From Serratia liquefaciens (lineage in GTDB: Bacteria > Pseudomonadota > Gammaproteobacteria > Enterobacterales > Enterobacteriaceae): 64,000 nucleotides of DNA. Position 1 is the first letter of the stretch; every line of letters starts with the position of its first letter. The position numbers and the translations under genes were made by a program. Below are positions 1 to 64,000 of this stretch, one piece after another. The stretch is from assembly GCF_027594825.1 (NCBI RefSeq), contig NZ_CP088930.1:3347019-3411018 (forward strand). Reading direction: 5' to 3'. A model generated the notes under the pieces. The model searched no databases, was not told the origin of the DNA, and was given only the letters and a program-made list of their open reading frames with translations.

Positions 1-1
1 T

Positions 2-658
2 GCCTTTGGCTTAAAAGCCCGCCTGAAGGGCGATCTGAAAGTGGTGCAGGACAAGAATGGCCTGGGCCTGAACGGCCAGATTGACATCCCTTCCGGTCGC
101 TTCCATGCTTATGGTCAGGATTTGATCGTTCGCAAGGGCCAACTGATGTTCTCAGGGCCGCCGGATCAGCCGTTGCTTAATATTGAAGCCATCCGTAATC
201 CGGATTCGACCGAAGACGACGTTACCGCTGGGGTACGCGTTACCGGGTTGGCGGATGCACCCAAGCTGGAAGTGTTCTCGGATCCGGCCAAATCTCAGCA
301 GGAAGCGCTGTCTTATCTGCTGCGTGGGCAGGGATTGGGCAGTTCCGGCGCCGATGGTAACGCAATGACCTCAATGTTAATTGGGATGGGGGTTGCACAA
401 AGTGGTCAACTTGTGGGTAAAATCGGCGAGGCGTTTGGCGTAAGCAATTTGGCCCTGGATACTCAGGGTGTCGGCGACAGTTCCCAGGTTGTCGTGAGCG
501 GTTATGTTCTCCCAGGCTTACAAGTAAAATATGGGGTGGGTATTTTCGACTCGCTGGCTACGTTGACGTTGCGTTACCGCCTGATGCCTAAATTGTATCT
601 GGAAGCGGTGTCTGGTCTCGACCAGGCATTAGATTTGCTCTATCAGTTTGAGTTTTAG
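2..658 (+). CDS. tamB: TamB, translocation and assembly module inner-membrane subunit (C-terminal part)
   Basis: The reading frame is open from base 2, so this is the C-terminal ~218 residues of a much longer protein (about 1,250 residues in E. coli). The segment matches the conserved TamB/YtfN C-terminal domain: the stretch around [13 protein letters not shown], then [27 protein letters not shown] and the final beta-strand ending LYQFEF. TamB is anchored in the inner membrane and spans the periplasm, working with the Omp85 protein TamA in outer-membrane protein assembly and phospholipid transport. Its C-terminus is the part that contacts TamA. ytfP follows after a 2-base gap, the usual tamA-tamB-ytfP order. 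The 5' end lies outside the window. Confidence 0.96.
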
Positions 659-660
659 CG

Positions 661-1008
661 ATGCGAATAATTGTCTACGGCAGTTTACGACGCAAACAGG
701 GAAACAGCCATTGGATGACCAACGCCCAATGGCTCGGCGAGCATGAGCTCGAAGGCTATCAGATTTATAATCTGGGCCATTACCCGGCGGCGATCCCTGG
801 AGAGGGCACGGTACATTGCGAAGTGTACCGCATTAACTCATCGATTTTGGCTGAGCTGGACGAACTGAAAAGCAACACCAAGGACTATAAGCGCGAGCTG
901 ATTCAGACGCCTTATGGGAGTGCGTGGATCTACCTGTATAAACACAGTGTGGACGGTTACCCGCGAATTAACAGCGGCGACTGGCTGAAGCGTCTCGACG
1001 AAAAGTAA
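661..1008 (+). CDS. ytfP: YtfP, gamma-glutamylcyclotransferase-like protein
   Basis: A 115-residue protein starting MRIIVYGSLRRKQGN. The VYGSLR motif near the N-terminus is the substrate-loop signature of the gamma-glutamylcyclotransferase (AIG2/GGCT) fold. E. coli YtfP is about the same length and also follows tamB. A cyclotransferase-type activity on gamma-glutamyl compounds is inferred from the fold only; the cellular substrate is not known to me. The start lies 2 bases after the tamB stop, so it is probably translated from the same message. A strong hairpin terminator follows directly. Confidence 0.93.
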   Translation: MRIIVYGSLRRKQGNSHWMTNAQWLGEHELEGYQIYNLGHYPAAIPGEGTVHCEVYRINSSILAELDELKSNTKDYKRELIQTPYGSAWIYLYKHSVDGYPRINSGDWLKRLDEK

Positions 1009-1042
1009 AAAAAAACACCGCTCACTGAGCGGTGTTTTTTTA
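1009..1042 (+). terminator. Rho-independent terminator, bidirectional
   Basis: ACACCGCTCA and TGAGCGGTGT form a perfect stem with a tiny loop, preceded by A-run and followed by T-run. It can end tamB-ytfP on the plus strand and ppa on the minus strand. Confidence 0.93.
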
Positions 1043-1059
1043 TCGGACGGCGGCAAGAA

Positions 1060-1590
1060 TTACTTCTTGGCGGCACGTTCGAAAGAAGCAACGATTTCAG
1101 CTTTGGCAGCGGCAGCATCTGCCCAGCCTTCCACTTTCACCCATTTGCCTTTTTCCAGATCTTTGTAGTGCTCGAAGAAGTGAGCGATCTGGGCGCGCAG
1201 CAGTTCCGGCAGGTCGTTCACGTCTTTGATGTGATCGTACTCTTTGGTCAGCTTGCTGTGCGGTACGGCAACCAGTTTTGCATCTTCGCCGGCTTCGTCG
1301 GACATCTTCAACACGCCAACCGGACGGCAGCGGATCACAGAGCCAGGCTGCAGTGGGTATGGGGTTGGCACCAGCACGTCAACCGGGTCACCGTCCAGAG
1401 ACAGGGTGTGGTTGATGTAACCGTAGTTGCACGGGTAGAACATCGCGGTGGACATGAAACGGTCAACGAACAGCGCGCCGGTGTCCTTGTCGATTTCATA
1501 TTTGATCGGATCGGCGTTTGCCGGGATTTCGATAACAACGTAGATGTCTTCCGGCAGGTCTTTGCCAGCAGGGACCAGGTTCAAGCTCAT
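1060..1590 (-). CDS. ppa: Inorganic pyrophosphatase
   Basis: A 176-residue soluble family I pyrophosphatase, the length of the E. coli enzyme. It hydrolyses pyrophosphate to two phosphates and so pulls nucleotide, tRNA-charging and polymerisation reactions forward. It needs Mg2+. The characteristic acidic metal site is present as DGDPVDVLV, with [15 protein letters not shown] upstream and the [15 protein letters not shown] segment near the C-terminus. It is transcribed alone, convergent with ytfP and sharing its terminator. Start [15 protein letters not shown] agrees with the family. Confidence 0.98.
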
Positions 1591-1727
1591 GTCGGTTTCC
1601 TTTAATCAAACCAGAAATGGAGTGGCGGCTATTATAGCGGACTCTTTTGCGAATTCCTGCCCTTTTCATCATCCCCGCCCCGGCGCAGAGCCATCCATCG
1701 AATTTCCAGATAAATCCTCCTGCGGCG

Positions 1728-1754
1728 TTAAGTTTTCTCGAGGGTTGCCGATAA
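1728..1754 (+). promoter_or_regulatory. Flagellar sigma-28 (FliA) promoter for the chemotaxis receptor
   Basis: TTAAGTTT, 11 bases, then GCCGATAA. This differs at one position from the enterobacterial FliA consensus TAAAGTTT-N11-GCCGATAA and has a perfect -10 half. It lies about 93 bases upstream of the receptor start and points toward it. Confidence 0.88.
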
Positions 1755-1846
1755 CTTCATCAAATAATAATGAGTCGGCGAAGTCTGGCTCCGCGTTTTA
1801 CCTCCTCTACGTACGATCTCACTATTTCTGAAGCCGGGAAGAACTC

Positions 1847-3400
1847 ATGCTAAAAAAGATTACGGTCAAGGCCGGGCTGATTGCCCTGTTGAGCCTGATG
1901 ACGCTGCTGTTGATTATGGTCAGCACCATTGGCGTCAACGCGATTAACGAAGGATCGCGCTCGTTACACACCCTGAATCAAATCCTGGGGGAAGAGTTGG
2001 GGTCGCTGGCCAGCAGTTCCAACCTGACGCTGCGCGCCAGAACCGCTGCCTCATTGGCGGTGCGCCAAAGGGAAATCGGCCAGATTGAGGTTTCAGATGC
2101 TACGGTGGGCCGTATCTATGACTACCTTGCGCAATCGAAGCAGGAAATGGCGCGTTTTGTCAGCGTCGGTACCGTCACCGAACGTGGACGTGAGCTGTCC
2201 GGTCGTTTGCAAAACAGCTACCGCGCCTATCTGGAACAGGGCGTTGGGCCCATGGCCGACGCCATCAAGGCCGGCAAAATTGATGATTACTACGACATTC
2301 AGGAAACAAAAATTTCTGCCCTGAGCATCGCTTTTGAAAAGGACCTCAGTGATTTCCGCAGCTTCGCCATGAAGATTGGCCAGCAGCGGGTGAATGAGGC
2401 GGAAAGCAATGCCAGCACCAAGATTACCTTGATCGTGATTGCCGGCCTGCTCAGCATTTTGCTGGCGGTACTGGCCTGGTTTGCGCTGCGGGTGATTATC
2501 CTGCGCCCGCTCGATGAGTCTATCGCCCAGTTGGAGCATATCGCCAGCGGCGACCTGACGCACAGCATCACCGGCGAAGGCGAGACTGAAATGGGCCGTC
2601 TGGTGCGTGCGATGCAGCGAATGCAGCAGGCCTTGGTCAGTTCGGTCAGCAAGGTGCGCGATGCCAGCAGCCAAATTGACACCGGTTCACGCGAACTGGC
2701 TGCCGGCAACTTGCACCTGGCGCAGCGTACCGAAGAGTCGGCCGCTTCGCTGGAGGAAACCGCCGCCAGCATGGAACAGCTGACCTCGACGGTGAAGATG
2801 AACGCCGAGAACTGCGAACAGGCTAATCAGCTGGCGCTGAGCGTATCCGATATTGCCAACCAAGGCAGTGAAGTGGTCAGTCAGGTCATGGACAAGATGC
2901 AGGCGATCACCGACAGCTCACGCCGCATTGCCGATATCATCAGCGTGATGGACGGCATTGCCTTCCAGACCAACATTCTGGCGTTGAATGCGGCGGTCGA
3001 AGCGGCGCGTGCCGGTGAACAAGGGCGTGGCTTTGCCGTGGTGGCCGGTGAAGTTCGCAGCCTGGCTCAGCGCAGCGCACAGTCGGCGAAAGAGATCAAA
3101 GGTTTGATTGAAGCGTCGCAGAATCGGGTACAAGAAGGGGAACAAATGGCCGGTTCGGCGGCGAAAACCATGAACGGCATTACCGGTGAGGTGGGCCGGG
3201 TGACGGCGCTGATGCGGGAAATTTCTGCGGCTACGCGTGAGCAAAGCAGCGGTATCGAGCAGGTAAACCTGGCGGTGGCGCAGATGGATCAGGTGGCGCA
3301 ACAGAATGCGGCCTTGGTCGAGGAGTCGGCAGCGGCGACGCGCTCGCTGGAGGATCAGGCTCAGTTACTGGCGCAGAGCATGGCGGCGTTCAAATTATAA
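1847..3400 (+). CDS. Methyl-accepting chemotaxis protein (Tar/Tsr-like)
   Basis: A 517-residue membrane chemoreceptor. The order is a transmembrane helix at about 11-32, a periplasmic four-helix-bundle ligand domain to about 190, a second transmembrane helix at about 192-214, a HAMP linker to about 267, and the cytoplasmic methylation and signalling helices. The highly conserved hairpin tip that contacts CheA/CheW is visible at about 364-410 ([21 protein letters not shown]). The C-terminus ends ...[10 protein letters not shown] and lacks the NWETF-type pentapeptide used to recruit CheR/CheB, so it behaves as a low-abundance-type receptor. The ligand cannot be read from sequence. A near-consensus flagellar promoter upstream ties expression to motility. 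It stands alone, with no chemotaxis genes beside it. Confidence 0.95.
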
Positions 3401-3437
3401 TGCCGGGGACGGCTTGCCGTCCCCCACATAGACCCCG

Positions 3438-4442
3438 TTATTCGTCCGGGTTCTCAGCGATAAAGCGCTCTGCGTCTTCCACCATCGATTTGGTGCCGAC
3501 AAAGAACGGTGCGCGCTGGTGCAGTTTCACCGGGGTAATGTCCAGAATACGGTTTTTACCGTCGCTGGCTTTACCGCCGGCCTGTTCCGCCAGGAACGCC
3601 ATCGGGTTGCATTCGTACAGCAGGCGCAGCTTGCCTTGCGGGTGGCTGGCGGTGCTTGGATAAATGTAGATTCCGCCTTTCAGCAGATTGCGGTGGAAGT
3701 CGGCAACCAGTGAACCGATGTAGCGTGAGGTATAAGGGCGTTGCGTAGCTTCGTCCTGTTCCTGACAATATTTGATGTATTTCTTCACGCCGCGCGGGAA
3801 CTTGATGTAGTTACCTTCGTTGATGGAATACATATTGCCGCTGGCTGGGAAGCGAACTTTCTCGTGGGAGAGGCAGAACACGCCCAGAGAAGGATCGTAG
3901 GTAAAGGCATGCACGCCATAACCGGTGGTGTACACCAGCATGGTGGATGAACCGTAAACCACGTAGCCTGCGGCGACCTGTGCGCTGCCTGGCTGCAGGA
4001 AGTCTTCTTCGGTCACTGGCGTACCGACCGGGGTAATGCGACGATAGATAGAGAAAATCGTACCGACCGAGACGTTGACATCGATGTTGGACGAACCGTC
4101 CAACGGATCCATCAGCACCACATACTTGGCATTTTCAGCCCGCTCGCCGTCGAATATCACGATTTCATCTTCTTCTTCAGAAGCGATACCCGCAACTTCA
4201 CCGCGCGCTTTCAATGCTGCTTTCAGCTTTTCATTCGCGTACAGGTCCAGTTTCATCTGAACTTCGCCCTGTACATTGGAAACGCCGCTGGTGCCCAGAA
4301 TATCCACCAGACCCGCTTTGTTGATATCGCGGTGGATGATTTTGGCGCCCAGTTTAATTGCAGAAAGTAGCGCAGTCAGCTCGCCGGTGGCGTGTGAGAA
4401 GTCGTGCTGTTTCTCGACGATAAATTCGCCTAACGTTTTCAT
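3438..4442 (-). CDS. fbp: Fructose-1,6-bisphosphatase class I
   Basis: A 334-residue class I enzyme (E. coli 332). It removes the 1-phosphate of fructose 1,6-bisphosphate in gluconeogenesis. The metal-binding signature [20 protein letters not shown] is present at about 112-131, with a [21 protein letters not shown] substrate segment near the C-terminus. The protein is cytosolic and Mg2+ dependent; AMP inhibition is known for the family. Transcribed divergently from mpl with a perfect 20-bp palindrome in the shared promoter region. Confidence 0.98.
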
Positions 4443-4471
4443 GACACAATCCCTGAATCTACGGATGGGTA

Positions 4472-4491
4472 GCGGTTTGTTAACAAACCGC
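4472..4491. repeat. Perfect 20-bp palindrome between fbp and mpl
   Basis: GCGGTTTGTTAACAAACCGC reads the same on both strands. It begins 30 bases upstream of the fbp start and lies about 120 bases upstream of mpl, where a dimeric repressor could control fbp or both genes. The bound protein is not identified. Confidence 0.75.
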
Positions 4492-4610
4492 CAACGTATT
4501 CGCGAGCAGTGTAGCCCAAAGATGAACGCTATTCATAGGCAAATCCATTTCTTCTGGACGATTCTGAGCGTTAGAATGAGTCAACATTCGACGTACTCTA
4601 TGAGAAAACT

Positions 4611-5990
4611 ATGCGCATTCACATTCTTGGGATCTGTGGCACCTTTATGGGCGGACTGGCGGTGCTGGCTCGTTCGCTGGGGCATGAGGTGACCGGCTCT
4701 GACGCTAATGTCTATCCGCCGATGAGCACGCTGCTGGAGAAGGAAGGGATCGACCTGATCCAGGGCTACGATCCTGCTCAGTTGGATCCGGCGCCGGATC
4801 TGGTGATCATCGGTAACGCCATGACGCGGGGCAATCCTTGTGTTGAGGCGGTACTGGAACGAGGGATCCCTTACGTTTCTGGCCCACAGTGGCTGCATGA
4901 TTATGTGCTGCGCGATCGCTGGGTGCTGGCCGTTGCCGGCACCCACGGCAAGACCACTACCGCCGGTATGGCAACCTGGATCCTGGAATCCTGCGGCTAT
5001 CAGCCGGGTTTTGTCATCGGCGGTGTTCCGGGCAACTTTGACGTTTCTGCCCGTCTGGGCGGCAGCCCGTTCTTTGTGATCGAAGCCGATGAATATGATT
5101 GCGCGTTCTTCGACAAGCGTTCCAAGTTTGTGCATTACAGCCCGCGTACGCTGATCATGAACAACCTTGAGTTTGATCACGCCGATATCTTCGACGATCT
5201 GAAAGCGATCCAGAAACAGTTTCACCATCTGGTACGCCTGGTGCCGGGCAAGGGCAAGATCATTTTGCCTGATAACGACAACCACCTGAAACAGGTGATG
5301 GCGATGGGCTGTTGGAGTGAGCAAGAGCTGGTCGGGGAAGAGGGCGCATGGCGCGCTCAAAAATTAACGCCGGACGCCAGCCATTATGCGGTGTTCCTCG
5401 ACGGTGAGCAGGTGGGCGAAGTGAAGTGGTCGCTGGTGGGCGAACACAACATGCATAACGGTTTGATGGCTATTGCTGCCACGCGCCACGTTGGTGTGCT
5501 GCCAGCCGATGCTTGCCGCGCGCTCGGTGAGTTTATCAATGCTCGCCGCCGTCTGGAACTGCGCGGTGAAGCCCATGGCGTTACGGTGTATGACGATTTT
5601 GCCCATCACCCAACGGCGATCCTGGCGACGTTGGCCGCATTACGCGGCAAGGTTGGCGGTACCGCGCGTATTTTGGCCGTGCTCGAGCCGCGTTCCAATA
5701 CCATGAAAATGGGGATCAGCAAGAACGATTTGGCACCGTCTCTGGGCCGTGCCGATGAAGTCTTCCTGTTCCAACCGCACCATATTCCCTGGCAGGTGGC
5801 GGAAGTCGCGGAGGCCTGTGTACAGCCGGCCCACTGGAGTGCCGATCTCGACACGCTGGTGGACATGATCGTGAAAACGGCCCAGCCGGGTGACCACATT
5901 TTGGTGATGAGTAACGGCGGCTTCGGCGGGATCCATGACCGTCTGCTGGAAGCATTGGCCCGCAAGTCAGAGCCTAAAGTGACTTATTGA
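4611..5990 (+). CDS. mpl: UDP-N-acetylmuramate:L-alanyl-gamma-D-glutamyl-meso-diaminopimelate ligase (murein tripeptide ligase)
   Basis: A 459-residue Mur-ligase family enzyme (E. coli 457). It attaches recycled tripeptide from cell-wall turnover directly to UDP-MurNAc, feeding peptidoglycan recycling. The N-terminal Rossmann part starts MRIHILGICGTFMGG; the ATP-binding P-loop is AGTHGKTTTAGM at about 110-121; the ERRRLELRG-type segment here is ARRRLELRGE followed by DDFAHHPTA. It is a cytosolic, single-gene unit divergent from fbp, followed by a strong terminator. Confidence 0.97.
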   Translation: MRIHILGICGTFMGGLAVLARSLGHEVTGSDANVYPPMSTLLEKEGIDLIQGYDPAQLDPAPDLVIIGNAMTRGNPCVEAVLERGIPYVSGPQWLHDYVLRDRWVLAVAGTHGKTTTAGMATWILESCGYQPGFVIGGVPGNFDVSARLGGSPFFVIEADEYDCAFFDKRSKFVHYSPRTLIMNNLEFDHADIFDDLKAIQKQFHHLVRLVPGKGKIILPDNDNHLKQVMAMGCWSEQELVGEEGAWRAQKLTPDASHYAVFLDGEQVGEVKWSLVGEHNMHNGLMAIAATRHVGVLPADACRALGEFINARRRLELRGEAHGVTVYDDFAHHPTAILATLAALRGKVGGTARILAVLEPRSNTMKMGISKNDLAPSLGRADEVFLFQPHHIPWQVAEVAEACVQPAHWSADLDTLVDMIVKTAQPGDHILVMSNGGFGGIHDRLLEALARKSEPKVTY

Positions 5991-6020
5991 TCGTCGATCT
6001 AGTGTGAAAGAAGCAAAACA

Positions 6021-6047
6021 AAAAGGCCGCTTGCGGCCTTTTCTTTT
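6021..6047 (+). terminator. Rho-independent terminator of mpl
   Basis: AAAAGGCCGC TTGCGGCCTTTT hairpin followed by CTTTT, 30 bases after the mpl stop. Confidence 0.9.
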
Positions 6048-6050
6048 GCC

Positions 6051-6078
6051 CATAAAAAAGCCCTCGCGAGCGAGGGCA
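6051..6078 (-). terminator. Rho-independent terminator for the downstream yhcN-type gene
   Basis: On the minus strand GCCCTCGCTCGCGAGGGC is followed by TTTTTTAT. It lies about 115 bases past the stop of the first yhcN-like gene. A second stem (TTCGTCG/CGACGAA) lies just upstream on the transcript. Confidence 0.85.
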
Positions 6079-6193
6079 ACGGGGTTCGTCGGATAGGACG
6101 ACGAAGTTTCTTCAAGGAATCAGTGCTTACGATAGAACTCGGCAGTGGCAGTGACGAGGGTAATCAGTTCGGTAAGCAGAGCTCCCTGAATTG

Positions 6194-6457
6194 TTATTTG
6201 TAGATTTCGGCCGTCGCGTGCCAGTTGCCATTTTCGTAGGCTTCGATCACGCGATAGGCTTTAGCGCCTTGTTTGTCGGCTTTGTCAGACAGCGCCTGGC
6301 GAATGTCTGAAGGCGCACCGGTGACGCCGCTGACGGTAATAGTACCGGCAGATTGAAGCGTGCTGGCCTGGTCATTGGTGATTAACGTCGCGGCGGAAGC
6401 GCCGAACGAAACGACTGAGAGCAGGCTGAGTGCAGCGAGAGTGGTTTTCATGTTCAT
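6194..6457 (-). CDS. YhcN-like small periplasmic protein (YdgH/BhsA/McbA domain), copy 1
   Basis: An 87-residue protein with a Sec signal peptide (basic MNMK, hydrophobic core, cut likely after GASA), then one YdgH/BhsA/McbA (DUF1471) domain ending in HATAEIYK, the family's usual tail. Members are stress-induced periplasmic or surface proteins linked to acid, peroxide and biofilm responses; the molecular role is not settled. It is a close paralog of the next gene, with the core GTITVSGV.GAPSDIRQALS shared. AGGAC with 8-base spacing supports the first ATG. Confidence 0.92.
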   Translation of the reverse strand: MNMKTTLAALSLLSVVSFGASAATLITNDQASTLQSAGTITVSGVTGAPSDIRQALSDKADKQGAKAYRVIEAYENGNWHATAEIYK

Positions 6458-6581
6458 GATAGTTCGTCCTATTGTGATAACCGCCTGGAAGGGCTTTTAC
6501 AGCATTTTTGTACTTGAAGGCCGTTATCAGTGATGCCGGGTACCAGAGTGATATTGCCCGTTGCCGGGTAACGCCTTGTAC

Positions 6582-6845
6582 TTATTTATAAATCTCAGCG
6601 GTCGCGTGGAAGTTACCTTCATTGCGCGCTTCGATTACACGGTAAGCGGTCGCCCCTTTGGCATCGGCTTTTTCAGACAGTGCCTGACGGATATCTGAAG
6701 GTGCACCGGCAACGCCGCTGACGGTAATGGTACCTGCAGATTGCATTTTTGCGGCCTGGTTTGCATCAACAGATTGTGCTGCAAATGCGCCGAAAGAAAG
6801 CATGGAGAGAACGCTCATAGTTGCGATGGTAGATTTAATTTTCAT
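6582..6845 (-). CDS. yhcN: YhcN, small periplasmic stress protein (YdgH/BhsA/McbA domain), copy 2
   Basis: An 87-residue secreted protein, the same length as E. coli YhcN, with which it shares the signal peptide core SVLSMLSFGAFAA and the ending HATAEIYK. E. coli YhcN is acid-stress induced and sits near argR, as here. The single compact DUF1471 domain covers residues ~25-87. This copy is more similar to E. coli YhcN than copy 1; the two are a tandem duplication separated by 124 bases, each with its own leader, so they may be differentially regulated. Confidence 0.93.
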   Translation of the reverse strand: MKIKSTIATMSVLSMLSFGAFAAQSVDANQAAKMQSAGTITVSGVAGAPSDIRQALSEKADAKGATAYRVIEARNEGNFHATAEIYK

Positions 6846-7202
6846 GATTTGACCTTTTCGTATTCTTTTATCAGTTCCAATGAACTGTGATTTACGTCAC
6901 GGAAATGAGTATACATCTAGTAACGCCAAAAATTAATAGTTCGCTAACAGTTTCTAGTGAAACTTTATTATGATGATCCTTATCTTTTATAACCAGATGG
7001 AATAAAAAGTGGTTATAAAACGATCTTTTGATGTTAAATTTATGTAATTTCAATAAGGTAAGTGCTTTTGACCAAAAGTGCGGAAGATCACAGTAGCTAT
7101 CACTGGCTGAGCAGAAATGTCATTGAAATGTGTTGTGACGAGAAAGAAACCCGGAGTTAAACGTGGTAGGGCTAGGGGGGAAAGTAAGGATAGGGTTAAA
7201 GA
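6846..7202. other. Intergenic region between yhcN and argR, with an 11-bp inverted repeat
   Basis: This 357-base AT-rich stretch has no convincing gene. It carries the yhcN promoter side and a perfect inverted repeat, TTTTATAACCA at 6985-6995 and TGGTTATAAAA at 7010-7020, separated by 14 bases. Short open frames here have no coding features I can support. Confidence 0.6.
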
Positions 7203-7245
7203 AACGCTAACAAAACGCGACGGCTCGCCGCATTTTGTTAGCGTT
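7203..7245 (-). terminator. argR terminator, long hairpin
   Basis: AACGCTAACAAAA (7203-7215) pairs perfectly with TTTTGTTAGCGTT (7233-7245), and the inside continues with a GC-rich stem, giving roughly 20 paired positions. It starts 5 bases after the argR stop and is followed by TCTTT on the minus strand. Confidence 0.75.
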
Positions 7246-7250
7246 ATGCA

Positions 7251-9126
<1,876 letters not shown>

Positions 9127-9154
9127 TTGTTCAGCAGTGCATGAGTATGCATAG

Positions 9155-9184
9155 ACCGCCGGACAGCGTACCGGCGGTTTTTTT
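9155..9184 (+). terminator. Rho-independent terminator of mdh
   Basis: ACCGCCGG ... CCGGCGGT stem with an 8-base loop and a run of T. Confidence 0.92.
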
Positions 9185-9194
9185 ATGCCCGCAG

Positions 9195-9455
9195 CTATGA
9201 CCGAATACGGGCTTTTCGATCCAGTAAGTTATTGGTATGGGGATCGAGATAGCGGCTCGGCCAGATTTCTGCAGGGTGTATATCGAGCGTTTCGGCAATC
9301 AGCCATTCTCCCTTCGGCCAGGGACGCGACAGTGCGTTTGCCAGCGTTGATGAGCTAAGTCCTGCCTTGCGCGACACCGCTGCCAGTGTCGTTCCCTTCT
9401 TACGTAAAGCCGCAATGATATCCGCCGGATGCCAATCCTTGTTCCTTGAGTTCAT
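9195..9455 (-). CDS. sfsB: SfsB/Nlp, Ner-family DNA-binding regulator
   Basis: An 86-residue protein aligned along its length with phage Mu Ner: DWHPADIIAALRKKG, then AGLSSSTLANAL, PWPKGEWLIAETL and IWPSRY near residue 67. The central part is the helix-turn-helix of the Ner family. E. coli SfsB (Nlp) is the domesticated homolog, reported to stimulate maltose genes together with CRP. As in E. coli, the gene is close to ispB. Here, unlike E. coli, it is head-to-head with a Mu c-repressor-like gene, the same arrangement as ner and c in phage Mu. Operator-like repeats lie in the gap between them. Confidence 0.93.
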   Translation of the reverse strand: MNSRNKDWHPADIIAALRKKGTTLAAVSRKAGLSSSTLANALSRPWPKGEWLIAETLDIHPAEIWPSRYLDPHTNNLLDRKARIRS

Positions 9456-9488
9456 GTTTGCATTCCTTTTTTGATTAGCGAAAGTTCT

Positions 9489-9506
9489 GTTAGTGGTATA
9501 ACTAAC
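9489..9506. repeat. Operator-like inverted repeat, copy of TTAGTGGTAT element
   Basis: GTTAGT-GGTATA-ACTAAC is an 18-base inverted repeat with perfect 6-bp arms. Its inner TTAGTGGTAT (9490-9499) recurs inverted as ATACCACTAA at 9558-9567, so the element flanks the sfsB/c-like divergent promoters on both sides. Confidence 0.7.
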
Positions 9507-9557
9507 AGGTCAAAATTAATCGTTTGAACAACATGAAACGCTTATACGGAAACTAGG

Positions 9558-9603
9558 ATACCACTAAATTTCTTAAAAAATATCCAATAAATTTCCTAAA
9601 AAA
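9558..9603. repeat. Operator-like direct repeats upstream of the Mu c-like gene
   Basis: After the inverted ATACCACTAA come two near-identical 15-mers, AAATTTCTTAAAAAA at 9566-9580 and AAATTTCCTAAAAAA at 9589-9603, one mismatch apart and 23 bases apart in register (about two helical turns). This spacing fits cooperative binding by one regulator. Confidence 0.65.
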
Positions 9604-9631
9604 GATCTTAGCCTACTTTTGCCCAGAGAAC

Positions 9632-9988
9632 ATGGCCATGAAAAAAGAGTGGTTTGCCGCCAAGGAATTGACAGGCGTGGCAGGATTACCTTCCTCACCA
9701 CAGGGAATAAACTTGATGGCGCGTCGTGAAGGCTGGATCAGCCGTCGGCGCAAAGGCGTACAGGGAAAGGCGCTGGAGTATCACATTGACAGTTTGCCGA
9801 CAGGCACGCGCAATTTACTGATCTTGAAAGAGGACCCGGCGCTGTATGAAGTTGAGCGCAAGGATCCGCTGACGGTGTGGATTGAGTATTACTACCATCT
9901 GACGGAGAGCGAACGCGAAAAGGTGTTGGCTTTCCTGATGCGAGAAGGGATTGGCGGCCTGCTGGCGCGTGTTTTTCCGGAGAAATGA
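9632..9988 (+). CDS. Mu c repressor-like DNA-binding protein
   Basis: 118 residues. The N-terminal two thirds look like the Mu-type winged helix found in Mu repressor c and MuA: EWFAAKELTGVAGLPSS, then the GW.SRRRKGV.GKALEYHIDSLPT block at about 35-58, which lines up with GWTKRKKEGVKGGKAVEY..MPT of Mu c. The C-terminal LTESEREKVLAFL...GGLLARVFPEK resembles the middle of Mu c. Mu c's longer tail is missing. A second ATG six bases in (9638) has better ribosome-site spacing and may be the true start. It is divergent from sfsB. A regulatory role at the shared operators is inferred. Confidence 0.8.
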   Translation: MAMKKEWFAAKELTGVAGLPSSPQGINLMARREGWISRRRKGVQGKALEYHIDSLPTGTRNLLILKEDPALYEVERKDPLTVWIEYYYHLTESEREKVLAFLMREGIGGLLARVFPEK

Positions 9989-9989
9989 A

Positions 9990-10010
9990 CAGACCCGCAT
10001 TGCGGGTCTG
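9990..10010. terminator. Hairpin between the c-like gene and ispB
   Basis: CAGACCCGC-ATT-GCGGGTCTG, a 9-bp stem between two convergent genes. There is no strong T-run on either side, so termination is plausible but not certain. Confidence 0.5.
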
Positions 10011-10037
10011 TGGAAACAGCAGGGCGTTTGTTATTTC

Positions 10038-11009
10038 TTAAAAATCGCGCTGAACCGCAAGATGAGCTAATCCTTCCAGCGCGGCACGGTGGGAAGACTC
10101 CGGCAGAACCTGCAGTGCAGCAATCGCCTTGTCGGCTTCTTCCTCAGCGCGTTGGCGGGTATATTCCAGCGAACCGCATTGCTCCATGGCCTGTAAAACC
10201 GGCTCCAGCAAATGACGGCCGTTACCCTGTTCAATCGCGCCGCGGATCATGGCCTTCTGCTCGCCTTCACTATTATGCATGGCATGCAGTAAGGGCAGCG
10301 TCGGTTTCCCCTCGTTGAGATCGTCACCGGTATTTTTACCCAAGGTGCTGCCGTCGGCGCTGTAATCGAGCAGGTCGTCGATCAACTGGAAGGCGGTGCC
10401 GAGATAGCGGCCGTAATCCTGCAGCGCTTTTTCTTCCGCCTCGCTGGCGTCCGAAAGGATCGCCGAAGATTGCGCCGCCGCTTCAAACAGGCGTGCGGTT
10501 TTGCTGTAGATCACCCGCATGTAGCTTTCTTCGGTAATGTTCGGATCGTTCACGTTCATTAACTGCAGCACTTCGCCTTCGGCAATCACGTTGACCGCCT
10601 CGGACATCAGGGCCAGTACACGGAGTGATTCCAGGCTGGTCATCATCTGGAAAGCGCGCGTATAAATGAAGTCGCCAACCAATACGCTGGCGGCATTGCC
10701 GAAGGCGGCATTAGCCGTGGCCTTGCCGCGGCGCATATCGGATTCATCCACCACATCATCATGTAGCAGAGTTGCGGTGTGAATGAATTCGATCAGCGCT
10801 GCGACGGTAATATGTTTATCACCCTGATAATGCAATGCCCGCGCCGCCAGAACGGCGATCATCGGACGGATGCGTTTACCGCCACCACTGATAATGTAAT
10901 AGCCAAGCTGATTGATGAGCGTGACATCGGAATTCAGCTGTTCGAGAATTGTTGCGTTCACGGCCGCCATATCTTGCGCGGTTAACTCGGTAATTTGCTC
11001 TAGGTTCAT
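10038..11009 (-). CDS. ispB: Octaprenyl diphosphate synthase
   Basis: 323 residues, the E. coli length, when started at MNLEQITELTAQDM; an upstream in-frame ATG would add 17 residues not found in the family. It lengthens farnesyl diphosphate to the C40 side chain of ubiquinone and menaquinone. The two aspartate-rich motifs of trans-prenyltransferases are visible, LLHDDVVDESDMRRG at about 79-93 and LIDDLLDYSADG at about 206-217. Divergent from rplU, as in E. coli. Confidence 0.97.
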   Translation of the reverse strand: MNLEQITELTAQDMAAVNATILEQLNSDVTLINQLGYYIISGGGKRIRPMIAVLAARALHYQGDKHITVAALIEFIHTATLLHDDVVDESDMRRGKATANAAFGNAASVLVGDFIYTRAFQMMTSLESLRVLALMSEAVNVIAEGEVLQLMNVNDPNITEESYMRVIYSKTARLFEAAAQSSAILSDASEAEEKALQDYGRYLGTAFQLIDDLLDYSADGSTLGKNTGDDLNEGKPTLPLLHAMHNSEGEQKAMIRGAIEQGNGRHLLEPVLQAMEQCGSLEYTRQRAEEEADKAIAALQVLPESSHRAALEGLAHLAVQRDF

Positions 11010-11177
11010 TGTATTTTTTTCAGCTGTGTTTCTCTTCACCGCGTTGAGATCGCTGCTCACATCGGTACATGGCGGTAACTGTCCTACTGATTGTACTTGA
11101 AAAACGCCTCAGATAAACGCCATGAAAGAAACTGTGCTTTTTTTCTTCTTTTTTCTGCTTCTGGTCTTATTCTGCTC

Positions 11178-11590
<413 letters not shown>

Positions 11591-11595
11591 GTTAG

Positions 11596-11865
<270 letters not shown>

Positions 11866-11891
11866 TTTTTCGAGCCTTACGAAATAGATGT

Positions 11892-11921
11892 AAGCCCCGC
11901 AACTCGTTGCGGGGCTTTTTA
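11892..11921 (+). terminator. Rho-independent terminator after rpmA
   Basis: AAGCCCCGCAA-CTCG-TTGCGGGGCTT stem followed by TTT. Confidence 0.9.
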
Positions 11922-11971
11922 CATTTATGGGCTGCTTGTGCATCAGCCCGTCAGCGCTGGCAAAAGGTAAG

Positions 11972-12943
11972 ATGGAAACGAAACAGCAGGTCGGAATTGG
12001 CATTTCCCTGGCGGTAACTACGGCAGTTTGCTGGGGTGCATTGCCGATTGCGATGAAAGAAGTGCTGGTAGTGATGGAGCCGTTTACCGTCGTTTGGTAT
12101 CGATTTACCATTGCGGCGCTAGGGCTGGGGATTATCTTGGCCATACGCGGCAGATTGCCGCCGGTGACTCTGTTTCGTCAGCCGCGCTGGCTGCTGATTT
12201 TGGCCATCGCTACGGCGGGCCTGCTGGGGAATTTTATCTTCTTCAGCTCTTCGTTGCAGTACCTTAGCCCGACGGCATCGCAGGTCATCGGCCAGTTGTC
12301 GCCGGTCGGCATGATGTTTGCCAGCGTGCTGGTTTTAAAAGAGCGGATGCGTATCACCCAGGTGATTGGCGCACTGATGCTGATTTGCGGGCTGCTGTTG
12401 TTCTTCAATGTCAGCCTGATTGAGATTTTCACCCGCCTGACGGATTACACCCTGGGGGTGCTGTTAGGCGTGTGCGCGGCGATGGTCTGGGTGACTTATG
12501 GCGTGGCGCAGAAAGTGTTGCTGCGTCGATTAGCCTCGCCGCAGATTCTGGTAATGTTGTACACTTTATGTGCGATCGTGCTATTCCCTCTGGCCAAGCC
12601 TGAGGTGATTTTCCAGCTCAGCGGCTGGCAATTGGCCTGTTTGCTGTTCTGTGGCGCCAACACGCTGATTGGCTATGGTGCGCTGGCGGAAGCAATGGCG
12701 CGCTGGCAGGCGGCGCAGGTGAGCGCGTTAATCACGCTGACCCCGCTGTTTACCCTGCTGTTTTCAGATTTGTTGGCGCTGGCCTGGCCACACGTATTCG
12801 CCGCCCCGACATTGAATGTCGTCGGTTATGTCGGCGCTTTCGTGGTGGTAGCGGGCGCCATGTTTTCCGCAATTGGTCACCGTTGGTGGCCGCGACGGGC
12901 AGAAACCCGCCTGGTTGCTCCTTTGAAGCAGCCCGGTGAATGA
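11972..12943 (+). CDS. yhbE: YhbE, EamA-family drug/metabolite transporter
   Basis: 323 residues with ten hydrophobic segments in two five-helix halves, each an EamA domain, so an inner-membrane DMT-superfamily exporter. It aligns with E. coli YhbE from METKQQVGIGISLAVTTAVCWGALPIAMK; an earlier in-frame ATG at 11927 overlaps the rpmA terminator and is rejected, while AAGGTAAG precedes 11972. Substrate unknown. It lies between rpmA and obgE with 16 bases to obgE, as in E. coli. Confidence 0.94.
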   Translation: METKQQVGIGISLAVTTAVCWGALPIAMKEVLVVMEPFTVVWYRFTIAALGLGIILAIRGRLPPVTLFRQPRWLLILAIATAGLLGNFIFFSSSLQYLSPTASQVIGQLSPVGMMFASVLVLKERMRITQVIGALMLICGLLLFFNVSLIEIFTRLTDYTLGVLLGVCAAMVWVTYGVAQKVLLRRLASPQILVMLYTLCAIVLFPLAKPEVIFQLSGWQLACLLFCGANTLIGYGALAEAMARWQAAQVSALITLTPLFTLLFSDLLALAWPHVFAAPTLNVVGYVGAFVVVAGAMFSAIGHRWWPRRAETRLVAPLKQPGE

Positions 12944-12959
12944 TTTACGGAGACGGTAA

Positions 12960-14132
<1,173 letters not shown>

Positions 14133-14143
14133 TCTTACGAACA

Positions 14144-14178
14144 AAGGGGCTCAGTTCAATGAACTGGGTCCTTTTTTT
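14144..14178 (+). terminator. Rho-independent terminator of obgE (bidirectional with pmrB)
   Basis: GGGGCTCAGTTC-AAT-GAACTGGGTCC imperfect stem followed by T-run; AAAGG precedes it so it may also serve the minus-strand pmrAB unit. Confidence 0.85.
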
Positions 14179-14185
14179 ATCGGCA

Positions 14186-15250
14186 TTATTTGTTCAGGAC
14201 ATTCTCAGGTAACCAGCATTGTGCATTCAGTCCATGGCTGTCGCGACGGTTTTCCAGCGTCAGACGGCCCTGATGCAGTTGCACTATTCGGGTGACGATG
14301 TTCAATCCCAACCCACTGCCGCCATAGCGCTGATCCATACGGCGGAAAGCCTGAGTGAGCTCACCTTCCATTTGCTCTTTGATTCCCGGGCCTTCGTCAA
14401 TCACTTGCAGCTGGTAGCCTGCGTTCTGCGGCGTAAGCTGCACCTGAATGCTGCTGCCTTCCGGGCTGTAACGATGGGCATTTTCTACCAAATTACGTAG
14501 CAGCAGGCGAAGCAGGACCGGGTCGCCATGCGTTGGGGCAGCCACCGGGAGCTGCCATTGCAGTTTCTGCCCACGCTGGCGGGTCAATTCCTCAAGTTCT
14601 TCTTGCAGCGGCAGGATCACGTCGCTCACCCAGTCGAAACGTTGATAGTGGCCGCTGGCAAAATCTTGCCCGGCCCGCGCGAGCATCAGCAATTGTTCGA
14701 CGGTGTGCATCAGTTGATCGATACGGGCAATCAACGGTCGGCTTTGCGGGACACCCTGTTGCTCCATCAGTTCCAGGTGCAGACGTATCCCAGCCAACGG
14801 CGTACGCAGTTCATGTGCGGCATCGGCGGTGAACAACCTTTCCTGCTGGATGGTGTTATCCAACCGTGAGAACAGCTGGTTAAGTGTGGTGGTGACTGCC
14901 ATAATTTCGAGGCTGTCTCCGCTGAGCGGAAGAGGCGTCAGGTTATCGGCGGAACGCTTCTCCAGCCGTTGCTGCAGTTGGTTGAGCGGTCGGATGATCC
15001 AGCTAATGGCCCAGAACGAGGCCAGCAGGGTGACGATCATCATGATCAACGATGGGGCGAGCAGTGAGGCTATCGCCTCGGCGATTTCCGTATCGACACG
15101 CTCGGTGCGCACTTTGGCTGACAGAGTTTCATCCACCAGGAAGCTGATTTGCTCCTGGCTTTCATGCCAGAGCCAAAAGGCACTGATTAACTGGGTGACC
15201 AACAGGATCAGCGCCAGCATCAACAACAGACGACGGCGCATGCTGATCAT
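14186..15250 (-). CDS. pmrB: Sensor histidine kinase PmrB/BasS
   Basis: 354 residues. Transmembrane helix at about 8-28, a short periplasmic loop, second helix at about 64-86, HAMP, then HisKA with phospho-acceptor H146 in FTADAAHELRTPLAG and an HATPase domain (NLVENAHRYSPEG, DEGPGI, GGSGLGLNI). The periplasmic loop keeps two ExxE motifs, E30-E33 and E55-E58, which in Salmonella PmrB bind Fe3+. With PmrA it controls lipid A modification genes and polymyxin resistance. It overlaps pmrA by 4 bases. The position between obgE and dacB is the Yersinia/Serratia arrangement; E. coli has the pair elsewhere. Confidence 0.92.
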   Translation of the reverse strand: MISMRRRLLLMLALILLVTQLISAFWLWHESQEQISFLVDETLSAKVRTERVDTEIAEAIASLLAPSLIMMIVTLLASFWAISWIIRPLNQLQQRLEKRSADNLTPLPLSGDSLEIMAVTTTLNQLFSRLDNTIQQERLFTADAAHELRTPLAGIRLHLELMEQQGVPQSRPLIARIDQLMHTVEQLLMLARAGQDFASGHYQRFDWVSDVILPLQEELEELTRQRGQKLQWQLPVAAPTHGDPVLLRLLLRNLVENAHRYSPEGSSIQVQLTPQNAGYQLQVIDEGPGIKEQMEGELTQAFRRMDQRYGGSGLGLNIVTRIVQLHQGRLTLENRRDSHGLNAQCWLPENVLNK

Positions 15251-15912
15251 GATGAGGATTCCAGTCGATAGCCGATGCCGCGAACGGTACGGATGCGATC
15301 CTTACCCAATTTGCGGCGTAGATTGTGGATATGCACTTCCAGCGTGTTGGAGCCCAAATCGTCTTGCCAGGTATAAAGATCCTGCTGCAGCAGCTCGCGA
15401 TTAACCGTTTGACCGGCGCGCATCATCAGGCGGGAGAGGATGGCGAACTCTTTCGGCGTAACCTCCACCGGCTGCTGTTGAACATAAACCTGCTGGCTGG
15501 AGAGATTAAGCTGGAGATCGTCCAGCTGTATAAGATTGTCGCTGTGGCCCTGATAACGGCGGATCAGGGCCCGCACGCGCGCCTGTAGTTCAACCAGCGC
15601 GAAGGGCTTGACCAGGTAATCGTCAGCACCGGCGTCCAGCCCGTCGACCCGGTCTTCCAGAGCGTCGCGGGCGGTCAAAATCAGCACCGGCAGGTCGATC
15701 TGCTGGCGGCGCCACTGCCGCAGCAGGCTGGCGCCATCCATGTCGGGCAAACCCAGATCGAGGATAATCATGCTGTATTGGCTGGTGATGAGCAGAGCAT
15801 TGGCCTCCGCCGCCGTGGCGGCGCAGTCGCAGGCATAGCCTTCCCCGGCTAATGCCAGTGCCAACCCTTGTTGCAGCAGCTCATCGTCTTCCACAATCAG
15901 CAGTTTCATCAT
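15247..15912 (-). CDS. pmrA: Response regulator PmrA/BasR
   Basis: 221 residues, OmpR/PhoB class. Receiver domain MKLLIVEDDELLQQGL with phospho-acceptor Asp in MIILDLGLPDMDG (about residue 51), the conserved Thr/Lys switch (LTARD, VKPF), then a winged-helix effector domain ending VRTVRGIGYRLES. It pairs with the overlapping PmrB. dacB lies 5 bases upstream on the same strand, so dacB-pmrA-pmrB may be one transcript. Confidence 0.93.
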   Translation of the reverse strand: MMKLLIVEDDELLQQGLALALAGEGYACDCAATAAEANALLITSQYSMIILDLGLPDMDGASLLRQWRRQQIDLPVLILTARDALEDRVDGLDAGADDYLVKPFALVELQARVRALIRRYQGHSDNLIQLDDLQLNLSSQQVYVQQQPVEVTPKEFAILSRLMMRAGQTVNRELLQQDLYTWQDDLGSNTLEVHIHNLRRKLGKDRIRTVRGIGYRLESSS

Positions 15913-15917
15913 AACCC

Positions 15918-17351
15918 TCAGTTATTCTGATAAATATCTCGGTACAGGCGGCTTTCGAAACGTACCAGTGGCGCTCGACGCTGCTTTTGATCTTCCGGCG
16001 GTACGGCATAGCCTGACAGATACTGTACGAAGGCAAAACGTTGGCCGCTGGCGGTGGTGATAAATCCGGCCAGGTTATACACGCCCTGCAGCGCACCGGT
16101 TTTGGCGGAAACTTTACCATCAACACCGGCTTCATGCAGCCCGCCGCGATAGCGCAGAGTGCCGTCGTAGCCTGACAGCGGCAGCATCGAAATAAAGTTC
16201 AGCTCACTGTCATGCTGCGCGATATATTGCAGCGCCTGCATCATGGTCGCCGGAGCCAGCAGGTTATGGCGTGACAGGCCTGAGCCATCCACCACGATGC
16301 TGTTGCCCAGATCCACGCCGGCCTTCTGACGCAGCACCTGACGCACGGCGTCAGCGCCGGCACGCCAGGTCCCCGGAACGCCAAAGCGTTCATGGCCAAT
16401 GGTGCGGAATACGGTATCGGCAATCATGTTGTCCGATTTCTTCAGCATGATCTTCAGCAAGTCGTGCAGCGGCGCTGATTGGGTCTGGGCGATCACCGTT
16501 CCCTTCAGGCCCGGCTGCGTTTGGCGCTTCAGGTGCCCGTCGATCTGAATGCCGGCCTGGGTCAGCTCATCTTTCAGGATCGCCCCGGCGTAGCTGGCAC
16601 CATCCTGAATGGCGAAGGCCAGCGGCAGCGGATCGCTGCGTTGGGTCAGGCAACCGGTCAGGGTAAACCGGTTCAGTTCGCCCGGCACCACATCCAGCTC
16701 GCAGTATTGAGCGTCTGCAGAGCCTTTTGCCAGCGTGCGAACCTGACTAAACATATTGACCGGATAATAGGAGGCCACGCGAATAAAGGCCATATCGCCC
16801 GGGTTGGGGGCGCTGTACAGCGACACCGAGAAACAGTTGCGGTCGACTATCGCCGCCGCCGGCGGTGCGCTGAAACACTGCGTCAGGTCGTTCCACGGCC
16901 AGCCGGGGGCTTTGTCATGGCTGGCGAATACCGAGGTATCGACCAGCACATCGCCGGTAATCTGGCGCACGCCCTGTTTTTTCAGGATCGCCACCATGTT
17001 GCGCAGGCTCTGGCGCTTAAAGGTCGGATCGCCGCCAAAGCGTGCAATCAGGTTGCCGCGCAGCACGCCGTCGCTGATATCGCCCTGGCTCTCCAGCGTG
17101 GTGGTGAAGCGATAGTCTGGGCCGAGCTGCAACAAGGCAGCTAAAGCGGTCAGTACTTTTTGGGTACTGGCCGGCAACGCCATTTGCTGAGAGTGATAAT
17201 CGATGGTCGGTGCGCTAGCGCCGATCTTCTGAACTACCAGGGCAAGGTTGGCCCCATCAGGCAAATATTGTGTGTAATCTTCAACCGGGGCCGCATTCGC
17301 ATTCAGAACAAATGCGCAAGCCAATGCACTGACAATTCGTGAAAAACGCAT
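15918..17351 (-). CDS. dacB: D-alanyl-D-alanine carboxypeptidase/endopeptidase PBP4
   Basis: 477 residues, exported by a signal peptide (MRFSRIVSALACAFVLNANA). Class C penicillin-binding fold: SxxK active site in LPASTQKVLTALAAL at about 61-75, SDN in MLKKSDNMIADTVF, and KTG in VSAKTGALQGVYNLAGF. It cleaves D-Ala-D-Ala ends and D-Ala-DAP cross-bridges in the periplasm. Divergent from greA, as in E. coli, and adjacent to pmrA. Confidence 0.97.
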   Translation of the reverse strand: MRFSRIVSALACAFVLNANAAPVEDYTQYLPDGANLALVVQKIGASAPTIDYHSQQMALPASTQKVLTALAALLQLGPDYRFTTTLESQGDISDGVLRGNLIARFGGDPTFKRQSLRNMVAILKKQGVRQITGDVLVDTSVFASHDKAPGWPWNDLTQCFSAPPAAAIVDRNCFSVSLYSAPNPGDMAFIRVASYYPVNMFSQVRTLAKGSADAQYCELDVVPGELNRFTLTGCLTQRSDPLPLAFAIQDGASYAGAILKDELTQAGIQIDGHLKRQTQPGLKGTVIAQTQSAPLHDLLKIMLKKSDNMIADTVFRTIGHERFGVPGTWRAGADAVRQVLRQKAGVDLGNSIVVDGSGLSRHNLLAPATMMQALQYIAQHDSELNFISMLPLSGYDGTLRYRGGLHEAGVDGKVSAKTGALQGVYNLAGFITTASGQRFAFVQYLSGYAVPPEDQKQRRAPLVRFESRLYRDIYQNN

Positions 17352-17416
17352 AATCTCGGGATAACAGCTGGATAACGTGCCGTCATACTACGGTGCATTC
17401 AGGGAAAAAGTAAACG

Positions 17417-17445
17417 ATGACCCTCAAGGAACTCTAGGCTAAAAT
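17417..17445 (+). promoter_or_regulatory. Candidate sigma-70 promoter of greA
   Basis: ATGACC, 17-base spacer, TAAAAT. It would start transcription near 17452, about 155 bases before greA and just upstream of the leader hairpin. Confidence 0.5.
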
Positions 17446-17451
17446 GCGTAT

Positions 17452-17508
17452 CAAAATGCAAAATCGATCCTGACTTGGGCAAGGGTTCCGAGTCAGGCTT
17501 CTTTTGTT
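17452..17508 (+). ncRNA. greA leader with terminator-like hairpin (GraL-like short RNA candidate)
   Basis: CCTGACT (17469-17475) pairs with AGTCAGG (17491-17497), followed by CTTCTTTTGTTT. In E. coli the greA leader is known to yield short transcripts called GraL that end at a leader terminator. The position and predicted size of about 50 bases are consistent, but I infer the function by context only. Confidence 0.45.
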
Positions 17509-17607
17509 TATCGCCTGGAGGCGGGGGGCATGTACCCACCGTTTTTTCATACGAACACGTCAGGATGACGGCTATTTGAACAGGAAAGATTTAGAGGTAT
17601 TTATACT

Positions 17608-18084
17608 ATGAAACAGATTCCGATGACCTTGTTTGGCGCTGAAAAACTGCGCGAAGAACTCGAATATTTGAAAGGCGTGCGCCGTCCGAAAATCATTGCG
17701 GACATCGCTGACGCCCGTGAACACGGCGATTTGAAAGAAAACGCAGAGTACCATGCGGCTCGCGAGCAGCAGGGATTCTGTGAAGGGCGTATCCAGGAAA
17801 TTGAAGCCAAGCTGTCGAACGCGCAGGTGATCGATATCACCAAGATGCCAAACAATGGCCGCGTGATTTTTGGCTCCACCGTATCGGTGTTGAACCTGGA
17901 TAGCGAAGAAGAAGTCACCTACCGCATCGTTGGCGACGATGAGGCCGATTTCAAGAAAAATCTGATTTCGGTGAATTCGCCTATGGCTCGTGGCCTGATT
18001 GGCAAAGAACAAGATGATGTGGTCGTGATAAAAACCCCGGGTGGCGATGTCGATTATGAGATCTTGAAGGTTGAATATCTCTGA
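17608..18084 (+). CDS. greA: Transcription elongation factor GreA
   Basis: 158 residues. N-terminal coiled coil (about 1-75) carrying the acidic tip [20 protein letters not shown], which enters the RNA polymerase secondary channel and promotes cleavage of backtracked RNA, then the FKBP-like C-terminal domain ending [10 protein letters not shown]. Same length as E. coli. Monocistronic with a terminator downstream; divergent from dacB. Confidence 0.98.
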
Positions 18085-18132
18085 TCACCTTCCAATCGTT
18101 CAGAAATTCGCCAGGGTTTTGTAAAGAAAGGA

Positions 18133-18156
18133 AAAAGGCCGCGTGCGGCCTTTTAT
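18133..18156 (+). terminator. Rho-independent terminator of greA
   Basis: AAAAGGCCGCGTGCGGCCTTTT hairpin 48 bases after the stop. Confidence 0.9.
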
Positions 18157-18198
18157 CTGAATCAGGTGCATGGCACCTTTTCGTTAACCCAATGCTTA

Positions 18199-18492
18199 TT
18201 AACGCGGTAGACTGATCTTGCGCTCTTTAGACGGGCGGTAAAGAATAAGCGTACTGCCGATGACTTGCACATTGCAGGCACCCGTTTCACGCACGATAGC
18301 GTCGGCGATCAGGGTTTTGGTTTCGCGATCTTCAGCAGCGATTTTTACCTTGATCAGCTCATGATGCTCCAGAGCCTGTTCAATTTCAGCCAGCACCCCT
18401 TCGGTGAGACCGTTATTACCCAGCATGACAACCGGTTTTAACGGATGCGCCAGGCCTTTCAGGTGCTGTTTTTGTTTATTATTCAGATTCAT
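18199..18492 (-). CDS. yhbY: YhbY, CRM-domain ribosome-assembly RNA-binding protein
   Basis: 97 residues forming one CRM domain: N-terminal NNKQKQHLKGLAHPLKPVVMLGNNGLTEGV includes the conserved GxxG-type loop, then EHHELIKVKI. It binds pre-50S particles in E. coli. Divergent from rlmE with about 144 bases between, the conserved arrangement of two rRNA-related genes. Confidence 0.95.
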   Translation of the reverse strand: MNLNNKQKQHLKGLAHPLKPVVMLGNNGLTEGVLAEIEQALEHHELIKVKIAAEDRETKTLIADAIVRETGACNVQVIGSTLILYRPSKERKISLPR

Positions 18493-18636
18493 TGTCTTTT
18501 TTGCTTAAGTTGGGATTGAAAACGGTACATTCTACCGCCATCTCATGTATATCACCAAATCGGTCTTCACCGGTGTGAGTCTACAAGAGCTGCGAACCTG
18601 ACATTAAGACTCTTTTTATGATAGTTGGAAAACGAG

Positions 18637-19266
18637 ATGGCTAATAAAAAGCGTTCTGCTAGCTCCAGTCGCTGGTTACAAGAACACTTTAGCGATAAAT
18701 ATGTGCAACAGGCGCAGAAAAAAGGGCTACGTTCGCGCGCCTGGTTTAAACTTGATGAAATACAGCAGAGTGACAAACTGTTTAAACCTGGCATGACCGT
18801 AGTGGATTTAGGTGCGGCGCCGGGCGGTTGGTCACAGTACGTCGTGACCCAGATCGGCGGTTCCGGTCGCATCATCGCCTGTGATATTTTGCCAATGGAT
18901 CCTATCGTTGGCGTCGATTTCCTTCAGGGCGATTTTCGTGATGAACTGGTGCTCAAGGCTCTGTTGGAACGAGTAGGTGAAAGTAAGGTTCAGGTGGTCA
19001 TGTCTGACATGGCCCCGAATATGAGTGGCACTCCGGCCGTCGATATTCCAAGATCGATGTATCTGGTGGAATTAGCACTGGGAATGTGTCGTGATGTCCT
19101 CGCACCAGGCGGAAGTTTCCTGGTGAAGGTGTTCCAGGGAGATGGCTTTGACGAGTACCTACGGGAAATTCGCTCCCTGTTTACGAAGGTTAAGATTCGT
19201 AAGCCAGACGCTTCCCGCGCACGTTCGCGCGAAGTGTACATTGTAGCGACAGGGCGCAAGCTGTAG
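18637..19266 (+). CDS. rlmE: 23S rRNA (uridine-2552-2'-O) methyltransferase RlmE
   Basis: 209 residues, as in E. coli, starting [18 protein letters not shown]; the frame continues 4 codons upstream but the family starts here. SAM-binding motif [14 protein letters not shown] at about 59-72, with the K-D-K-E catalytic set represented by the K in [11 protein letters not shown] in MSDMAPN, K in LVKVFQG and E in SREVYIV. Heat-shock gene in E. coli, methylating the A-loop in the 50S subunit. It leads into ftsH. Confidence 0.97.
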
Positions 19267-19313
19267 TACCCTAACGCTGTTTGTTAACACAGTTGTAATA
19301 TGAGGTTAATCCC

Positions 19314-21254
19314 TTGAGTGACATGGCGAAAAACCTAATTCTCTGGTTAGTCATCGCGGTAGTGTTGATGTCTGTATTCCAGAGCTTTGGGCCCAGCGAG
19401 TCGAATGGCCGTAGGGTGGATTACTCTACCTTCATGTCCGAACTGACCCAAGATCAGGTTCGCGAAGCGCGAATCAATGGACGTGAAATTAACGTTACCA
19501 AGAAAGACAGTAACAAATACACGACCTACATCCCTGTCAACGATCCTAAGTTGCTGGATACGTTGTTGACCAAGAATGTGAAAGTGGTTGGTGAACCGCC
19601 TGAAGAGCCGAGTTTGCTGGCTTCTATCTTTATTTCATGGTTCCCGATGCTGTTGCTGATCGGGGTCTGGATCTTCTTCATGCGTCAAATGCAAGGCGGC
19701 GGCGGCAAGGGCGCGATGTCCTTCGGCAAGAGCAAGGCCCGCATGCTGACGGAAGACCAGATCAAAACCACTTTTGCTGACGTTGCCGGTTGTGACGAAG
19801 CAAAAGACGAAGTAAGCGAACTGGTGGAATACCTGCGCGAGCCGAGCCGTTTCCAGAAGCTGGGCGGCAAGATCCCGAAAGGCGTGCTGATGGTTGGCCC
19901 GCCGGGGACAGGTAAAACCCTGCTGGCGAAAGCTATCGCCGGTGAGGCGAAAGTGCCTTTCTTCACCATTTCCGGTTCAGACTTCGTGGAAATGTTTGTG
20001 GGTGTCGGTGCTTCTCGTGTGCGTGACATGTTCGAGCAGGCGAAGAAAGCCGCGCCGTGCATCATCTTTATCGATGAAATCGACGCCGTCGGTCGCCAGC
20101 GTGGCGCCGGCCTGGGCGGCGGTCATGACGAACGTGAGCAGACGCTGAACCAGATGCTGGTTGAGATGGACGGCTTTGAAGGCAACGAAGGCATCATCGT
20201 TATCGCTGCGACCAACCGTCCGGACGTGCTTGACCCGGCGTTGCTGCGTCCAGGCCGTTTCGACCGCCAGGTTGTGGTGGGCTTGCCGGACGTGCGTGGC
20301 CGTGAGCAGATCCTGAAAGTGCATTCACGTCGCGTGCCGCTGGCACCAGATGTTGATGCTTCTGTGCTGGCTCGTGGTACGCCGGGCTTCTCCGGTGCTG
20401 ACCTGGCCAACCTGGTCAACGAAGCTGCGCTGTTTGCCGCTCGCGGCAACAAACGTGTCGTGTCGATGGTTGAGTTTGAAAAAGCCAAAGACAAGATCAT
20501 GATGGGTGCGGAACGCCGCTCCATGGTCATGACCGAAGCGCAGAAAGAGTCGACCGCGTATCACGAAGCAGGCCACGCCATTATCGGACGCCTGGTTCCT
20601 GAGCACGATCCGGTGCACAAGGTTACGATTATCCCTCGTGGCCGTGCGTTGGGCGTGACCTTCTTCCTGCCGGAAGGGGATGCGATCAGCGCCAGCCGTC
20701 AGAAGCTGGAAAGCCAAATCTCTACTCTGTACGGTGGTCGTCTGGCTGAAGAGATCATTTACGGACCGGAAAAAGTCTCTACCGGCGCCTCGAACGACAT
20801 TAAAGTGGCGACCTCGATAGCCCGCAACATGGTGACCCAATGGGGCTTCTCCGAGAAGCTGGGGCCATTGCTGTATGCGGAAGAAGAGGGCGAAGTGTTC
20901 CTGGGCCGTTCCGTGGCCAAGGCGAAACACATGTCGGACGAAACCGCGCGCATCATCGACCAGGAAGTCAAGTCCCTGATTGAACGCAACTATGTGCGAG
21001 CGCGTGCGTTGTTGATGGAGAACATGGACATCCTGCATTCAATGAAGGATGCCCTGATGAAGTACGAAACCATCGACGCGCCACAGATTGACGATCTGAT
21101 GAACCGTAAAGACGTGCGTCCGCCAGCGGGTTGGGACGATGTGGGCAAGGGCAGCAATTCCGACAACGGTGGCACACCAAAAGCCCCGACGCCGGTTGAT
21201 GAACCGCGCACGCCAAACCCAGGCAATACCATGTCTGAACAGCTAGACAAGTAA
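19314..21254 (+). CDS. ftsH: ATP-dependent zinc metalloprotease FtsH
   Basis: 646 residues. Two N-terminal membrane helices (about 7-26 and 101-123) flank a periplasmic domain; then the AAA+ module with Walker A GPPGTGKT at about 195-202, Walker [10 protein letters not shown] and [22 protein letters not shown], and the zinc site HEAGH at about 417-421. It degrades membrane proteins, sigma-32 and LpxC in E. coli. The TTG at 19314 has GAGG eight bases upstream, whereas the ATG at 19323 (start MAKNL used for E. coli) is 17 bases away, so TTG is preferred. Follows rlmE by 47 bases. Confidence 0.97.
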
Positions 21255-21277
21255 CTTTGGCTGTGTAATAACATCGA

Positions 21278-21302
21278 ACCCCGGCATGCCGGGGTTTTTT
21301 AT
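21278..21302 (+). terminator. Rho-independent terminator of ftsH
   Basis: AACCCCGGCATGCCGGGGTTTTTT, perfect stem and T-run. Confidence 0.93.
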
Positions 21303-21346
21303 TGCCCGGCGGGCAGTGAACCAGGCAACAGTAAGGTGGATTAGCA

Positions 21347-22180
21347 ATGCAGTTAACCGTGCGAGACATGACTCTCGATCTTTCCCATCCGCGGGTGATG
21401 GGGATCCTCAACGTGACCCCGGATTCTTTTTCTGACGGCGGCCAACACAACCAGCTCAATCAGGCATTACTGCACGCGCACGCGCTGATTTCGGCCGGTG
21501 CGACCATGATTGATGTGGGCGGCGAGTCGACCAGACCGGGAGCAGCAGAGGTCAGCGAAGACGAAGAGATCGCGCGCGTAGTCCCCGTCGTTGAAGCCAT
21601 TGCCCGGCGTTTTGAAGTTTTTATCTCGGTAGATACTTCGAAAGCGGGGGTGATCCGCGAGTCGGCTCAGGCCGGTGCGCACCTGATCAACGACGTTCGC
21701 TCATTGCAGGAGCCGGGCGCATTGGCCGCTGCGGCGGAAAGCGGGTTGCCGGTGTGCCTGATGCACATGCAGGGTGAGCCGCGAACCATGCAGCAGGCAC
21801 CGCACTATGACGATCTGATTGGCGATGTGAACGCCTTTTTCCAACATCATATTGAACGCTGTAATGCCGCCGGCATTACAAATCAGAAATTGCTGCTCGA
21901 CCCCGGGTTCGGTTTCGGTAAGAATTTAGCGCACAATTATCAGCTTCTGGCCAGATTGTCCGAGTTTCATCACTTCGGCCTGCCGCTGTTGGTCGGCATG
22001 TCACGCAAGTCGATGATTGGGCAACTGCTGAATGTGCCGCCCGATCAGCGGATCATCGGCAGCGTGGCCTGTGCGGTAATCGCCGCCATGCAGGGCGCGC
22101 ACATTGTCAGAGTGCATGACGTTAAAGAAACCGTCGAGGCGATGCGTGTCGTCGAGGCAACCATTTCAGCTAAGGGATGA
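21347..22180 (+). CDS. folP: Dihydropteroate synthase
   Basis: 277 residues, (beta/alpha)8 barrel. Pterin and phosphate loops are visible: [18 protein letters not shown] at about 19-37, [11 protein letters not shown] at about 56-66, [12 protein letters not shown] and [10 protein letters not shown]. It joins p-aminobenzoate to the pterin pyrophosphate in folate synthesis and is the sulfonamide target. glmM follows after 7 bases, forming the conserved folP-glmM unit after ftsH. Confidence 0.97.
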
Positions 22181-22187
22181 TAGAGAC

Positions 22188-23525
22188 ATGAGCGAGCGTA
22201 AATATTTTGGTACCGACGGCATTCGTGGCAAGGTCGGTGATAGTCCTATTACCCCTGATTTCGTTCTGAAGCTGGGCTGGGCGGCGGGTAAGGTACTGGC
22301 ACGTCACGGCTCTCGTAAAATTATTATCGGCAAAGATACCCGCATCTCCGGCTACATGCTGGAGTCTGCGCTGGAAGCCGGCCTTGCCGCTGCAGGATTG
22401 TCTGCTTCTTTCACCGGTCCTATGCCGACGCCAGCAGTGGCCTATTTGACGCGTACCTTCCGTGCGGAAGCCGGTATTGTGATCTCGGCCTCCCACAACC
22501 CGTTTTACGACAACGGCATTAAATTCTTCTCCATTGATGGCGCAAAGCTGCCGGATCATGTGGAAGAAGCCATTGAAGCTGAAATGGAAAAACCGCTGAC
22601 CTGCGTAGAATCTTCCGAGTTGGGTAAAGCCAGCCGGATCATCGATGCTGCTGGCCGTTACATCGAATTCTGCAAAGGCACCTTCCCGAGCGAACTGAGC
22701 CTGAAGGGCCTGAAAATCGTGGTGGACTGCGCCAACGGCGCCACCTATCACATTGCGCCTAGCGTGCTGCGTGAATTGGGTGCCACGGTGATTGCCATCG
22801 GCGTTGAGCCGGACGGCATGAACATCAATGAAAAATGCGGTGCAACAGATGTTCGTCAACTGCAAGAACGCGTGCTGCTGGAAAAAGCGCACGTCGGTCT
22901 GGCGTTTGACGGCGATGGCGACCGGGTGATGATGGTTGATCACCTTGGCCACAAGGTCGACGGCGACCAGATCCTTTATATTATTGCCCGCGAAGGGTTG
23001 CGCCAGGGCCAGCTGCGCGGCGGTGCCGTGGGTACGCTGATGAGCAACATGGGGTTGGAGCTGGCGCTCAAACAGTTGGGCATCCCCTTTGCTCGCGCGA
23101 AAGTCGGCGACCGCTACGTCCTGGAGAAGCTGCAGGAACTGGGATGGCGAATTGGCGCGGAAAACTCCGGCCACGTGATCTTGCTGGACAAAACCACCAC
23201 CGGTGACGGCATCGTTGCCGGTCTGCAGGTACTGACGGCGATGGTCCGCAACAGCATGAGCCTGCACGATCTGTGCAGCGGCATGAAATTACTGCCGCAG
23301 ATCCTGGTCAACGTGCGCTTTGTCGGCGAGCACAACCCGCTGGAGTCGGAAGAGGTGCGTAAAATCACCGAGCAGGTTGAGGCCGAACTGGCTGGCCGTG
23401 GCCGCGTACTGCTGCGTAAATCCGGTACCGAGCCGCTGATCCGCGTGATGGTGGAAGGCGAAGACGAGCAGCAAGTGACGGCATTGGCACATCGCATTGC
23501 CGACGCGGTGAAATCTGCGGGCTAA
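22188..23525 (+). CDS. glmM: Phosphoglucosamine mutase
   Basis: 445 residues, as in E. coli. Catalytic phosphoserine S102 lies in [13 protein letters not shown]; metal loop [13 protein letters not shown] at about 240; sugar loop GEENSGH equivalent here GAENSGH; phosphate loop [12 protein letters not shown] near the C-terminus. It converts glucosamine-6-P to glucosamine-1-P for UDP-GlcNAc. The longer frame from 22104 overlaps folP and is rejected in favour of [14 protein letters not shown]. Confidence 0.98.
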
Positions 23526-23777
23526 CGCTTTTTTGATCGGTCCGGGGGCGACCGCTGCCCTCGGAAATCACAGCCTGCGAATTTTATTGGTGTTTTTTTC
23601 CGCAAACGCGCCGGTGGCTGCAAATTGCCCTTGCGTGGTTTGGCGCCTTTGGTTAGTATTCACACCCGCTTCAGTGGGCAGTTTGATATAACGCCTGCGA
23701 CTTCTTAATAAAATTAGAAGCCTTTGGGGTGTGAAGCATTTGGCACGCGGTGAAGCCGCAAGGATACGGGTACAACT

Positions 23778-24113
23778 ATGTACGAAGCTCTTCTGGTAAT
23801 TTTCCTGCTGATCTCAATCGGGCTGGTTGCTCTGATTATGCTGCAGCAAGGTAAAGGCGCTGATATGGGAGCCTCATTCGGAGCAGGTGCTTCTGGCACA
23901 TTGTTCGGTTCGAGCGGTTCCGGTAACTTCATGACCCGCATGACGGCTGTGTTGGCGACGTTGTTCTTCGTCATCAGTCTGATCCTGGGCAACCTGAGCA
24001 CCAACCAGAGCAAAAAAGGCAGCGAGTGGGAAAACCTGGGTCAGCCAGTGAAATCTGAGCAGACTACCGCGCCGGCAGCACCAACCAAGCCGAGCAGCGA
24101 TATCCCGCAGTAA
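23778..24113 (+). CDS. secG: SecG, protein-export membrane protein
   Basis: 111 residues (E. coli 110), two membrane helices at about 2-22 and 53-73 with the conserved loop GKGADMGASFGAGASGTLFGSSGSGNF between them. SecG completes the SecYEG translocon in the inner membrane. The Pro/Ala-rich tail is variable in the family. tRNA-Leu follows, as secG-leuU does in E. coli. The 250 bases before it hold no other gene I can support. Confidence 0.97.
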   Translation: MYEALLVIFLLISIGLVALIMLQQGKGADMGASFGAGASGTLFGSSGSGNFMTRMTAVLATLFFVISLILGNLSTNQSKKGSEWENLGQPVKSEQTTAPAAPTKPSSDIPQ

Positions 24114-24190
24114 GCAGCATGCAGTAACAGAGTTTGAAAACGGTTGTTGTTACCTCATTAAAATAACAGCCGTTAGCAGTAAGAATCAGT

Positions 24191-24277
24191 ACCGAGGTGG
24201 TGGAATTGGTAGACACGCTACCTTGAGGTGGTAGTGCCCTAACGGGCTTGTGGGTTCGAGTCCCATCCTCGGTACCA
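24191..24277 (+). tRNA. leuU: tRNA-Leu (anticodon GAG)
   Basis: 87 bases including encoded CCA. Seven-pair acceptor stem ACCGAGG/CCTCGGT, D-loop TGGTAGAC, anticodon GAG in CTTGAGGTG, a long variable arm (TGCCCTAACGGGCT), and T-loop GGTTCGAGTCC. Class II shape is diagnostic for leucine. The first pair is A-T here, whereas E. coli leuU has G there. Confidence 0.96.
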
Positions 24278-24292
24278 AATCCCAGAGATAAC

Positions 24293-24321
24293 TTGCAATT
24301 TTGCGATTATCGGCGTAATAT
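24293..24321 (+). promoter_or_regulatory. Sigma-70 promoter for initiator tRNA and nusA operon
   Basis: TTGCAA, 17-base spacer, TAATAT, then a G/C-rich discriminator, ending about 17 bases before the tRNA. Typical for stringently controlled stable-RNA promoters. Confidence 0.75.
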
Positions 24322-24337
24322 TTGCCACGTTTTCGGA

Positions 24338-24414
<77 letters not shown>

Positions 24415-24546
24415 CTTTCCTTTAAGTGTTTATTTTCAAATACACTTTTCGATTGAATTCCGCTTTTCTCGATCAACATTTGAAAATGACACTTGTTAGA
24501 AAGTTGCACCGAAGCCGCTCAGCGGCAAACAGGGTCCAGTTGCATA

Positions 24547-24573
24547 AAGCCCCGAATTTTCGGGGTTTTTTGT
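24547..24573 (+). terminator. Terminator 1 in the metY-rimP leader
   Basis: AGCCCCGAA-TT-TTCGGGGTTTTTT hairpin. Together with the next one it separates stable tRNA from the operon mRNA and is read through in part. Confidence 0.85.
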
Positions 24574-24593
24574 TATTTGGCAACAGAATCACT

Positions 24594-24613
24594 GGGCTAT
24601 TAGGCCCTTTTTT
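24594..24613 (+). terminator. Terminator 2 in the metY-rimP leader
   Basis: GGGC-TATTAG-GCCC followed by eight T. It lies about 19 bases before the rimP start, so its RNA could also affect rimP translation. Confidence 0.65.
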
Positions 24614-24631
24614 TATGTCTTGGGGGTGGGC

Positions 24632-25084
24632 TTGTCCACATTAGAGCAAAAATTAACAGAGATGCTTTCGGCACCGGTAGAAGCGTTGGGCTTTGAACTT
24701 GTAGGCATCGAATTTATTCGTGCGCGCCAATCGACGCTCCGTATCTATATTGACAGTGAAAACGGCATCAATGTTGACGATTGCGCTGATGTCAGCCACC
24801 AGGTCAGCGCTGTATTGGACGTCGAAGAGCCAATCACTGTCGCTTACAACTTGGAAGTCTCCTCTCCTGGCCTTGATCGCCCGATGTTCACCGCCGAACA
24901 CTATACTCGTTTCCTCGGTGATGAAGTCAGCTTGGTCCTGCGTATGGCCGTACAGAACCGTCGCAAATGGCAGGGCATTATCAAGTCTGTCGATGGCGAG
25001 ATGATCACGGTTACTGTGGAAGGGAAAGATGAAGTGTTCGCGCTGAGCAATATCCAGAAAGCGAACCTGGTACCCCACTTTTAA
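24632..25084 (+). CDS. rimP: Ribosome maturation factor RimP
   Basis: 150 residues, as in E. coli, using TTG as start codon: the protein begins [24 protein letters not shown] and GGGGG lies about 7 bases upstream. Assists 30S subunit maturation. Contains the conserved [17 protein letters not shown] at about 78-95 and ends [10 protein letters not shown]. First protein gene of the operon; nusA follows 21 bases later. Confidence 0.96.
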
Positions 25085-25105
25085 AGTTTGGATGAGGCAA
25101 CTAGG

Positions 25106-26614
25106 ATGAATAAAGAGATTCTGGCTGTTGTTGAAGCTGTTTCCAATGAAAAATCCCTTCCGCGTGAGAAGATTTTCGAAGCGCTGGAAACCGCATTAGC
25201 CACCGCCACCAAGAAAAAATACGAGCAGGAAATCGAAGTTCGCGTCAGCATTGACCGCAAAACTGGCGATTTCGACACCTTCCGCCGTTGGGTCGCCGTA
25301 GATGAAGTGACTCAGCCAACGCGTGAAATCACGCTGGAAGCTGCGCAGTATGAAGAGCCAGGCATCGAGCTGGGCGGTTATATCGAAGATCAGATTGAAT
25401 CTGTGACCTTCGACCGTATCACCACTCAAACCGCGAAACAGGTTATCGTACAGAAAGTACGTGAAGCCGAGCGCGCTATGGTCGTTGATGCTTTCCGTCA
25501 GCACGAAGGTGAAATCGTCACCGGCGTGGTGAAGAAAGTTAACCGTGACAGCATTGCGCTGGATCTGGGCAGCAACGCCGAAGCGGTGATTGGCCGTGAA
25601 GACATGCTGCCACGTGAAAACTTCCGTCCAGGCGACCGCATCCGCGGCATCCTGTACGCCGTTCGTCCCGAGGCCCGTGGTGCTCAGCTGTTCGTCAGCC
25701 GCTCCAGCGCCGAGATGCTGAAAGAACTGTTCCGCATCGAAGTACCGGAAATCGGCGAAGAAGTGATTGAAATTAAAGCGGCAGCCCGCGATCCAGGCTC
25801 CCGTGCGAAAATTGCAGTGAAAACCAACGACAAACGCATCGACCCGGTCGGCGCTTGCGTAGGTATGCGCGGTGCGCGCGTTCAGGCCGTTTCGAGCGAG
25901 CTCGGCGGTGAACGTATCGACATCATCCTGTGGGATGATAACCCCGCGCAGTTCGTCATCAACGCCATGGCGCCGGCAGACGTTGCCTCGATCGTGGTTG
26001 ATGAAGATAATTGCACTATGGATATCGCCGTTGAAGCCAGCAATCTGGCACAGGCGATCGGCCGTAATGGCCAAAACGTGCGTTTGGCATCCCAGCTGTT
26101 AAAACAACACCGTGACGACGACCGTTGGGAACTGAACGTGATGACGGCGGACGATCTGCAGGCCAAGCACCAGGCCGAGGCTCATGCCGCCATTGATACC
26201 TTCACCAAGTATCTTGATATCGACGAAGATTTCGCCACCGTACTGGTTGAAGAAGGCTTCTCTACGCTGGAAGAATTGGCTTACGTGCCAATCAAAGAGC
26301 TGCTGGAAATCGACGGTCTGGATGAAGATATGGTTGAAGCGTTGCGCGATCGCGCCAAAGCTGCATTGACCACGCTGGCCCTGGCACAAGAAGAAAGCCT
26401 GGGCGACCAAAAACCTGCTGACGATTTGCTCAACCTGTCGGGTCTTGAGCGCAGCATGGCCTTTAAACTGGCCGCGCGTGGGGTTTGTACGCTGGAAGAT
26501 CTTGCCGAGCAGGGTGTTGACGATCTGGCTGATATTGAAGGGCTTAGCGATGAGCAAGCCGGCGAGCTGATTATGGCCGCACGTAATATCTGTTGGTTTG
26601 GCGACAACGCGTAA
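25106..26614 (+). CDS. nusA: Transcription termination/antitermination factor NusA
   Basis: 502 residues. N-terminal RNA polymerase-binding domain ([28 protein letters not shown]), S1 domain at about 135-200 ([21 protein letters not shown]), two KH domains with [20 protein letters not shown] and [15 protein letters not shown], then two acidic repeat (AR) domains characteristic of Proteobacteria. It modulates pausing, intrinsic termination and rRNA antitermination. Start at the second ATG-type site agrees with the family. Confidence 0.98.
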
Positions 26615-26638
26615 TAAACTGTAGCAGGAAGGAACAGC

Positions 26639-29326
26639 ATGACGACAGATGTAACCGTAAAATCGCTGGCAGCAGAGATTCAGACTCCAGTTGATCGCCT
26701 GGTACAGCAGTTTGCTGATGCAGGGATTAACAAGTCTGAGACAGACTCTGTAACCCAACACGAGAAAGAAGCCTTACTGGCGCACCTGAACCGTGAACAC
26801 GGTAGCGCGCCTGGTAAGCTCACGTTGCAGCGCAAAACGCGCAGCACCTTGAATATTCCGAGCACCGGCGGTAAAAGTAAATCGGTGCAAATTGAGGTCC
26901 GCAAGAAACGCACTTATGTAAATCGCGATACGCCAGAAGCCCAACAGGCTGAAGCGGCAGAGCAGGCACAGCGTGAAGCGGAAGAGCAGGCACAGCGCGA
27001 AGCGGAAGAGCTAGCGAAACGCGAAGCAGAAGCGAAGCGCGCAGCCGAAGAGCAAGCCAAACGTGAGGCCGCGGAGATTGCTAAGCGTAATTCAGCGGAA
27101 AAAGAAAAAGTGACGAATCAACATACCGACGAAATGACCAAGCCAGCTCAGGCAGAAAAAGCACGCCGTGAAGCCGAAGCCGCCGAACTGAAACGTAAAG
27201 CGGAAGAGGAAGTACGCCGTAAGGTCGAAGAAGACGCCAAACGCGTTGCGGAAGAAGCTCGCCGCATGGCAGAAGAGAACGGTGAGAAGTGGGCCGAAGC
27301 TGAAGCAGCAAGCGCTGCGGTTGAAACAGCCGATTACCACGTGACCACCTCTCAGCATGCCCGTGCAGCTGAAGACGAAAACGACGCCAAAGTTGAAGGC
27401 GAACGCCGTAGCCGCACTCGTGGCGGTAAAGCGACCAAGCAGAAGAAAGGCAACAAACTTTCCGAGTCTAAAGCAGACCGTGAAGAAGCGCGCGCCGTTA
27501 CCCGTGGCGGTAAAGGCAAGCGTAAGCCAAGCACTCTGCAGCAGGGCTTCAACAAGCCGGCTCAGGTGGTTAACCGTGACGTTGTGATCGGCGAAACCAT
27601 CACCGTAGCCGAACTGGCTAACAAGATGGCGGTTAAAGGCTCTCAGGTCATCAAAGCGATGATGAAACTGGGCGCAATGGCCACCATCAACCAGGTCATC
27701 GATCAGGAAACCGCGCAGCTGGTTGCCGAAGAGATGGGCCACAAAGTTATCCTGCGTCGTGAGAACGAGCTGGAAGAAGCGCTGATGAGCGACCGTGATA
27801 CCGGTGCAGCGGCTGAGCCACGTGCGCCAGTCGTGACCATCATGGGCCACGTCGACCACGGTAAAACTTCTTTGCTGGACTACATCCGCTCCACCAAGGT
27901 GGCAGCAGGCGAGGCCGGCGGTATTACCCAGCATATCGGTGCTTACCACGTAGAAACCGACAACGGCATGATCACCTTCCTGGATACCCCAGGCCACGCA
28001 GCCTTTACTTCAATGCGTGCCCGTGGTGCTCAGGCGACTGACATCGTTGTACTGGTTGTTGCTGCCGACGACGGCGTGATGCCGCAAACCATCGAAGCTA
28101 TCCAGCATGCGAAAGCAGCGCAGGTGCCGTTGGTGGTTGCAGTGAACAAAATTGACAAGCCGGAAGCCGATCCGGATCGCGTTAAGCAAGAACTGTCCCA
28201 GTACGGCGTTATGCCGGAAGAGTGGGGCGGCGAAGCTCAGTTCGTTCACGTATCTGCGAAAGCCGGTACCGGTATCGACGAACTGTTGAACGCTATCCTG
28301 TTGCAGTCCGAAGTTCTCGAACTGAAAGCGGTACGCAGCGGCATGGCCAGCGGCGTAGTTATCGAATCCTTCCTGGATAAAGGTCGTGGTCCGGTTGCTA
28401 CCGTACTGGTACAGGAAGGTACGCTGAACAAAGGCGATATCGTTCTGTGTGGCTTCGAATACGGCCGCGTGCGTGCGATGCGTGACGAGCTGGGTCGCGA
28501 AGTGACCTCTGCGGGTCCTTCTATTCCGGTTGAGATCCTGGGCCTGTCCAGCGTTCCTGCCGCCGGTGATGAAGCGACCGTGGTCCGTGACGAGAAGAAA
28601 GCGCGTGAAGTTGCGCTGTACCGTCAAGGCAAGTTCCGCGAAGTTAAACTGGCGCGTCAGCAGAAATCTAAACTGGAAAACATGTTTGCGAACATGACCG
28701 ACGGTGAAGTTTCTGAGCTGAACATCGTACTGAAATCCGACGTACAGGGTTCTTGTGAAGCCATCATGGATTCACTGTTGAAACTCTCTACCGACGAAGT
28801 GAAAGTGAAGATTGTTGGTTCTGGCGTCGGCGGTATCACTGAAACCGACGCAACGCTGGCAGCCGCTTCCAACGCCATCATCCTGGGCTTCAACGTCCGT
28901 GCCGACGCTTCTGCGCGCCGCGTGATTGAAGCAGAAAGCCTGGATCTGCGTTACTACTCCGTGATCTATAACCTGATCGACGAAGTGAAGCAGGCGATGA
29001 GCGGTATGTTGGCGCCTGAGTACAAGCAGCAGATCATCGGTCTGGCAGAAGTGCGTGACGTGTTCAAATCACCTAAGTTCGGTGCTATTGCCGGTTGTAT
29101 GGTTACCGAAGGTAACATCAAACGTCACAACCCAATCCGCGTTCTGCGCGACAACGTGGTTATCTATGAAGGCGAGCTGGAATCCCTGCGCCGCTTCAAA
29201 GATGACGTTAACGAAGTCCGTAACGGCATGGAATGTGGTATCGGCGTTAAGAACTACAACGACGTGCGCGTCGGCGACATGATCGAAGTCTTCGAAATCA
29301 TCGAGATCCAACGTACCATCGCTTAA
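26639..29326 (+). CDS. infB: Translation initiation factor IF-2
   Basis: 895 residues (E. coli 890). The N-terminal part holds long charged repeats ([14 protein letters not shown], about 100-240), then the G domain with [13 protein letters not shown] at about 400, DTPGHAAF and NKID, followed by domains II-IV that bind fMet-tRNA. It delivers initiator tRNA to the 30S subunit, fitting the metY gene in the same operon. A GTG at codon 158 (27110) coincides with the internal start that yields the shorter IF2 form in E. coli, so isoforms are likely. Confidence 0.98.
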
Positions 29327-29394
29327 CGCTAGCACATCTGCTTAAGTCTTTTCTGGGGGGCCTTGTGCCCCCCGATTTGTCTGGAGAATCCAAA

Positions 29395-29805
29395 ATGGCA
29401 AAAGAATTCAGCCGCGGTCAGCGCGTGGCACAAGAGATGCAAAAAGAGATTGCTATCATTCTGCAGCGTGAAGTCAAAGATCCGCGTATCGGCATGGCTA
29501 CCGTTTCTGGTGTAGAAGTTTCTCGTGATTTGGCCTACGCCAAAGTTTATGTCACCTTCCTGAACGTGTTGACCGAAAACGCCGATCCGGAACTGGTGCC
29601 AAACGGTATCAAAGCGCTGCAAGACGCTTCTGGCTACATCCGTACGTTGCTGGGCAAAGCCATGCGCCTGCGTGTAGTTCCTGAGCTGACCTTCGCTTAC
29701 GACAACTCCCTGGTTGAAGGCATGCGCATGTCCAACCTGGTGACCAACGTAGTGAAGAACGACGCCGAACGCCGTTCCGCATCAGGCGATGACGAGGAGG
29801 CTTAA
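29395..29805 (+). CDS. rbfA: Ribosome-binding factor A
   Basis: 136 residues with a KH-like fold, starting [19 protein letters not shown]. It helps 16S rRNA 5' processing and cold adaptation. The conserved [14 protein letters not shown] segment is at about 42-55. The stop overlaps the truB start by one base (TAATG), indicating coupled translation. Confidence 0.97.
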
Positions 29806-30749
29806 TGAGTCGCCCTCGTCGCCGCGGCCGTGATATCCACGGCGTCCTGTTGCTGGACAAACCGCAGGGCCTGTCGTCTAACGACGCCCTGCAAAAAGTA
29901 AAGCGCCTCTATAACGCCAACCGTGCGGGCCACACTGGCGCGCTCGACCCGCTGGCGACCGGCATGCTGCCGATTTGCCTCGGAGAGGCGACCAAGTTTT
30001 CCCAATTTCTGCTCGACTCCGACAAACGCTATCGCGTCATTGCCCGACTGGGTCAGCGCACCGATACCTCGGACGCCGACGGTCAGATCGTGCAGGAACG
30101 TCCGGTGAACTTCACCCAGGCGCAGCTCGATGTGGCGCTGGACAGCTTCCGCGGCGATATCAAGCAGGTGCCTTCGATGTATTCGGCGCTGAAGTACCAG
30201 GGCAAGAAACTCTATGAGTATGCTCGTCAGGGTATCGAAGTCCCACGTGAAGCACGCAGCATTACCGTTTACGACCTGCAGTTTATCCGCTGGGAAGGGG
30301 ACGAGCTGGAGCTGGAAATTCACTGTTCGAAAGGCACCTACATCCGCACCATTACCGACGACCTCGGTGAGCTGCTCGGGTGTGGCGCACACGTGATCTA
30401 CCTGCGTCGCCTGCAGGTGGCGACCTATCCGACCGAACGTATGGTCACATTGGAACAGCTGAACGAATTGCTGGAGCAGGCACAGGTGCAGGAAATCGCG
30501 CCGGCCGAGCTGCTCGATCCGCTGCTGATGCCGATGGACAGTCCGGTGGAGAACTACCCGGAAGTGAATTTGCTGCCGGTGGTTGCCGGATATGTCAAGC
30601 AGGGGCAGCCCGTACAGGTTGCCGGTGCACCGACTTCGGGCATGGTGCGTATCACCGAAGGTGAAGAGCGTAAATTTATCGGCGTGGGCGATATTGCCGA
30701 TGACGGTCGTGTGGCACCGCGCCGCCTGGTAGTCGAATATTTCGACTGA
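29805..30749 (+). CDS. truB: tRNA pseudouridine-55 synthase
   Basis: 314 residues. Catalytic aspartate in the [15 protein letters not shown] motif at about 43-57; PUA domain at the C-terminus ends [16 protein letters not shown]. It makes the universal pseudouridine 55 in the T-loop. Translationally coupled to rbfA; rpsO follows after about 120 bases with its own promoter. Confidence 0.98.
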
Positions 30750-30768
30750 GGGTAGAAAACGCACTGCC

Positions 30769-30797
30769 TTGCGATCGCACTGCGCTAAGGGTAGAAT
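30769..30797 (+). promoter_or_regulatory. Sigma-70 promoter of rpsO
   Basis: TTGCGA, 17-base spacer, TAGAAT, about 76 bases before the rpsO start. In E. coli the leader below it folds into a pseudoknot trapped by S15; a matching fold here is likely but not proven by eye. Confidence 0.7.
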
Positions 30798-30872
30798 GGC
30801 GCAGCTTATGCATTGGGTTGCTGAATTAGAGATCGGCGCCTGTATTTATTATCTATAATCTGGAGTATTACA

Positions 30873-31142
30873 ATGTCTCTAAGTGTTGAAGCTAAAGCTA
30901 AAATCGTAGCTGATTTCGGTCGTGGTACTAACGACAGCGGTTCTTCCGAAGTTCAGGTTGCCCTGTTGACTGCGCAGATCAACCATCTGCAAGGCCACTT
31001 CTCAGAGCACAAAAAAGATCACCACAGCCGTCGTGGTCTGCTGCGTATGGTTTCTCAGCGTCGTAAGCTGCTGGACTACCTGAAGCGTAAAGATGTAGCA
31101 CGTTACACCAGCCTGATCGAGCGTCTGGGTCTGCGTCGCTAA
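30873..31142 (+). CDS. rpsO: 30S ribosomal protein uS15
   Basis: 89 residues, as in E. coli, starting [18 protein letters not shown] with the conserved [36 protein letters not shown]. Primary 16S rRNA central-domain binder; represses its own translation in E. coli. A strong terminator separates it from pnp, but readthrough transcripts are cut by RNase enzymes at the pnp leader. Confidence 0.98.
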
Positions 31143-31160
31143 TCTAGCGAGTTTCAGCGG

Positions 31161-31188
31161 AAAGGGGCCTATTTGGGCCCCTTTCTTC
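31161..31188 (+). terminator. Rho-independent terminator of rpsO
   Basis: AAAGGGGCC-TATTT-GGGCCCCTTT stem followed by CTTCT. Confidence 0.88.
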
Positions 31189-31260
31189 TAGGAAGCATAA
31201 GCAAATCAGGTTAATGTATTACTGATGTTTCCAAACAGGATCTTCCATTACAGAGGTTCG

Positions 31261-31316
31261 CGCGGCTAATGAGAGGCTTTGTCTCAGGCTTGAGATAAGG
31301 ATTGTCATTAGTCGCG
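31261..31316 (+). promoter_or_regulatory. pnp leader stem-loop (RNase III processing site)
   Basis: CGCGGCTAATGA (31261-31272) pairs with TCATTAGTCGCG (31305-31316), 12 bp with one G-U, enclosing a smaller hairpin TCTCA-GGCT-TGAGA. In E. coli the equivalent leader duplex is cut by RNase III and PNPase then destabilises its own mRNA. Confidence 0.85.
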
Positions 31317-31397
31317 AGGATGTAGTGAGAAGGCAAATCGAGTCACTGGCGTGTCGAGTCGTCAATACGATTGCGCGCCTAATCTAAGGATATAATT

Positions 31398-33515
31398 TTG
31401 CTGACACCGATCATTCGCAAATTCCAATATGGCCAGCATACCGTCACTATCGAGACCGGTATGATGGCTCGTCAAGCCACCGCCGCCGTGATGGTGAGCA
31501 TGGATGACACCGCCGTATTCGTTACCGTAGTCGGCCAGAAAAAAGCCAAACCAGGCCAGAGCTTCTTCCCACTGACCGTTAACTATCAGGAGCGTACCTA
31601 CGCTGCTGGTCGTATCCCGGGCAGCTTCTTCCGTCGTGAAGGCCGTCCGAGCGAAGGCGAAACCCTGACCTCCCGTCTGATTGACCGTCCGATCCGTCCA
31701 CTGTTCCCGGACAGCTTCCTGAACGAAGTTCAGGTCATTGCGACCGTGGTTTCCGTTAACCCGCAGGTTAACCCGGACATCGTTGCGATGATCGGCGCTT
31801 CTGCAGCCCTGAGCCTGTCCGGTATTCCGTTCAATGGCCCAATCGGTTCTGCTCGCGTGGGTTACATCAACAACCAGTACGTGCTGAACCCGACTACCGA
31901 CGAGCTGAAAGAAAGCAGCCTGGACTTGGTGGTTGCCGGTACCGCAGGCGCAGTATTGATGGTTGAATCCGAAGCTGACGTTCTGAGCGAAGATCAGATG
32001 CTGGGCGCGGTGGTCTTTGGCCACGAGCAACAGCAGATCGTTATCGAGAACATCAATTCCCTGGTTGCCGAAGCCGGCAAGCCTAAGTGGGACTGGCAGG
32101 CACCTGCAGTCAACGAAGCGCTGCACGCACGCGTTGCAGAACTGGCAGAAGGCCGCTTGGGTGACGCTTATCACATCACCGAAAAACAAGAGCGTTACGC
32201 TCAGGTAGATGCGATCAAGAGCAGCGTTGTTGAAACCCTGCTGGCACAGGACGAAACCCTGGACGCGTCTGAAATTCAGGACATCCTGGGCAGCGTTGAG
32301 AAAAACGTCGTTCGTAGCCGCGTGCTGCGTGGCGAGCCGCGTATCGACGGCCGCGAAAAAGACATGATCCGTGGTCTGGACGTGCGCACCGGCGTACTGC
32401 CGCGTACCCACGGTTCCGCACTGTTCACCCGTGGTGAGACTCAGGCTCTGGTTACTGCTACTCTGGGTACTGCCCGTGATGCGCAGAACCTGGATGAGCT
32501 GATGGGCGAGAAAACCGACAGCTTCCTGTTCCACTACAACTTCCCTCCGTACTCCGTTGGTGAGACCGGGATGGTAGGTTCGCCTAAACGTCGTGAAATT
32601 GGTCACGGTCGCCTGGCGAAACGCGGCGTATTGGCTATGATGCCTAAAGCAGAAGATTTCCCGTACACGGTGCGTGTGGTTTCTGAAATCACCGAATCCA
32701 ACGGTTCTTCTTCCATGGCTTCAGTCTGTGGCGCTTCTCTGGCGCTGATGGACGCAGGTGTGCCAATCAAAGCCGCCGTTGCGGGTATCGCAATGGGCCT
32801 GGTGAAAGAACAAGATAACTTTGTGGTTCTGTCCGACATTCTGGGTGACGAAGATCACCTGGGCGACATGGACTTCAAAGTGGCCGGTAGCCGTGACGGT
32901 ATCACCGCGCTGCAGATGGACATTAAAATTGAAGGCATCACCCGCGAAATCATGCAGGTTGCTCTGAACCAGGCCAAGGGCGCGCGTCTGCACATCCTGG
33001 GCGTAATGGAGCAGGCTATCAGCACTCCGCGTGGCGATATCTCTCAGTTCGCACCACGTATTCACACTATCCGAATCAACCCGGACAAGATCAAAGACGT
33101 GATTGGTAAAGGCGGTTCTGTCATCCGTGCGCTGACTGAAGAGACCGGTACTACCATCGAAATCGAAGATGATGGTACAGTTAAAATCGCTGCTACCGAC
33201 GGTGAGAAAGCGAAATTCGCTATTCGCCGCATCGAAGAGATCACTGCCGAGATCGAAGTGGGCCGTATTTACCAGGGTAAAGTTACCCGTATCGTTGATT
33301 TCGGCGCATTCGTGGCGATCGGCGGCGGTAAAGAAGGTCTGGTGCACATCTCTCAAATCGCTGACAAGCGCGTTGAGAAAGTGACCGACTATCTGCAGAT
33401 GGGTCAGGAAGTGCCGGTTAAGGTACTGGAAGTTGACCGTCAGGGCCGCGTGCGTCTGAGCATCAAAGAAGCGACCGCACCAGAAGCAGGTTCACCTGCG
33501 CCTGAAGCAGAATAA
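31398..33515 (+). CDS. pnp: Polynucleotide phosphorylase
   Basis: 705 residues (E. coli 711). Two RNase PH domains (first about 5-140, second about 310-545) with an alpha-helical linker, then KH domain ([17 protein letters not shown] at about 561-577) and S1 domain ([28 protein letters not shown]). It degrades RNA 3' to 5' with phosphate and is part of the degradosome. Starts at TTG, the start also used in E. coli. Autocontrol is through the leader hairpin upstream. Confidence 0.98.
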
Positions 33516-33531
33516 CTGTATAGATAGATTT

Positions 33532-33561
33532 ACAGCTCCCGGCCATGGGGTTGGGAGCTGT
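33532..33561 (+). terminator. Hairpin after pnp
   Basis: ACAGCTCCC and GGGAGCTGT pair perfectly around a 12-base loop, then TTCGTAT without a real T-run. It may partially attenuate or protect the pnp 3' end while nlpI is transcribed beyond it. Confidence 0.6.
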
Positions 33562-33643
33562 TCGTATCGCGCGGGTAGGATGCCTGCGTATTAGCAAACG
33601 GATGAAAGGATGTTCATCCAATGTTTGTCTTCGGGAGTGGGAA

Positions 33644-34528
33644 ATGAAGCCTTTCTTGCGCTGGTGTTACGTTGCGACAGCACTCATGCTGGCAGGATGC
33701 AGCAACCATGATTGGCGTAAAGACGAAGTTTTGGCGATCCCGTTGCAGCCAACTCTGCAGCAGGAAGTGATCCTGGCGCGCATGGAACAAATACTTGCCA
33801 GCCGGGCACTGACGGACGATGAGCGTGCGCAGCTTTTATATGAGCGCGGTGTGCTGTATGATAGCCTCGGGCTACGTGCACTGGCGCGCAATGATTTCTC
33901 GCAAGCGCTGGCGATACGTCCTGATATGCCAGAAGTTTTCAACTACCTGGGCATTTACTTAACGCAGGCAGGCAATTTTGATGCTGCCTATGAAGCGTTT
34001 GATTCTGTACTAGAGCTTGATCCAACTTACAATTACGCGCGTTTAAACCGGGGCATCGCACTGTATTATGGCGGCCGCTTCCCGTTGGCGCAGGATGATC
34101 TGCAGGCGTTTTATCAAGACGACCCAAACGATCCCTTCCGTTCGTTGTGGCTTTATCTGGTGGAAAGAGAAATCGATCCCAAGAAGGCTGACGTAGCGCT
34201 CCAGCAGCGTTATGACAAAGCGAACCGAGGGCAATGGGGATGGAATATTGTCGAATTCTACCTGGGCAACATCAGTGAAAAAACGCTGATGGAAAGGCTC
34301 AAGGCAGATGCAACGGATAACACTTCGCTCGCTGAGCATCTCAGTGAAACTGACTTCTATTTAGGTAAGCATTACCTAAGTCTGGGGGACAAGGACACCG
34401 CTTCGGCGCTGTTCAAACTGACGGTCGCTAACAACGTTCATAACTTCGTTGAGCACCGCTATGCATTGTTGGAATTGGCGCTGTTAGGCCAAGAACAAGA
34501 CGACCTATCGGAATCGGACCAGCAATAG
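33644..34528 (+). CDS. nlpI: Lipoprotein NlpI
   Basis: 294 residues, the E. coli length, when started at [19 protein letters not shown]. The lipobox LAGC places the acylated cysteine at 19. Multiple TPR repeats follow (for example [29 protein letters not shown]). In E. coli it is an outer-membrane lipoprotein adaptor for Prc and peptidoglycan hydrolases such as MepS. The longer frame from 33545 is not supported. Located between pnp and deaD as in E. coli. Confidence 0.97.
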
Positions 34529-34714
34529 CTGACGAACAACTATCAGCCTGATATACATTGGTTTTTTGCCAAAGTTATCGTCTTAACGGGCGAGGGCTTT
34601 TTTGTTCGTTTTATAATCTAATTTGAGCCGGTTCACACTTTTCAATGAAAATGACTGAAAATTTTCTCGACGAGTTATGTAGACTGGCTGCCATTATTAA
34701 TGAGGCACGTGTAC

Positions 34715-36682
34715 ATGACTACTGAGCTTGAAACCTCTTTTGCTGACCTGGGGCTGTCTGCTCCGATCATTTCTGCCCTGACCGATCTGGGCTACGAAAA
34801 ACCTTCACCGATCCAGGCTGAGTGTATTCCTCACCTGTTGAACGGCCGTGATGTGCTGGGCATGGCACAGACCGGTAGCGGCAAAACTGCGGCGTTCTCG
34901 CTGCCATTGCTGCACAACCTTGACGCTTCCCTGAAAGCACCTCAGATCCTGGTGCTGGCACCGACCCGCGAACTGGCGGTTCAGGTTGCTGAAGCGATGA
35001 CCGATTTCTCCAAACACATGCATGGCGTTAACGTCGTGGCCCTGTACGGCGGCCAGCGTTATGACGTGCAGCTGCGCGCTCTGCGTCAGGGCCCGCAAAT
35101 TGTAGTAGGGACTCCAGGCCGTCTGCTGGACCACCTGAAGCGTGGCACCCTGAACCTCTCTAACCTGAGCGGTCTGGTGCTGGATGAAGCCGACGAAATG
35201 CTGCGCATGGGCTTTATCGAAGACGTAGAAACCATCATGGCAGAGATCCCGGCTGAACATCAGACCGCACTGTTCTCTGCAACCATGCCGGAAGCGATCC
35301 GTCGCATTACCCGCCGCTTTATGAAAGAGCCGCAGGAAGTGCGCATTCAATCCAGCATCACTACCCGTCCGGACATCAGCCAGAGCTACTGGACTGTGCA
35401 CGGCATGCGTAAAAACGAAGCGCTGGTGCGTTTCCTGGAAGCGGAAGACTTTGATGCGGCGATTATCTTCGTACGTACCAAAAACGCGACCCTGGAAGTG
35501 GCTGAAGCGCTGGAGCGCAGCGGTTACAGCAGCGCCGCACTGAACGGCGACATGAACCAGGCGCTGCGTGAGCAGACCCTGGAGCGCCTGAAAGATGGTC
35601 GTCTGGACATCCTGATCGCAACCGACGTGGCTGCTCGTGGCCTGGACGTTGAGCGTATCAGCCTGGTGGTAAACTATGACATCCCTATGGATTCAGAGTC
35701 TTACGTTCACCGTATCGGCCGTACTGGCCGTGCAGGTCGTGCCGGCCGTGCGCTGCTGTTCGTAGAAAACCGCGAACGTCGCCTGCTGCGCAACATCGAA
35801 CGCACCATGAAGCTGACCATTCCAGAAGTTGAACTGCCAAACGCAGAACTGCTGGGTGAGCGTCGTCTGGCCAAGTTCGCCGCTAAAGTACAGCAACAGC
35901 TGGAAAGCAGCGATCTGGACATGTACCGCGCACTGCTGGCTAAACTGCAGCCGGAAGAAGAGCTGGAAATGGAAACCCTGGCCGCAGCACTGCTGAAAAT
36001 GGCACAGGGCGAACGTCCTCTGATCCTGCCACCGGATCCCGTGTTCAAACCACGTCAGCGTCGTGAATTCAACGACCGTGACGACCGCGGTAACGACCGT
36101 CGTCGTGACGCACGTCCAGACAGCCGTGACGGTGGCGCAGATCGCCCACGTCGTGAGCGTCGTGACGTTGGCGAAATGCAGCTGTACCGCATTGAAGTGG
36201 GCCGTGATGACGGTGTTGAAGTTCGTCATATCGTTGGCGCGATCGCTAACGAAGGTGACATCAGCAGCCGTTACATCGGTAACATCAAGCTGTTTGCTGG
36301 TCACTCCACCATCGAACTGCCAAAAGGCATGCCGGGCGAGATCCTGTCTCACTTCACCCGTACCCGCATTCTGAACAAACCGATGAACATGCAACTGCTG
36401 GGCGATGCACAGCCGCATGAACGTCGTGAGCGTCGCGAAGGCGGTGCTGGTGCAGGTAACGGCGAGCGTCGTGGCGGTGGTCGTCCATTCAACGGCGAAC
36501 GTCGTGAAGGGGCAAACCCAGGTCGTCGTTCTTTCGGTGATCGTCGTGAAGGCGGTGCTGCTGCACCTGCCGGCAACGGTGGCGAACGTCGTGGCGGTAA
36601 CTTCAACCGTGACGGCCAACGCGCTCCACGTCGTGATGATGCCGCTCCGGCTGCACCACGTCGCCGTTTCGGTGATGCATAA
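34715..36682 (+). CDS. deaD: Cold-shock DEAD-box RNA helicase DeaD/CsdA
   Basis: 655 residues. Helicase core motifs in order: Q-motif ([11 protein letters not shown]), AQTGSGKT at about 50-57, [19 protein letters not shown] ([13 protein letters not shown]), [12 protein letters not shown] and [14 protein letters not shown]. Then a DbpA-like RNA-binding domain and a long Arg/Gly-rich tail (RRREGG-like repeats) ending RRRFGDA. It helps 50S assembly and mRNA unwinding in the cold. GAGG 9 bases upstream supports the ATG at 34715 over the one at 34700. The 186 bases between nlpI and deaD hold no other gene. Confidence 0.97.
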
Positions 36683-36717
36683 CATCTGATTTGACCGCTT
36701 GCGGTTAATCGGACCAA

Positions 36718-36744
36718 GAAACCAGCCTTCGGGCTGGTTTTTTT
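36718..36744 (+). terminator. Rho-independent terminator of deaD
   Basis: AAACCAGCCTTCGGGCTGGTTT followed by TTTTT. Confidence 0.92.
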
Positions 36745-36829
36745 ATACCTGAAATTCACCGTTAAATGGCGGAAAATGGCGTATCATTTATAAGGTTTTT
36801 TCTTATGGATACTACGCACGGGAGATGCC

Positions 36830-38044
36830 ATGAGTTGGCAGCAGTTCAAGTCTCAATACCTGGTGCGCTTTTGGGCGCCTTTACCCGCGGTGATTGCCGC
36901 AGGGATCCTCTCCACCTACTACTTCGGTTTAACCGGTACCTTCTGGGCGGTAACCGGCGAATTTACCCGCTGGGGCGGCCACGTATTGCAGTGGTTCGGC
37001 CTGCACCCCGAGCAATGGGGCTACTTCAAGGTTATCGGCCTTGAGGGCACGCCGCTGCAGCGCATCGACGGCAGGATGATCATCGGCATGTTCGCCGGCT
37101 GTATCGCCGCCGCGCTGTGGGCCAATAACATCAAGCTGCGTCAGCCACAGCATCGTATTCGCATTGTGCAGGCGCTGATGGGGGGTATTATCGCCGGCTT
37201 TGGTGCGCGCCTGGCGATGGGCTGTAATCTGGCCGCGTTCTTTACCGGTATTCCTCAGTTCTCTCTGCATGCCTGGTTCTTTGCGCTGGCGACCGCGGCC
37301 GGCTCCTACTTTGGTGCCAAATTCACCCTGTTGCCGATGTTCCGTATCCCGGTGAAATTACAAAAGGTGAAGGCCGCGGCGCCGCTGACGCAAAAGCCTG
37401 AGCAGGCGCGTCGCCGCTTCCGTCTGGGCATGGTGATTTTTTTCCTGTCGGTAGCCTGGTCGCTTTGGACGCTGTTCGATGCGCCGAAGCTGGGGATCGC
37501 CATGCTGTTCGGCATAGGTTTTGGCCTGTTGATTGAGCGTGCGCAGATCTGCTTTACCTCGGCCTTCCGCGATTTATGGATCACCGGCCGTACGCATATG
37601 GCGAAAGCGATCATCATCGGCATGGCGGTGAGCGCCATCGGCATTTTCAGCTACGTGCAGTTGGGTGTCGCGCCGAAAATCATGTGGGCCGGCCCCAATG
37701 CGGTGCTGGGCGGGCTGCTGTTTGGTTTTGGCATCGTGCTGGCCGGCGGTTGTGAAACCGGCTGGATGTACCGCGCGGTGGAAGGACAGGTGCACTATTG
37801 GTGGGTGGGGCTGGGTAACATCATCGGCGCGACCCTGCTGGCTTACTACTGGGATGACCTGGCCCCGGCGCTGGCCACAGATTACGACAAAATCAACCTG
37901 CTGGACACTTTCGGGCCGATCGGCGGCCTGCTGGTGACTTACCTGCTGCTGGCGTTGGCGTTTGCCGCCATGCTGTGGTGGGAGAAACGCTTTTTCCGCG
38001 CCAAACCCGATGCGCAGGTGGTTAATTTGAGGAGTGTGTCATGA
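36830..38044 (+). CDS. yedE: YedE, YeeE/YedE-family sulfur/selenium-compound transporter
   Basis: 404 residues with about ten membrane helices, two related halves each carrying a conserved cysteine: AMGCNLAAFFTG at about 125-136 and LAGGCETGWMYR at about 304-315. It is nearly colinear with E. coli YedE from the first MSWQQF residues. The YeeE/YedE family carries thiosulfate and related sulfur species; YedE with its partner YedF is linked to selenium metabolism by genome context. It overlaps yedF by 4 bases (ATGA), a coupled pair. Confidence 0.94.
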   Translation: MSWQQFKSQYLVRFWAPLPAVIAAGILSTYYFGLTGTFWAVTGEFTRWGGHVLQWFGLHPEQWGYFKVIGLEGTPLQRIDGRMIIGMFAGCIAAALWANNIKLRQPQHRIRIVQALMGGIIAGFGARLAMGCNLAAFFTGIPQFSLHAWFFALATAAGSYFGAKFTLLPMFRIPVKLQKVKAAAPLTQKPEQARRRFRLGMVIFFLSVAWSLWTLFDAPKLGIAMLFGIGFGLLIERAQICFTSAFRDLWITGRTHMAKAIIIGMAVSAIGIFSYVQLGVAPKIMWAGPNAVLGGLLFGFGIVLAGGCETGWMYRAVEGQVHYWWVGLGNIIGATLLAYYWDDLAPALATDYDKINLLDTFGPIGGLLVTYLLLALAFAAMLWWEKRFFRAKPDAQVVNLRSVS

Positions 38045-38280
38045 AGCAAGCGGCGATAGTGCCAGATTATCGGTTGGATATGCTGGGGGAACCTTGTCCG
38101 TATCCGGCAGTGGCCACGCTGGAGGCGATGCCGCAGTTGAAGCCGGGCGAGATCCTGGAAGTGATCAGCGACTGCCCGCAGTCGATCAACAACATTCCGC
38201 TCGACGCGCGGAATCACGGTTACAAAGTGTTGGATATTCAGCAGGATGGGCCAACCATCCGCTATCTGATCCAACGCTAA
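38041..38280 (+). CDS. yedF: YedF, TusA/SirA-family sulfur-relay protein
   Basis: 79 residues, one TusA-like domain with the active CPxP motif in MLGEPCPYPAVATLEAM (Cys at residue 19). TusA-family proteins pass persulfide sulfur between enzymes; YedF is predicted to serve the same for sulfur or selenium imported by YedE. Start overlaps the yedE stop. Confidence 0.95.
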   Translation: MKQAAIVPDYRLDMLGEPCPYPAVATLEAMPQLKPGEILEVISDCPQSINNIPLDARNHGYKVLDIQQDGPTIRYLIQR

Positions 38281-38361
38281 TCTGCCAGGGGCAGCATTGC
38301 GCTGCCCCGTTTTGCACGGTGGGCGTGAAGGGAAATGATTGCCCTGCGGCCCAGCGTTGAC

Positions 38362-39375
38362 TTACCCTTTCGCCAGCGTGTCTTTTACTCCGGCGACAAT
38401 CTCAAACGAACGTAACCGCGCCTGATGGTCGAAGATCTGGCCGTTAACCATGATCTCATCCGCACCGGTTTCGTTGAGCAACGTTTGCAGCCCGTGACGC
38501 ACGGTATTTTCGTTACCGACGATCGACATGCGCAGTGCCTGATCAACCCCGTACTGTTCTCCGGCGGTCCACAGCGCGTGGATATTGTCCACCGGCGCCG
38601 GCAATGGGCCCGGCGAGCCGCGGCGCAGGTTGATGAACTGCTGCTGCATCGACGTAAACAGGAAGCGTGCATCGGCATCGCTGTCGGCGGCCACCACGTT
38701 GACGCACACCATCGCATGCGGCTGCTGGCACTGCTCGGAAGCCTTGAAGTTGTCGCGGTACAGATTCAGCGCCTGAAACAACATCTCCGGCGCAAAGTGA
38801 GAAGCGAAGGCGAACGGCAGGCCGAGCTGTGCCGCCAACTGCGCGCTGTACAAACTGGAACCGAGCAACCAGAGAGGGACATGCAATCCTTGGCCGGGTA
38901 CCGCCTGAACCGGCTGGCCCGGTTGTGCATCGCAGAAGTAATGTTGCAGTTCCTGAACGTCGCGGGGGAAGTTATCCACCTCGCTGGACAGATGGCGGCG
39001 TAGCGCCATCATGGTGCGCTGATCGGTACCGGGCGCGCGGCCAAGGCCCAGGTCGATGCGGCCAGGGTACAAGGACTCCAGCGTACCGAACTGTTCGGCA
39101 ATCACCAGCGGCGAATGGTTAGGCAGCATCACGCCGCCGGAACCGAGGCGAATATGCCGGGTGCCGGAAGCCAGATAGCCCAGCAATACCGACGTGGCGG
39201 CGCTGCCGATGCCGGTCATGTTGTGATGTTCCGCCAACCAATAGCGTTGATAACCCCATTTTTCGGCATGTTGTGCTAAATCTAAAGAGGCGTGAAACGC
39301 GTCACGCGGCTTTGCCCCTTGGGGAATGGGGGATAAATCCAGTACCGACAGGGGTACCGCAGTTTTTTCAGTCAT
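38362..39375 (-). CDS. yhbW: YhbW, luciferase-like flavin monooxygenase
   Basis: 337 residues aligned with E. coli YhbW (335) from [20 protein letters not shown]; a 5-residue longer frame is not needed. A (beta/alpha)8 bacterial-luciferase fold with conserved [22 protein letters not shown] and [18 protein letters not shown]. It likely uses reduced FMN; the substrate is unknown. Monocistronic, convergent with yedF; in E. coli it is also in the deaD neighbourhood. Confidence 0.93.
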
Positions 39376-39599
39376 GGCATCGTCCATCAAAAGGTGATCG
39401 CTTAAAGGGCGATTGCAGAAGTCTGCAAACTACAAAGCTTAATGTGCTTTTAGTGTTAAAAGCATAATCCAATTTATGGTTATAAAAGAGGATATATGTG
39501 CTTGTGATATCCTCATGAGAAAAATGGTTTTTTTGGGAGTTTATTGAAATATGGACATGATGATTCCACCTGCCGCTTACTGCTCAGGGAGCTGAGAGA
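39376..39599. other. Promoter region of the HlyD operon with two inverted repeats
   Basis: TGCTTTT-AGTGTT-AAAAGCA at 39443-39462 and GAGGATAT (39488-39495) with ATATCCTC (39507-39514), both perfect arms. No gene is seen in this 224-base AT-rich stretch. They may be operators of the export operon that starts at 39600. Confidence 0.5.
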
Positions 39600-40571
39600 A
39601 TGAAAAAAAAGACGTTGTTTACCCTACTGTTGATGGTGGTGGCGATCGCCATGGCGATATTGTTCCGCGCGCATAATCAGGATTTGCTGTTGCAGGGCGA
39701 AGTGGATGCGCCTGAGGTGATTGTGGCGTCCAAGGCTAAGGGACGAGTGATTGAACGTCTGGTGGAGCGTGGTGACGACGTGCAGGCAGGGCAAGTGATG
39801 ATTCATCTCGACAGCCCGGAACTGATGGCGCAACTGCGTTCCGCGCAGGCGACGCGCGATGAGGCCAAGGCGCAGCTCGACCAGTCGTTGCACGGCACGC
39901 GTGAAGAAAGTATCCGCAACCTGCGTGCCAATCTGGCGCAATCCGAAGCCCAATATCGCAACGCGCAGAACGACTACAACCGTAACCTGAGCGTGGCCGG
40001 CAAAGGCTATATTTCGAAGTCTGAACTGGACAGTTCGCGCCGCGCGCGCGATACCGCTTTCCAGCAGGTGCAGGCGGCCAAGGCCAACCTGGACGAAGGG
40101 ATTAACGGCGACCGTGTCGAATTACGCCAGCAGTACGCTGCGGCACTGCGAGCAGCGGAAGAAAACTTGCTGCAGGTGAAAGCCCAGACGGACGACCTGC
40201 AGGTTTTGGCCCCGGTGACCGGCGAAGTCGGGCCAATACCGGCGGAGGTGGGGGAGTTGCTGAATGCGGGCAGCCCGTTACTGACGCTGATCCGCATACC
40301 GGACGCTTATTTCGTGTTTAACCTGCGTGAAGATATTCTGGCCCACGTCCGCAAGGGCGACAAAGTCCAGATGCGGGTACCGGCTTTGAAGGACAAAATG
40401 ATCGAGGCGGAAGTGCGCTATATCGCCCCTCTCGGCGACTACGCCACCAAACGTGCCACCCGAGCTACCGGGGACTTCGATCTGAAAACGTTTGAAGTGC
40501 GCCTGTATCCGTCACAGCCGGTAGACGGCCTGCGCCCAGGGATGAGCAGCTTATGGCTATGGAAAGAGTAA
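39600..40571 (+). CDS. HlyD-type membrane fusion (periplasmic adaptor) protein
   Basis: 323 residues: one N-terminal membrane anchor at about 4-23, a biotinyl-lipoyl-like half (GEVDAPEVIVASKAKGRVIERLVERGDDVQAGQ), a coiled coil at about 73-190, the second lipoyl half (APVTGEVGPIPAEVGELLNAG) and a beta-barrel (RKGDKVQMRVPALK). It bridges inner-membrane transporters to an outer-membrane channel. First of three genes; overlaps the permease by 19 bases. It resembles the adaptor of E. coli YhiI-RbbA-YhhJ, but no ATPase follows here. Confidence 0.9.
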   Translation: MKKKTLFTLLLMVVAIAMAILFRAHNQDLLLQGEVDAPEVIVASKAKGRVIERLVERGDDVQAGQVMIHLDSPELMAQLRSAQATRDEAKAQLDQSLHGTREESIRNLRANLAQSEAQYRNAQNDYNRNLSVAGKGYISKSELDSSRRARDTAFQQVQAAKANLDEGINGDRVELRQQYAAALRAAEENLLQVKAQTDDLQVLAPVTGEVGPIPAEVGELLNAGSPLLTLIRIPDAYFVFNLREDILAHVRKGDKVQMRVPALKDKMIEAEVRYIAPLGDYATKRATRATGDFDLKTFEVRLYPSQPVDGLRPGMSSLWLWKE

Positions 40572-41707
40572 GGGCCGGCTGGCGCTGCTTCAGTCACGCG
40601 TTTGGCAACGAGTGCCGGGTTGCCTTTCGCAGCCCGGTAGTGCACTGGCTGAGCTGGATCTTCCCGCTGATCCTGTTTGGCCTGATCAGCAGTAACTTTT
40701 CGGAAGGGACCTTGCTCGATCTGCCGGTGTCGGTGGTGGACAGCGATCACAGCCCGTTATCCAAATCGCTGACGCGCCGTCTGGATGCCGGTTCGCACGC
40801 CCATGTCGAGGCTTACCCCGGTGGGCTGCAGGAATCGCTGCATCGCCTGCGTAGCGCGCAGGATTATGCGCTGCTGTACGTGCCGCCGGATTTTGAGGCC
40901 AACGCGCTGGCTGGCAAACAGCCGAGCGTGGTGATGTACTACAATGCGCTGTTTTATGGCGCCGGGCTGTATTCCACCCAGGACTTCAGCGGCCTGATGA
41001 CCGAAATCAACGCCAGCTACCGCAGCATCATCGCCGGCGAAATGGGCAAAACCTTGCCGCCCCTGGCAGACGTGACGCTTTCCTACGGCAGCTTATTCAA
41101 CGCCAGCGGCAGCTACATCTATTATCAACAGTTTGCCGCCACCATCCACCTGCTGCAGCTGTTCGTGGTGACCTGCATGATCTACGTGCTGGCGCGCAGC
41201 AAATCCTTGCTGAAGGCTCGGCCGTTCAGCCTGGCGCTGCTCGGCAAGCTGGCGCCGTATACTTTATGTTTCACCAGCTTGCTGATGGTTGAAATTGCCG
41301 CATTGGTGGGCATTTTTGACGCCCGCGTCAGCGGCAATCCGCTGTTTATGCTGATGATTGGCTTCTTCTACGTGATGGCGGCGCAGAGCATTGGCCTGCT
41401 GCTGTTTACCTTTACCAGTAGCACCATCACCGCCTACAGCCTGATCGCCATTTTGGTGAGTATTGCGCTGACCTTTTCGGGCATGGCGGTGCCGGAACTG
41501 TCGATGCCGCTGCCGGCGCGCATTATCTCCAATATTGAGCCGTTAACTCATGCGTTGTACGCCATGTTTGACGTATTCCTGCGGCAAGTCCCTGCCAGCG
41601 CCATCTTCAGCGTCTGTGCGTTGCTGTCTATTTATCCGCTGGTGACTGCACTGCTGGTGCGTAATCGGCTGTTGGCGCGGCTGTTGAAAGAAGGGGGTGC
41701 AGGATGA
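40553..41707 (+). CDS. ABC-2-type exporter permease 1
   Basis: 384 residues: one N-terminal membrane helix near residues 30-50, a large soluble periplasmic domain, then five or so helices from about 205 to the end, the ABC-2 membrane type 3 plan. The start overlaps the HlyD gene by 19 bases; the ATG two codons later (40559) is an alternative. No nucleotide-binding domain is fused to it. Paired with a second permease with which it overlaps by 4 bases. Substrate unknown. Confidence 0.87.
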   Translation: MAMERVRAGWRCFSHAFGNECRVAFRSPVVHWLSWIFPLILFGLISSNFSEGTLLDLPVSVVDSDHSPLSKSLTRRLDAGSHAHVEAYPGGLQESLHRLRSAQDYALLYVPPDFEANALAGKQPSVVMYYNALFYGAGLYSTQDFSGLMTEINASYRSIIAGEMGKTLPPLADVTLSYGSLFNASGSYIYYQQFAATIHLLQLFVVTCMIYVLARSKSLLKARPFSLALLGKLAPYTLCFTSLLMVEIAALVGIFDARVSGNPLFMLMIGFFYVMAAQSIGLLLFTFTSSTITAYSLIAILVSIALTFSGMAVPELSMPLPARIISNIEPLTHALYAMFDVFLRQVPASAIFSVCALLSIYPLVTALLVRNRLLARLLKEGGAG

Positions 41708-42846
41708 AACTTTATTGGCAAACCTTCGTCCGGGTGCTGCTCGGGATGCTGGAGCGGCCGATGTGGCTGATGTTGATCCTGTCGTTGTGCGTTATGAGCA
41801 TGGTCTATGCCAACCGCACGGTATGGGATCTGCCGGTGGGCGTCATCGATCAGGACCACAGCACCGCCAGTCGCCAGCTGATCCGTCAGCTGGACGCCAC
41901 CTCCAAAATTGCCATTGAAACCTATGACAGCCTGGAGCAGGCACAGCAGGATCTTGGCTGGCGTAAGCTGTTCGCGGTGATCATCATGCCGGTGGATCTG
42001 GAGAAGAAGATCCTGAGCGGCCAGAATATCGTGGTGCCGGTGTATGGCGATGCGACCAACCGCCTGGCCAACGGGCAGATCCAGCAGGATGTGGTGGCGG
42101 CTTATCAGCAGTTGCTGACCCAGTACAACAACGGGTTGCTGCTACGCAGCGGTTTCAGCGAGCGCCAGGCGCAGGTGATCCTGACGCCGATCGTCGGGCA
42201 GACGTTGGATGTGTTCAACCCGGGCATCAGCTTTGCGGCGATCATCTTTCCCGGCCTGCTGGTGATGCTGCTGCAGCACTCGCTGTTGATTGCCTGCGTG
42301 CGAGTCAGCATTGCCATGAAGAGTATGCCCGGCGGTAAAGCGCCGTTGGCGGCGCATCTGGGGGGGCTGACGGCGTTGCTGCCGATCTGGCTGTTCCTGT
42401 CGATCGTGCTGTTTGTGCTGTGGCCGTGGGTGCTGGGCTACCGGCAAACGGCGGGCATTGCGGAAATTCTGCTGCTGACCTTCCCGTTCTTGCTGGCGGT
42501 GTTGGGCTTGGGCAAGCTGGTGACGGAGTGCCTGCGCAGCGTCGAAATGATCTACCTGACTCTGGCGTTTATTACGACGCCGATATTTTATCTTTCGGGC
42601 ACCATCTGGCCGCTGCAGGCGATGCCGGGCTGGGTGCGGGCGATTTCCTACAGTATCCCCTCCACCTGGGCAACCAAGGCCGTTGCGGGGGTTAACCAGA
42701 TGGGGTTGTCGCTGAACGAAGTGTGGGGAGACGTGGCGATGCTGCTGGTGCTGGGGATTATTTACACCCTGCTGGGCTTCGGCGTGGGTTTCGTACGCAA
42801 CAGCGTCGCGCTGCGCAGTATGTTCCGCAAACGGCAGGTTAATTAG
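41704..42846 (+). CDS. ABC-2-type exporter permease 2
   Basis: 380 residues, same domain plan as the previous gene: N-terminal helix, periplasmic domain with VGVIDQDHSTASRQLIRQLD, then a C-terminal bundle of helices. Overlap ATGA with permease 1. The typical third partner, an ABC ATPase, is missing from the operon, so either it is encoded elsewhere or these permeases work with a shared ATPase. The end is followed by 104 bases to roxA. Confidence 0.88.
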   Translation: MKLYWQTFVRVLLGMLERPMWLMLILSLCVMSMVYANRTVWDLPVGVIDQDHSTASRQLIRQLDATSKIAIETYDSLEQAQQDLGWRKLFAVIIMPVDLEKKILSGQNIVVPVYGDATNRLANGQIQQDVVAAYQQLLTQYNNGLLLRSGFSERQAQVILTPIVGQTLDVFNPGISFAAIIFPGLLVMLLQHSLLIACVRVSIAMKSMPGGKAPLAAHLGGLTALLPIWLFLSIVLFVLWPWVLGYRQTAGIAEILLLTFPFLLAVLGLGKLVTECLRSVEMIYLTLAFITTPIFYLSGTIWPLQAMPGWVRAISYSIPSTWATKAVAGVNQMGLSLNEVWGDVAMLLVLGIIYTLLGFGVGFVRNSVALRSMFRKRQVN

Positions 42847-42950
42847 CGTTCCAGCTAGAGAGCCCCACCATTTCCTTGACCCTTAACAAGGTAGACAAAC
42901 GCGCCGTCTCGCATAATCACGCCCGTGAATTTTCTTACTGGTGTGATTGT

Positions 42951-44072
42951 ATGGCTTACCAACTGAACCTGAACTGGCCCGAGTTTTTAGAGAAATACTG
43001 GCAGAAAAAACCTGTTGTTTTGAAAAATGCCTTCCCGAACTTTGTCGATCCTATCACGCCAGACGAACTGGCGGGGCTGGCGATGGAGCCTGAAGTTGAC
43101 AGCCGTCTGGTGAGTAACACTGAGGGAAAATGGCAGGCCAGCAACGGTCCGTTTGAACATTTCGATGACCTCGGTGAAACGGGGTGGTCCCTGCTGGCGC
43201 AGGCGGTTAACCACTGGCATGCGCCCTCAGCCGAGCTGGTACGCCCGTTTCGCGCCTTGCCGGACTGGCGCCTGGATGATCTGATGATCTCCTTCTCGGT
43301 GCCGGGAGGCGGTGTGGGGCCGCATATCGACAACTACGATGTGTTCATCATTCAGGGGATGGGCCGCCGTCGCTGGCGCGTAGGCGATGCCTTGCCGATG
43401 CGTCAGTTCTGCCCGCACCCGGCGCTGCTGCACGTTGATCCGTTCGAGCCGATCATTGATGAAGACCTGGAACCGGGCGACATTCTGTACATCCCGCCTG
43501 GCTTCCCACACGACGGCTTTACCCACGAAACGGCGTTCAACTATTCAGTGGGTTTCCGTGGGCCAAACGGCCGCGACTTGATCAGCAGTTTTGCTGATTA
43601 CGCGCTGGAAAACGATCTGGGTGGCGCGCATTACAGCGATCCTGATTTAACCCTGCGTGAACATCCAGGCCGGGTCGAAGAATATGAGCTTGAGCGCCTG
43701 CGCTCAATGATGTTTGAAATGATCGCCCAACCGGAAGACTTTAAGCAGTGGTTTGGCCGTTTTGCCACTACGCCACGTCATGAGCTGGATATCGCTATGG
43801 CGGAACCCCCTTATGAAGCGGAAGAGGTATTGAATGCGCTGATGAGCGGTGAAACCCTGACTCGCCTGAGCGGCCTGCGTGTGCTGCACATCGGCGACAG
43901 CTTCTTCATCAACAGCGAGCGTCTGGATGCCGTGGACGATCGTGCGGCCGATGCGCTGTGTCGCTATACCGAGCTGGGCCAGCCGGAGCTGGGTGATGCA
44001 TTGCAAAACCCGGCCTTTGTGGCCGAGCTGACAGAACTGATAAATCAGGGATACTGGTTCTTCAAAGAGTAG
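42951..44072 (+). CDS. roxA: RoxA/YcfD, ribosomal protein uL16 arginine hydroxylase
   Basis: 373 residues, the E. coli length, starting MAYQLNLNWPEFLEKYWQKKPVVLK. JmjC fold: metal ligands H125 and D127 in GPHIDNYDVF and H187 in PPGFPHDGFTH. A 2-oxoglutarate and Fe(II) oxygenase that hydroxylates Arg81 of L16 in E. coli. An earlier in-frame ATG at 42876 would add 25 residues without family support. Monocistronic. Confidence 0.96.
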   Translation: MAYQLNLNWPEFLEKYWQKKPVVLKNAFPNFVDPITPDELAGLAMEPEVDSRLVSNTEGKWQASNGPFEHFDDLGETGWSLLAQAVNHWHAPSAELVRPFRALPDWRLDDLMISFSVPGGGVGPHIDNYDVFIIQGMGRRRWRVGDALPMRQFCPHPALLHVDPFEPIIDEDLEPGDILYIPPGFPHDGFTHETAFNYSVGFRGPNGRDLISSFADYALENDLGGAHYSDPDLTLREHPGRVEEYELERLRSMMFEMIAQPEDFKQWFGRFATTPRHELDIAMAEPPYEAEEVLNALMSGETLTRLSGLRVLHIGDSFFINSERLDAVDDRAADALCRYTELGQPELGDALQNPAFVAELTELINQGYWFFKE

Positions 44073-44140
44073 TTGTCGCTGCTGGCTGACTTGCCGGGTG
44101 GCGCTACGCCTGCCCGGCAACTTTGTGTTTTCTTAACGGA

Positions 44141-45019
44141 TCAAGACACCAATTCCAGCCCCGCGACCCGGCGCCAGTAGCCGTTACAGTCGGCTTTATC
44201 GGCCAGGGCCAGCGGCTGCGCCCCTTGCTCGTTGGCACGAAAACGGTCGACAAGCATGAGCGTTTCCTCACTCTGCGGCGACAGGCGCACGATGTCTACC
44301 AACCCCTGCATACTGCTCAATTCGTTACCCAGGTTGTAACAGTAGCCGCTCATGGTCTGGATACCGTTGAGCACGAACACCTGCTGCTGTTCTTGCGAAC
44401 GCATCATGCGGCCTTGCGGGTATTTAATGCAGCAGATTTCGCATTCGTCCTTGGCGCGGTCTTCAGAGCGTGCGGTGAAGCAGCGTGCTGAATAGGCCAG
44501 CGGCAGGTGACCGTAGCTGAGCACCTCCACCTCAAACTGCTGGCGGAAGCCCAGTTCTTCGCACTGCGCCAACAGTTTGGCCAGCCAGTCGCGTGACAGC
44601 TCGACCGGCATACACCAGCGGGTCATGCCCTGGCGGTGCAGCAGGCGCAGGGTATAGGCGTTGTAGCAATTCAGCGCGTGACCGGCGACGAACGGCAGGC
44701 CACGTTCCGCGGCCATGTTCACCGTGCCCAGATCGTTGGCTTCGATCAGGAATTCGCCGTTTTCCACATAACGTTTCAGTTCGTTCAGTTCGGACGGCGC
44801 CTGTAACAGGGCCAGGGTAGAGATCACCACCTGCTTGCCGCTGCGGGCTATCTCTTGTGCCAGCGTCAGCCAGTCGCCCACCTTCATTTCACGCCGCTTG
44901 GTGCAGACGCTTTCACCGAGATAAATAATCTCCGCGCTGCTCTCCACCGCCTGCTGATAAAAACTTTCGATCTCGGTTTTTGGCCAGTAGTACAGCACCG
45001 GGCCTAATGCGTATTTCAT
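44141..45019 (-). CDS. ubiV: UbiV, anaerobic ubiquinone biosynthesis protein
   Basis: 292 residues, started at MKYALGPVLYYWPKTE with GGAGGACG just upstream; an apparent longer frame has no homology. The four Fe-S ligands known from E. coli UbiV are all present: C39, C180, C193 and C197. With UbiU it hydroxylates the ubiquinone ring without O2. ubiU lies 11 bases upstream on the same strand. Confidence 0.95.
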   Translation of the reverse strand: MKYALGPVLYYWPKTEIESFYQQAVESSAEIIYLGESVCTKRREMKVGDWLTLAQEIARSGKQVVISTLALLQAPSELNELKRYVENGEFLIEANDLGTVNMAAERGLPFVAGHALNCYNAYTLRLLHRQGMTRWCMPVELSRDWLAKLLAQCEELGFRQQFEVEVLSYGHLPLAYSARCFTARSEDRAKDECEICCIKYPQGRMMRSQEQQQVFVLNGIQTMSGYCYNLGNELSSMQGLVDIVRLSPQSEETLMLVDRFRANEQGAQPLALADKADCNGYWRRVAGLELVS

Positions 45020-45030
45020 GCGTCCTCCTG

Positions 45031-46026
45031 CTACTGCCATTTGCGATGATAGGCGCCGAGGGTGGTCTGGGTGCCTTCGGACATCGAGCCGAGCGCCTCC
45101 ATCCAGCCGGCCTCGGCCTGATAAGCGGCCGGATCGGCCTGGCAGCGGTCGATAGCCTGGCGCCACACGCGGGCAACCTGGCTAACATAGGCCGGGCTAC
45201 GCTGACGGCCTTCAATTTTCACCGAAGCGATATTGGCGGCCAACAGCTCCGGCAGCAGTTCCAGCGTATTGAGGCTGGTGGGCTCTTCCAGCGCGTGGTA
45301 GCGCACGTCATCCACCAGATAGCGGCCCTTGCACAGCGTTGGGTAGCCGGCATTTTCATCGTCCCGGTAGCGGTCGATCAGCACCCCGTTCAGGCGCGAC
45401 TCCATACCCTGAGCCGTTTGCTGCCAGCGCACGTAGCGTGCCGGCGAACAGGCACCGACGGTGTTGGGGGATTCGCCGGTCAGATAAGAGGAGAGGTAGC
45501 AACGCCCCTCGGCCATGATGCACAGGCTGCCGAAGGCGAAAACCTCCAGCGGCACTGGGCTGGTACGCGCCAGCTGTTTAACCTGGTGCATCGACAGCAC
45601 GCGCGGCAGCACCACCCGACCGACGTCGAAATGGCGTTGGTAGAAGCGAATTGCCTCTTCGTTAGTGGCAGAAGCCTGCACCGACACGTGGCGCTCCAAC
45701 TGCGGGTAACGTTCGGCGGCGTATTCCAGCATCGCCAAATCGGCGAGGATCAGCACGTCGGCACCCAGTTGAGCCGCCATATCCACCGCCCGCTGCCAGC
45801 GGGTGTAGCCGTCCGGGTGGGCAAAGGTATTGATGGCGATGTGCAGCTTGCGGTTGTGGCGATGGACGTACTCGACCGCCTCCTGCAGCTTTTTCTCGGT
45901 AAAGTTGAGGCCGGCAAAGTGGCGCGCGTTGGTATCATCTTTCAGGCCGATGTACACGGCGTCAGCGCCGTTATCCACCGCAGCCTTCAGGGCCGGCAGG
46001 TTACCGGCGGGACAAAGCAGCTCCAT
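45031..46026 (-). CDS. ubiU: UbiU, anaerobic ubiquinone biosynthesis protein (U32 peptidase family)
   Basis: 331 residues, started at MELLCPAGNLPALKAAVDNGAD. Fe-S cysteines C169, C176, C193 and C232 match the E. coli ligands exactly by position. Although it belongs to the U32 peptidase family, it works with UbiV in O2-independent ubiquinone hydroxylation. Divergent from ubiT, so the three anaerobic Q genes form one locus. I did not find a convincing FNR box in the shared promoter. Confidence 0.95.
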   Translation of the reverse strand: MELLCPAGNLPALKAAVDNGADAVYIGLKDDTNARHFAGLNFTEKKLQEAVEYVHRHNRKLHIAINTFAHPDGYTRWQRAVDMAAQLGADVLILADLAMLEYAAERYPQLERHVSVQASATNEEAIRFYQRHFDVGRVVLPRVLSMHQVKQLARTSPVPLEVFAFGSLCIMAEGRCYLSSYLTGESPNTVGACSPARYVRWQQTAQGMESRLNGVLIDRYRDDENAGYPTLCKGRYLVDDVRYHALEEPTSLNTLELLPELLAANIASVKIEGRQRSPAYVSQVARVWRQAIDRCQADPAAYQAEAGWMEALGSMSEGTQTTLGAYHRKWQ

Positions 46027-46280
46027 AGATTTATCCTGACTCAGCATGCACCCATGGCGGATGCGGGCTGTCACAATGTTTACCGGTGACCGTTTTTAAC
46101 CGGCAAACGCTAATCGGGAGGCAATTTTAGTGAAAGCGTGCTGAACAGGCTTTGATTTGAGGCAGCTTCTGGCGTATTGATAAAGCTGACGGCAAAATGC
46201 ACTATTTGTTGATATAGAGCGCTTCTGCCGTGCGCCACTGTGGCAAAATAGTGCATCTGTGTTGAAAGGAGTGAACGACA

Positions 46281-46802
46281 GTGTTGGAACAATTACGAGC
46301 GCGCATTGTGCGCCAGGGGCCGTCGCTGCTGCGAGTACCGCTAAAATTCACGCCGTTTGCTTTGCAGCGCCAGCTTCTGGAACAGGTGCTGGGCTGGCAG
46401 TTCCGCCAGGCGTTGGCGGATGGCGATTTGGAATTTCTCGAATCGCGCTGGTTAAAGATCGAAGTCCGCGATCTGGCGCTACACTGGTTTATGACGGTAG
46501 AAAACGGCAAGCTGGTTGTCAGCCAACACGCCGAGGCTGATGTCAGCTTCAGCGGCGACGCCAACGATCTGATTCTTATCGCAGCGCGTAAGCAAGATCC
46601 CGATACGCTGTTCTTTCAGCGTCGGCTGCAGATTGAAGGGGACACCGAATTGGGCCTGTATGTAAAAAATCTGATGGACGCCATCGAGCTGGAAGCCATG
46701 CCTGCGCCGTTGCGCCTGGGCCTGCTGCAACTGGCTGAATTTGTCGAAGCAGGGCTGCAGGAGGGCACGGCGCAAACTTCCCGTGTGCCGGTATCATGCT
46801 AA
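46281..46802 (+). CDS. ubiT: UbiT, SCP2-domain anaerobic ubiquinone biosynthesis accessory factor
   Basis: 173 residues (E. coli YhbT 174), starting with GTG: MLEQLRARIVRQGPSLLRVP. One SCP2 sterol-carrier domain (LEFLESRWLKIEVRDLALHWF ... LVVSQHAEADVSFSGDANDLI ... DTLFFQRRLQIEGDTELG). It binds isoprenoid quinone intermediates for the anaerobic pathway run by UbiU and UbiV. The last 7 bases overlap yhbS. Confidence 0.95.
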   Translation: MLEQLRARIVRQGPSLLRVPLKFTPFALQRQLLEQVLGWQFRQALADGDLEFLESRWLKIEVRDLALHWFMTVENGKLVVSQHAEADVSFSGDANDLILIAARKQDPDTLFFQRRLQIEGDTELGLYVKNLMDAIELEAMPAPLRLGLLQLAEFVEAGLQEGTAQTSRVPVSC

Positions 46803-47299
46803 TCCGCGTAGAAATTCCGGTAGATGCCGCGGGGATCGACGCGCTTTTGCGTCGTGCATTTGGGCGTGACGACGAGGCCGATCTGGTGCAGCAACTGCGC
46901 GAAGATGGCCTGTTGACGCTGGGCATTGTTGCCACCGACGACGAAGGCGGCGTGGTAGGCTATGCGGCGTTCAGTCCGGTGGACGTGGCCGGAGAGGATC
47001 GCCAATGGGTCGGTCTGGCACCGCTGGCGGTGGACGAAAGCCTGCGTCGGCAGGGGCTGGGCGAAAAGCTGATCTACGAAGGGTTGGATTCGCTCAATGA
47101 GTTCAGCTATGCCGCAGTGGTGGTGCTGGGCGATCCCGCTTATTACGGCCGCTTCGGCTTTAAACCGGCTGCCGCCTACGGGCTGCAATGCCGTTGGCCG
47201 GGCAGCGAAGCCGCCTTCCAGGTGTATCCGCTGGCGGAAAATGCTCTGGATGATGTGCGCGGGGCGGTGGAGTTTTCCGAGCCGTTTAACCGGTTTTAA
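46796..47299 (+). CDS. yhbS: YhbS, GNAT-family N-acetyltransferase
   Basis: 167 residues with the GNAT fold: acetyl-CoA motif A as [24 protein letters not shown] at about 82-105, then [18 protein letters not shown]. Overlaps ubiT by 7 bases, so the two are coupled as in E. coli. Substrate not known. Its 3' end also overlaps the convergent yhbQ by 14 bases. Confidence 0.93.
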
Positions 47300-47591
47300 T
47301 CTCAGCTTCCGGCAGTAAATGATCCAACGAAAGAGGCGGGTGATTCACCAGCCTCTCTTTTTGCGTTTTGCTCAGCTGCTTCACCCGGTATTCCAACCTT
47401 AGCGCTTTAGAACGATCCCCCGCCAGGCAGTGAAACGCCAACACCAGCTCGCCTTTGCCCCGCAGTGCCTTTGCTCCTTTGCCAGCCTGATGCTGTGCTA
47501 GACGTCGTTCGACGTCGGTAGTAATGCCGGTATACAGCATGCCGTTAGGCAGACGCAGCATGTAAAGGTGCCAGTCAATTGTATCCATCAT
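47286..47591 (-). CDS. yhbQ: YhbQ, GIY-YIG domain protein
   Basis: About 101 residues from [37 protein letters not shown]. The GIY-YIG signature appears as [12 protein letters not shown], the usual variant of the UPF0213/YhbQ group of E. coli (100 residues). This family has single-strand nuclease activity reported for some members. A longer frame to 47633 is unlikely. Downstream, on the other side of its start, is the CRISPR leader. Confidence 0.9.
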
Positions 47592-47639
47592 CTGGGGCCC
47601 CATGAATAATCGAACACTACTATAGGTAACCATGGTCTA

Positions 47640-47776
47640 CTGCTGAACCCTTTTTTTATAGCGAAATTTAACCATTTGATTTTAAACGTATTGAATGGAT
47701 TGGATGGAAAAAGCCTTTTTGGCAAAATAATGACGTTACTCTTCAATTATCAGCTAATTGGCGCTAATCTTTAACA
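47640..47776 (+). other. AT-rich leader region of the CRISPR array
   Basis: A 137-base stretch free of genes with T- and A-runs immediately before the first conserved repeat. The degenerate repeat is at the far end, so this side is taken as the leader end. The array promoter is not resolved by eye. Confidence 0.6.
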
Positions 47777-48044
47777 GTTCACTGCCGTGCAGGCAGCTTA
47801 GAAAAGGTAAAAGGGAAGGTTTTATAGCCGGAAAACGTTCACTGCCGTGCAGGCAGCTTAGAAAAGAGAGGAAATAAACAAAATCCTCAACGAGTAGTTC
47901 ACTGCCGTACGGGCAGCTTAGAAATTCAAACAGCGACGTTGGCCGCTCAAGTCCGAGTTCACTGCCGCATAGGCAGCTTAGAAAGCCAACGTTCAGTTTT
48001 AAAGCATAAGCAACGGGTTCACTGCCGACTGGGTAACTTGAAAA
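47777..48044 (+). CRISPR. Type I-F CRISPR array, 5 repeats and 4 spacers
   Basis: 28-base repeats begin GTTCACTGCC and end GGCAGCTTAGAAA, the type I-F class. Positions: 47777-47804, 47837-47864, 47897-47924, 47957-47984 and 48017-48044; every spacer is 32 bases, giving a fixed period of 60. The stem CTGCC/GGCAG is intact in the first four, while loop bases vary (GTGCA, GTGCA, GTACG, GCATA). The fifth repeat is degenerate (GGTAACTTGAAAA at its end), the usual leader-distal mark. No cas gene occurs in the window, so the array depends on a distant type I-F system or is inactive. Confidence 0.95.
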
Positions 48045-48092
48045 TGGAAGGAACCCGCATGGGTAGAGTGAACAAACGCCATCTTTAGCGTA

Positions 48093-48126
48093 CCGAGAGG
48101 CCATTATGGAACACCTCCCCTCTCGG
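48093..48126. repeat. Hairpin downstream of the CRISPR array and potE
   Basis: CCGAGAGG and CCTCTCGG form an 8-bp stem; outer imperfect arms starting near 48065 and ending near 48139 (AGAGT...ACTCT) extend it. No T-run. It may end or protect potE transcripts, or mark a former insertion boundary. Confidence 0.5.
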
Positions 48127-48165
48127 CACGTTTACTCTAATCACTGTGCCAATAGCTGATTACCG

Positions 48166-49482
48166 TCAGCCTTTTTTGCCCGCGATTTCGAAGCGAGGTG
48201 AAACGAGGCCGTACAGCGTCCAGCCGAGGAAAGTGGCGATGGCACCCCACATCATGGCCTCTTCACCGGAACTGTAGAGCGCGTAGAAGCTGTAAAGCGC
48301 GCCAATGCCGGCAATGATGTTGGCGATGCGCGCTTTTTTCTCCGGCACTTTCGCCACCTTTTGAATAATGATCAGCGCCGCCATCGACAAGATGTAGGGG
48401 ATGATATTGGTCACCACGGCCAGATTAACCAGCACGTTGAACTGCTTGTTCAGCGATGGGCTGATGGTCATCAGCGACAGCACGCTCTGGATAACGACAA
48501 TGGTCAGCATGCCTTTGACCGGGGCATCCGCCTTGCTGAGTTTCGAGAAGATTTTCGGGAAGAAACCGCTGTCGGCGGAAGATTTGAACACCTGGGCGAT
48601 GGTGAACTGCCAGCCCAGCAGTGAACCGACGCAGGACATGATCATCAGTGCCATGATGATCTTGCCGACCGTTGGGTTGAACATATGGGAAAACGCCAGT
48701 CCAAACGGCGCGGTGGAATTGGCCAGATCCATATTCGGTACTATGCCGGCGATCACGTTGGTCGAAACGATATAGATCACTGCGGCGCTGAGGGTGCCGC
48801 CCAATACGGCGATCGGCACATTACGTTCTGGGTTCTCCACCACATCGGTATTGGCACAGGCGGATTCGAGGCCGAGGAAAGCCCATAGGGTCATGGAAAT
48901 CGAAGCGCCAATGGCTTCAAAAGTCGGCACCTGATGCGGGTTCCAAGCGGCGACGTATGCGCTGCCGCTGAACCAGTGCCAGCCGATGATTGAAATCCCG
49001 ACCACCGGAATGATGACGCCCCAGACGGTGATGCCGCTGATCCTGCCGGTAATGCGAGCGCCGCCGAAGTTGGCGACCGTGGCCAACCACAGCACACCGA
49101 TGGTGGCGATGCAGATCCCCAATGGGCTCAGGTTGGCGCCAAACAGCTCGGTACCGTAACCCACGGCAGAAATGGCGATGGCGATATTGGCGATCAGTAA
49201 TGAAACGCCGTAGGTATAGTTCGCCATAAAGTTGCCCGATTTCCCGAAGGCATATTCAGCATATCCCCCCATGCCGCCGGATTTACGGCTGAACATCCCG
49301 CATTTGGCAAAGGCATAGGCCAGCGCCATCGATCCCACTGCGGTGACCAACCAGGAAACAATAGAAATCGTACCTACTTCGGCCAGCTTGGTCGGCAGCA
49401 TAATTATGCCGGAGCCCATCATATTGACGGCCGTCAGGATCGTTAACTGCACGACCCCCATTTTATTATTGGACTTACTCAT
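48166..49482 (-). CDS. potE: Putrescine-ornithine antiporter PotE
   Basis: 438 residues (E. coli 439), twelve membrane helices of the APC superfamily. It aligns almost without gaps with E. coli PotE from NKMGVVQLTILTAVNMMGSGIIMLPTKLAEVG to LYGLVSPRFE. It exchanges external ornithine for internal putrescine, so with SpeF it consumes a proton per cycle in acid. The start at MSKSNNKMG (49482) is preferred over a frame 16 residues longer. Follows speF by about 60 bases on the same strand. Confidence 0.97.
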   Translation of the reverse strand: MSKSNNKMGVVQLTILTAVNMMGSGIIMLPTKLAEVGTISIVSWLVTAVGSMALAYAFAKCGMFSRKSGGMGGYAEYAFGKSGNFMANYTYGVSLLIANIAIAISAVGYGTELFGANLSPLGICIATIGVLWLATVANFGGARITGRISGITVWGVIIPVVGISIIGWHWFSGSAYVAAWNPHQVPTFEAIGASISMTLWAFLGLESACANTDVVENPERNVPIAVLGGTLSAAVIYIVSTNVIAGIVPNMDLANSTAPFGLAFSHMFNPTVGKIIMALMIMSCVGSLLGWQFTIAQVFKSSADSGFFPKIFSKLSKADAPVKGMLTIVVIQSVLSLMTISPSLNKQFNVLVNLAVVTNIIPYILSMAALIIIQKVAKVPEKKARIANIIAGIGALYSFYALYSSGEEAMMWGAIATFLGWTLYGLVSPRFEIAGKKG

Positions 49483-49545
49483 GATCATTCTCTCTTTTAT
49501 GATGCGATCTGGGCGGTGAATAATATTCACCGCCTTGTAATGTCG

Positions 49546-51708
49546 TTAATGACTCATGACGTAACCGTAAGCACGGTTCCAGCCGTCTTCATCTTTCTGG
49601 ATATAAACACCCTGCAATTCCGGTGCAAAACCAGGAAGTAAATTAATACCCTCTTCCAGTGCCAGGAAATAACGCTGTGCCGCACCGCCCCATATTTCCC
49701 CAGGGACCACACATAAAACTCCCGGTGGATAAGGTAATGCTCCTTCGGCCGCAATACGGCCTTCCGCCTTGGCCAGAGAAACCAGTTCAATATTACCGCG
49801 GACAAATTCCGTGTTGGCATCTTGTGGATTCATGGCAATGCGAGGGAAATAATTTTTACGGAACATCTCTTTTTGCAGTTCTTTAACGTCGTAACTGACA
49901 TAAAGATCGTGCATCTCCTGGCAAAGCTGACGCAGGGTATAATTCTTGTAGCGTTGCTCATTGCTTTTATATACCGCGGGCAGGACTTCACTGAGTAATG
50001 AATCCTGTTCGATGTGTTTTTCAAAGCGGGCAATCAGCGCCACCAGATGCTGCATCTTGGCGATGTCTTCGGCCGGCGTAAGCAGGAACAGGATCGAGTT
50101 GAGATCGCATTTTTCCGGTACGATGCCGTTTTCGCGCAGATAGTTGGCCAAAATGGTCGCCGGAATGCCGAAGTCGCTGTAGTTGCCGCTCGCCGTGTCT
50201 ATGCCCGGCGTGGTGAGCAACAGCTTGCACGGGTCGACAAAATACTGCGATTCCGCATAGCCTTCAAAGGCATGCCATTTCTCGCCTGGCACAAAGTTGA
50301 AGAAGCGCAAATCGTTGGCCATCGTTTCGGTGTCATAAGACTGCCAGGGCTTGCCGTCGATCTGGTCCGGGACAAAGGGTTTGATTAACTGACAGGTTTC
50401 CAGCAGCATCTTGCGAGCTTCAATCCCTACGCGAACGCACTCCTTCCACAGGCGCTGGCCGCTTTTCCCTTCGTGCATTTTGGCATTGACGTCCAGGGCA
50501 GCAAACAGCGGATAGAACGGGCTGGTGGAAGCATGCAACATAAAAGCGTTATTGAAGCGCTTATGGTTGCAATAGCGACTTTGCCCTTTGATATGTTTGT
50601 CTTTTTTATGGATTTGCGAGGTTTGCGAGAAGCCGGCCTGCTGTTTGTGAACGGACTGGGTAACAATGATCCCCGGGTCGTTTTCATTCAGGTCGAGCAG
50701 TAAAGGCGAACAATCTTTCATCATTGGGATGAATTGTTCATAGCCCACCCAGGCGGAGTCAAACAGGATGTAATCGCACAGGTGCCCAATCTTGTCGACC
50801 ACCTGGCGAGCATTGTAAATGGTGCCGTCGTAGGTGCCTAACTGGATGATTGCCAGACGGAAAGGTCGGGCTTCATTGGCGCGTTCCGGTGCCACTTCGC
50901 GGATTTGCTGACGCAAGTAACGTTCATCGAAGCAGTGGGCATCAATACCGCCGATAAAGCCAAATGGATTGCGGGCGGTCTCCAGATAGACCGGCGTTGC
51001 GCCAGCCTGAATCAATGCGCCGTGGTGATTGGATTTATGGTTATTGCGGTCGAACAACACCAAATCGCCGCGGGTGAGCAGGGCATTGGTCGCGACTTTA
51101 TTTGATGCAGAGGTCCCATTCAGCACGAAATAGGTCTTATCGGCGTTAAACACCTTGGCCGCGTGTTGCTGCGCGGCACAGGGAGCCCCCTCGTGGATCA
51201 ATAAATCGCCCAGTTTGACGTCCGCGTTGCACATATCGGAACGGAACAGCGTCTCGCCATAGAAATCAAAGAACTGACGTCCGGCCGGATGTTTACGGAA
51301 GAATTCACCGCCCTGATGGCCCGGGCAGGCAAAGGTGGCGTTGCCCATTTCGACATACTGCGTCAGCGTGTTGAAGAACGGTGGCAGCAGATCTTTTTCA
51401 TATTTTACCGCCGCGGCCTCCAACTGCTTGCCGTAGAACTGGGTGTTTTTCCCGCAGAGTTCAAATACCCCGTGCAGCGCCGGCAATACGGCGTTGTCCA
51501 ACTCTTCTTCGCAGCAAACCGCCACAAACAGCGGGATGTTCAACCCGATCTCTTCGAGATGCGTCACCATGCCCTGTGCAACGTCGTCAACGGACAGCAC
51601 AATGGCGGCGACATCGTTGAAATCGCTTTGGTGCACATCAACAATTTCACGTTCAGTTTCAAAACAGCCTAGTGTTTTTTCATTAGCGGCAATTTTTAGC
51701 TTTTTCAT
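49546..51708 (-). CDS. speF: Inducible ornithine decarboxylase SpeF
   Basis: About 720 residues, wing, PLP-binding and C-terminal domains. The PLP lysine is in TQSVHKQQAGFSQT at about 355. Aligned with E. coli SpeF over its whole length, including CPGHQGGEFFRKHPAG and WVGYEQFIPMM. It decarboxylates ornithine to putrescine and consumes a proton. Two ATGs exist, 51717 and 51708; the later (MKKLKIAA) matches the family start. Expression should depend on the speFL leader peptide about 270 bases upstream. Confidence 0.97.
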   Translation of the reverse strand: MKKLKIAANEKTLGCFETEREIVDVHQSDFNDVAAIVLSVDDVAQGMVTHLEEIGLNIPLFVAVCCEEELDNAVLPALHGVFELCGKNTQFYGKQLEAAAVKYEKDLLPPFFNTLTQYVEMGNATFACPGHQGGEFFRKHPAGRQFFDFYGETLFRSDMCNADVKLGDLLIHEGAPCAAQQHAAKVFNADKTYFVLNGTSASNKVATNALLTRGDLVLFDRNNHKSNHHGALIQAGATPVYLETARNPFGFIGGIDAHCFDERYLRQQIREVAPERANEARPFRLAIIQLGTYDGTIYNARQVVDKIGHLCDYILFDSAWVGYEQFIPMMKDCSPLLLDLNENDPGIIVTQSVHKQQAGFSQTSQIHKKDKHIKGQSRYCNHKRFNNAFMLHASTSPFYPLFAALDVNAKMHEGKSGQRLWKECVRVGIEARKMLLETCQLIKPFVPDQIDGKPWQSYDTETMANDLRFFNFVPGEKWHAFEGYAESQYFVDPCKLLLTTPGIDTASGNYSDFGIPATILANYLRENGIVPEKCDLNSILFLLTPAEDIAKMQHLVALIARFEKHIEQDSLLSEVLPAVYKSNEQRYKNYTLRQLCQEMHDLYVSYDVKELQKEMFRKNYFPRIAMNPQDANTEFVRGNIELVSLAKAEGRIAAEGALPYPPGVLCVVPGEIWGGAAQRYFLALEEGINLLPGFAPELQGVYIQKDEDGWNRAYGYVMSH

Positions 51709-51717
51709 TTTTCTCAT

Positions 51718-51977
51718 TCTTCAGGCAACGGTATTCCATCAGCAAATAATAAAATTTGCCGTTAATACCTTATGAAAATAAAGGTGTGCGAGAACCTGGC
51801 ATGCCGAAAGGCATTCCTGAGTTCACTCTATTATTTGGGGCGCGGTTCTTATCCAATAAAGATGAATTACGGTATTTTCCCTTGCGTAAGCAACAGAAAT
51901 TTATCTCTGTTGATCAGAGTGAAAAATAAGTCGTAATAATGTCTTGCGTTCGGAATAAGGACGAACGAGGAGGGAGG
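51718..51977 (-). other. speF leader between speFL and speF
   Basis: About 260 bases with no gene. In E. coli and Salmonella this leader carries the region where Rho ends transcription unless ribosomes stalled on speFL block it. AT-rich with short hairpins; I did not fold it. A similar role here is inferred from speFL. Confidence 0.6.
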
Positions 51978-52082
51978 TTATCTGAAGTTAAAGAAGGCGA
52001 AGCTAAAGCAGCTACGATGAGCCATCATCATAATATGGGTAGTGCGCCTGATATGCGCCATTTTTCGGTTGTTGTTTTCCAT
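51978..52082 (-). CDS. speFL: SpeFL, ornithine-sensing leader peptide of speF
   Basis: A 34-codon frame, too short for usual gene callers. It starts MENNNRKMAHIRRTTHIM and ends FAFFNFR before TAA. E. coli/Salmonella SpeFL is also 34 residues, starting MENNSRTMPHIRRTTHIM and ending ..FNAR; the HIRRTTH core (10-16) is identical. That peptide stalls the ribosome at its stop codon when ornithine is bound, which blocks Rho and lets speF be made. AAGGTGG with 8-base spacing precedes the ATG. It lies in the correct orientation 270 bases upstream of speF. Differences from E. coli: K19M, F20M, N24S, S25C, D27S, H29A, A33F. Confidence 0.93.
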   Translation of the reverse strand: MENNNRKMAHIRRTTHIMMMAHRSCFSFAFFNFR

Positions 52083-52514
52083 TTCTAATCCACCTTGGTG
52101 CGTGAAAAGATGGCGCTATTTTAACGCAGGCTTGGCCAAAATATGTGATGCGCGTCACGCATATGCAGCTTTAAGTAAATAATTATTCACTTCTTATGCA
52201 TTGAAGTGAATAAAAATACCGCGAAAGAGTTATTACGTATGTAAATAGATTGATAACAAACAGCCCATTTGGTGACCTGATTTTCCCTGACCTGGAGAAA
52301 GGGCAAAAAAAATTGCGTTTAAGAAGGACATATACAGTGCAATTGAAGTGAGTTTGTTTTTATTATGTTATAAGTCCATACATTGACATTTTGCATATAA
52401 ATTCACTTTATTTGGGTGTTTATTCTTTTTTCATTTTTTCCGGCATTGTTGTTATTTGTGACCCGCCTCAACAACACGGGTTAAGATGAAGCAAGCTAAA
52501 GGGGAGAATTCACA
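52083..52514. other. Divergent promoter region of speFL-speF-potE and yhbP
   Basis: About 430 AT-rich bases with no gene I can support. It must contain the promoter of the long speF leader on the minus strand and the yhbP promoter on the plus strand. A CRP-like site is at 52144-52159. Confidence 0.55.
52144..52159. promoter_or_regulatory. CRP-like site upstream of speFL
   Basis: TGTGA-TGCGCG-TCACG, nine of ten consensus bases of TGTGA-N6-TCACA. It lies about 62 bases before speFL. Binding by CRP is an inference. Confidence 0.5.
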
Positions 52515-52949
52515 GTGATTATGACCGACGAGCATCAATCTATAGTGCACTTCCTCAGCAAGCAGCACGTACTGACGCTGTGCGCGGGAAACGGTATGGA
52601 CATGTGGTGCGCCAACTGTTTCTACGTGTTTGATGCCGAGCGTATGGCGCTGTGGCTGATGACCGAAACCCACACACGCCACGGCGAGCTGATGCTGCAC
52701 AACGCCAGCGTGGTGGGCACCATAGCGCCGAAACCGAAGACCATCGCCTTGATCCGCGGCATTCAGTATCGGGCGCAAGCGACGATGCTGAACGGTGAGC
52801 AGGAGGCGCTGGCACGGGCACGTTACTGTAAGCGTTTCCCGATAGCCAAAATGATGAAGGCGCCGGTCTGGCAGTTGGATCTGCAGGAGGTGAAGATGAC
52901 GGACAACACCCTCGGTTTCGGTAAAAAGCTTCACTGGGCGCGGGTCTGA
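52515..52949 (+). CDS. yhbP: YhbP, UPF0306 (flavin-binding split-barrel-like) protein
   Basis: 144 residues (E. coli YhbP 147). Conserved segments: [11 protein letters not shown] equivalent [33 protein letters not shown], and the ending [15 protein letters not shown]. Fold is like pyridoxamine-phosphate oxidase-type split barrels; activity is unknown. The start is GTG at 52515 or ATG two codons later; GGGGAG spacing favours GTG. It is followed by yraR 47 bases later. Confidence 0.9.
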
Positions 52950-52996
52950 ATACGACAAACTATACTTTTCAGCATCATCAATCGGCGGGAGGGCAT

Positions 52997-53635
52997 ATGG
53001 CCCGGGTATTTATTGTAGGGGCAACTGGGTTGGTGGGTAATGCACTGTTGCATCTGCTGCAGCGTGATCCGCAGGTCACGGCGATCGTGGCGCCAACGCG
53101 CAAGCCACTGCCGCCGCACGAAAAATTAGACAACCCCGTGGGTGATGATTTGTTCGCGCTGCTGACCGGCTGTGAACAGCCGGTCGATAGGGTGTTTTGC
53201 TGCCTGGGGACGACCCGCCGCGAGGCCGGTAGCGACGCTAATTTCCATTACGTCGATTATACCCTGGTGGTGGAAAGTGCGCTGACTGGCCGTCGGTTAG
53301 GGGCGCAGCATTGTCTGGCCGTCAGTGCATTAGGCGCGAACAGGCACTCTACGTTCCTCTATAACCGCACCAAAGGGGAAATGGAGCAGGCGCTGCGTGA
53401 ACAGAGTTGGCCGCGCCTGACGCTGGTGCGGCCATCCATGCTACTGGGGTCACGGCCCTCGCCGCGTTTGCTGGAGCGCCTCACCGCGCCGCTGTTCAAA
53501 TTGCTGCCCGGCAAATGGCGAGCGGTGAGTGCCGAAGACGTGGCGCAAACCCTGCTGGAACAGGCGTTCAGCCCTGGCAACGGCGTTAGGGTGCTGGAAT
53601 CCGATCGGCTGCATTGTTACCGCAGTGCACGCTGA
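52997..53635 (+). CDS. yraR: YraR, NAD(P)-binding Rossmann-fold protein
   Basis: 212 residues, SDR-like atypical family. N-terminal nucleotide motif MARVFIVGATGLVGN (GATGLVG at about 8-14), then CLGTTRREAGSDANFHYVDY, SALGANRHSTFLYNRTKGEME with the Y-x3-K pair. Ortholog of E. coli YraR, also in the yhbPO-yraR cluster (yhbO is absent here). Its last 50 bases overlap convergently with phnP. Confidence 0.92.
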   Translation: MARVFIVGATGLVGNALLHLLQRDPQVTAIVAPTRKPLPPHEKLDNPVGDDLFALLTGCEQPVDRVFCCLGTTRREAGSDANFHYVDYTLVVESALTGRRLGAQHCLAVSALGANRHSTFLYNRTKGEMEQALREQSWPRLTLVRPSMLLGSRPSPRLLERLTAPLFKLLPGKWRAVSAEDVAQTLLEQAFSPGNGVRVLESDRLHCYRSAR

Positions 53636-54368
53636 GATTATCGAACGCCAGCTCCAGGCCAGGCGGCAGTTCATTGTTCGTCAGCCACAAGTCGAGATGA
53701 TGGCTGATGTGCGTCAGCAGCGTACGGCCTGGCTGTAAGCGTTGCTGAATTTCCTGCGCACGGGTCAAGTCGTTGTGGTTGCGCGGTGCCTGCGGCTGAG
53801 GGGGCAGGCTGCAATCGAGCACCAGCAAATCCAACGGCACTCCGCGCAGAAAAGCGTCGGTATCGGGCGGCAGGCCGACGGTATCGGTCAGGTAGGCCAG
53901 CGATGCTCCTGCGGCCTGTATCAGATAGCCCAGCGTGATTTTTGAATGCTGCAGCGGCAACGGGGTGATGCGCAACCCGCCCAGTTCAAGGGGTTCGAAG
54001 GGGGTTAATGGCGGTTGAAACGCCAGAATGCCGGGATGTTTGAACAGGTCATCGCAGCCCTGTTCGTCCGCCGGACCATAGACGGGAATAAAATTTCCGC
54101 ATCCCCAACGCAAAGGAAATAACCCCTGCACGTGATCCATGTGGTAATGTGTCAGTAAAAAACGTTGAATTTCCCCCGCCGAAAAACGCCGTTCCAACGA
54201 CGGTAATCCCGCATCCAGCAAGGTCGTTTCCCCCTGAAATTTGAGCATGGCGCTGCACGGTCGTCGCCGAAAAGCCGGCTCGCGCCGCGCCCGCTGACAG
54301 ACCAGACAATCACAGCCAAACACCGGGATCTGTTGCGCGCCGCCGGTGCCGAGAAACGTCAGTTGCAT
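53586..54368 (-). CDS. phnP: PhnP, phosphoribosyl cyclic phosphodiesterase of the C-P lyase pathway
   Basis: 260 residues, metallo-beta-lactamase fold. The HxHxDH metal motif is LTHYHMDHVQG at about 75-86; a structural zinc site CDCLVC is near the N-terminus (about residues 19-24), typical for PhnP. It opens ribose 1,2-cyclic phosphate 5-phosphate to ribose 1,5-bisphosphate for PhnN. Last gene of the operon, overlapping yraR by 50 bases at the 3' ends. Confidence 0.95.
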   Translation of the reverse strand: MQLTFLGTGGAQQIPVFGCDCLVCQRARREPAFRRRPCSAMLKFQGETTLLDAGLPSLERRFSAGEIQRFLLTHYHMDHVQGLFPLRWGCGNFIPVYGPADEQGCDDLFKHPGILAFQPPLTPFEPLELGGLRITPLPLQHSKITLGYLIQAAGASLAYLTDTVGLPPDTDAFLRGVPLDLLVLDCSLPPQPQAPRNHNDLTRAQEIQQRLQPGRTLLTHISHHLDLWLTNNELPPGLELAFDNLSVHCGNNAADRIPAP

Positions 54369-54382
54369 GTCGTCACTCCCGA

Positions 54383-54985
54383 TTATAAATACTTCTCCGC
54401 GAAGGCATGGATATCACGGAAATCCGCCAACCGCTGTTGCAGCGTCTGGTGGTCCCAGTGCCACCACTGGCTGCGCTCAATGCGTTCGATCAGGGCGTCG
54501 TCGAAACGCATGCCGATCTTTTTGGCCGCTACGCCGGCGACAATCTCATAGGGGGCGACATCTTTGGTGACGACCGCTGCGCTGCCGATAACGGCACCGT
54601 TGCCGATGCTGACGCCGGGCATGACGATGGCGTTATGACCCATCCAGACGTCGTGGCCGATAGTCACATGCTGTTCGCGCCGCCAGTCGAAGAACGCTTC
54701 GTCGTCTTCTCCCAGGTCATAGTCTGAAGCGCGGTAGGTGAAATGGTGTTGGGCGATACGCTGGTAAGTGGGGTGATTGCCAGGATTGATGCGTGCATAA
54801 GAGGCAATCGACACGAATTTGCCGAGGGTGGCGTAAAAAATCTGGTTGTGTCCGGCGGTGTAGGAGTAATCACCCATTTCCACCTCCTCCAGGATCGCAT
54901 CGTCGGCCAGATGCACATACTGGCCTAAGCGGGTGCGGTTAAGCGTCACGTTGTTACCGATTTTCGGCTGTGCGGCATCGTTCAT
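54383..54985 (-). CDS. Phosphonate-operon hexapeptide-repeat acyltransferase
   Basis: 200 residues with left-handed beta-helix hexapeptide repeats (GDYSYTAGHNQIF, IGHDVWMGHNAIVMPGVSIGNGAVIGSAAVVTKDV), a family of CatB-like transferases found inside phosphonate operons. It replaces PhnO (a GNAT) as the acyltransferase in this operon and probably acylates an aminoalkylphosphonate or an intermediate. Overlaps phnN by 4 bases. Confidence 0.88.
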   Translation of the reverse strand: MNDAAQPKIGNNVTLNRTRLGQYVHLADDAILEEVEMGDYSYTAGHNQIFYATLGKFVSIASYARINPGNHPTYQRIAQHHFTYRASDYDLGEDDEAFFDWRREQHVTIGHDVWMGHNAIVMPGVSIGNGAVIGSAAVVTKDVAPYEIVAGVAAKKIGMRFDDALIERIERSQWWHWDHQTLQQRLADFRDIHAFAEKYL

Positions 54986-55551
54986 GGCACGGCATCCTGT
55001 GGTTGTTTTGTCATAGAGGGCAGCAGCGCCAACAGCGCCGCCAGCGTGTCATCAAGGTTGCCGTCGTTATCCAAGCGTCGGCAACCGGCAGGGAGCTTTT
55101 CCTGGTACTCTGCCGCACGCGCCAATCGTTGTTCGATCTGCTCGGCATTTTCGCGTGCGCGGTTTTGCAGCCGCTGGCGGAGAATATGCGTACTGACCTG
55201 CAGGCAAACCGGCAGCAGCTGTGCGCCATAACGCTGCTGCGCCTGTAAAAGGTGAGCGCGCGAGCCATTGACGACGACATCGATCCCCTGCAGCAACCAA
55301 AGATCCACTTCGATCCCAAAAGCGTAATGATGCTGGTGCGCGTGCCAGTCGAGGGCAAACAGGCCTTTGGCGCGGCGGCGCAAGAATTCGGGTTCACTGA
55401 GCGCAATGTGGTTCTCGCAGCTGGCGTCTGCCGGCCGGGTGATATAACGGTGCGCCACCAGCGGCGCACTGTCGGCGTGGGCGCGCAGGGCGGCCAGCAG
55501 GCTGTCTTTCCCGGCCCCGGAAGGCCCCATCAGATAGATAAGCTGCGCCAT
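54982..55551 (-). CDS. phnN: PhnN, ribose 1,5-bisphosphokinase
   Basis: 189 residues from MAQLIYLMGPSGAGKDSLLAAL: P-loop GPSGAGKDS and a guanylate-kinase-like fold, with HRYITRPAD and a lid segment. It makes PRPP from ribose 1,5-bisphosphate, finishing the carbon path of the C-P lyase route. The start shares one base with the phnM stop; the frame upstream of it is phnM sequence. Confidence 0.95.
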   Translation of the reverse strand: MAQLIYLMGPSGAGKDSLLAALRAHADSAPLVAHRYITRPADASCENHIALSEPEFLRRRAKGLFALDWHAHQHHYAFGIEVDLWLLQGIDVVVNGSRAHLLQAQQRYGAQLLPVCLQVSTHILRQRLQNRARENAEQIEQRLARAAEYQEKLPAGCRRLDNDGNLDDTLAALLALLPSMTKQPQDAVP

Positions 55552-56687
55552 CAGAACACCTGCTTGCCCTGGCGCCACACGTTCTGCACGTAGATATGCT
55601 CGCCGTGCGGTCGCGCCAACACCAAATCTGCCCGTAATCCTTCGGCGATGGTCCCGCGATCCTGCAAGTCCAGCGCTTTTGCCGGGTTGCGGGTGATCAT
55701 CTTCACCGCCTGCGGCAAGCCGTAGCCGTTGCGCTCGTCGGCCGCGATACGAAATGCCGCATCCAGCAGGCTGGCCGGGTAATAATCGGAAGACAGAATA
55801 TCCAATACCCCCAACGCCGCCAGATGGTGCGCTGCTACGTTGCCGGAGTGGGAACCGCCGCGCACGATATTCGGCGCCCCCATCAGCACCTGTAATCCTT
55901 GCTGATGCGAGGCCAGGGCTGCGGCTTCGGTGGTGGGGAATTCGGCAATGGCACTGCCCAGCGCACAGGACTCGGTCACGTGTTCGGCGGTCGCGTCGTC
56001 GTGGCTGGCAAGAGAGATCCTGCGTGCCCGGCAGTGAGCGGCGATCGCTTCGCGGTTTGGCGTGGCCCAGCGAGCGGAAAGCCCGATTTGCTGCTCCTCA
56101 AAGTCGCTCATCTGCTGGTCATTGAGGTTGTATTTGCCCTGATAGTATTCGCGGTATTTTTCACGCGAAGCGAACTGTCGCTGGCCCGGCGAATGGTCCA
56201 TCAATGACACCAGGGACACGCCCGGTTTATCCATCAGCTGTTCGAACAGCGGCAGGGTGCTGTCGTGCGGCAGTTCGCAGCGCAGGTGCAACCGGTGTTC
56301 GGCGCGGTTCACCCCCGCACGCTGGCTGTGGATCACCGCGTCGATCATTTTTTGCAGGTTCTCCAACCGGTGACCGCCGTCGCGTACGTCGCCAATGGCG
56401 ACCGCGTCCAGCACGGTGGTGATGCCATTGGCCACCATCAATGCATCATGGCTGCTCATGGCCGAATGGGCCGGCCAGTCGACGTTGGGGCGCGGGGTGA
56501 AAAACTTGTCCAGGTTATCGGTGTGCAATTCGATCAGGCCAGGCAGCAACCAGCCGCCTTCACCGTTCAGTGCCTGGGGTAACTGGCTCGGGGTATCGGC
56601 AAAACTGCGGATCGTGCCGTCGCTGATCTCCAGCGATCCTTCGACAACCTGATCTTCCAGCACCAGCTTCACGTTATTGATGATCAT
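55551..56687 (-). CDS. phnM: PhnM, RPnTP hydrolase (amidohydrolase)
   Basis: 378 residues. Amidohydrolase metal motif LPGLIELHTDNLDK at about 48-61 (HxD form), then HDDATAEH, and a conserved SSDYYPASLLDAAF near residue 300. It removes pyrophosphate from ribose-1-phosphonate triphosphate, giving 5-phosphoribosyl-1-phosphonate for PhnJ. Overlaps by one base with phnL upstream and phnN downstream. Confidence 0.96.
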   Translation of the reverse strand: MIINNVKLVLEDQVVEGSLEISDGTIRSFADTPSQLPQALNGEGGWLLPGLIELHTDNLDKFFTPRPNVDWPAHSAMSSHDALMVANGITTVLDAVAIGDVRDGGHRLENLQKMIDAVIHSQRAGVNRAEHRLHLRCELPHDSTLPLFEQLMDKPGVSLVSLMDHSPGQRQFASREKYREYYQGKYNLNDQQMSDFEEQQIGLSARWATPNREAIAAHCRARRISLASHDDATAEHVTESCALGSAIAEFPTTEAAALASHQQGLQVLMGAPNIVRGGSHSGNVAAHHLAALGVLDILSSDYYPASLLDAAFRIAADERNGYGLPQAVKMITRNPAKALDLQDRGTIAEGLRADLVLARPHGEHIYVQNVWRQGKQVF

Positions 56688-57391
56688 CAGAGGATCTCCA
56701 GCGCCTGTGGCGCCTGCATGTCATATAACCGGTCGGCGACCTGCTGACGGACGCCCTCATCATGAAAAATGCCGACGATAGCCGCACCGCGCCGTTTGGC
56801 CTGTTCGATCAAGGCGACCACCGCCGCACTGTTGCGGCTATCAAGTGACGCCGTGGGTTCGTCCAGCAGCAAAATCGGATAATCGACAATAAAGCCGCGC
56901 GCAATGTTCACCCGCTGTTGCTCACCGCCGGAGAAGGTCGAAGGCGCCAGCTGCCACAGACGCTGCGGCACATTGAGCTGGTTTAGCAAGGTTTCGGCGC
57001 GTTCACGGCATTCGGTGCGATCGGCCCCCTGTTCCAGTAACGGCTGCATGACGACGTCCAGCGCGCTGATACGAGGGATCACTCGCAGGAACTGGCTGAC
57101 CCAGCCAAGGGTATGACGGCGAACCGCCAGAATTTGGCGCGCTTCGGCCTGCACCATGTCCAGCCATTCCCCCTGATGGTTGACCCAGATATGGCCGCTG
57201 TCGGGCAGATAGTTGGCATACAGCGAGCGCAGCAGGGTTGATTTTCCGCTACCGGAATGGCCGTGCAGTACCACGCACTCGCCGCTGCTGACCGTCATGT
57301 TGGCGTCGTGCAACACCGGCAGCCGCGTGCCGTGCTGCTGGTGGAGCACAAAGGTTTTGCTGAGGTGTTCAACCCGGATTTGAATAGTCAT
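56687..57391 (-). CDS. phnL: PhnL, ABC-type ATP-binding protein of C-P lyase
   Basis: 234 residues. Walker [10 protein letters not shown] at about 44-52, signature [15 protein letters not shown], Walker [14 protein letters not shown]. Although ABC-like, PhnK and PhnL work with the C-P lyase core rather than in import. 16 bases after phnK, one base overlap with phnM. Confidence 0.96.
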
Positions 57392-57407
57392 CTGTTATTA
57401 CCTTGTG

Positions 57408-58196
57408 TTACGACAGCACCGAAGAAACCAGCAGTTGGGTATAAGGATGGTGCGGATCGTCCAGCACCCGGTCGGTCAGGCCGCTTTCCACCACCTCGCC
57501 CTGTTTCATCACCAGCAAGCGGTGCGCCAGCAGGCGCGCCACGCCGAGATCGTGGGTGACAATCACCGCCGCCAACTGCATTTCCACCACCAGGGTGCGC
57601 AGCAGATCGAGCAGCCGCGCCTGCACCGAAACGTCCAGCCCACCGGTGGGTTCGTCCATAAACACCAGCTTCGGGTGGGTCACCAGATTGCGGGCGATCT
57701 GCAAGCGTTGCTGCATACCGCCGGAAAAGGTGGTCGGCAGATCGTCAAGGCGCGACAGCGGGATCTCGACGTCTTCCAGCCACTGTCCGGCCTGACGGCG
57801 GATGTCGCCATAGTGACGCTGGCCGATAGCCATCAGCCGTTCGCCGATGTTGCCGCCGGCGGAAACCTTGGGCCGCAGCCCGTCGAGCGGGTGCTGATGC
57901 ACCACGCCCCAGTCGGTGCGCAGCAGGCGGCGGCGATCGCTCTCCGCCATCGCATACAAATCATGCTGTTGTCCGGCCTGCGGACGGTAGAGGATCTGCC
58001 CTTGCTGCGGCGCCAGTCGCGCAGAGATCGACTTCAGCAGGGTGGTTTTGCCGGAGCCGGATTCGCCGACGATACCCAGCACTTCACCGGGGTAGATATC
58101 GAAAGACACGTCGCTAAAGCCTTTGCCCGGCGCGTACAGGTGGGTCAGGTTAGCCACCGACAGCAGCGGCGTGGTGCTCAGAGGGGTGGAAGTCAT
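57408..58196 (-). CDS. phnK: PhnK, ABC-type ATP-binding protein of C-P lyase
   Basis: 262 residues. Walker A GIVGESGSGKTTLLK at about 41-55, signature TFSGGMQQRLQIARNL, Walker B LVFMDEPTGGLDVS. In E. coli PhnK binds the PhnGHIJ core complex. One base overlap with the phnJ stop. Confidence 0.96.
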   Translation of the reverse strand: MTSTPLSTTPLLSVANLTHLYAPGKGFSDVSFDIYPGEVLGIVGESGSGKTTLLKSISARLAPQQGQILYRPQAGQQHDLYAMAESDRRRLLRTDWGVVHQHPLDGLRPKVSAGGNIGERLMAIGQRHYGDIRRQAGQWLEDVEIPLSRLDDLPTTFSGGMQQRLQIARNLVTHPKLVFMDEPTGGLDVSVQARLLDLLRTLVVEMQLAAVIVTHDLGVARLLAHRLLVMKQGEVVESGLTDRVLDDPHHPYTQLLVSSVLS

Positions 58197-59056
58197 CAGT
58201 GCTGCGCCTCTTGCGAAGGTTGCGCCAGTTGCTGCTGGCAGTAATCGGTATCGGAGCAGACGAACATGCGGTTGCCCTGGTCATCGAGCACCACTTCGTC
58301 CAGATAACTGTGGCGCGAGCCGCACAGCGCGCAGGGCTCGTCCCACTGCTGCACGCTGAACGGATGATCGTCGAAGTCCAGGCTCTCCACTTTGGTAAAG
58401 GGCGGCAGGGCATAGATGCGTTTCTCGCGCCCGGCCCCAAACAGCTGCAGCGCCGGCATCATGTGCATTTTCGGGTTATCGAATTTTGGGATCGGCGACG
58501 GATCCATCACGTAGCGGTCATTGACCTTCACCGGATAGGCGTAGGTAGTGGCGATGTGGCCGTAGCGCGCGATGTCTTCATACAGCTTCACCTGCATCAC
58601 GCCATACTCTTCCAGCGCATGCATTTTACGGGTCTCGGTTTCTCGCGGTTCGATAAAGCGCAGCGGCTCAGGGATCGGTACCTGATAAATCAGGATCTGG
58701 TCTTCGCGCAGCGCGGTTTCCGGAATGCGGTGGCGGGTCTGGATCAGCGTGGCCTCGGGCGTGCGTTCGGTGGTGGCGACCCCGGCGACGCGCTGGAAGA
58801 AGCGGCGAATCGACACGGCGTTGGTGGTGTCGTCGGCGCCCTGATCAATCACCTTCAGCACGTCGGCACGGCCAATCACGCTGGCGGTCAACTGAATGCC
58901 GCCGGTGCCCCAGCCGTAGGGCATCGGCATTTCGCGGCCGCCGAACGGCACCTGATAACCGGGGATGGCGATGGCCTTCAAAATGGCGCGACGGATCATA
59001 CGTTTGGTTTGCTCGTCCAGATAACCCAGGTTATAGCCGGTTAATACTTCACTCAT
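58196..59056 (-). CDS. phnJ: PhnJ, C-P lyase radical SAM enzyme
   Basis: 286 residues, started at MSEVLTGYNLGYLDEQ. The four catalytic cysteines are C242, C245, C267 and C273, matching C241/244/266/272 of E. coli by a one-residue shift; the radical glycine is G33 (E. coli G32). It cleaves the carbon-phosphorus bond of 5-phosphoribosyl-1-phosphonates. Start overlaps the phnI end by 8 bases; an upstream frame inside phnI is spurious. Confidence 0.97.
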   Translation of the reverse strand: MSEVLTGYNLGYLDEQTKRMIRRAILKAIAIPGYQVPFGGREMPMPYGWGTGGIQLTASVIGRADVLKVIDQGADDTTNAVSIRRFFQRVAGVATTERTPEATLIQTRHRIPETALREDQILIYQVPIPEPLRFIEPRETETRKMHALEEYGVMQVKLYEDIARYGHIATTYAYPVKVNDRYVMDPSPIPKFDNPKMHMMPALQLFGAGREKRIYALPPFTKVESLDFDDHPFSVQQWDEPCALCGSRHSYLDEVVLDDQGNRMFVCSDTDYCQQQLAQPSQEAQH

Positions 59057-60140
59057 CGCGGGCCTCCTGACGCTCGCTAAATTCCTGGCGCAGACGCTTG
59101 AGCAGTTCCAGCTCGGCCTGGAAATCGACGTAGTGCGGCAGTTTAAGGTGGGAAACAAAGCCGGCGGCTTCGACGTTATCGGCATGGGCCAGCACGAACT
59201 CTTCGTCCTGCGCCGGGCTGGCGATGCCTTCGTCGTACTCGGGGCTTTGCAGTGCACGGTCTACCAGTGCCATTGCCATTGCCTTGCGTTCGGCGCGGCC
59301 AAATACCAGACCATAGCCGCGGGTGAAATGCGGCGGCTGGTCAACCGGATCGATAAAGCCGTTAACCATTTCGCATTCGGTTAGCAGGATCTCGCCGATA
59401 TCAATGGTGAAACCCAGCTCTTCTGGCGTTATCTCCGCTGAAACATAGCCAGTGCGGATCTCACCGGCGAACGGGTGGGTACGGCCATAGCCACGTTGGG
59501 TTGAGTAGCTCAGCGCCAGTAAAAAGCCTTCGTCACCGCGCACCAATTGCTGCAGGCGGGCTGAGCGCGAGCAGGGGTAAACCGGAGGATTACGGGTGAT
59601 ATCGTCCGGAATGCTGCCGTCGTCCCGCTCCGCCAATGCCAGCTGTTGCTGACTGAGCAGATCAAAGACGTGGGCACAGTTTTCCTGCAAGGGTTCGTCG
59701 GCCTGCGGTGCGCGGGGGGCCTCTCCTTCCGCCAGCAACGCGAAATCCAACAGCCGGTGGGTGTAATCGTAGGTTGGCCCCAGCACCTGCCCGCCGGGCA
59801 AGTCCTTGTAAACCGCCGAGATACGACGCTCCAGTCGCATGTTTTCTGTCGCCAGCGGTTCGCCGATCGCCAGGCGTGGCAGGGTGGTACGGTAGGCGCG
59901 CAGCAGAAAAATGGCCTCGACCAGATCGCCGCTCGCCTGCTTGATGGCCAACGCCGCCAGCTCGGGATCGTAGATACCGCCCTCGGTCATGACCCGATCC
60001 ACGGCCAGCCCCAGCTGTTGCTCAATCTGCAGTGTGCCAAGCTCCGGCACGCTGTCGTCGCCGCGCCGCAGCTGTTCTTGTAACTGATGGGCGGCCTCAA
60101 TGGCTTTTTCGCCCCCTTTAACGGCAACGTACATCAGCAC
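59049..60140 (-). CDS. phnI: PhnI, C-P lyase core subunit
   Basis: 363 residues. With PhnG, PhnH and PhnL it swaps the adenine of ATP for phosphonate to form ribose-1-phosphonate triphosphate. Conserved blocks include MYVAVKGGEKAIEAAHQL at the start, RTTLPRLAIGEPLATENMRLERRISAVYKDLPGGQ and YVSAEITPEELGFTIDIGEI. Overlaps phnH by 7 bases. Confidence 0.96.
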   Translation of the reverse strand: MLMYVAVKGGEKAIEAAHQLQEQLRRGDDSVPELGTLQIEQQLGLAVDRVMTEGGIYDPELAALAIKQASGDLVEAIFLLRAYRTTLPRLAIGEPLATENMRLERRISAVYKDLPGGQVLGPTYDYTHRLLDFALLAEGEAPRAPQADEPLQENCAHVFDLLSQQQLALAERDDGSIPDDITRNPPVYPCSRSARLQQLVRGDEGFLLALSYSTQRGYGRTHPFAGEIRTGYVSAEITPEELGFTIDIGEILLTECEMVNGFIDPVDQPPHFTRGYGLVFGRAERKAMAMALVDRALQSPEYDEGIASPAQDEEFVLAHADNVEAAGFVSHLKLPHYVDFQAELELLKRLRQEFSERQEARDE

Positions 60141-60715
60141 ACCTCCACGTGGGTGGTTCGCGGTAACGCCAACAGGCGCTCGCCGCAGGTCAGCAGGAAA
60201 TCCAGCCCCAGCGGGAAGCGCTGCGGGCGGTTAAGCAGGTAATCCAGCAGCGCCGGCGGAAGCTGCGGTGTAATAATCCGTTGATGCTCGATGCCAGGCC
60301 CGGTCAGGCGCAGTGGCGTGCCTTGTTCCAGGCTCGCCAACTGCACAATCACCGTAGCGCTGAACTCGGGAGATATTTCACTGCCGTGCGGCAGCCTCTG
60401 TAAATCCGCCGCCTGCAGTTGCGTATCGAACAGCGCGAAACACACCTCTTCGGCGCGGTCGGCCAGGGGGGCTCCGCTGTGGAAACGAATGTTTGTTAGC
60501 GCTTGCTCACTTTCTAGCTCCGGACTCAGCTGGATCGGGGTTTCCTGATCCGCCAGGGTCAGCAAGGCGGCGGTGCTGGCGGCATTCAGCCTGTCCCAAG
60601 TCGGGCTACCTTGCAGGGTGACCAGATGTCCAGGTTCGCTTAACGCCTTAAGAATCAAACGAAAAGTCTGCTGAGATTGGTCGATTGGCTGGGTAAAACC
60701 TGTCAGTAGGCTCAT
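60134..60715 (-). CDS. phnH: PhnH, C-P lyase core subunit
   Basis: 193 residues, MSLLTGFTQPIDQSQQTFRLILKALSEPGHLVTL, the standard PhnH start, ending RTTHVEVC. Structural and catalytic partner of PhnG/I/J. Two bases after phnG; overlaps phnI by 7. Confidence 0.95.
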   Translation of the reverse strand: MSLLTGFTQPIDQSQQTFRLILKALSEPGHLVTLQGSPTWDRLNAASTAALLTLADQETPIQLSPELESEQALTNIRFHSGAPLADRAEEVCFALFDTQLQAADLQRLPHGSEISPEFSATVIVQLASLEQGTPLRLTGPGIEHQRIITPQLPPALLDYLLNRPQRFPLGLDFLLTCGERLLALPRTTHVEVC

Positions 60716-60717
60716 GA

Positions 60718-61161
60718 TTAATCCCCTCGCACCAGCGTAAAGAAGTCCACCCGGCTGGAGGCGACGGCCCGGGCACGTAGCTGGCGTTGCTCGTGTTGCA
60801 GCGCGGCCAGCGGCTCTATCAGCTGTTGTTGCAGCAATTCAGCCTGCTCCGGCAGTTGCAGCAGGGCATCCAGCAGCGCGCAGAGTTCGGCATGCGCCTT
60901 ATCGCGCCCGGCGATATAGCTGTAGCCATAGCCGCCGCTTTCGAGCTGTACCACTGCACGGGTGACGGTCATGTCGCCCAAGACGAAGCGGCGGCCGGTG
61001 GCGCCCATGCGCCCCTGCAACTGTGCCAGGCCAATTTCCGGTGCGCGGATGCTCTGGTAGCGCGGGTTGATATTCAGCGCCTGCCAGTGGCTGCGCAACT
61101 GGGCCGGCTGGCTGTGCGCCAGTACCGACATCCAGCGTTGTCTCGGCTGTAAGGCTTGCAT
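60718..61161 (-). CDS. phnG: PhnG, C-P lyase core subunit
   Basis: 147 residues: RQRWMSVLAHSQPAQL, VRAPEIGLAQLQGRMGATGRRF equivalent IRAPEIGLAQLQGRMG, FVLGDMTVTRAVVQL and RVDFFTLVRGD end. Small subunit of the PhnGHIJ complex. It starts directly at the phnF stop with no gap. Confidence 0.94.
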   Translation of the reverse strand: MQALQPRQRWMSVLAHSQPAQLRSHWQALNINPRYQSIRAPEIGLAQLQGRMGATGRRFVLGDMTVTRAVVQLESGGYGYSYIAGRDKAHAELCALLDALLQLPEQAELLQQQLIEPLAALQHEQRQLRARAVASSRVDFFTLVRGD

Positions 61162-61887
61162 TTAGTGCTCCATCGTCAGTTCAATCATGTCGGCGCGCGC
61201 CAGGCTGACGGAGTATTCCGCCACGTTGTCGCTGCCGGTGCAGACGTTCAGGGTGCGCACGCACAGCAGCGGCGCCTGAGTGGCAATTTCCAGCATCCGG
61301 CTCTCTTTGGCCTGAGCACGGCGCGCACTGATGCGTGTCTGGCTGCGGGTCAGCGGCTGGTGGATGTTTGATTCGATAAATTCGTGCAGCGAACCGCTGT
61401 GGAACTGCTGGAGCGCCGGCCACCAGTCCAGATCGGGCAGATAGTGGTCGATCAGGCTCATCGGTACGCCGTTGACCCGGCGCAAAGTGCGAAGGTGGAT
61501 CACCGTTTCGCCTTCTTCCCGCGACAAGGCGCTGGCAACATGCCCATTGCATGGGCGTAGCACCGCGAGTAAGCGCTCACTGGTGGGGTGACTTCCCTGC
61601 TCGAACAGGTTCTGACTGAAGCGGGTATTGGCATGCAACGGGTAGTCGTAGGGGCGCATCAACACCAGAATGCCGATCCCGTGCCGGCGTTGCAGCCAGC
61701 CGCGCTCCACCAATTGATCGACTGCACGACGCAGGGTATGGCGATTGACCTGATAGCGTTCCGCCAATTGCTGCTCGGAAGGCAGGTAGTCGCCACAGCG
61801 GTATTGGGTGCGCAGCTCTTGTTCCAGCTGTGCGGCGATTTGCTGATAGCGGGTGGGGTAACTGGTCGGATGTCTAGATAAGTCCAT
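61162..61887 (-). CDS. phnF: PhnF, GntR-type regulator of the phn operon
   Basis: 241 residues, the E. coli length, started at MDLSRHPTSYPTRYQQIAAQL; 11 extra upstream residues are not in the family. N-terminal GntR winged helix (DYLPSEQQLAERYQVNRHTLRRAVDQLVERGW), then a UTRA ligand domain ending AEYSVSLARADMIELTMEH. First gene of the operon here, so it likely represses phnFGHIJKLMN-P; its signal is a phosphonate or derivative. Confidence 0.94.
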   Translation of the reverse strand: MDLSRHPTSYPTRYQQIAAQLEQELRTQYRCGDYLPSEQQLAERYQVNRHTLRRAVDQLVERGWLQRRHGIGILVLMRPYDYPLHANTRFSQNLFEQGSHPTSERLLAVLRPCNGHVASALSREEGETVIHLRTLRRVNGVPMSLIDHYLPDLDWWPALQQFHSGSLHEFIESNIHQPLTRSQTRISARRAQAKESRMLEIATQAPLLCVRTLNVCTGSDNVAEYSVSLARADMIELTMEH

Positions 61888-62149
61888 CATAATAAAAAAC
61901 ATCGGTGGCCATAACGACATAAAAAAATATGCGGTTTATCGGCGTGTCTTACGGTGCTCACCCTGCGGCTTGGAAGACGACGGGCAGGTCCCGTGGTGAA
62001 GTTGGCATCATCTTGCAGGCGTCAGATGACAATCGCGTTACGCGTCGGTGGCGAACAGATGAACTATTTTGGACAGGCAGATGATGCGCAGGGAGCCGCA
62101 GCGCGCTAAGCTGACGCTATTGATGATTGAACCGAGTTGACCAGAACCC
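61888..62149. other. Divergent promoter region of phnF and yraQ
   Basis: 262 bases with no gene. On the minus strand ATTGTCATCTGAC resembles one Pho-box half-site (CTGTCAT) but lacks a matching second half, so PhoB control is not shown. Confidence 0.5.
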
Positions 62150-63208
62150 ATGCCACATCCCCTGACTGCAACTGAACACCGCGCGCGCCCTTGGCCGTGG
62201 TGGAAACCGGCGCTGTTTCTGCTGGTGGTGGCCATCGGCCTCTACTACGTCAAATGGCAGCCTTACTACGGCAAGGCCTTTCTGGCGGCGGACACGCATT
62301 CCATCGGCAAATCGATACTGGTCAACGACGACAGCAGCCCATGGCTGGCGGCCTGGCACTACGCGCTGGTCTATTTCACGGCGGTGTGGAAGGCGGCGGT
62401 GCTTGGCGTACTGCTGGGTTCGCTGGTGCAGGTGCTGATCCCACGCGATTGGTTGATGCGCACGCTCGGCCATCCGCGTTTTTCCGGCACTTTGCTGGGT
62501 GCGGTGATCGCACTGCCGGGCATGATGTGCACCTGCTGCGCTGCGCCGGTAGCCGCCGGATTACGGCGTCAGTCGGTGTCCAGCGGTGCGGCGATGGCGT
62601 TCTGGTTGAGTAACCCGGTGCTGAATCCGGCGACGCTGATTTTCATGGGCTTTGTGCTCGGCTGGCAGTTTGCCGCAATCCGGCTGGTGGCTGGGGTGAT
62701 CATGGTGCTGGGCATCGCCTGGCTGGTGCAGCGTGCCACCGCCAGGGATCCGCAACCGGCGGCTTTGCAAACGCCGCTGCTGCCGCTGGATAAAGCTGAC
62801 GAAAGGCCGTTTTTCGGCCGCTGGCTCAGGGCGCTGTGGTCGCTATTCTGGTCAACCATACCTGTCTACATTCTGGCGGTGCTGGCGCTCGGAGCCGCGC
62901 GTGTTTGGCTGTTCCCGCATGCCGATGGGGCGATAGATAATAGCTTGCTGTGGATTATTGGCCTGGCGATCGCCGGTTGCCTGTTCGTGATCCCGACGGC
63001 GGCGGAAATCCCGATTGTGCAGACCCTGATGCTGGCGGGCATGGGCACTGGCCCGGCGCTGGCGCTGTTGATGACCCTGCCGGCGGTCAGCCTGCCTTCG
63101 TTGCTGATGCTGAACAAGGCCTTCTCTGCCAAGGCACTGTGCCTGACGGCGCTGCTGGTTGCGCTGTGTGGGATCGTCACGGGCGTGGTAGGAATGGGGT
63201 TGGTATAA
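62150..63208 (+). CDS. yraQ: YraQ, UPF0718 (ArsP-like) membrane permease
   Basis: 352 residues with about nine membrane helices. The conserved cysteine cluster in PGMMCTCCAAPVAAGLRR at about 122-139 and NPVLNPATLIFMGF are family hallmarks. ArsP members export organic arsenicals; the YraQ substrate is not established. Ortholog of E. coli YraQ, which also lies near yraR. Divergent from phnF. Confidence 0.92.
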   Translation: MPHPLTATEHRARPWPWWKPALFLLVVAIGLYYVKWQPYYGKAFLAADTHSIGKSILVNDDSSPWLAAWHYALVYFTAVWKAAVLGVLLGSLVQVLIPRDWLMRTLGHPRFSGTLLGAVIALPGMMCTCCAAPVAAGLRRQSVSSGAAMAFWLSNPVLNPATLIFMGFVLGWQFAAIRLVAGVIMVLGIAWLVQRATARDPQPAALQTPLLPLDKADERPFFGRWLRALWSLFWSTIPVYILAVLALGAARVWLFPHADGAIDNSLLWIIGLAIAGCLFVIPTAAEIPIVQTLMLAGMGTGPALALLMTLPAVSLPSLLMLNKAFSAKALCLTALLVALCGIVTGVVGMGLV

Positions 63209-63236
63209 ATTGTTTAATAAATAGTCTTTCATTCGT

Positions 63237-63254
63237 ATTTGTGTTGTCACAAAT
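63237..63254. repeat. Palindrome upstream of the toxin-antitoxin pair
   Basis: ATTTGTG-TTGT-CACAAAT, perfect 7-bp arms, 58 bases before the antitoxin start. Its position suits an operator for antitoxin autoregulation. Confidence 0.7.
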
Positions 63255-63312
63255 GTGCTAACGTTGACGGGTTTTCAGTTGTTAATTATTGAGCGAATGC
63301 AGGAGTATCAAG

Positions 63313-63600
63313 ATGGAAAGCCGTATCCAGTTTCGCATTGAGGATGAGACTAAACGTTTGGCGCAGAAAGCCGCAGAAGCCAAGGGGATCACTTTGAGTG
63401 AGGCATGTAGACGTTTGGCTGAGCAAATGGCAGATGAGCAACGGGCAACTGAGCAACATGAGAATTGGTTGAAAGAAAAGGTTGATGCCGCTTTTGCCCG
63501 TTTGCATGAAGGAAGCGCGGTCTATCTTGACCAACAACAGGTTGATGAAAGCATGGATGCCTTTAAGGCAAAAGTCCGAGCGAAATACGACCGAAAATAA
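63313..63600 (+). CDS. RelB/DinJ-like antitoxin
   Basis: 95 residues from MESRIQFRIEDETKRLAQKAAEAKG. The N-terminal half is a ribbon-helix-helix DNA-binding type (RIQFRI strand, then helices with GITLSEACRRLAEQ); the C-terminal half is charged and probably wraps the toxin. AGGAG with 8-base spacing supports the ATG at 63313; a frame from 63289 is longer but lacks a ribosome site. The toxin gene starts 8 bases after its stop. Family assignment rests on pattern, not an alignment. Confidence 0.82.
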   Translation: MESRIQFRIEDETKRLAQKAAEAKGITLSEACRRLAEQMADEQRATEQHENWLKEKVDAAFARLHEGSAVYLDQQQVDESMDAFKAKVRAKYDRK

Positions 63601-63608
63601 GGATCGTT

Positions 63609-63887
63609 ATGCGTGTCGAATGGGATGAAGAAGCGCTACGGGACAGGGAACGTATTTTTGATTTTCTCTATCCTTTTAATCCGCAGGCTGCTGAGCAGGC
63701 TGATGCTGAGATTGATAAGGCAGTGAGGCGCCTGTTGGATTACCCTGAACTCGGTAAAATTTGGTACAGACAGGCGCGTAAGTTATTGGTCAGCCAGGCT
63801 TCATTATTAGTTTTATACGTTGTTGTTGACGACGTGATTAAGGTTTTAGCCGTTGCTCATCAACGAGAGAAATTCCCTGACATATAG
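63609..63887 (+). CDS. RelE/ParE-superfamily toxin
   Basis: 92 residues: MRVEWDEEALRDRERIFDFLYPFNPQAAEQADAEIDKAVRRLLDYPELGK, then the beta-sheet with VLYVVVDDVIKVLAVAHQREKFP. This is the ParE/RelE fold with the conserved W/EA..D. helical start and V..L.V.H.R end. RelE-type members cut mRNA on the ribosome and ParE-type members act on gyrase; I cannot say which here. It forms one operon with the antitoxin and ends 2 bases before the nrdG stop on the other strand. Confidence 0.83.
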   Translation: MRVEWDEEALRDRERIFDFLYPFNPQAAEQADAEIDKAVRRLLDYPELGKIWYRQARKLLVSQASLLVLYVVVDDVIKVLAVAHQREKFPDI

Positions 63888-63889
63888 AA

Positions 63890-64000
63890 CTAACGCAGCT
63901 TATGCACTACCTGATTAGCACTGCCGCGCCAAATCAGCGCCGGATCCTTTAAGTCCTGCACAAACTTTCCGTCAATCAACACGTTAATCCTGTCCACTAT
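63890..64000 (-). CDS. nrdG: NrdG, anaerobic ribonucleotide reductase activating protein (C-terminal end)
   Basis: The minus-strand frame from the window edge gives 36 residues reading VDRINVLIDGKFVQDLKDP then ALIWRGSANQVVHKLR before TAG. This matches the C-terminus of E. coli NrdG (INVLVDGKFVQDLKDPSLIWRGSSNQVVHHLR) with few substitutions. NrdG is the radical-SAM activase of class III ribonucleotide reductase NrdD. The remaining ~120 residues lie outside the window. Confidence 0.9.
   Translation of the reverse strand: MVDRINVLIDGKFVQDLKDPALIWRGSANQVVHKLR

Follow-up and report, generated by a model that had tools for sequence, protein, structure and literature searches.

A probable SpeFL ornithine sensor upstream of speF-potE in Serratia liquefaciens

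The 34-codon frame preceding the ornithine decarboxylase gene speF of Serratia liquefaciens is, judged from its sequence, an ordinary and intact SpeFL ortholog of an already described family. It very probably represents the Serratia speFL, i.e., the nascent-chain ornithine sensor of a speFL-speF-potE operon. The frame is located in a stretch of 64,000 nucleotides (contig NZ_CP088930.1, positions 3,347,019 to 3,411,018 of the forward strand) that was analysed as a whole and is referred to as the window; positions given below are those of the window. Within the genus, the putative sensor is conserved residue by residue, and its occurrence tracks that of speF rather than that of ornithine decarboxylase in general.

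According to the reading preferred here, ornithine would be bound by the translating ribosome via the HIRR region of nascent SpeFL, and the ribosome would come to a halt with R34, the final sense codon, in its P site and the UAA stop codon in its A site. In this state, it would cover the CU-rich stretch around and just past the stop codon, such that Rho could not terminate transcription, and would also prevent base pairing between the 3' part of speFL and the ribosome-binding site of speF. As outcome of the arrest, speF and potE would be made. Ornithine binding, arrest, Rho and RNA switch are carried over with high confidence from published work on Salmonella and from Escherichia coli SpeFL, for which arrest at the stop codon with bound ornithine is reportedly established. 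In TnaC and other metabolite-dependent arrest peptides, nascent chain and small molecule likewise stall the ribosome at the stop codon and keep Rho off; TnaC differs from SpeFL in peptide, ligand (tryptophan) and operon. Next to the assignment itself, the present analysis makes modest additions, namely a 25-codon ruler between peptide core and stop codon, a CRP-like operator and a CU-rich patch behind the stop codon.

Gene organization

The features of the operon and its leader are compiled in Table 1. A preliminary description of this DNA had placed a 34-codon minus-strand frame with an AAGGTGG ribosome site about 270 bases upstream of speF. This was borne out: the frame reads from ATG over 34 codons to TAA, and its stop codon is separated by 269 nt from the likely speF ATG at 51708 (MKKLKI start) or by 260 nt from an upstream in-frame ATG at 51717. 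The start codons of speFL and speF are 374 nt apart.

Table 1 Features of the speFL-speF-potE region in the window
Feature	Position	Strand	Remarks
CRP-like operator CGTGACGCGCATCACA	52144..52159	minus	9/10 consensus bases; centre 69 nt 5' of the speFL ATG
Predicted -10 element TAAAAT	52118..52123	minus	invariant in 21 genus loci; transcription start inferred at ~52111
Shine-Dalgarno sequence AAGGTGG of speFL	52090..52096	minus	7 nt 5' of the ATG; invariant in 21 aligned genus loci
speFL, 34-aa leader peptide MENNNRKMAHIRRTTHIMMMAHRSCFSFAFFNFR	51978..52082	minus	ATG start, TAA stop; PF10940, 6tbv/6tc3, dN/dS
CU-rich, G-poor patch, candidate Rho loading (rut) sequence	51946..51977	minus	directly 3' of the speFL stop codon
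speF ribosome-binding region to first base of the likely ATG	51708..51724	minus	predicted pairing with the 3' part of speFL
speF, inducible ornithine decarboxylase	49546..51717, likely start 51708	minus	TIGR04301 (ODC_inducible), 1427.5 bits, cut-off 1310
potE, putrescine-ornithine antiporter	48166..49530	minus	TIGR04299, 795.8 bits, cut-off 560

Family assignment and known relatives

The Pfam model PF10940, which carries the Pfam name SpeFL, matched the peptide with 43.3 bits (cut-off 25). When the entire genome of 5.35 Mb was scanned with this model, the frame was the only place retrieved (E 7.3e-11), which excludes a chance match. The SpeFL chain of the ribosome entries 6tbv and 6tc3 could be aligned to the peptide along its full length (E 3.6e-11); no NCBIfam model matched the peptide at E ≤ 0.1. 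The identity as SpeFL is based on the Pfam model, the solved E. coli SpeFL, synteny and conservation at the codon level.

In E. coli K-12, speFL is annotated as b4803 and located before speF. Aligned to b4803, the window peptide agrees with what had been described beforehand: both peptides comprise 34 residues, differ by one residue among the first five, share an identical HIRRTTHIM core, and deviate at seven positions within residues 19–34 (K19M, F20M, N24S, S25C, D27S, H29A, A33F). Together with three further differences in the first half (S5N, T7K, P9A), 10 of 34 residues differ, corresponding to 71 % identity. E. coli SpeFL likewise directly precedes speF-potE, its stop codon being 257 nt from speF, and its last residue is also 25 residues from the core His. 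The two loci differ in the match of the CRP-like operator to the consensus (8/10 bases in E. coli, 9/10 in the window) and in the upstream neighbour, which is kdpE in E. coli and a yhbP-like gene on the opposite strand in the window. The stop codon, TAA in the window versus TAG in E. coli, might count against the preferred reading.

The SpeFL/ORF34 family is described as conserved among gamma-proteobacteria in PMC6386406, the main text of which does not contain the word "Serratia". Salmonella ORF34 (DUF2618, PF10940) as portrayed there resembles the window frame in being a 34-aa frame before speF with Arg codons 12–13, in a CU-rich sequence near the stop codon, and in that pairing with the ribosome site of speF is predicted, whereas the start codons are 484 nt apart (positions 32 and 516) as compared to 374 nt in the window (PMC6386406).

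Selection and residue variation

The 21 loci of the genus contain 16 distinct speFL coding sequences with a mean dN of 0.009 and a mean dS of 0.79 (120 pairs). Conservation of the peptide at codon level had been proposed as a check beforehand, and the frame passes it for the genus Serratia. Among 19 variable codons, only those at positions 21 and 33 entail a residue change; 14.7 ± 1.7 residue-changing codons would be expected if the 21 variable sites were placed randomly, and none of 5000 simulations yielded a number as low as 2. In the genus alignment, 21 of the 105 positions of the frame are variable, as compared to 46 of 60 in the ungapped upstream and 58 of 60 in the ungapped downstream flank, the figures for the flanks being inflated by length differences. 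The SpeFL frame is under strong purifying selection in the genus.

The variability of single residues was assessed with 28 distinct 34-aa peptides of the MEN type beginning with ME, to which the window peptide belongs, while E. coli and other types stand outside this set. Fifteen sites are invariant (M1, E2, N3, N4, H10, I11, R12, R13, T15, H16, M18, H22, R23, F26 and F28), all of which are retained in the window. Position 20 is occupied by M (11 peptides), F (7), L (4), P (4) or V (2), position 29 by H (16), A (8) or S (4), and position 33 by seven different residues. At position 19, M is present in 27 of the 28 peptides, and it is the K of E. coli that represents the exception. An alignment of 11 types including more distant ones left M8, H10, I11, R12, R13, H16, M18, R23 and F26 invariant; outside the MEN group, position 15 is R. 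The window peptide had been characterized as a divergent natural variant in another genus. It is indeed a variant differing from E. coli, but "divergent" is overstated, since the substitutions cited for it (F20M and H29A) reside at positions variable across the family, and E. coli itself is odd at position 19. As the Serratia peptide keeps all fifteen invariant sites and differs where the family varies, it is a typical member, and it contributes to a natural set of substitutions at tolerated positions (7, 9, 20, 21, 24, 25, 27, 29, 30 and 33, among others).

Distribution and synteny

SpeFL was found in 21 of the 30 genomes of the genus search, and the same 21 carry an adjoining speF-type decarboxylase (1421–1428 bits). 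Among the remaining genomes, five possess only a second type of decarboxylase (1336–1355 bits), and four with a size of at most 3.6 Mb contain neither. At least 31 of 394 genomes in the order search and at least 3 of 369 genomes in the class search matched PF10940; of the latter three, only the window's own match exceeded the cut-off. One match of the order search (G408) is without a locus. Two matches below the cut-off from outside the order (L050, L051) were rejected as chance matches, since no convincing speF match was present nearby (best E 0.18 and 0.48), and do not enter the synteny count.

Downstream of speFL, speF was present in all 49 loci retrieved by the genus and order searches, among them that of the window, and a speF match was likewise detected in all 79 parsed loci of a named set. 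The latter covers 80 of 152 confirmed places; the locus of Serratia oryzae (L100) fell outside the search pattern and is therefore absent from the 79 as well as from the 128 loci in total. As 16 of the 79 named loci repeat loci of the first set, the 128 loci correspond to 112 distinct ones. In two of the named loci (L110, L117), only a short piece of speF is matched before the contig ends; in a third (L127), speF occurs in pieces. The spacer between speFL and speF amounts to 409–476 nt in 12 Yersinia loci (among L101–L115) versus 260–280 nt in Serratia loci.

Two of these loci deviate by their own peculiarities. In S. oryzae (L100:2400–2620), the leader is altered near the start codon as judged by eye: the ATG used elsewhere is not in frame, its role would have to be taken by another ATG beside the ribosome site, and the core reads HIRRTTHMM. 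In Edwardsiella piscicida (L127:2912–3761), the SpeFL frame is open, while speF residues 476–723 and a weak match to residues 4–29 (E 0.03) are located close together, such that this speF appears to have lost its middle.

Distance between core and stop codon

The HIRR His and the stop codon are exactly 25 codons apart in the window and in 119 of the 128 loci (103 of the 112 distinct ones), a count that spans families f1, f6, f11 and f25 as well as the named set. Exceptions are one of six loci of family f6 with 30 codons and all eight loci of family f9 with 33–34 codons. The f9 genomes (L022–L029) have sizes of about 1.9–2.6 Mb, encode a SpeFL with R at position 15, and are perhaps those of Pasteurellaceae. 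A fixed distance fits arrest at the stop codon, since such arrest needs the stop to be at a constant spacing from the ligand-binding core, whereas a mere shield against Rho would not. With this 25-codon ruler and a clean set of exceptions at hand, the question of what fixes the site of arrest becomes testable.

Promoter region and CRP-like operator

The predicted -10 element was assigned on account of the conservation of TAAAAT and of its agreement with the mapped transcription start of Salmonella, where orf34 begins at +32, i.e., the start is located 31 nt 5' of it (PMC6386406). Relative to the start presumed for the window, the putative operator is centred at approximately -40.5. A centre near -40.5 corresponds to the position of class II CRP sites. 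Across 21 aligned loci of the genus, the GTGA and TCAC arms of the operator are invariant, while the bases between them vary.

Operators were counted if they matched the consensus at 8 or more of 10 bases and had their centre 64–73 nt before the ATG. By this measure, an operator is present in all 26 distinct upstream regions of the Serratia type, as compared to none of 130 control offsets and 11 of 1300 shuffled sequences. It is likewise present in 41 of 48 upstream regions of the DFHxFNA group (5 of 240 control offsets) and in 6 of 8 other MEN-type regions (0 of 40), but in none of 12 Yersinia-type regions (1 of 60) and in 1 of the 16 remaining regions (5 of 80). The claim of a CRP operator is founded on this comparative count, because CRP-like matches within the window are not rare (4 found versus 1.54 expected) and because a scan with the sigma-70 consensus did not list the proposed -10 element, with 2 promoter-like sites as compared to 3.0 in shuffled sequences. 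From the sequence alone, we infer that CRP would activate transcription of speFL, which provides a testable prediction on the timing of sensor transcription. The left arm of the operator in E. coli and Citrobacter reads TTGAT, resembling an FNR half-site.

Three terminator-like sites were detected versus 0.6 expected. The two minus-strand sites overlap with operator and -10 element and were not accepted as terminators; the third is located on the plus strand inside speFL.

RNA features of the leader

Within the 40 nt following the stop codon of the window speFL, C exceeds G by 11; across the window, 0.85 % of the 40-nt stretches attain this value. The corresponding excess ranges from 7 to 13 in the genus (median 10), with medians of 4 in Enterobacter, Citrobacter and relatives (37 loci) and 3 in Yersinia (12 loci).

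RNAfold predicted the codons in the second half of the window speFL to pair with the speF ribosome site. Relative to randomly recoded frames, this pairing was ordinary, with a z-score of -0.49 in the window and a mean of -0.51 in the genus (15 loci); across all 100 loci, the mean z-score was -0.86, with 28 loci at p ≤ 0.05. In one locus of this comparison (L028), no speF start was recognised. When leaders and speF sites were swapped between loci, permutations as good as the own partners were obtained in 555 of 5000 cases for the Serratia type (20 loci) and in 1681 of 5000 for the Yersinia type (12 loci), while in 42 DFHxFNAR-type loci the own partners clearly outperformed the swapped ones (0 of 5000). 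The speF site found its best partner in the 3' window of speFL in 5 of 20 Serratia-type, 3 of 12 Yersinia-type and 21 of 41 DFHxFNAR-type loci. As compared to recoded frames, the actual codons close the speF site to a larger extent in 12 of 20 Serratia-type and 33 of 41 DFHxFNAR-type loci. A ribosome at the stop codon is predicted to open the site in 19 of 20 loci of the former type (in several cases by less than 0.02) and in 37 of 41 of the latter. For Serratia, anti-Shine-Dalgarno pairing is kept as a possible feature and not as an established one, since the fold that looked convincing at first failed against recoded controls and swapped pairs. In Salmonella, pairing of orf34 with the speF ribosome site has been proven by compensatory mutations (PMC6386406), whereas in Serratia own pairs are no better than swapped ones. 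The comparison supports predicted pairing of speFL with the speF site in the E. coli-like group, and the RNA half of the switch appears weaker in Serratia than in E. coli-type leaders.

A rewired form of the switch may be considered tentatively, its probability being well below even. The peptide would be the same sensor, but in Serratia Rho would load right behind the stop codon and the footprint of the arrested ribosome would by itself be the switch, leaving a secondary role to the anti-Shine-Dalgarno helix; ornithine sensing would be coupled to carbon status via a class II CRP operator. This doubtful reading is a joint one that also comprises family f9, in which arrest would have to occur at an internal codon and not at the stop.

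Alternative explanations

The peptide might instead be mainly a speedometer of arginyl-tRNA, the ribosome pausing at Arg codons 12–13 in low arginine and thereby giving rise to a stable, translatable speF mRNA, while ornithine acts elsewhere. Evidence for such attenuation stems from Salmonella, where arginine lowers speF via codons 12–13 and the effect is abolished by Lys codons or a moved stop; in the model proposed there, ribosomes pausing at the orf34 stop codon under high arginine cause mRNA decay and lower speF (PMC6386406). Moreover, ornithine raised speF mRNA only upon long exposure into stationary phase and not in exponential phase (PMC6386406). Both this result and the decay model are in part counterpoints to the preferred reading. 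The arginine pair is common to all 28 distinct MEN-type peptides (AGG CGC in the window), and codon 12 (52047–52049 in the window) is of the AGR kind (AGG or AGA) in 71 of the 102 distinct speFL sequences, as compared to 3 of the 40 Arg codons of the window's speF and potE. In Salmonella, however, it made no difference whether the Arg codons were rare or frequent, and a fusion with the full leader was induced about sixfold by ornithine while the promoter alone was unresponsive (PMC6386406). Attenuation by arginine also leaves the invariance of H10, T15, H16, M18, H22, R23, F26 and F28 unexplained and offers no reason for the stop codon being exactly 25 codons away from the core in most loci (103 of 112 distinct ones), save that the position of the stop matters there too. 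As the main function of the peptide it is considered unlikely; arginine attenuation and ornithine arrest can coexist.

Arrest at the stop codon with bound ornithine, the preferred reading, has further to be weighed against two other accounts. If translation alone mattered, any short frame would shield the leader from Rho; loss of orf34 translation indeed leads to Rho-dependent termination in Salmonella (PMC6386406), and a CU-rich patch is located just 3' of the window speFL stop codon. The sequence of a mere shield would drift, though, which disfavours this account in view of the very strong selection on the amino acids and of a core kept across families; it is regarded as highly improbable. 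Still slightly less credence is given to decay, i.e., a SpeFL that has lost arrest through substitutions such as F20M and H29A in the second half of the peptide. Such loss would fit the seven deviations from E. coli within residues 19–34, but among the 21 genus loci residues change at positions 21 and 33 only, and where the window departs from E. coli, further relatives that retain an open frame ahead of speF are variable as well.

Neighbouring CRISPR array

Just past potE, a mini CRISPR array is located at positions 47777–48044. It consists of four Rfam CRISPR-DR4 repeats with 60-base spacing, and a fifth, degenerate repeat starting at about 48017 was recognized by eye. A search of positions 47000–56000 against Rfam at E ≤ 1 retrieved these four CRISPR repeats and nothing else. 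Since the four repeats of the window are the only DR4 matches of the genome among the best 150 of 4229 candidates and a search for Csy4 found none, the array looks orphan.
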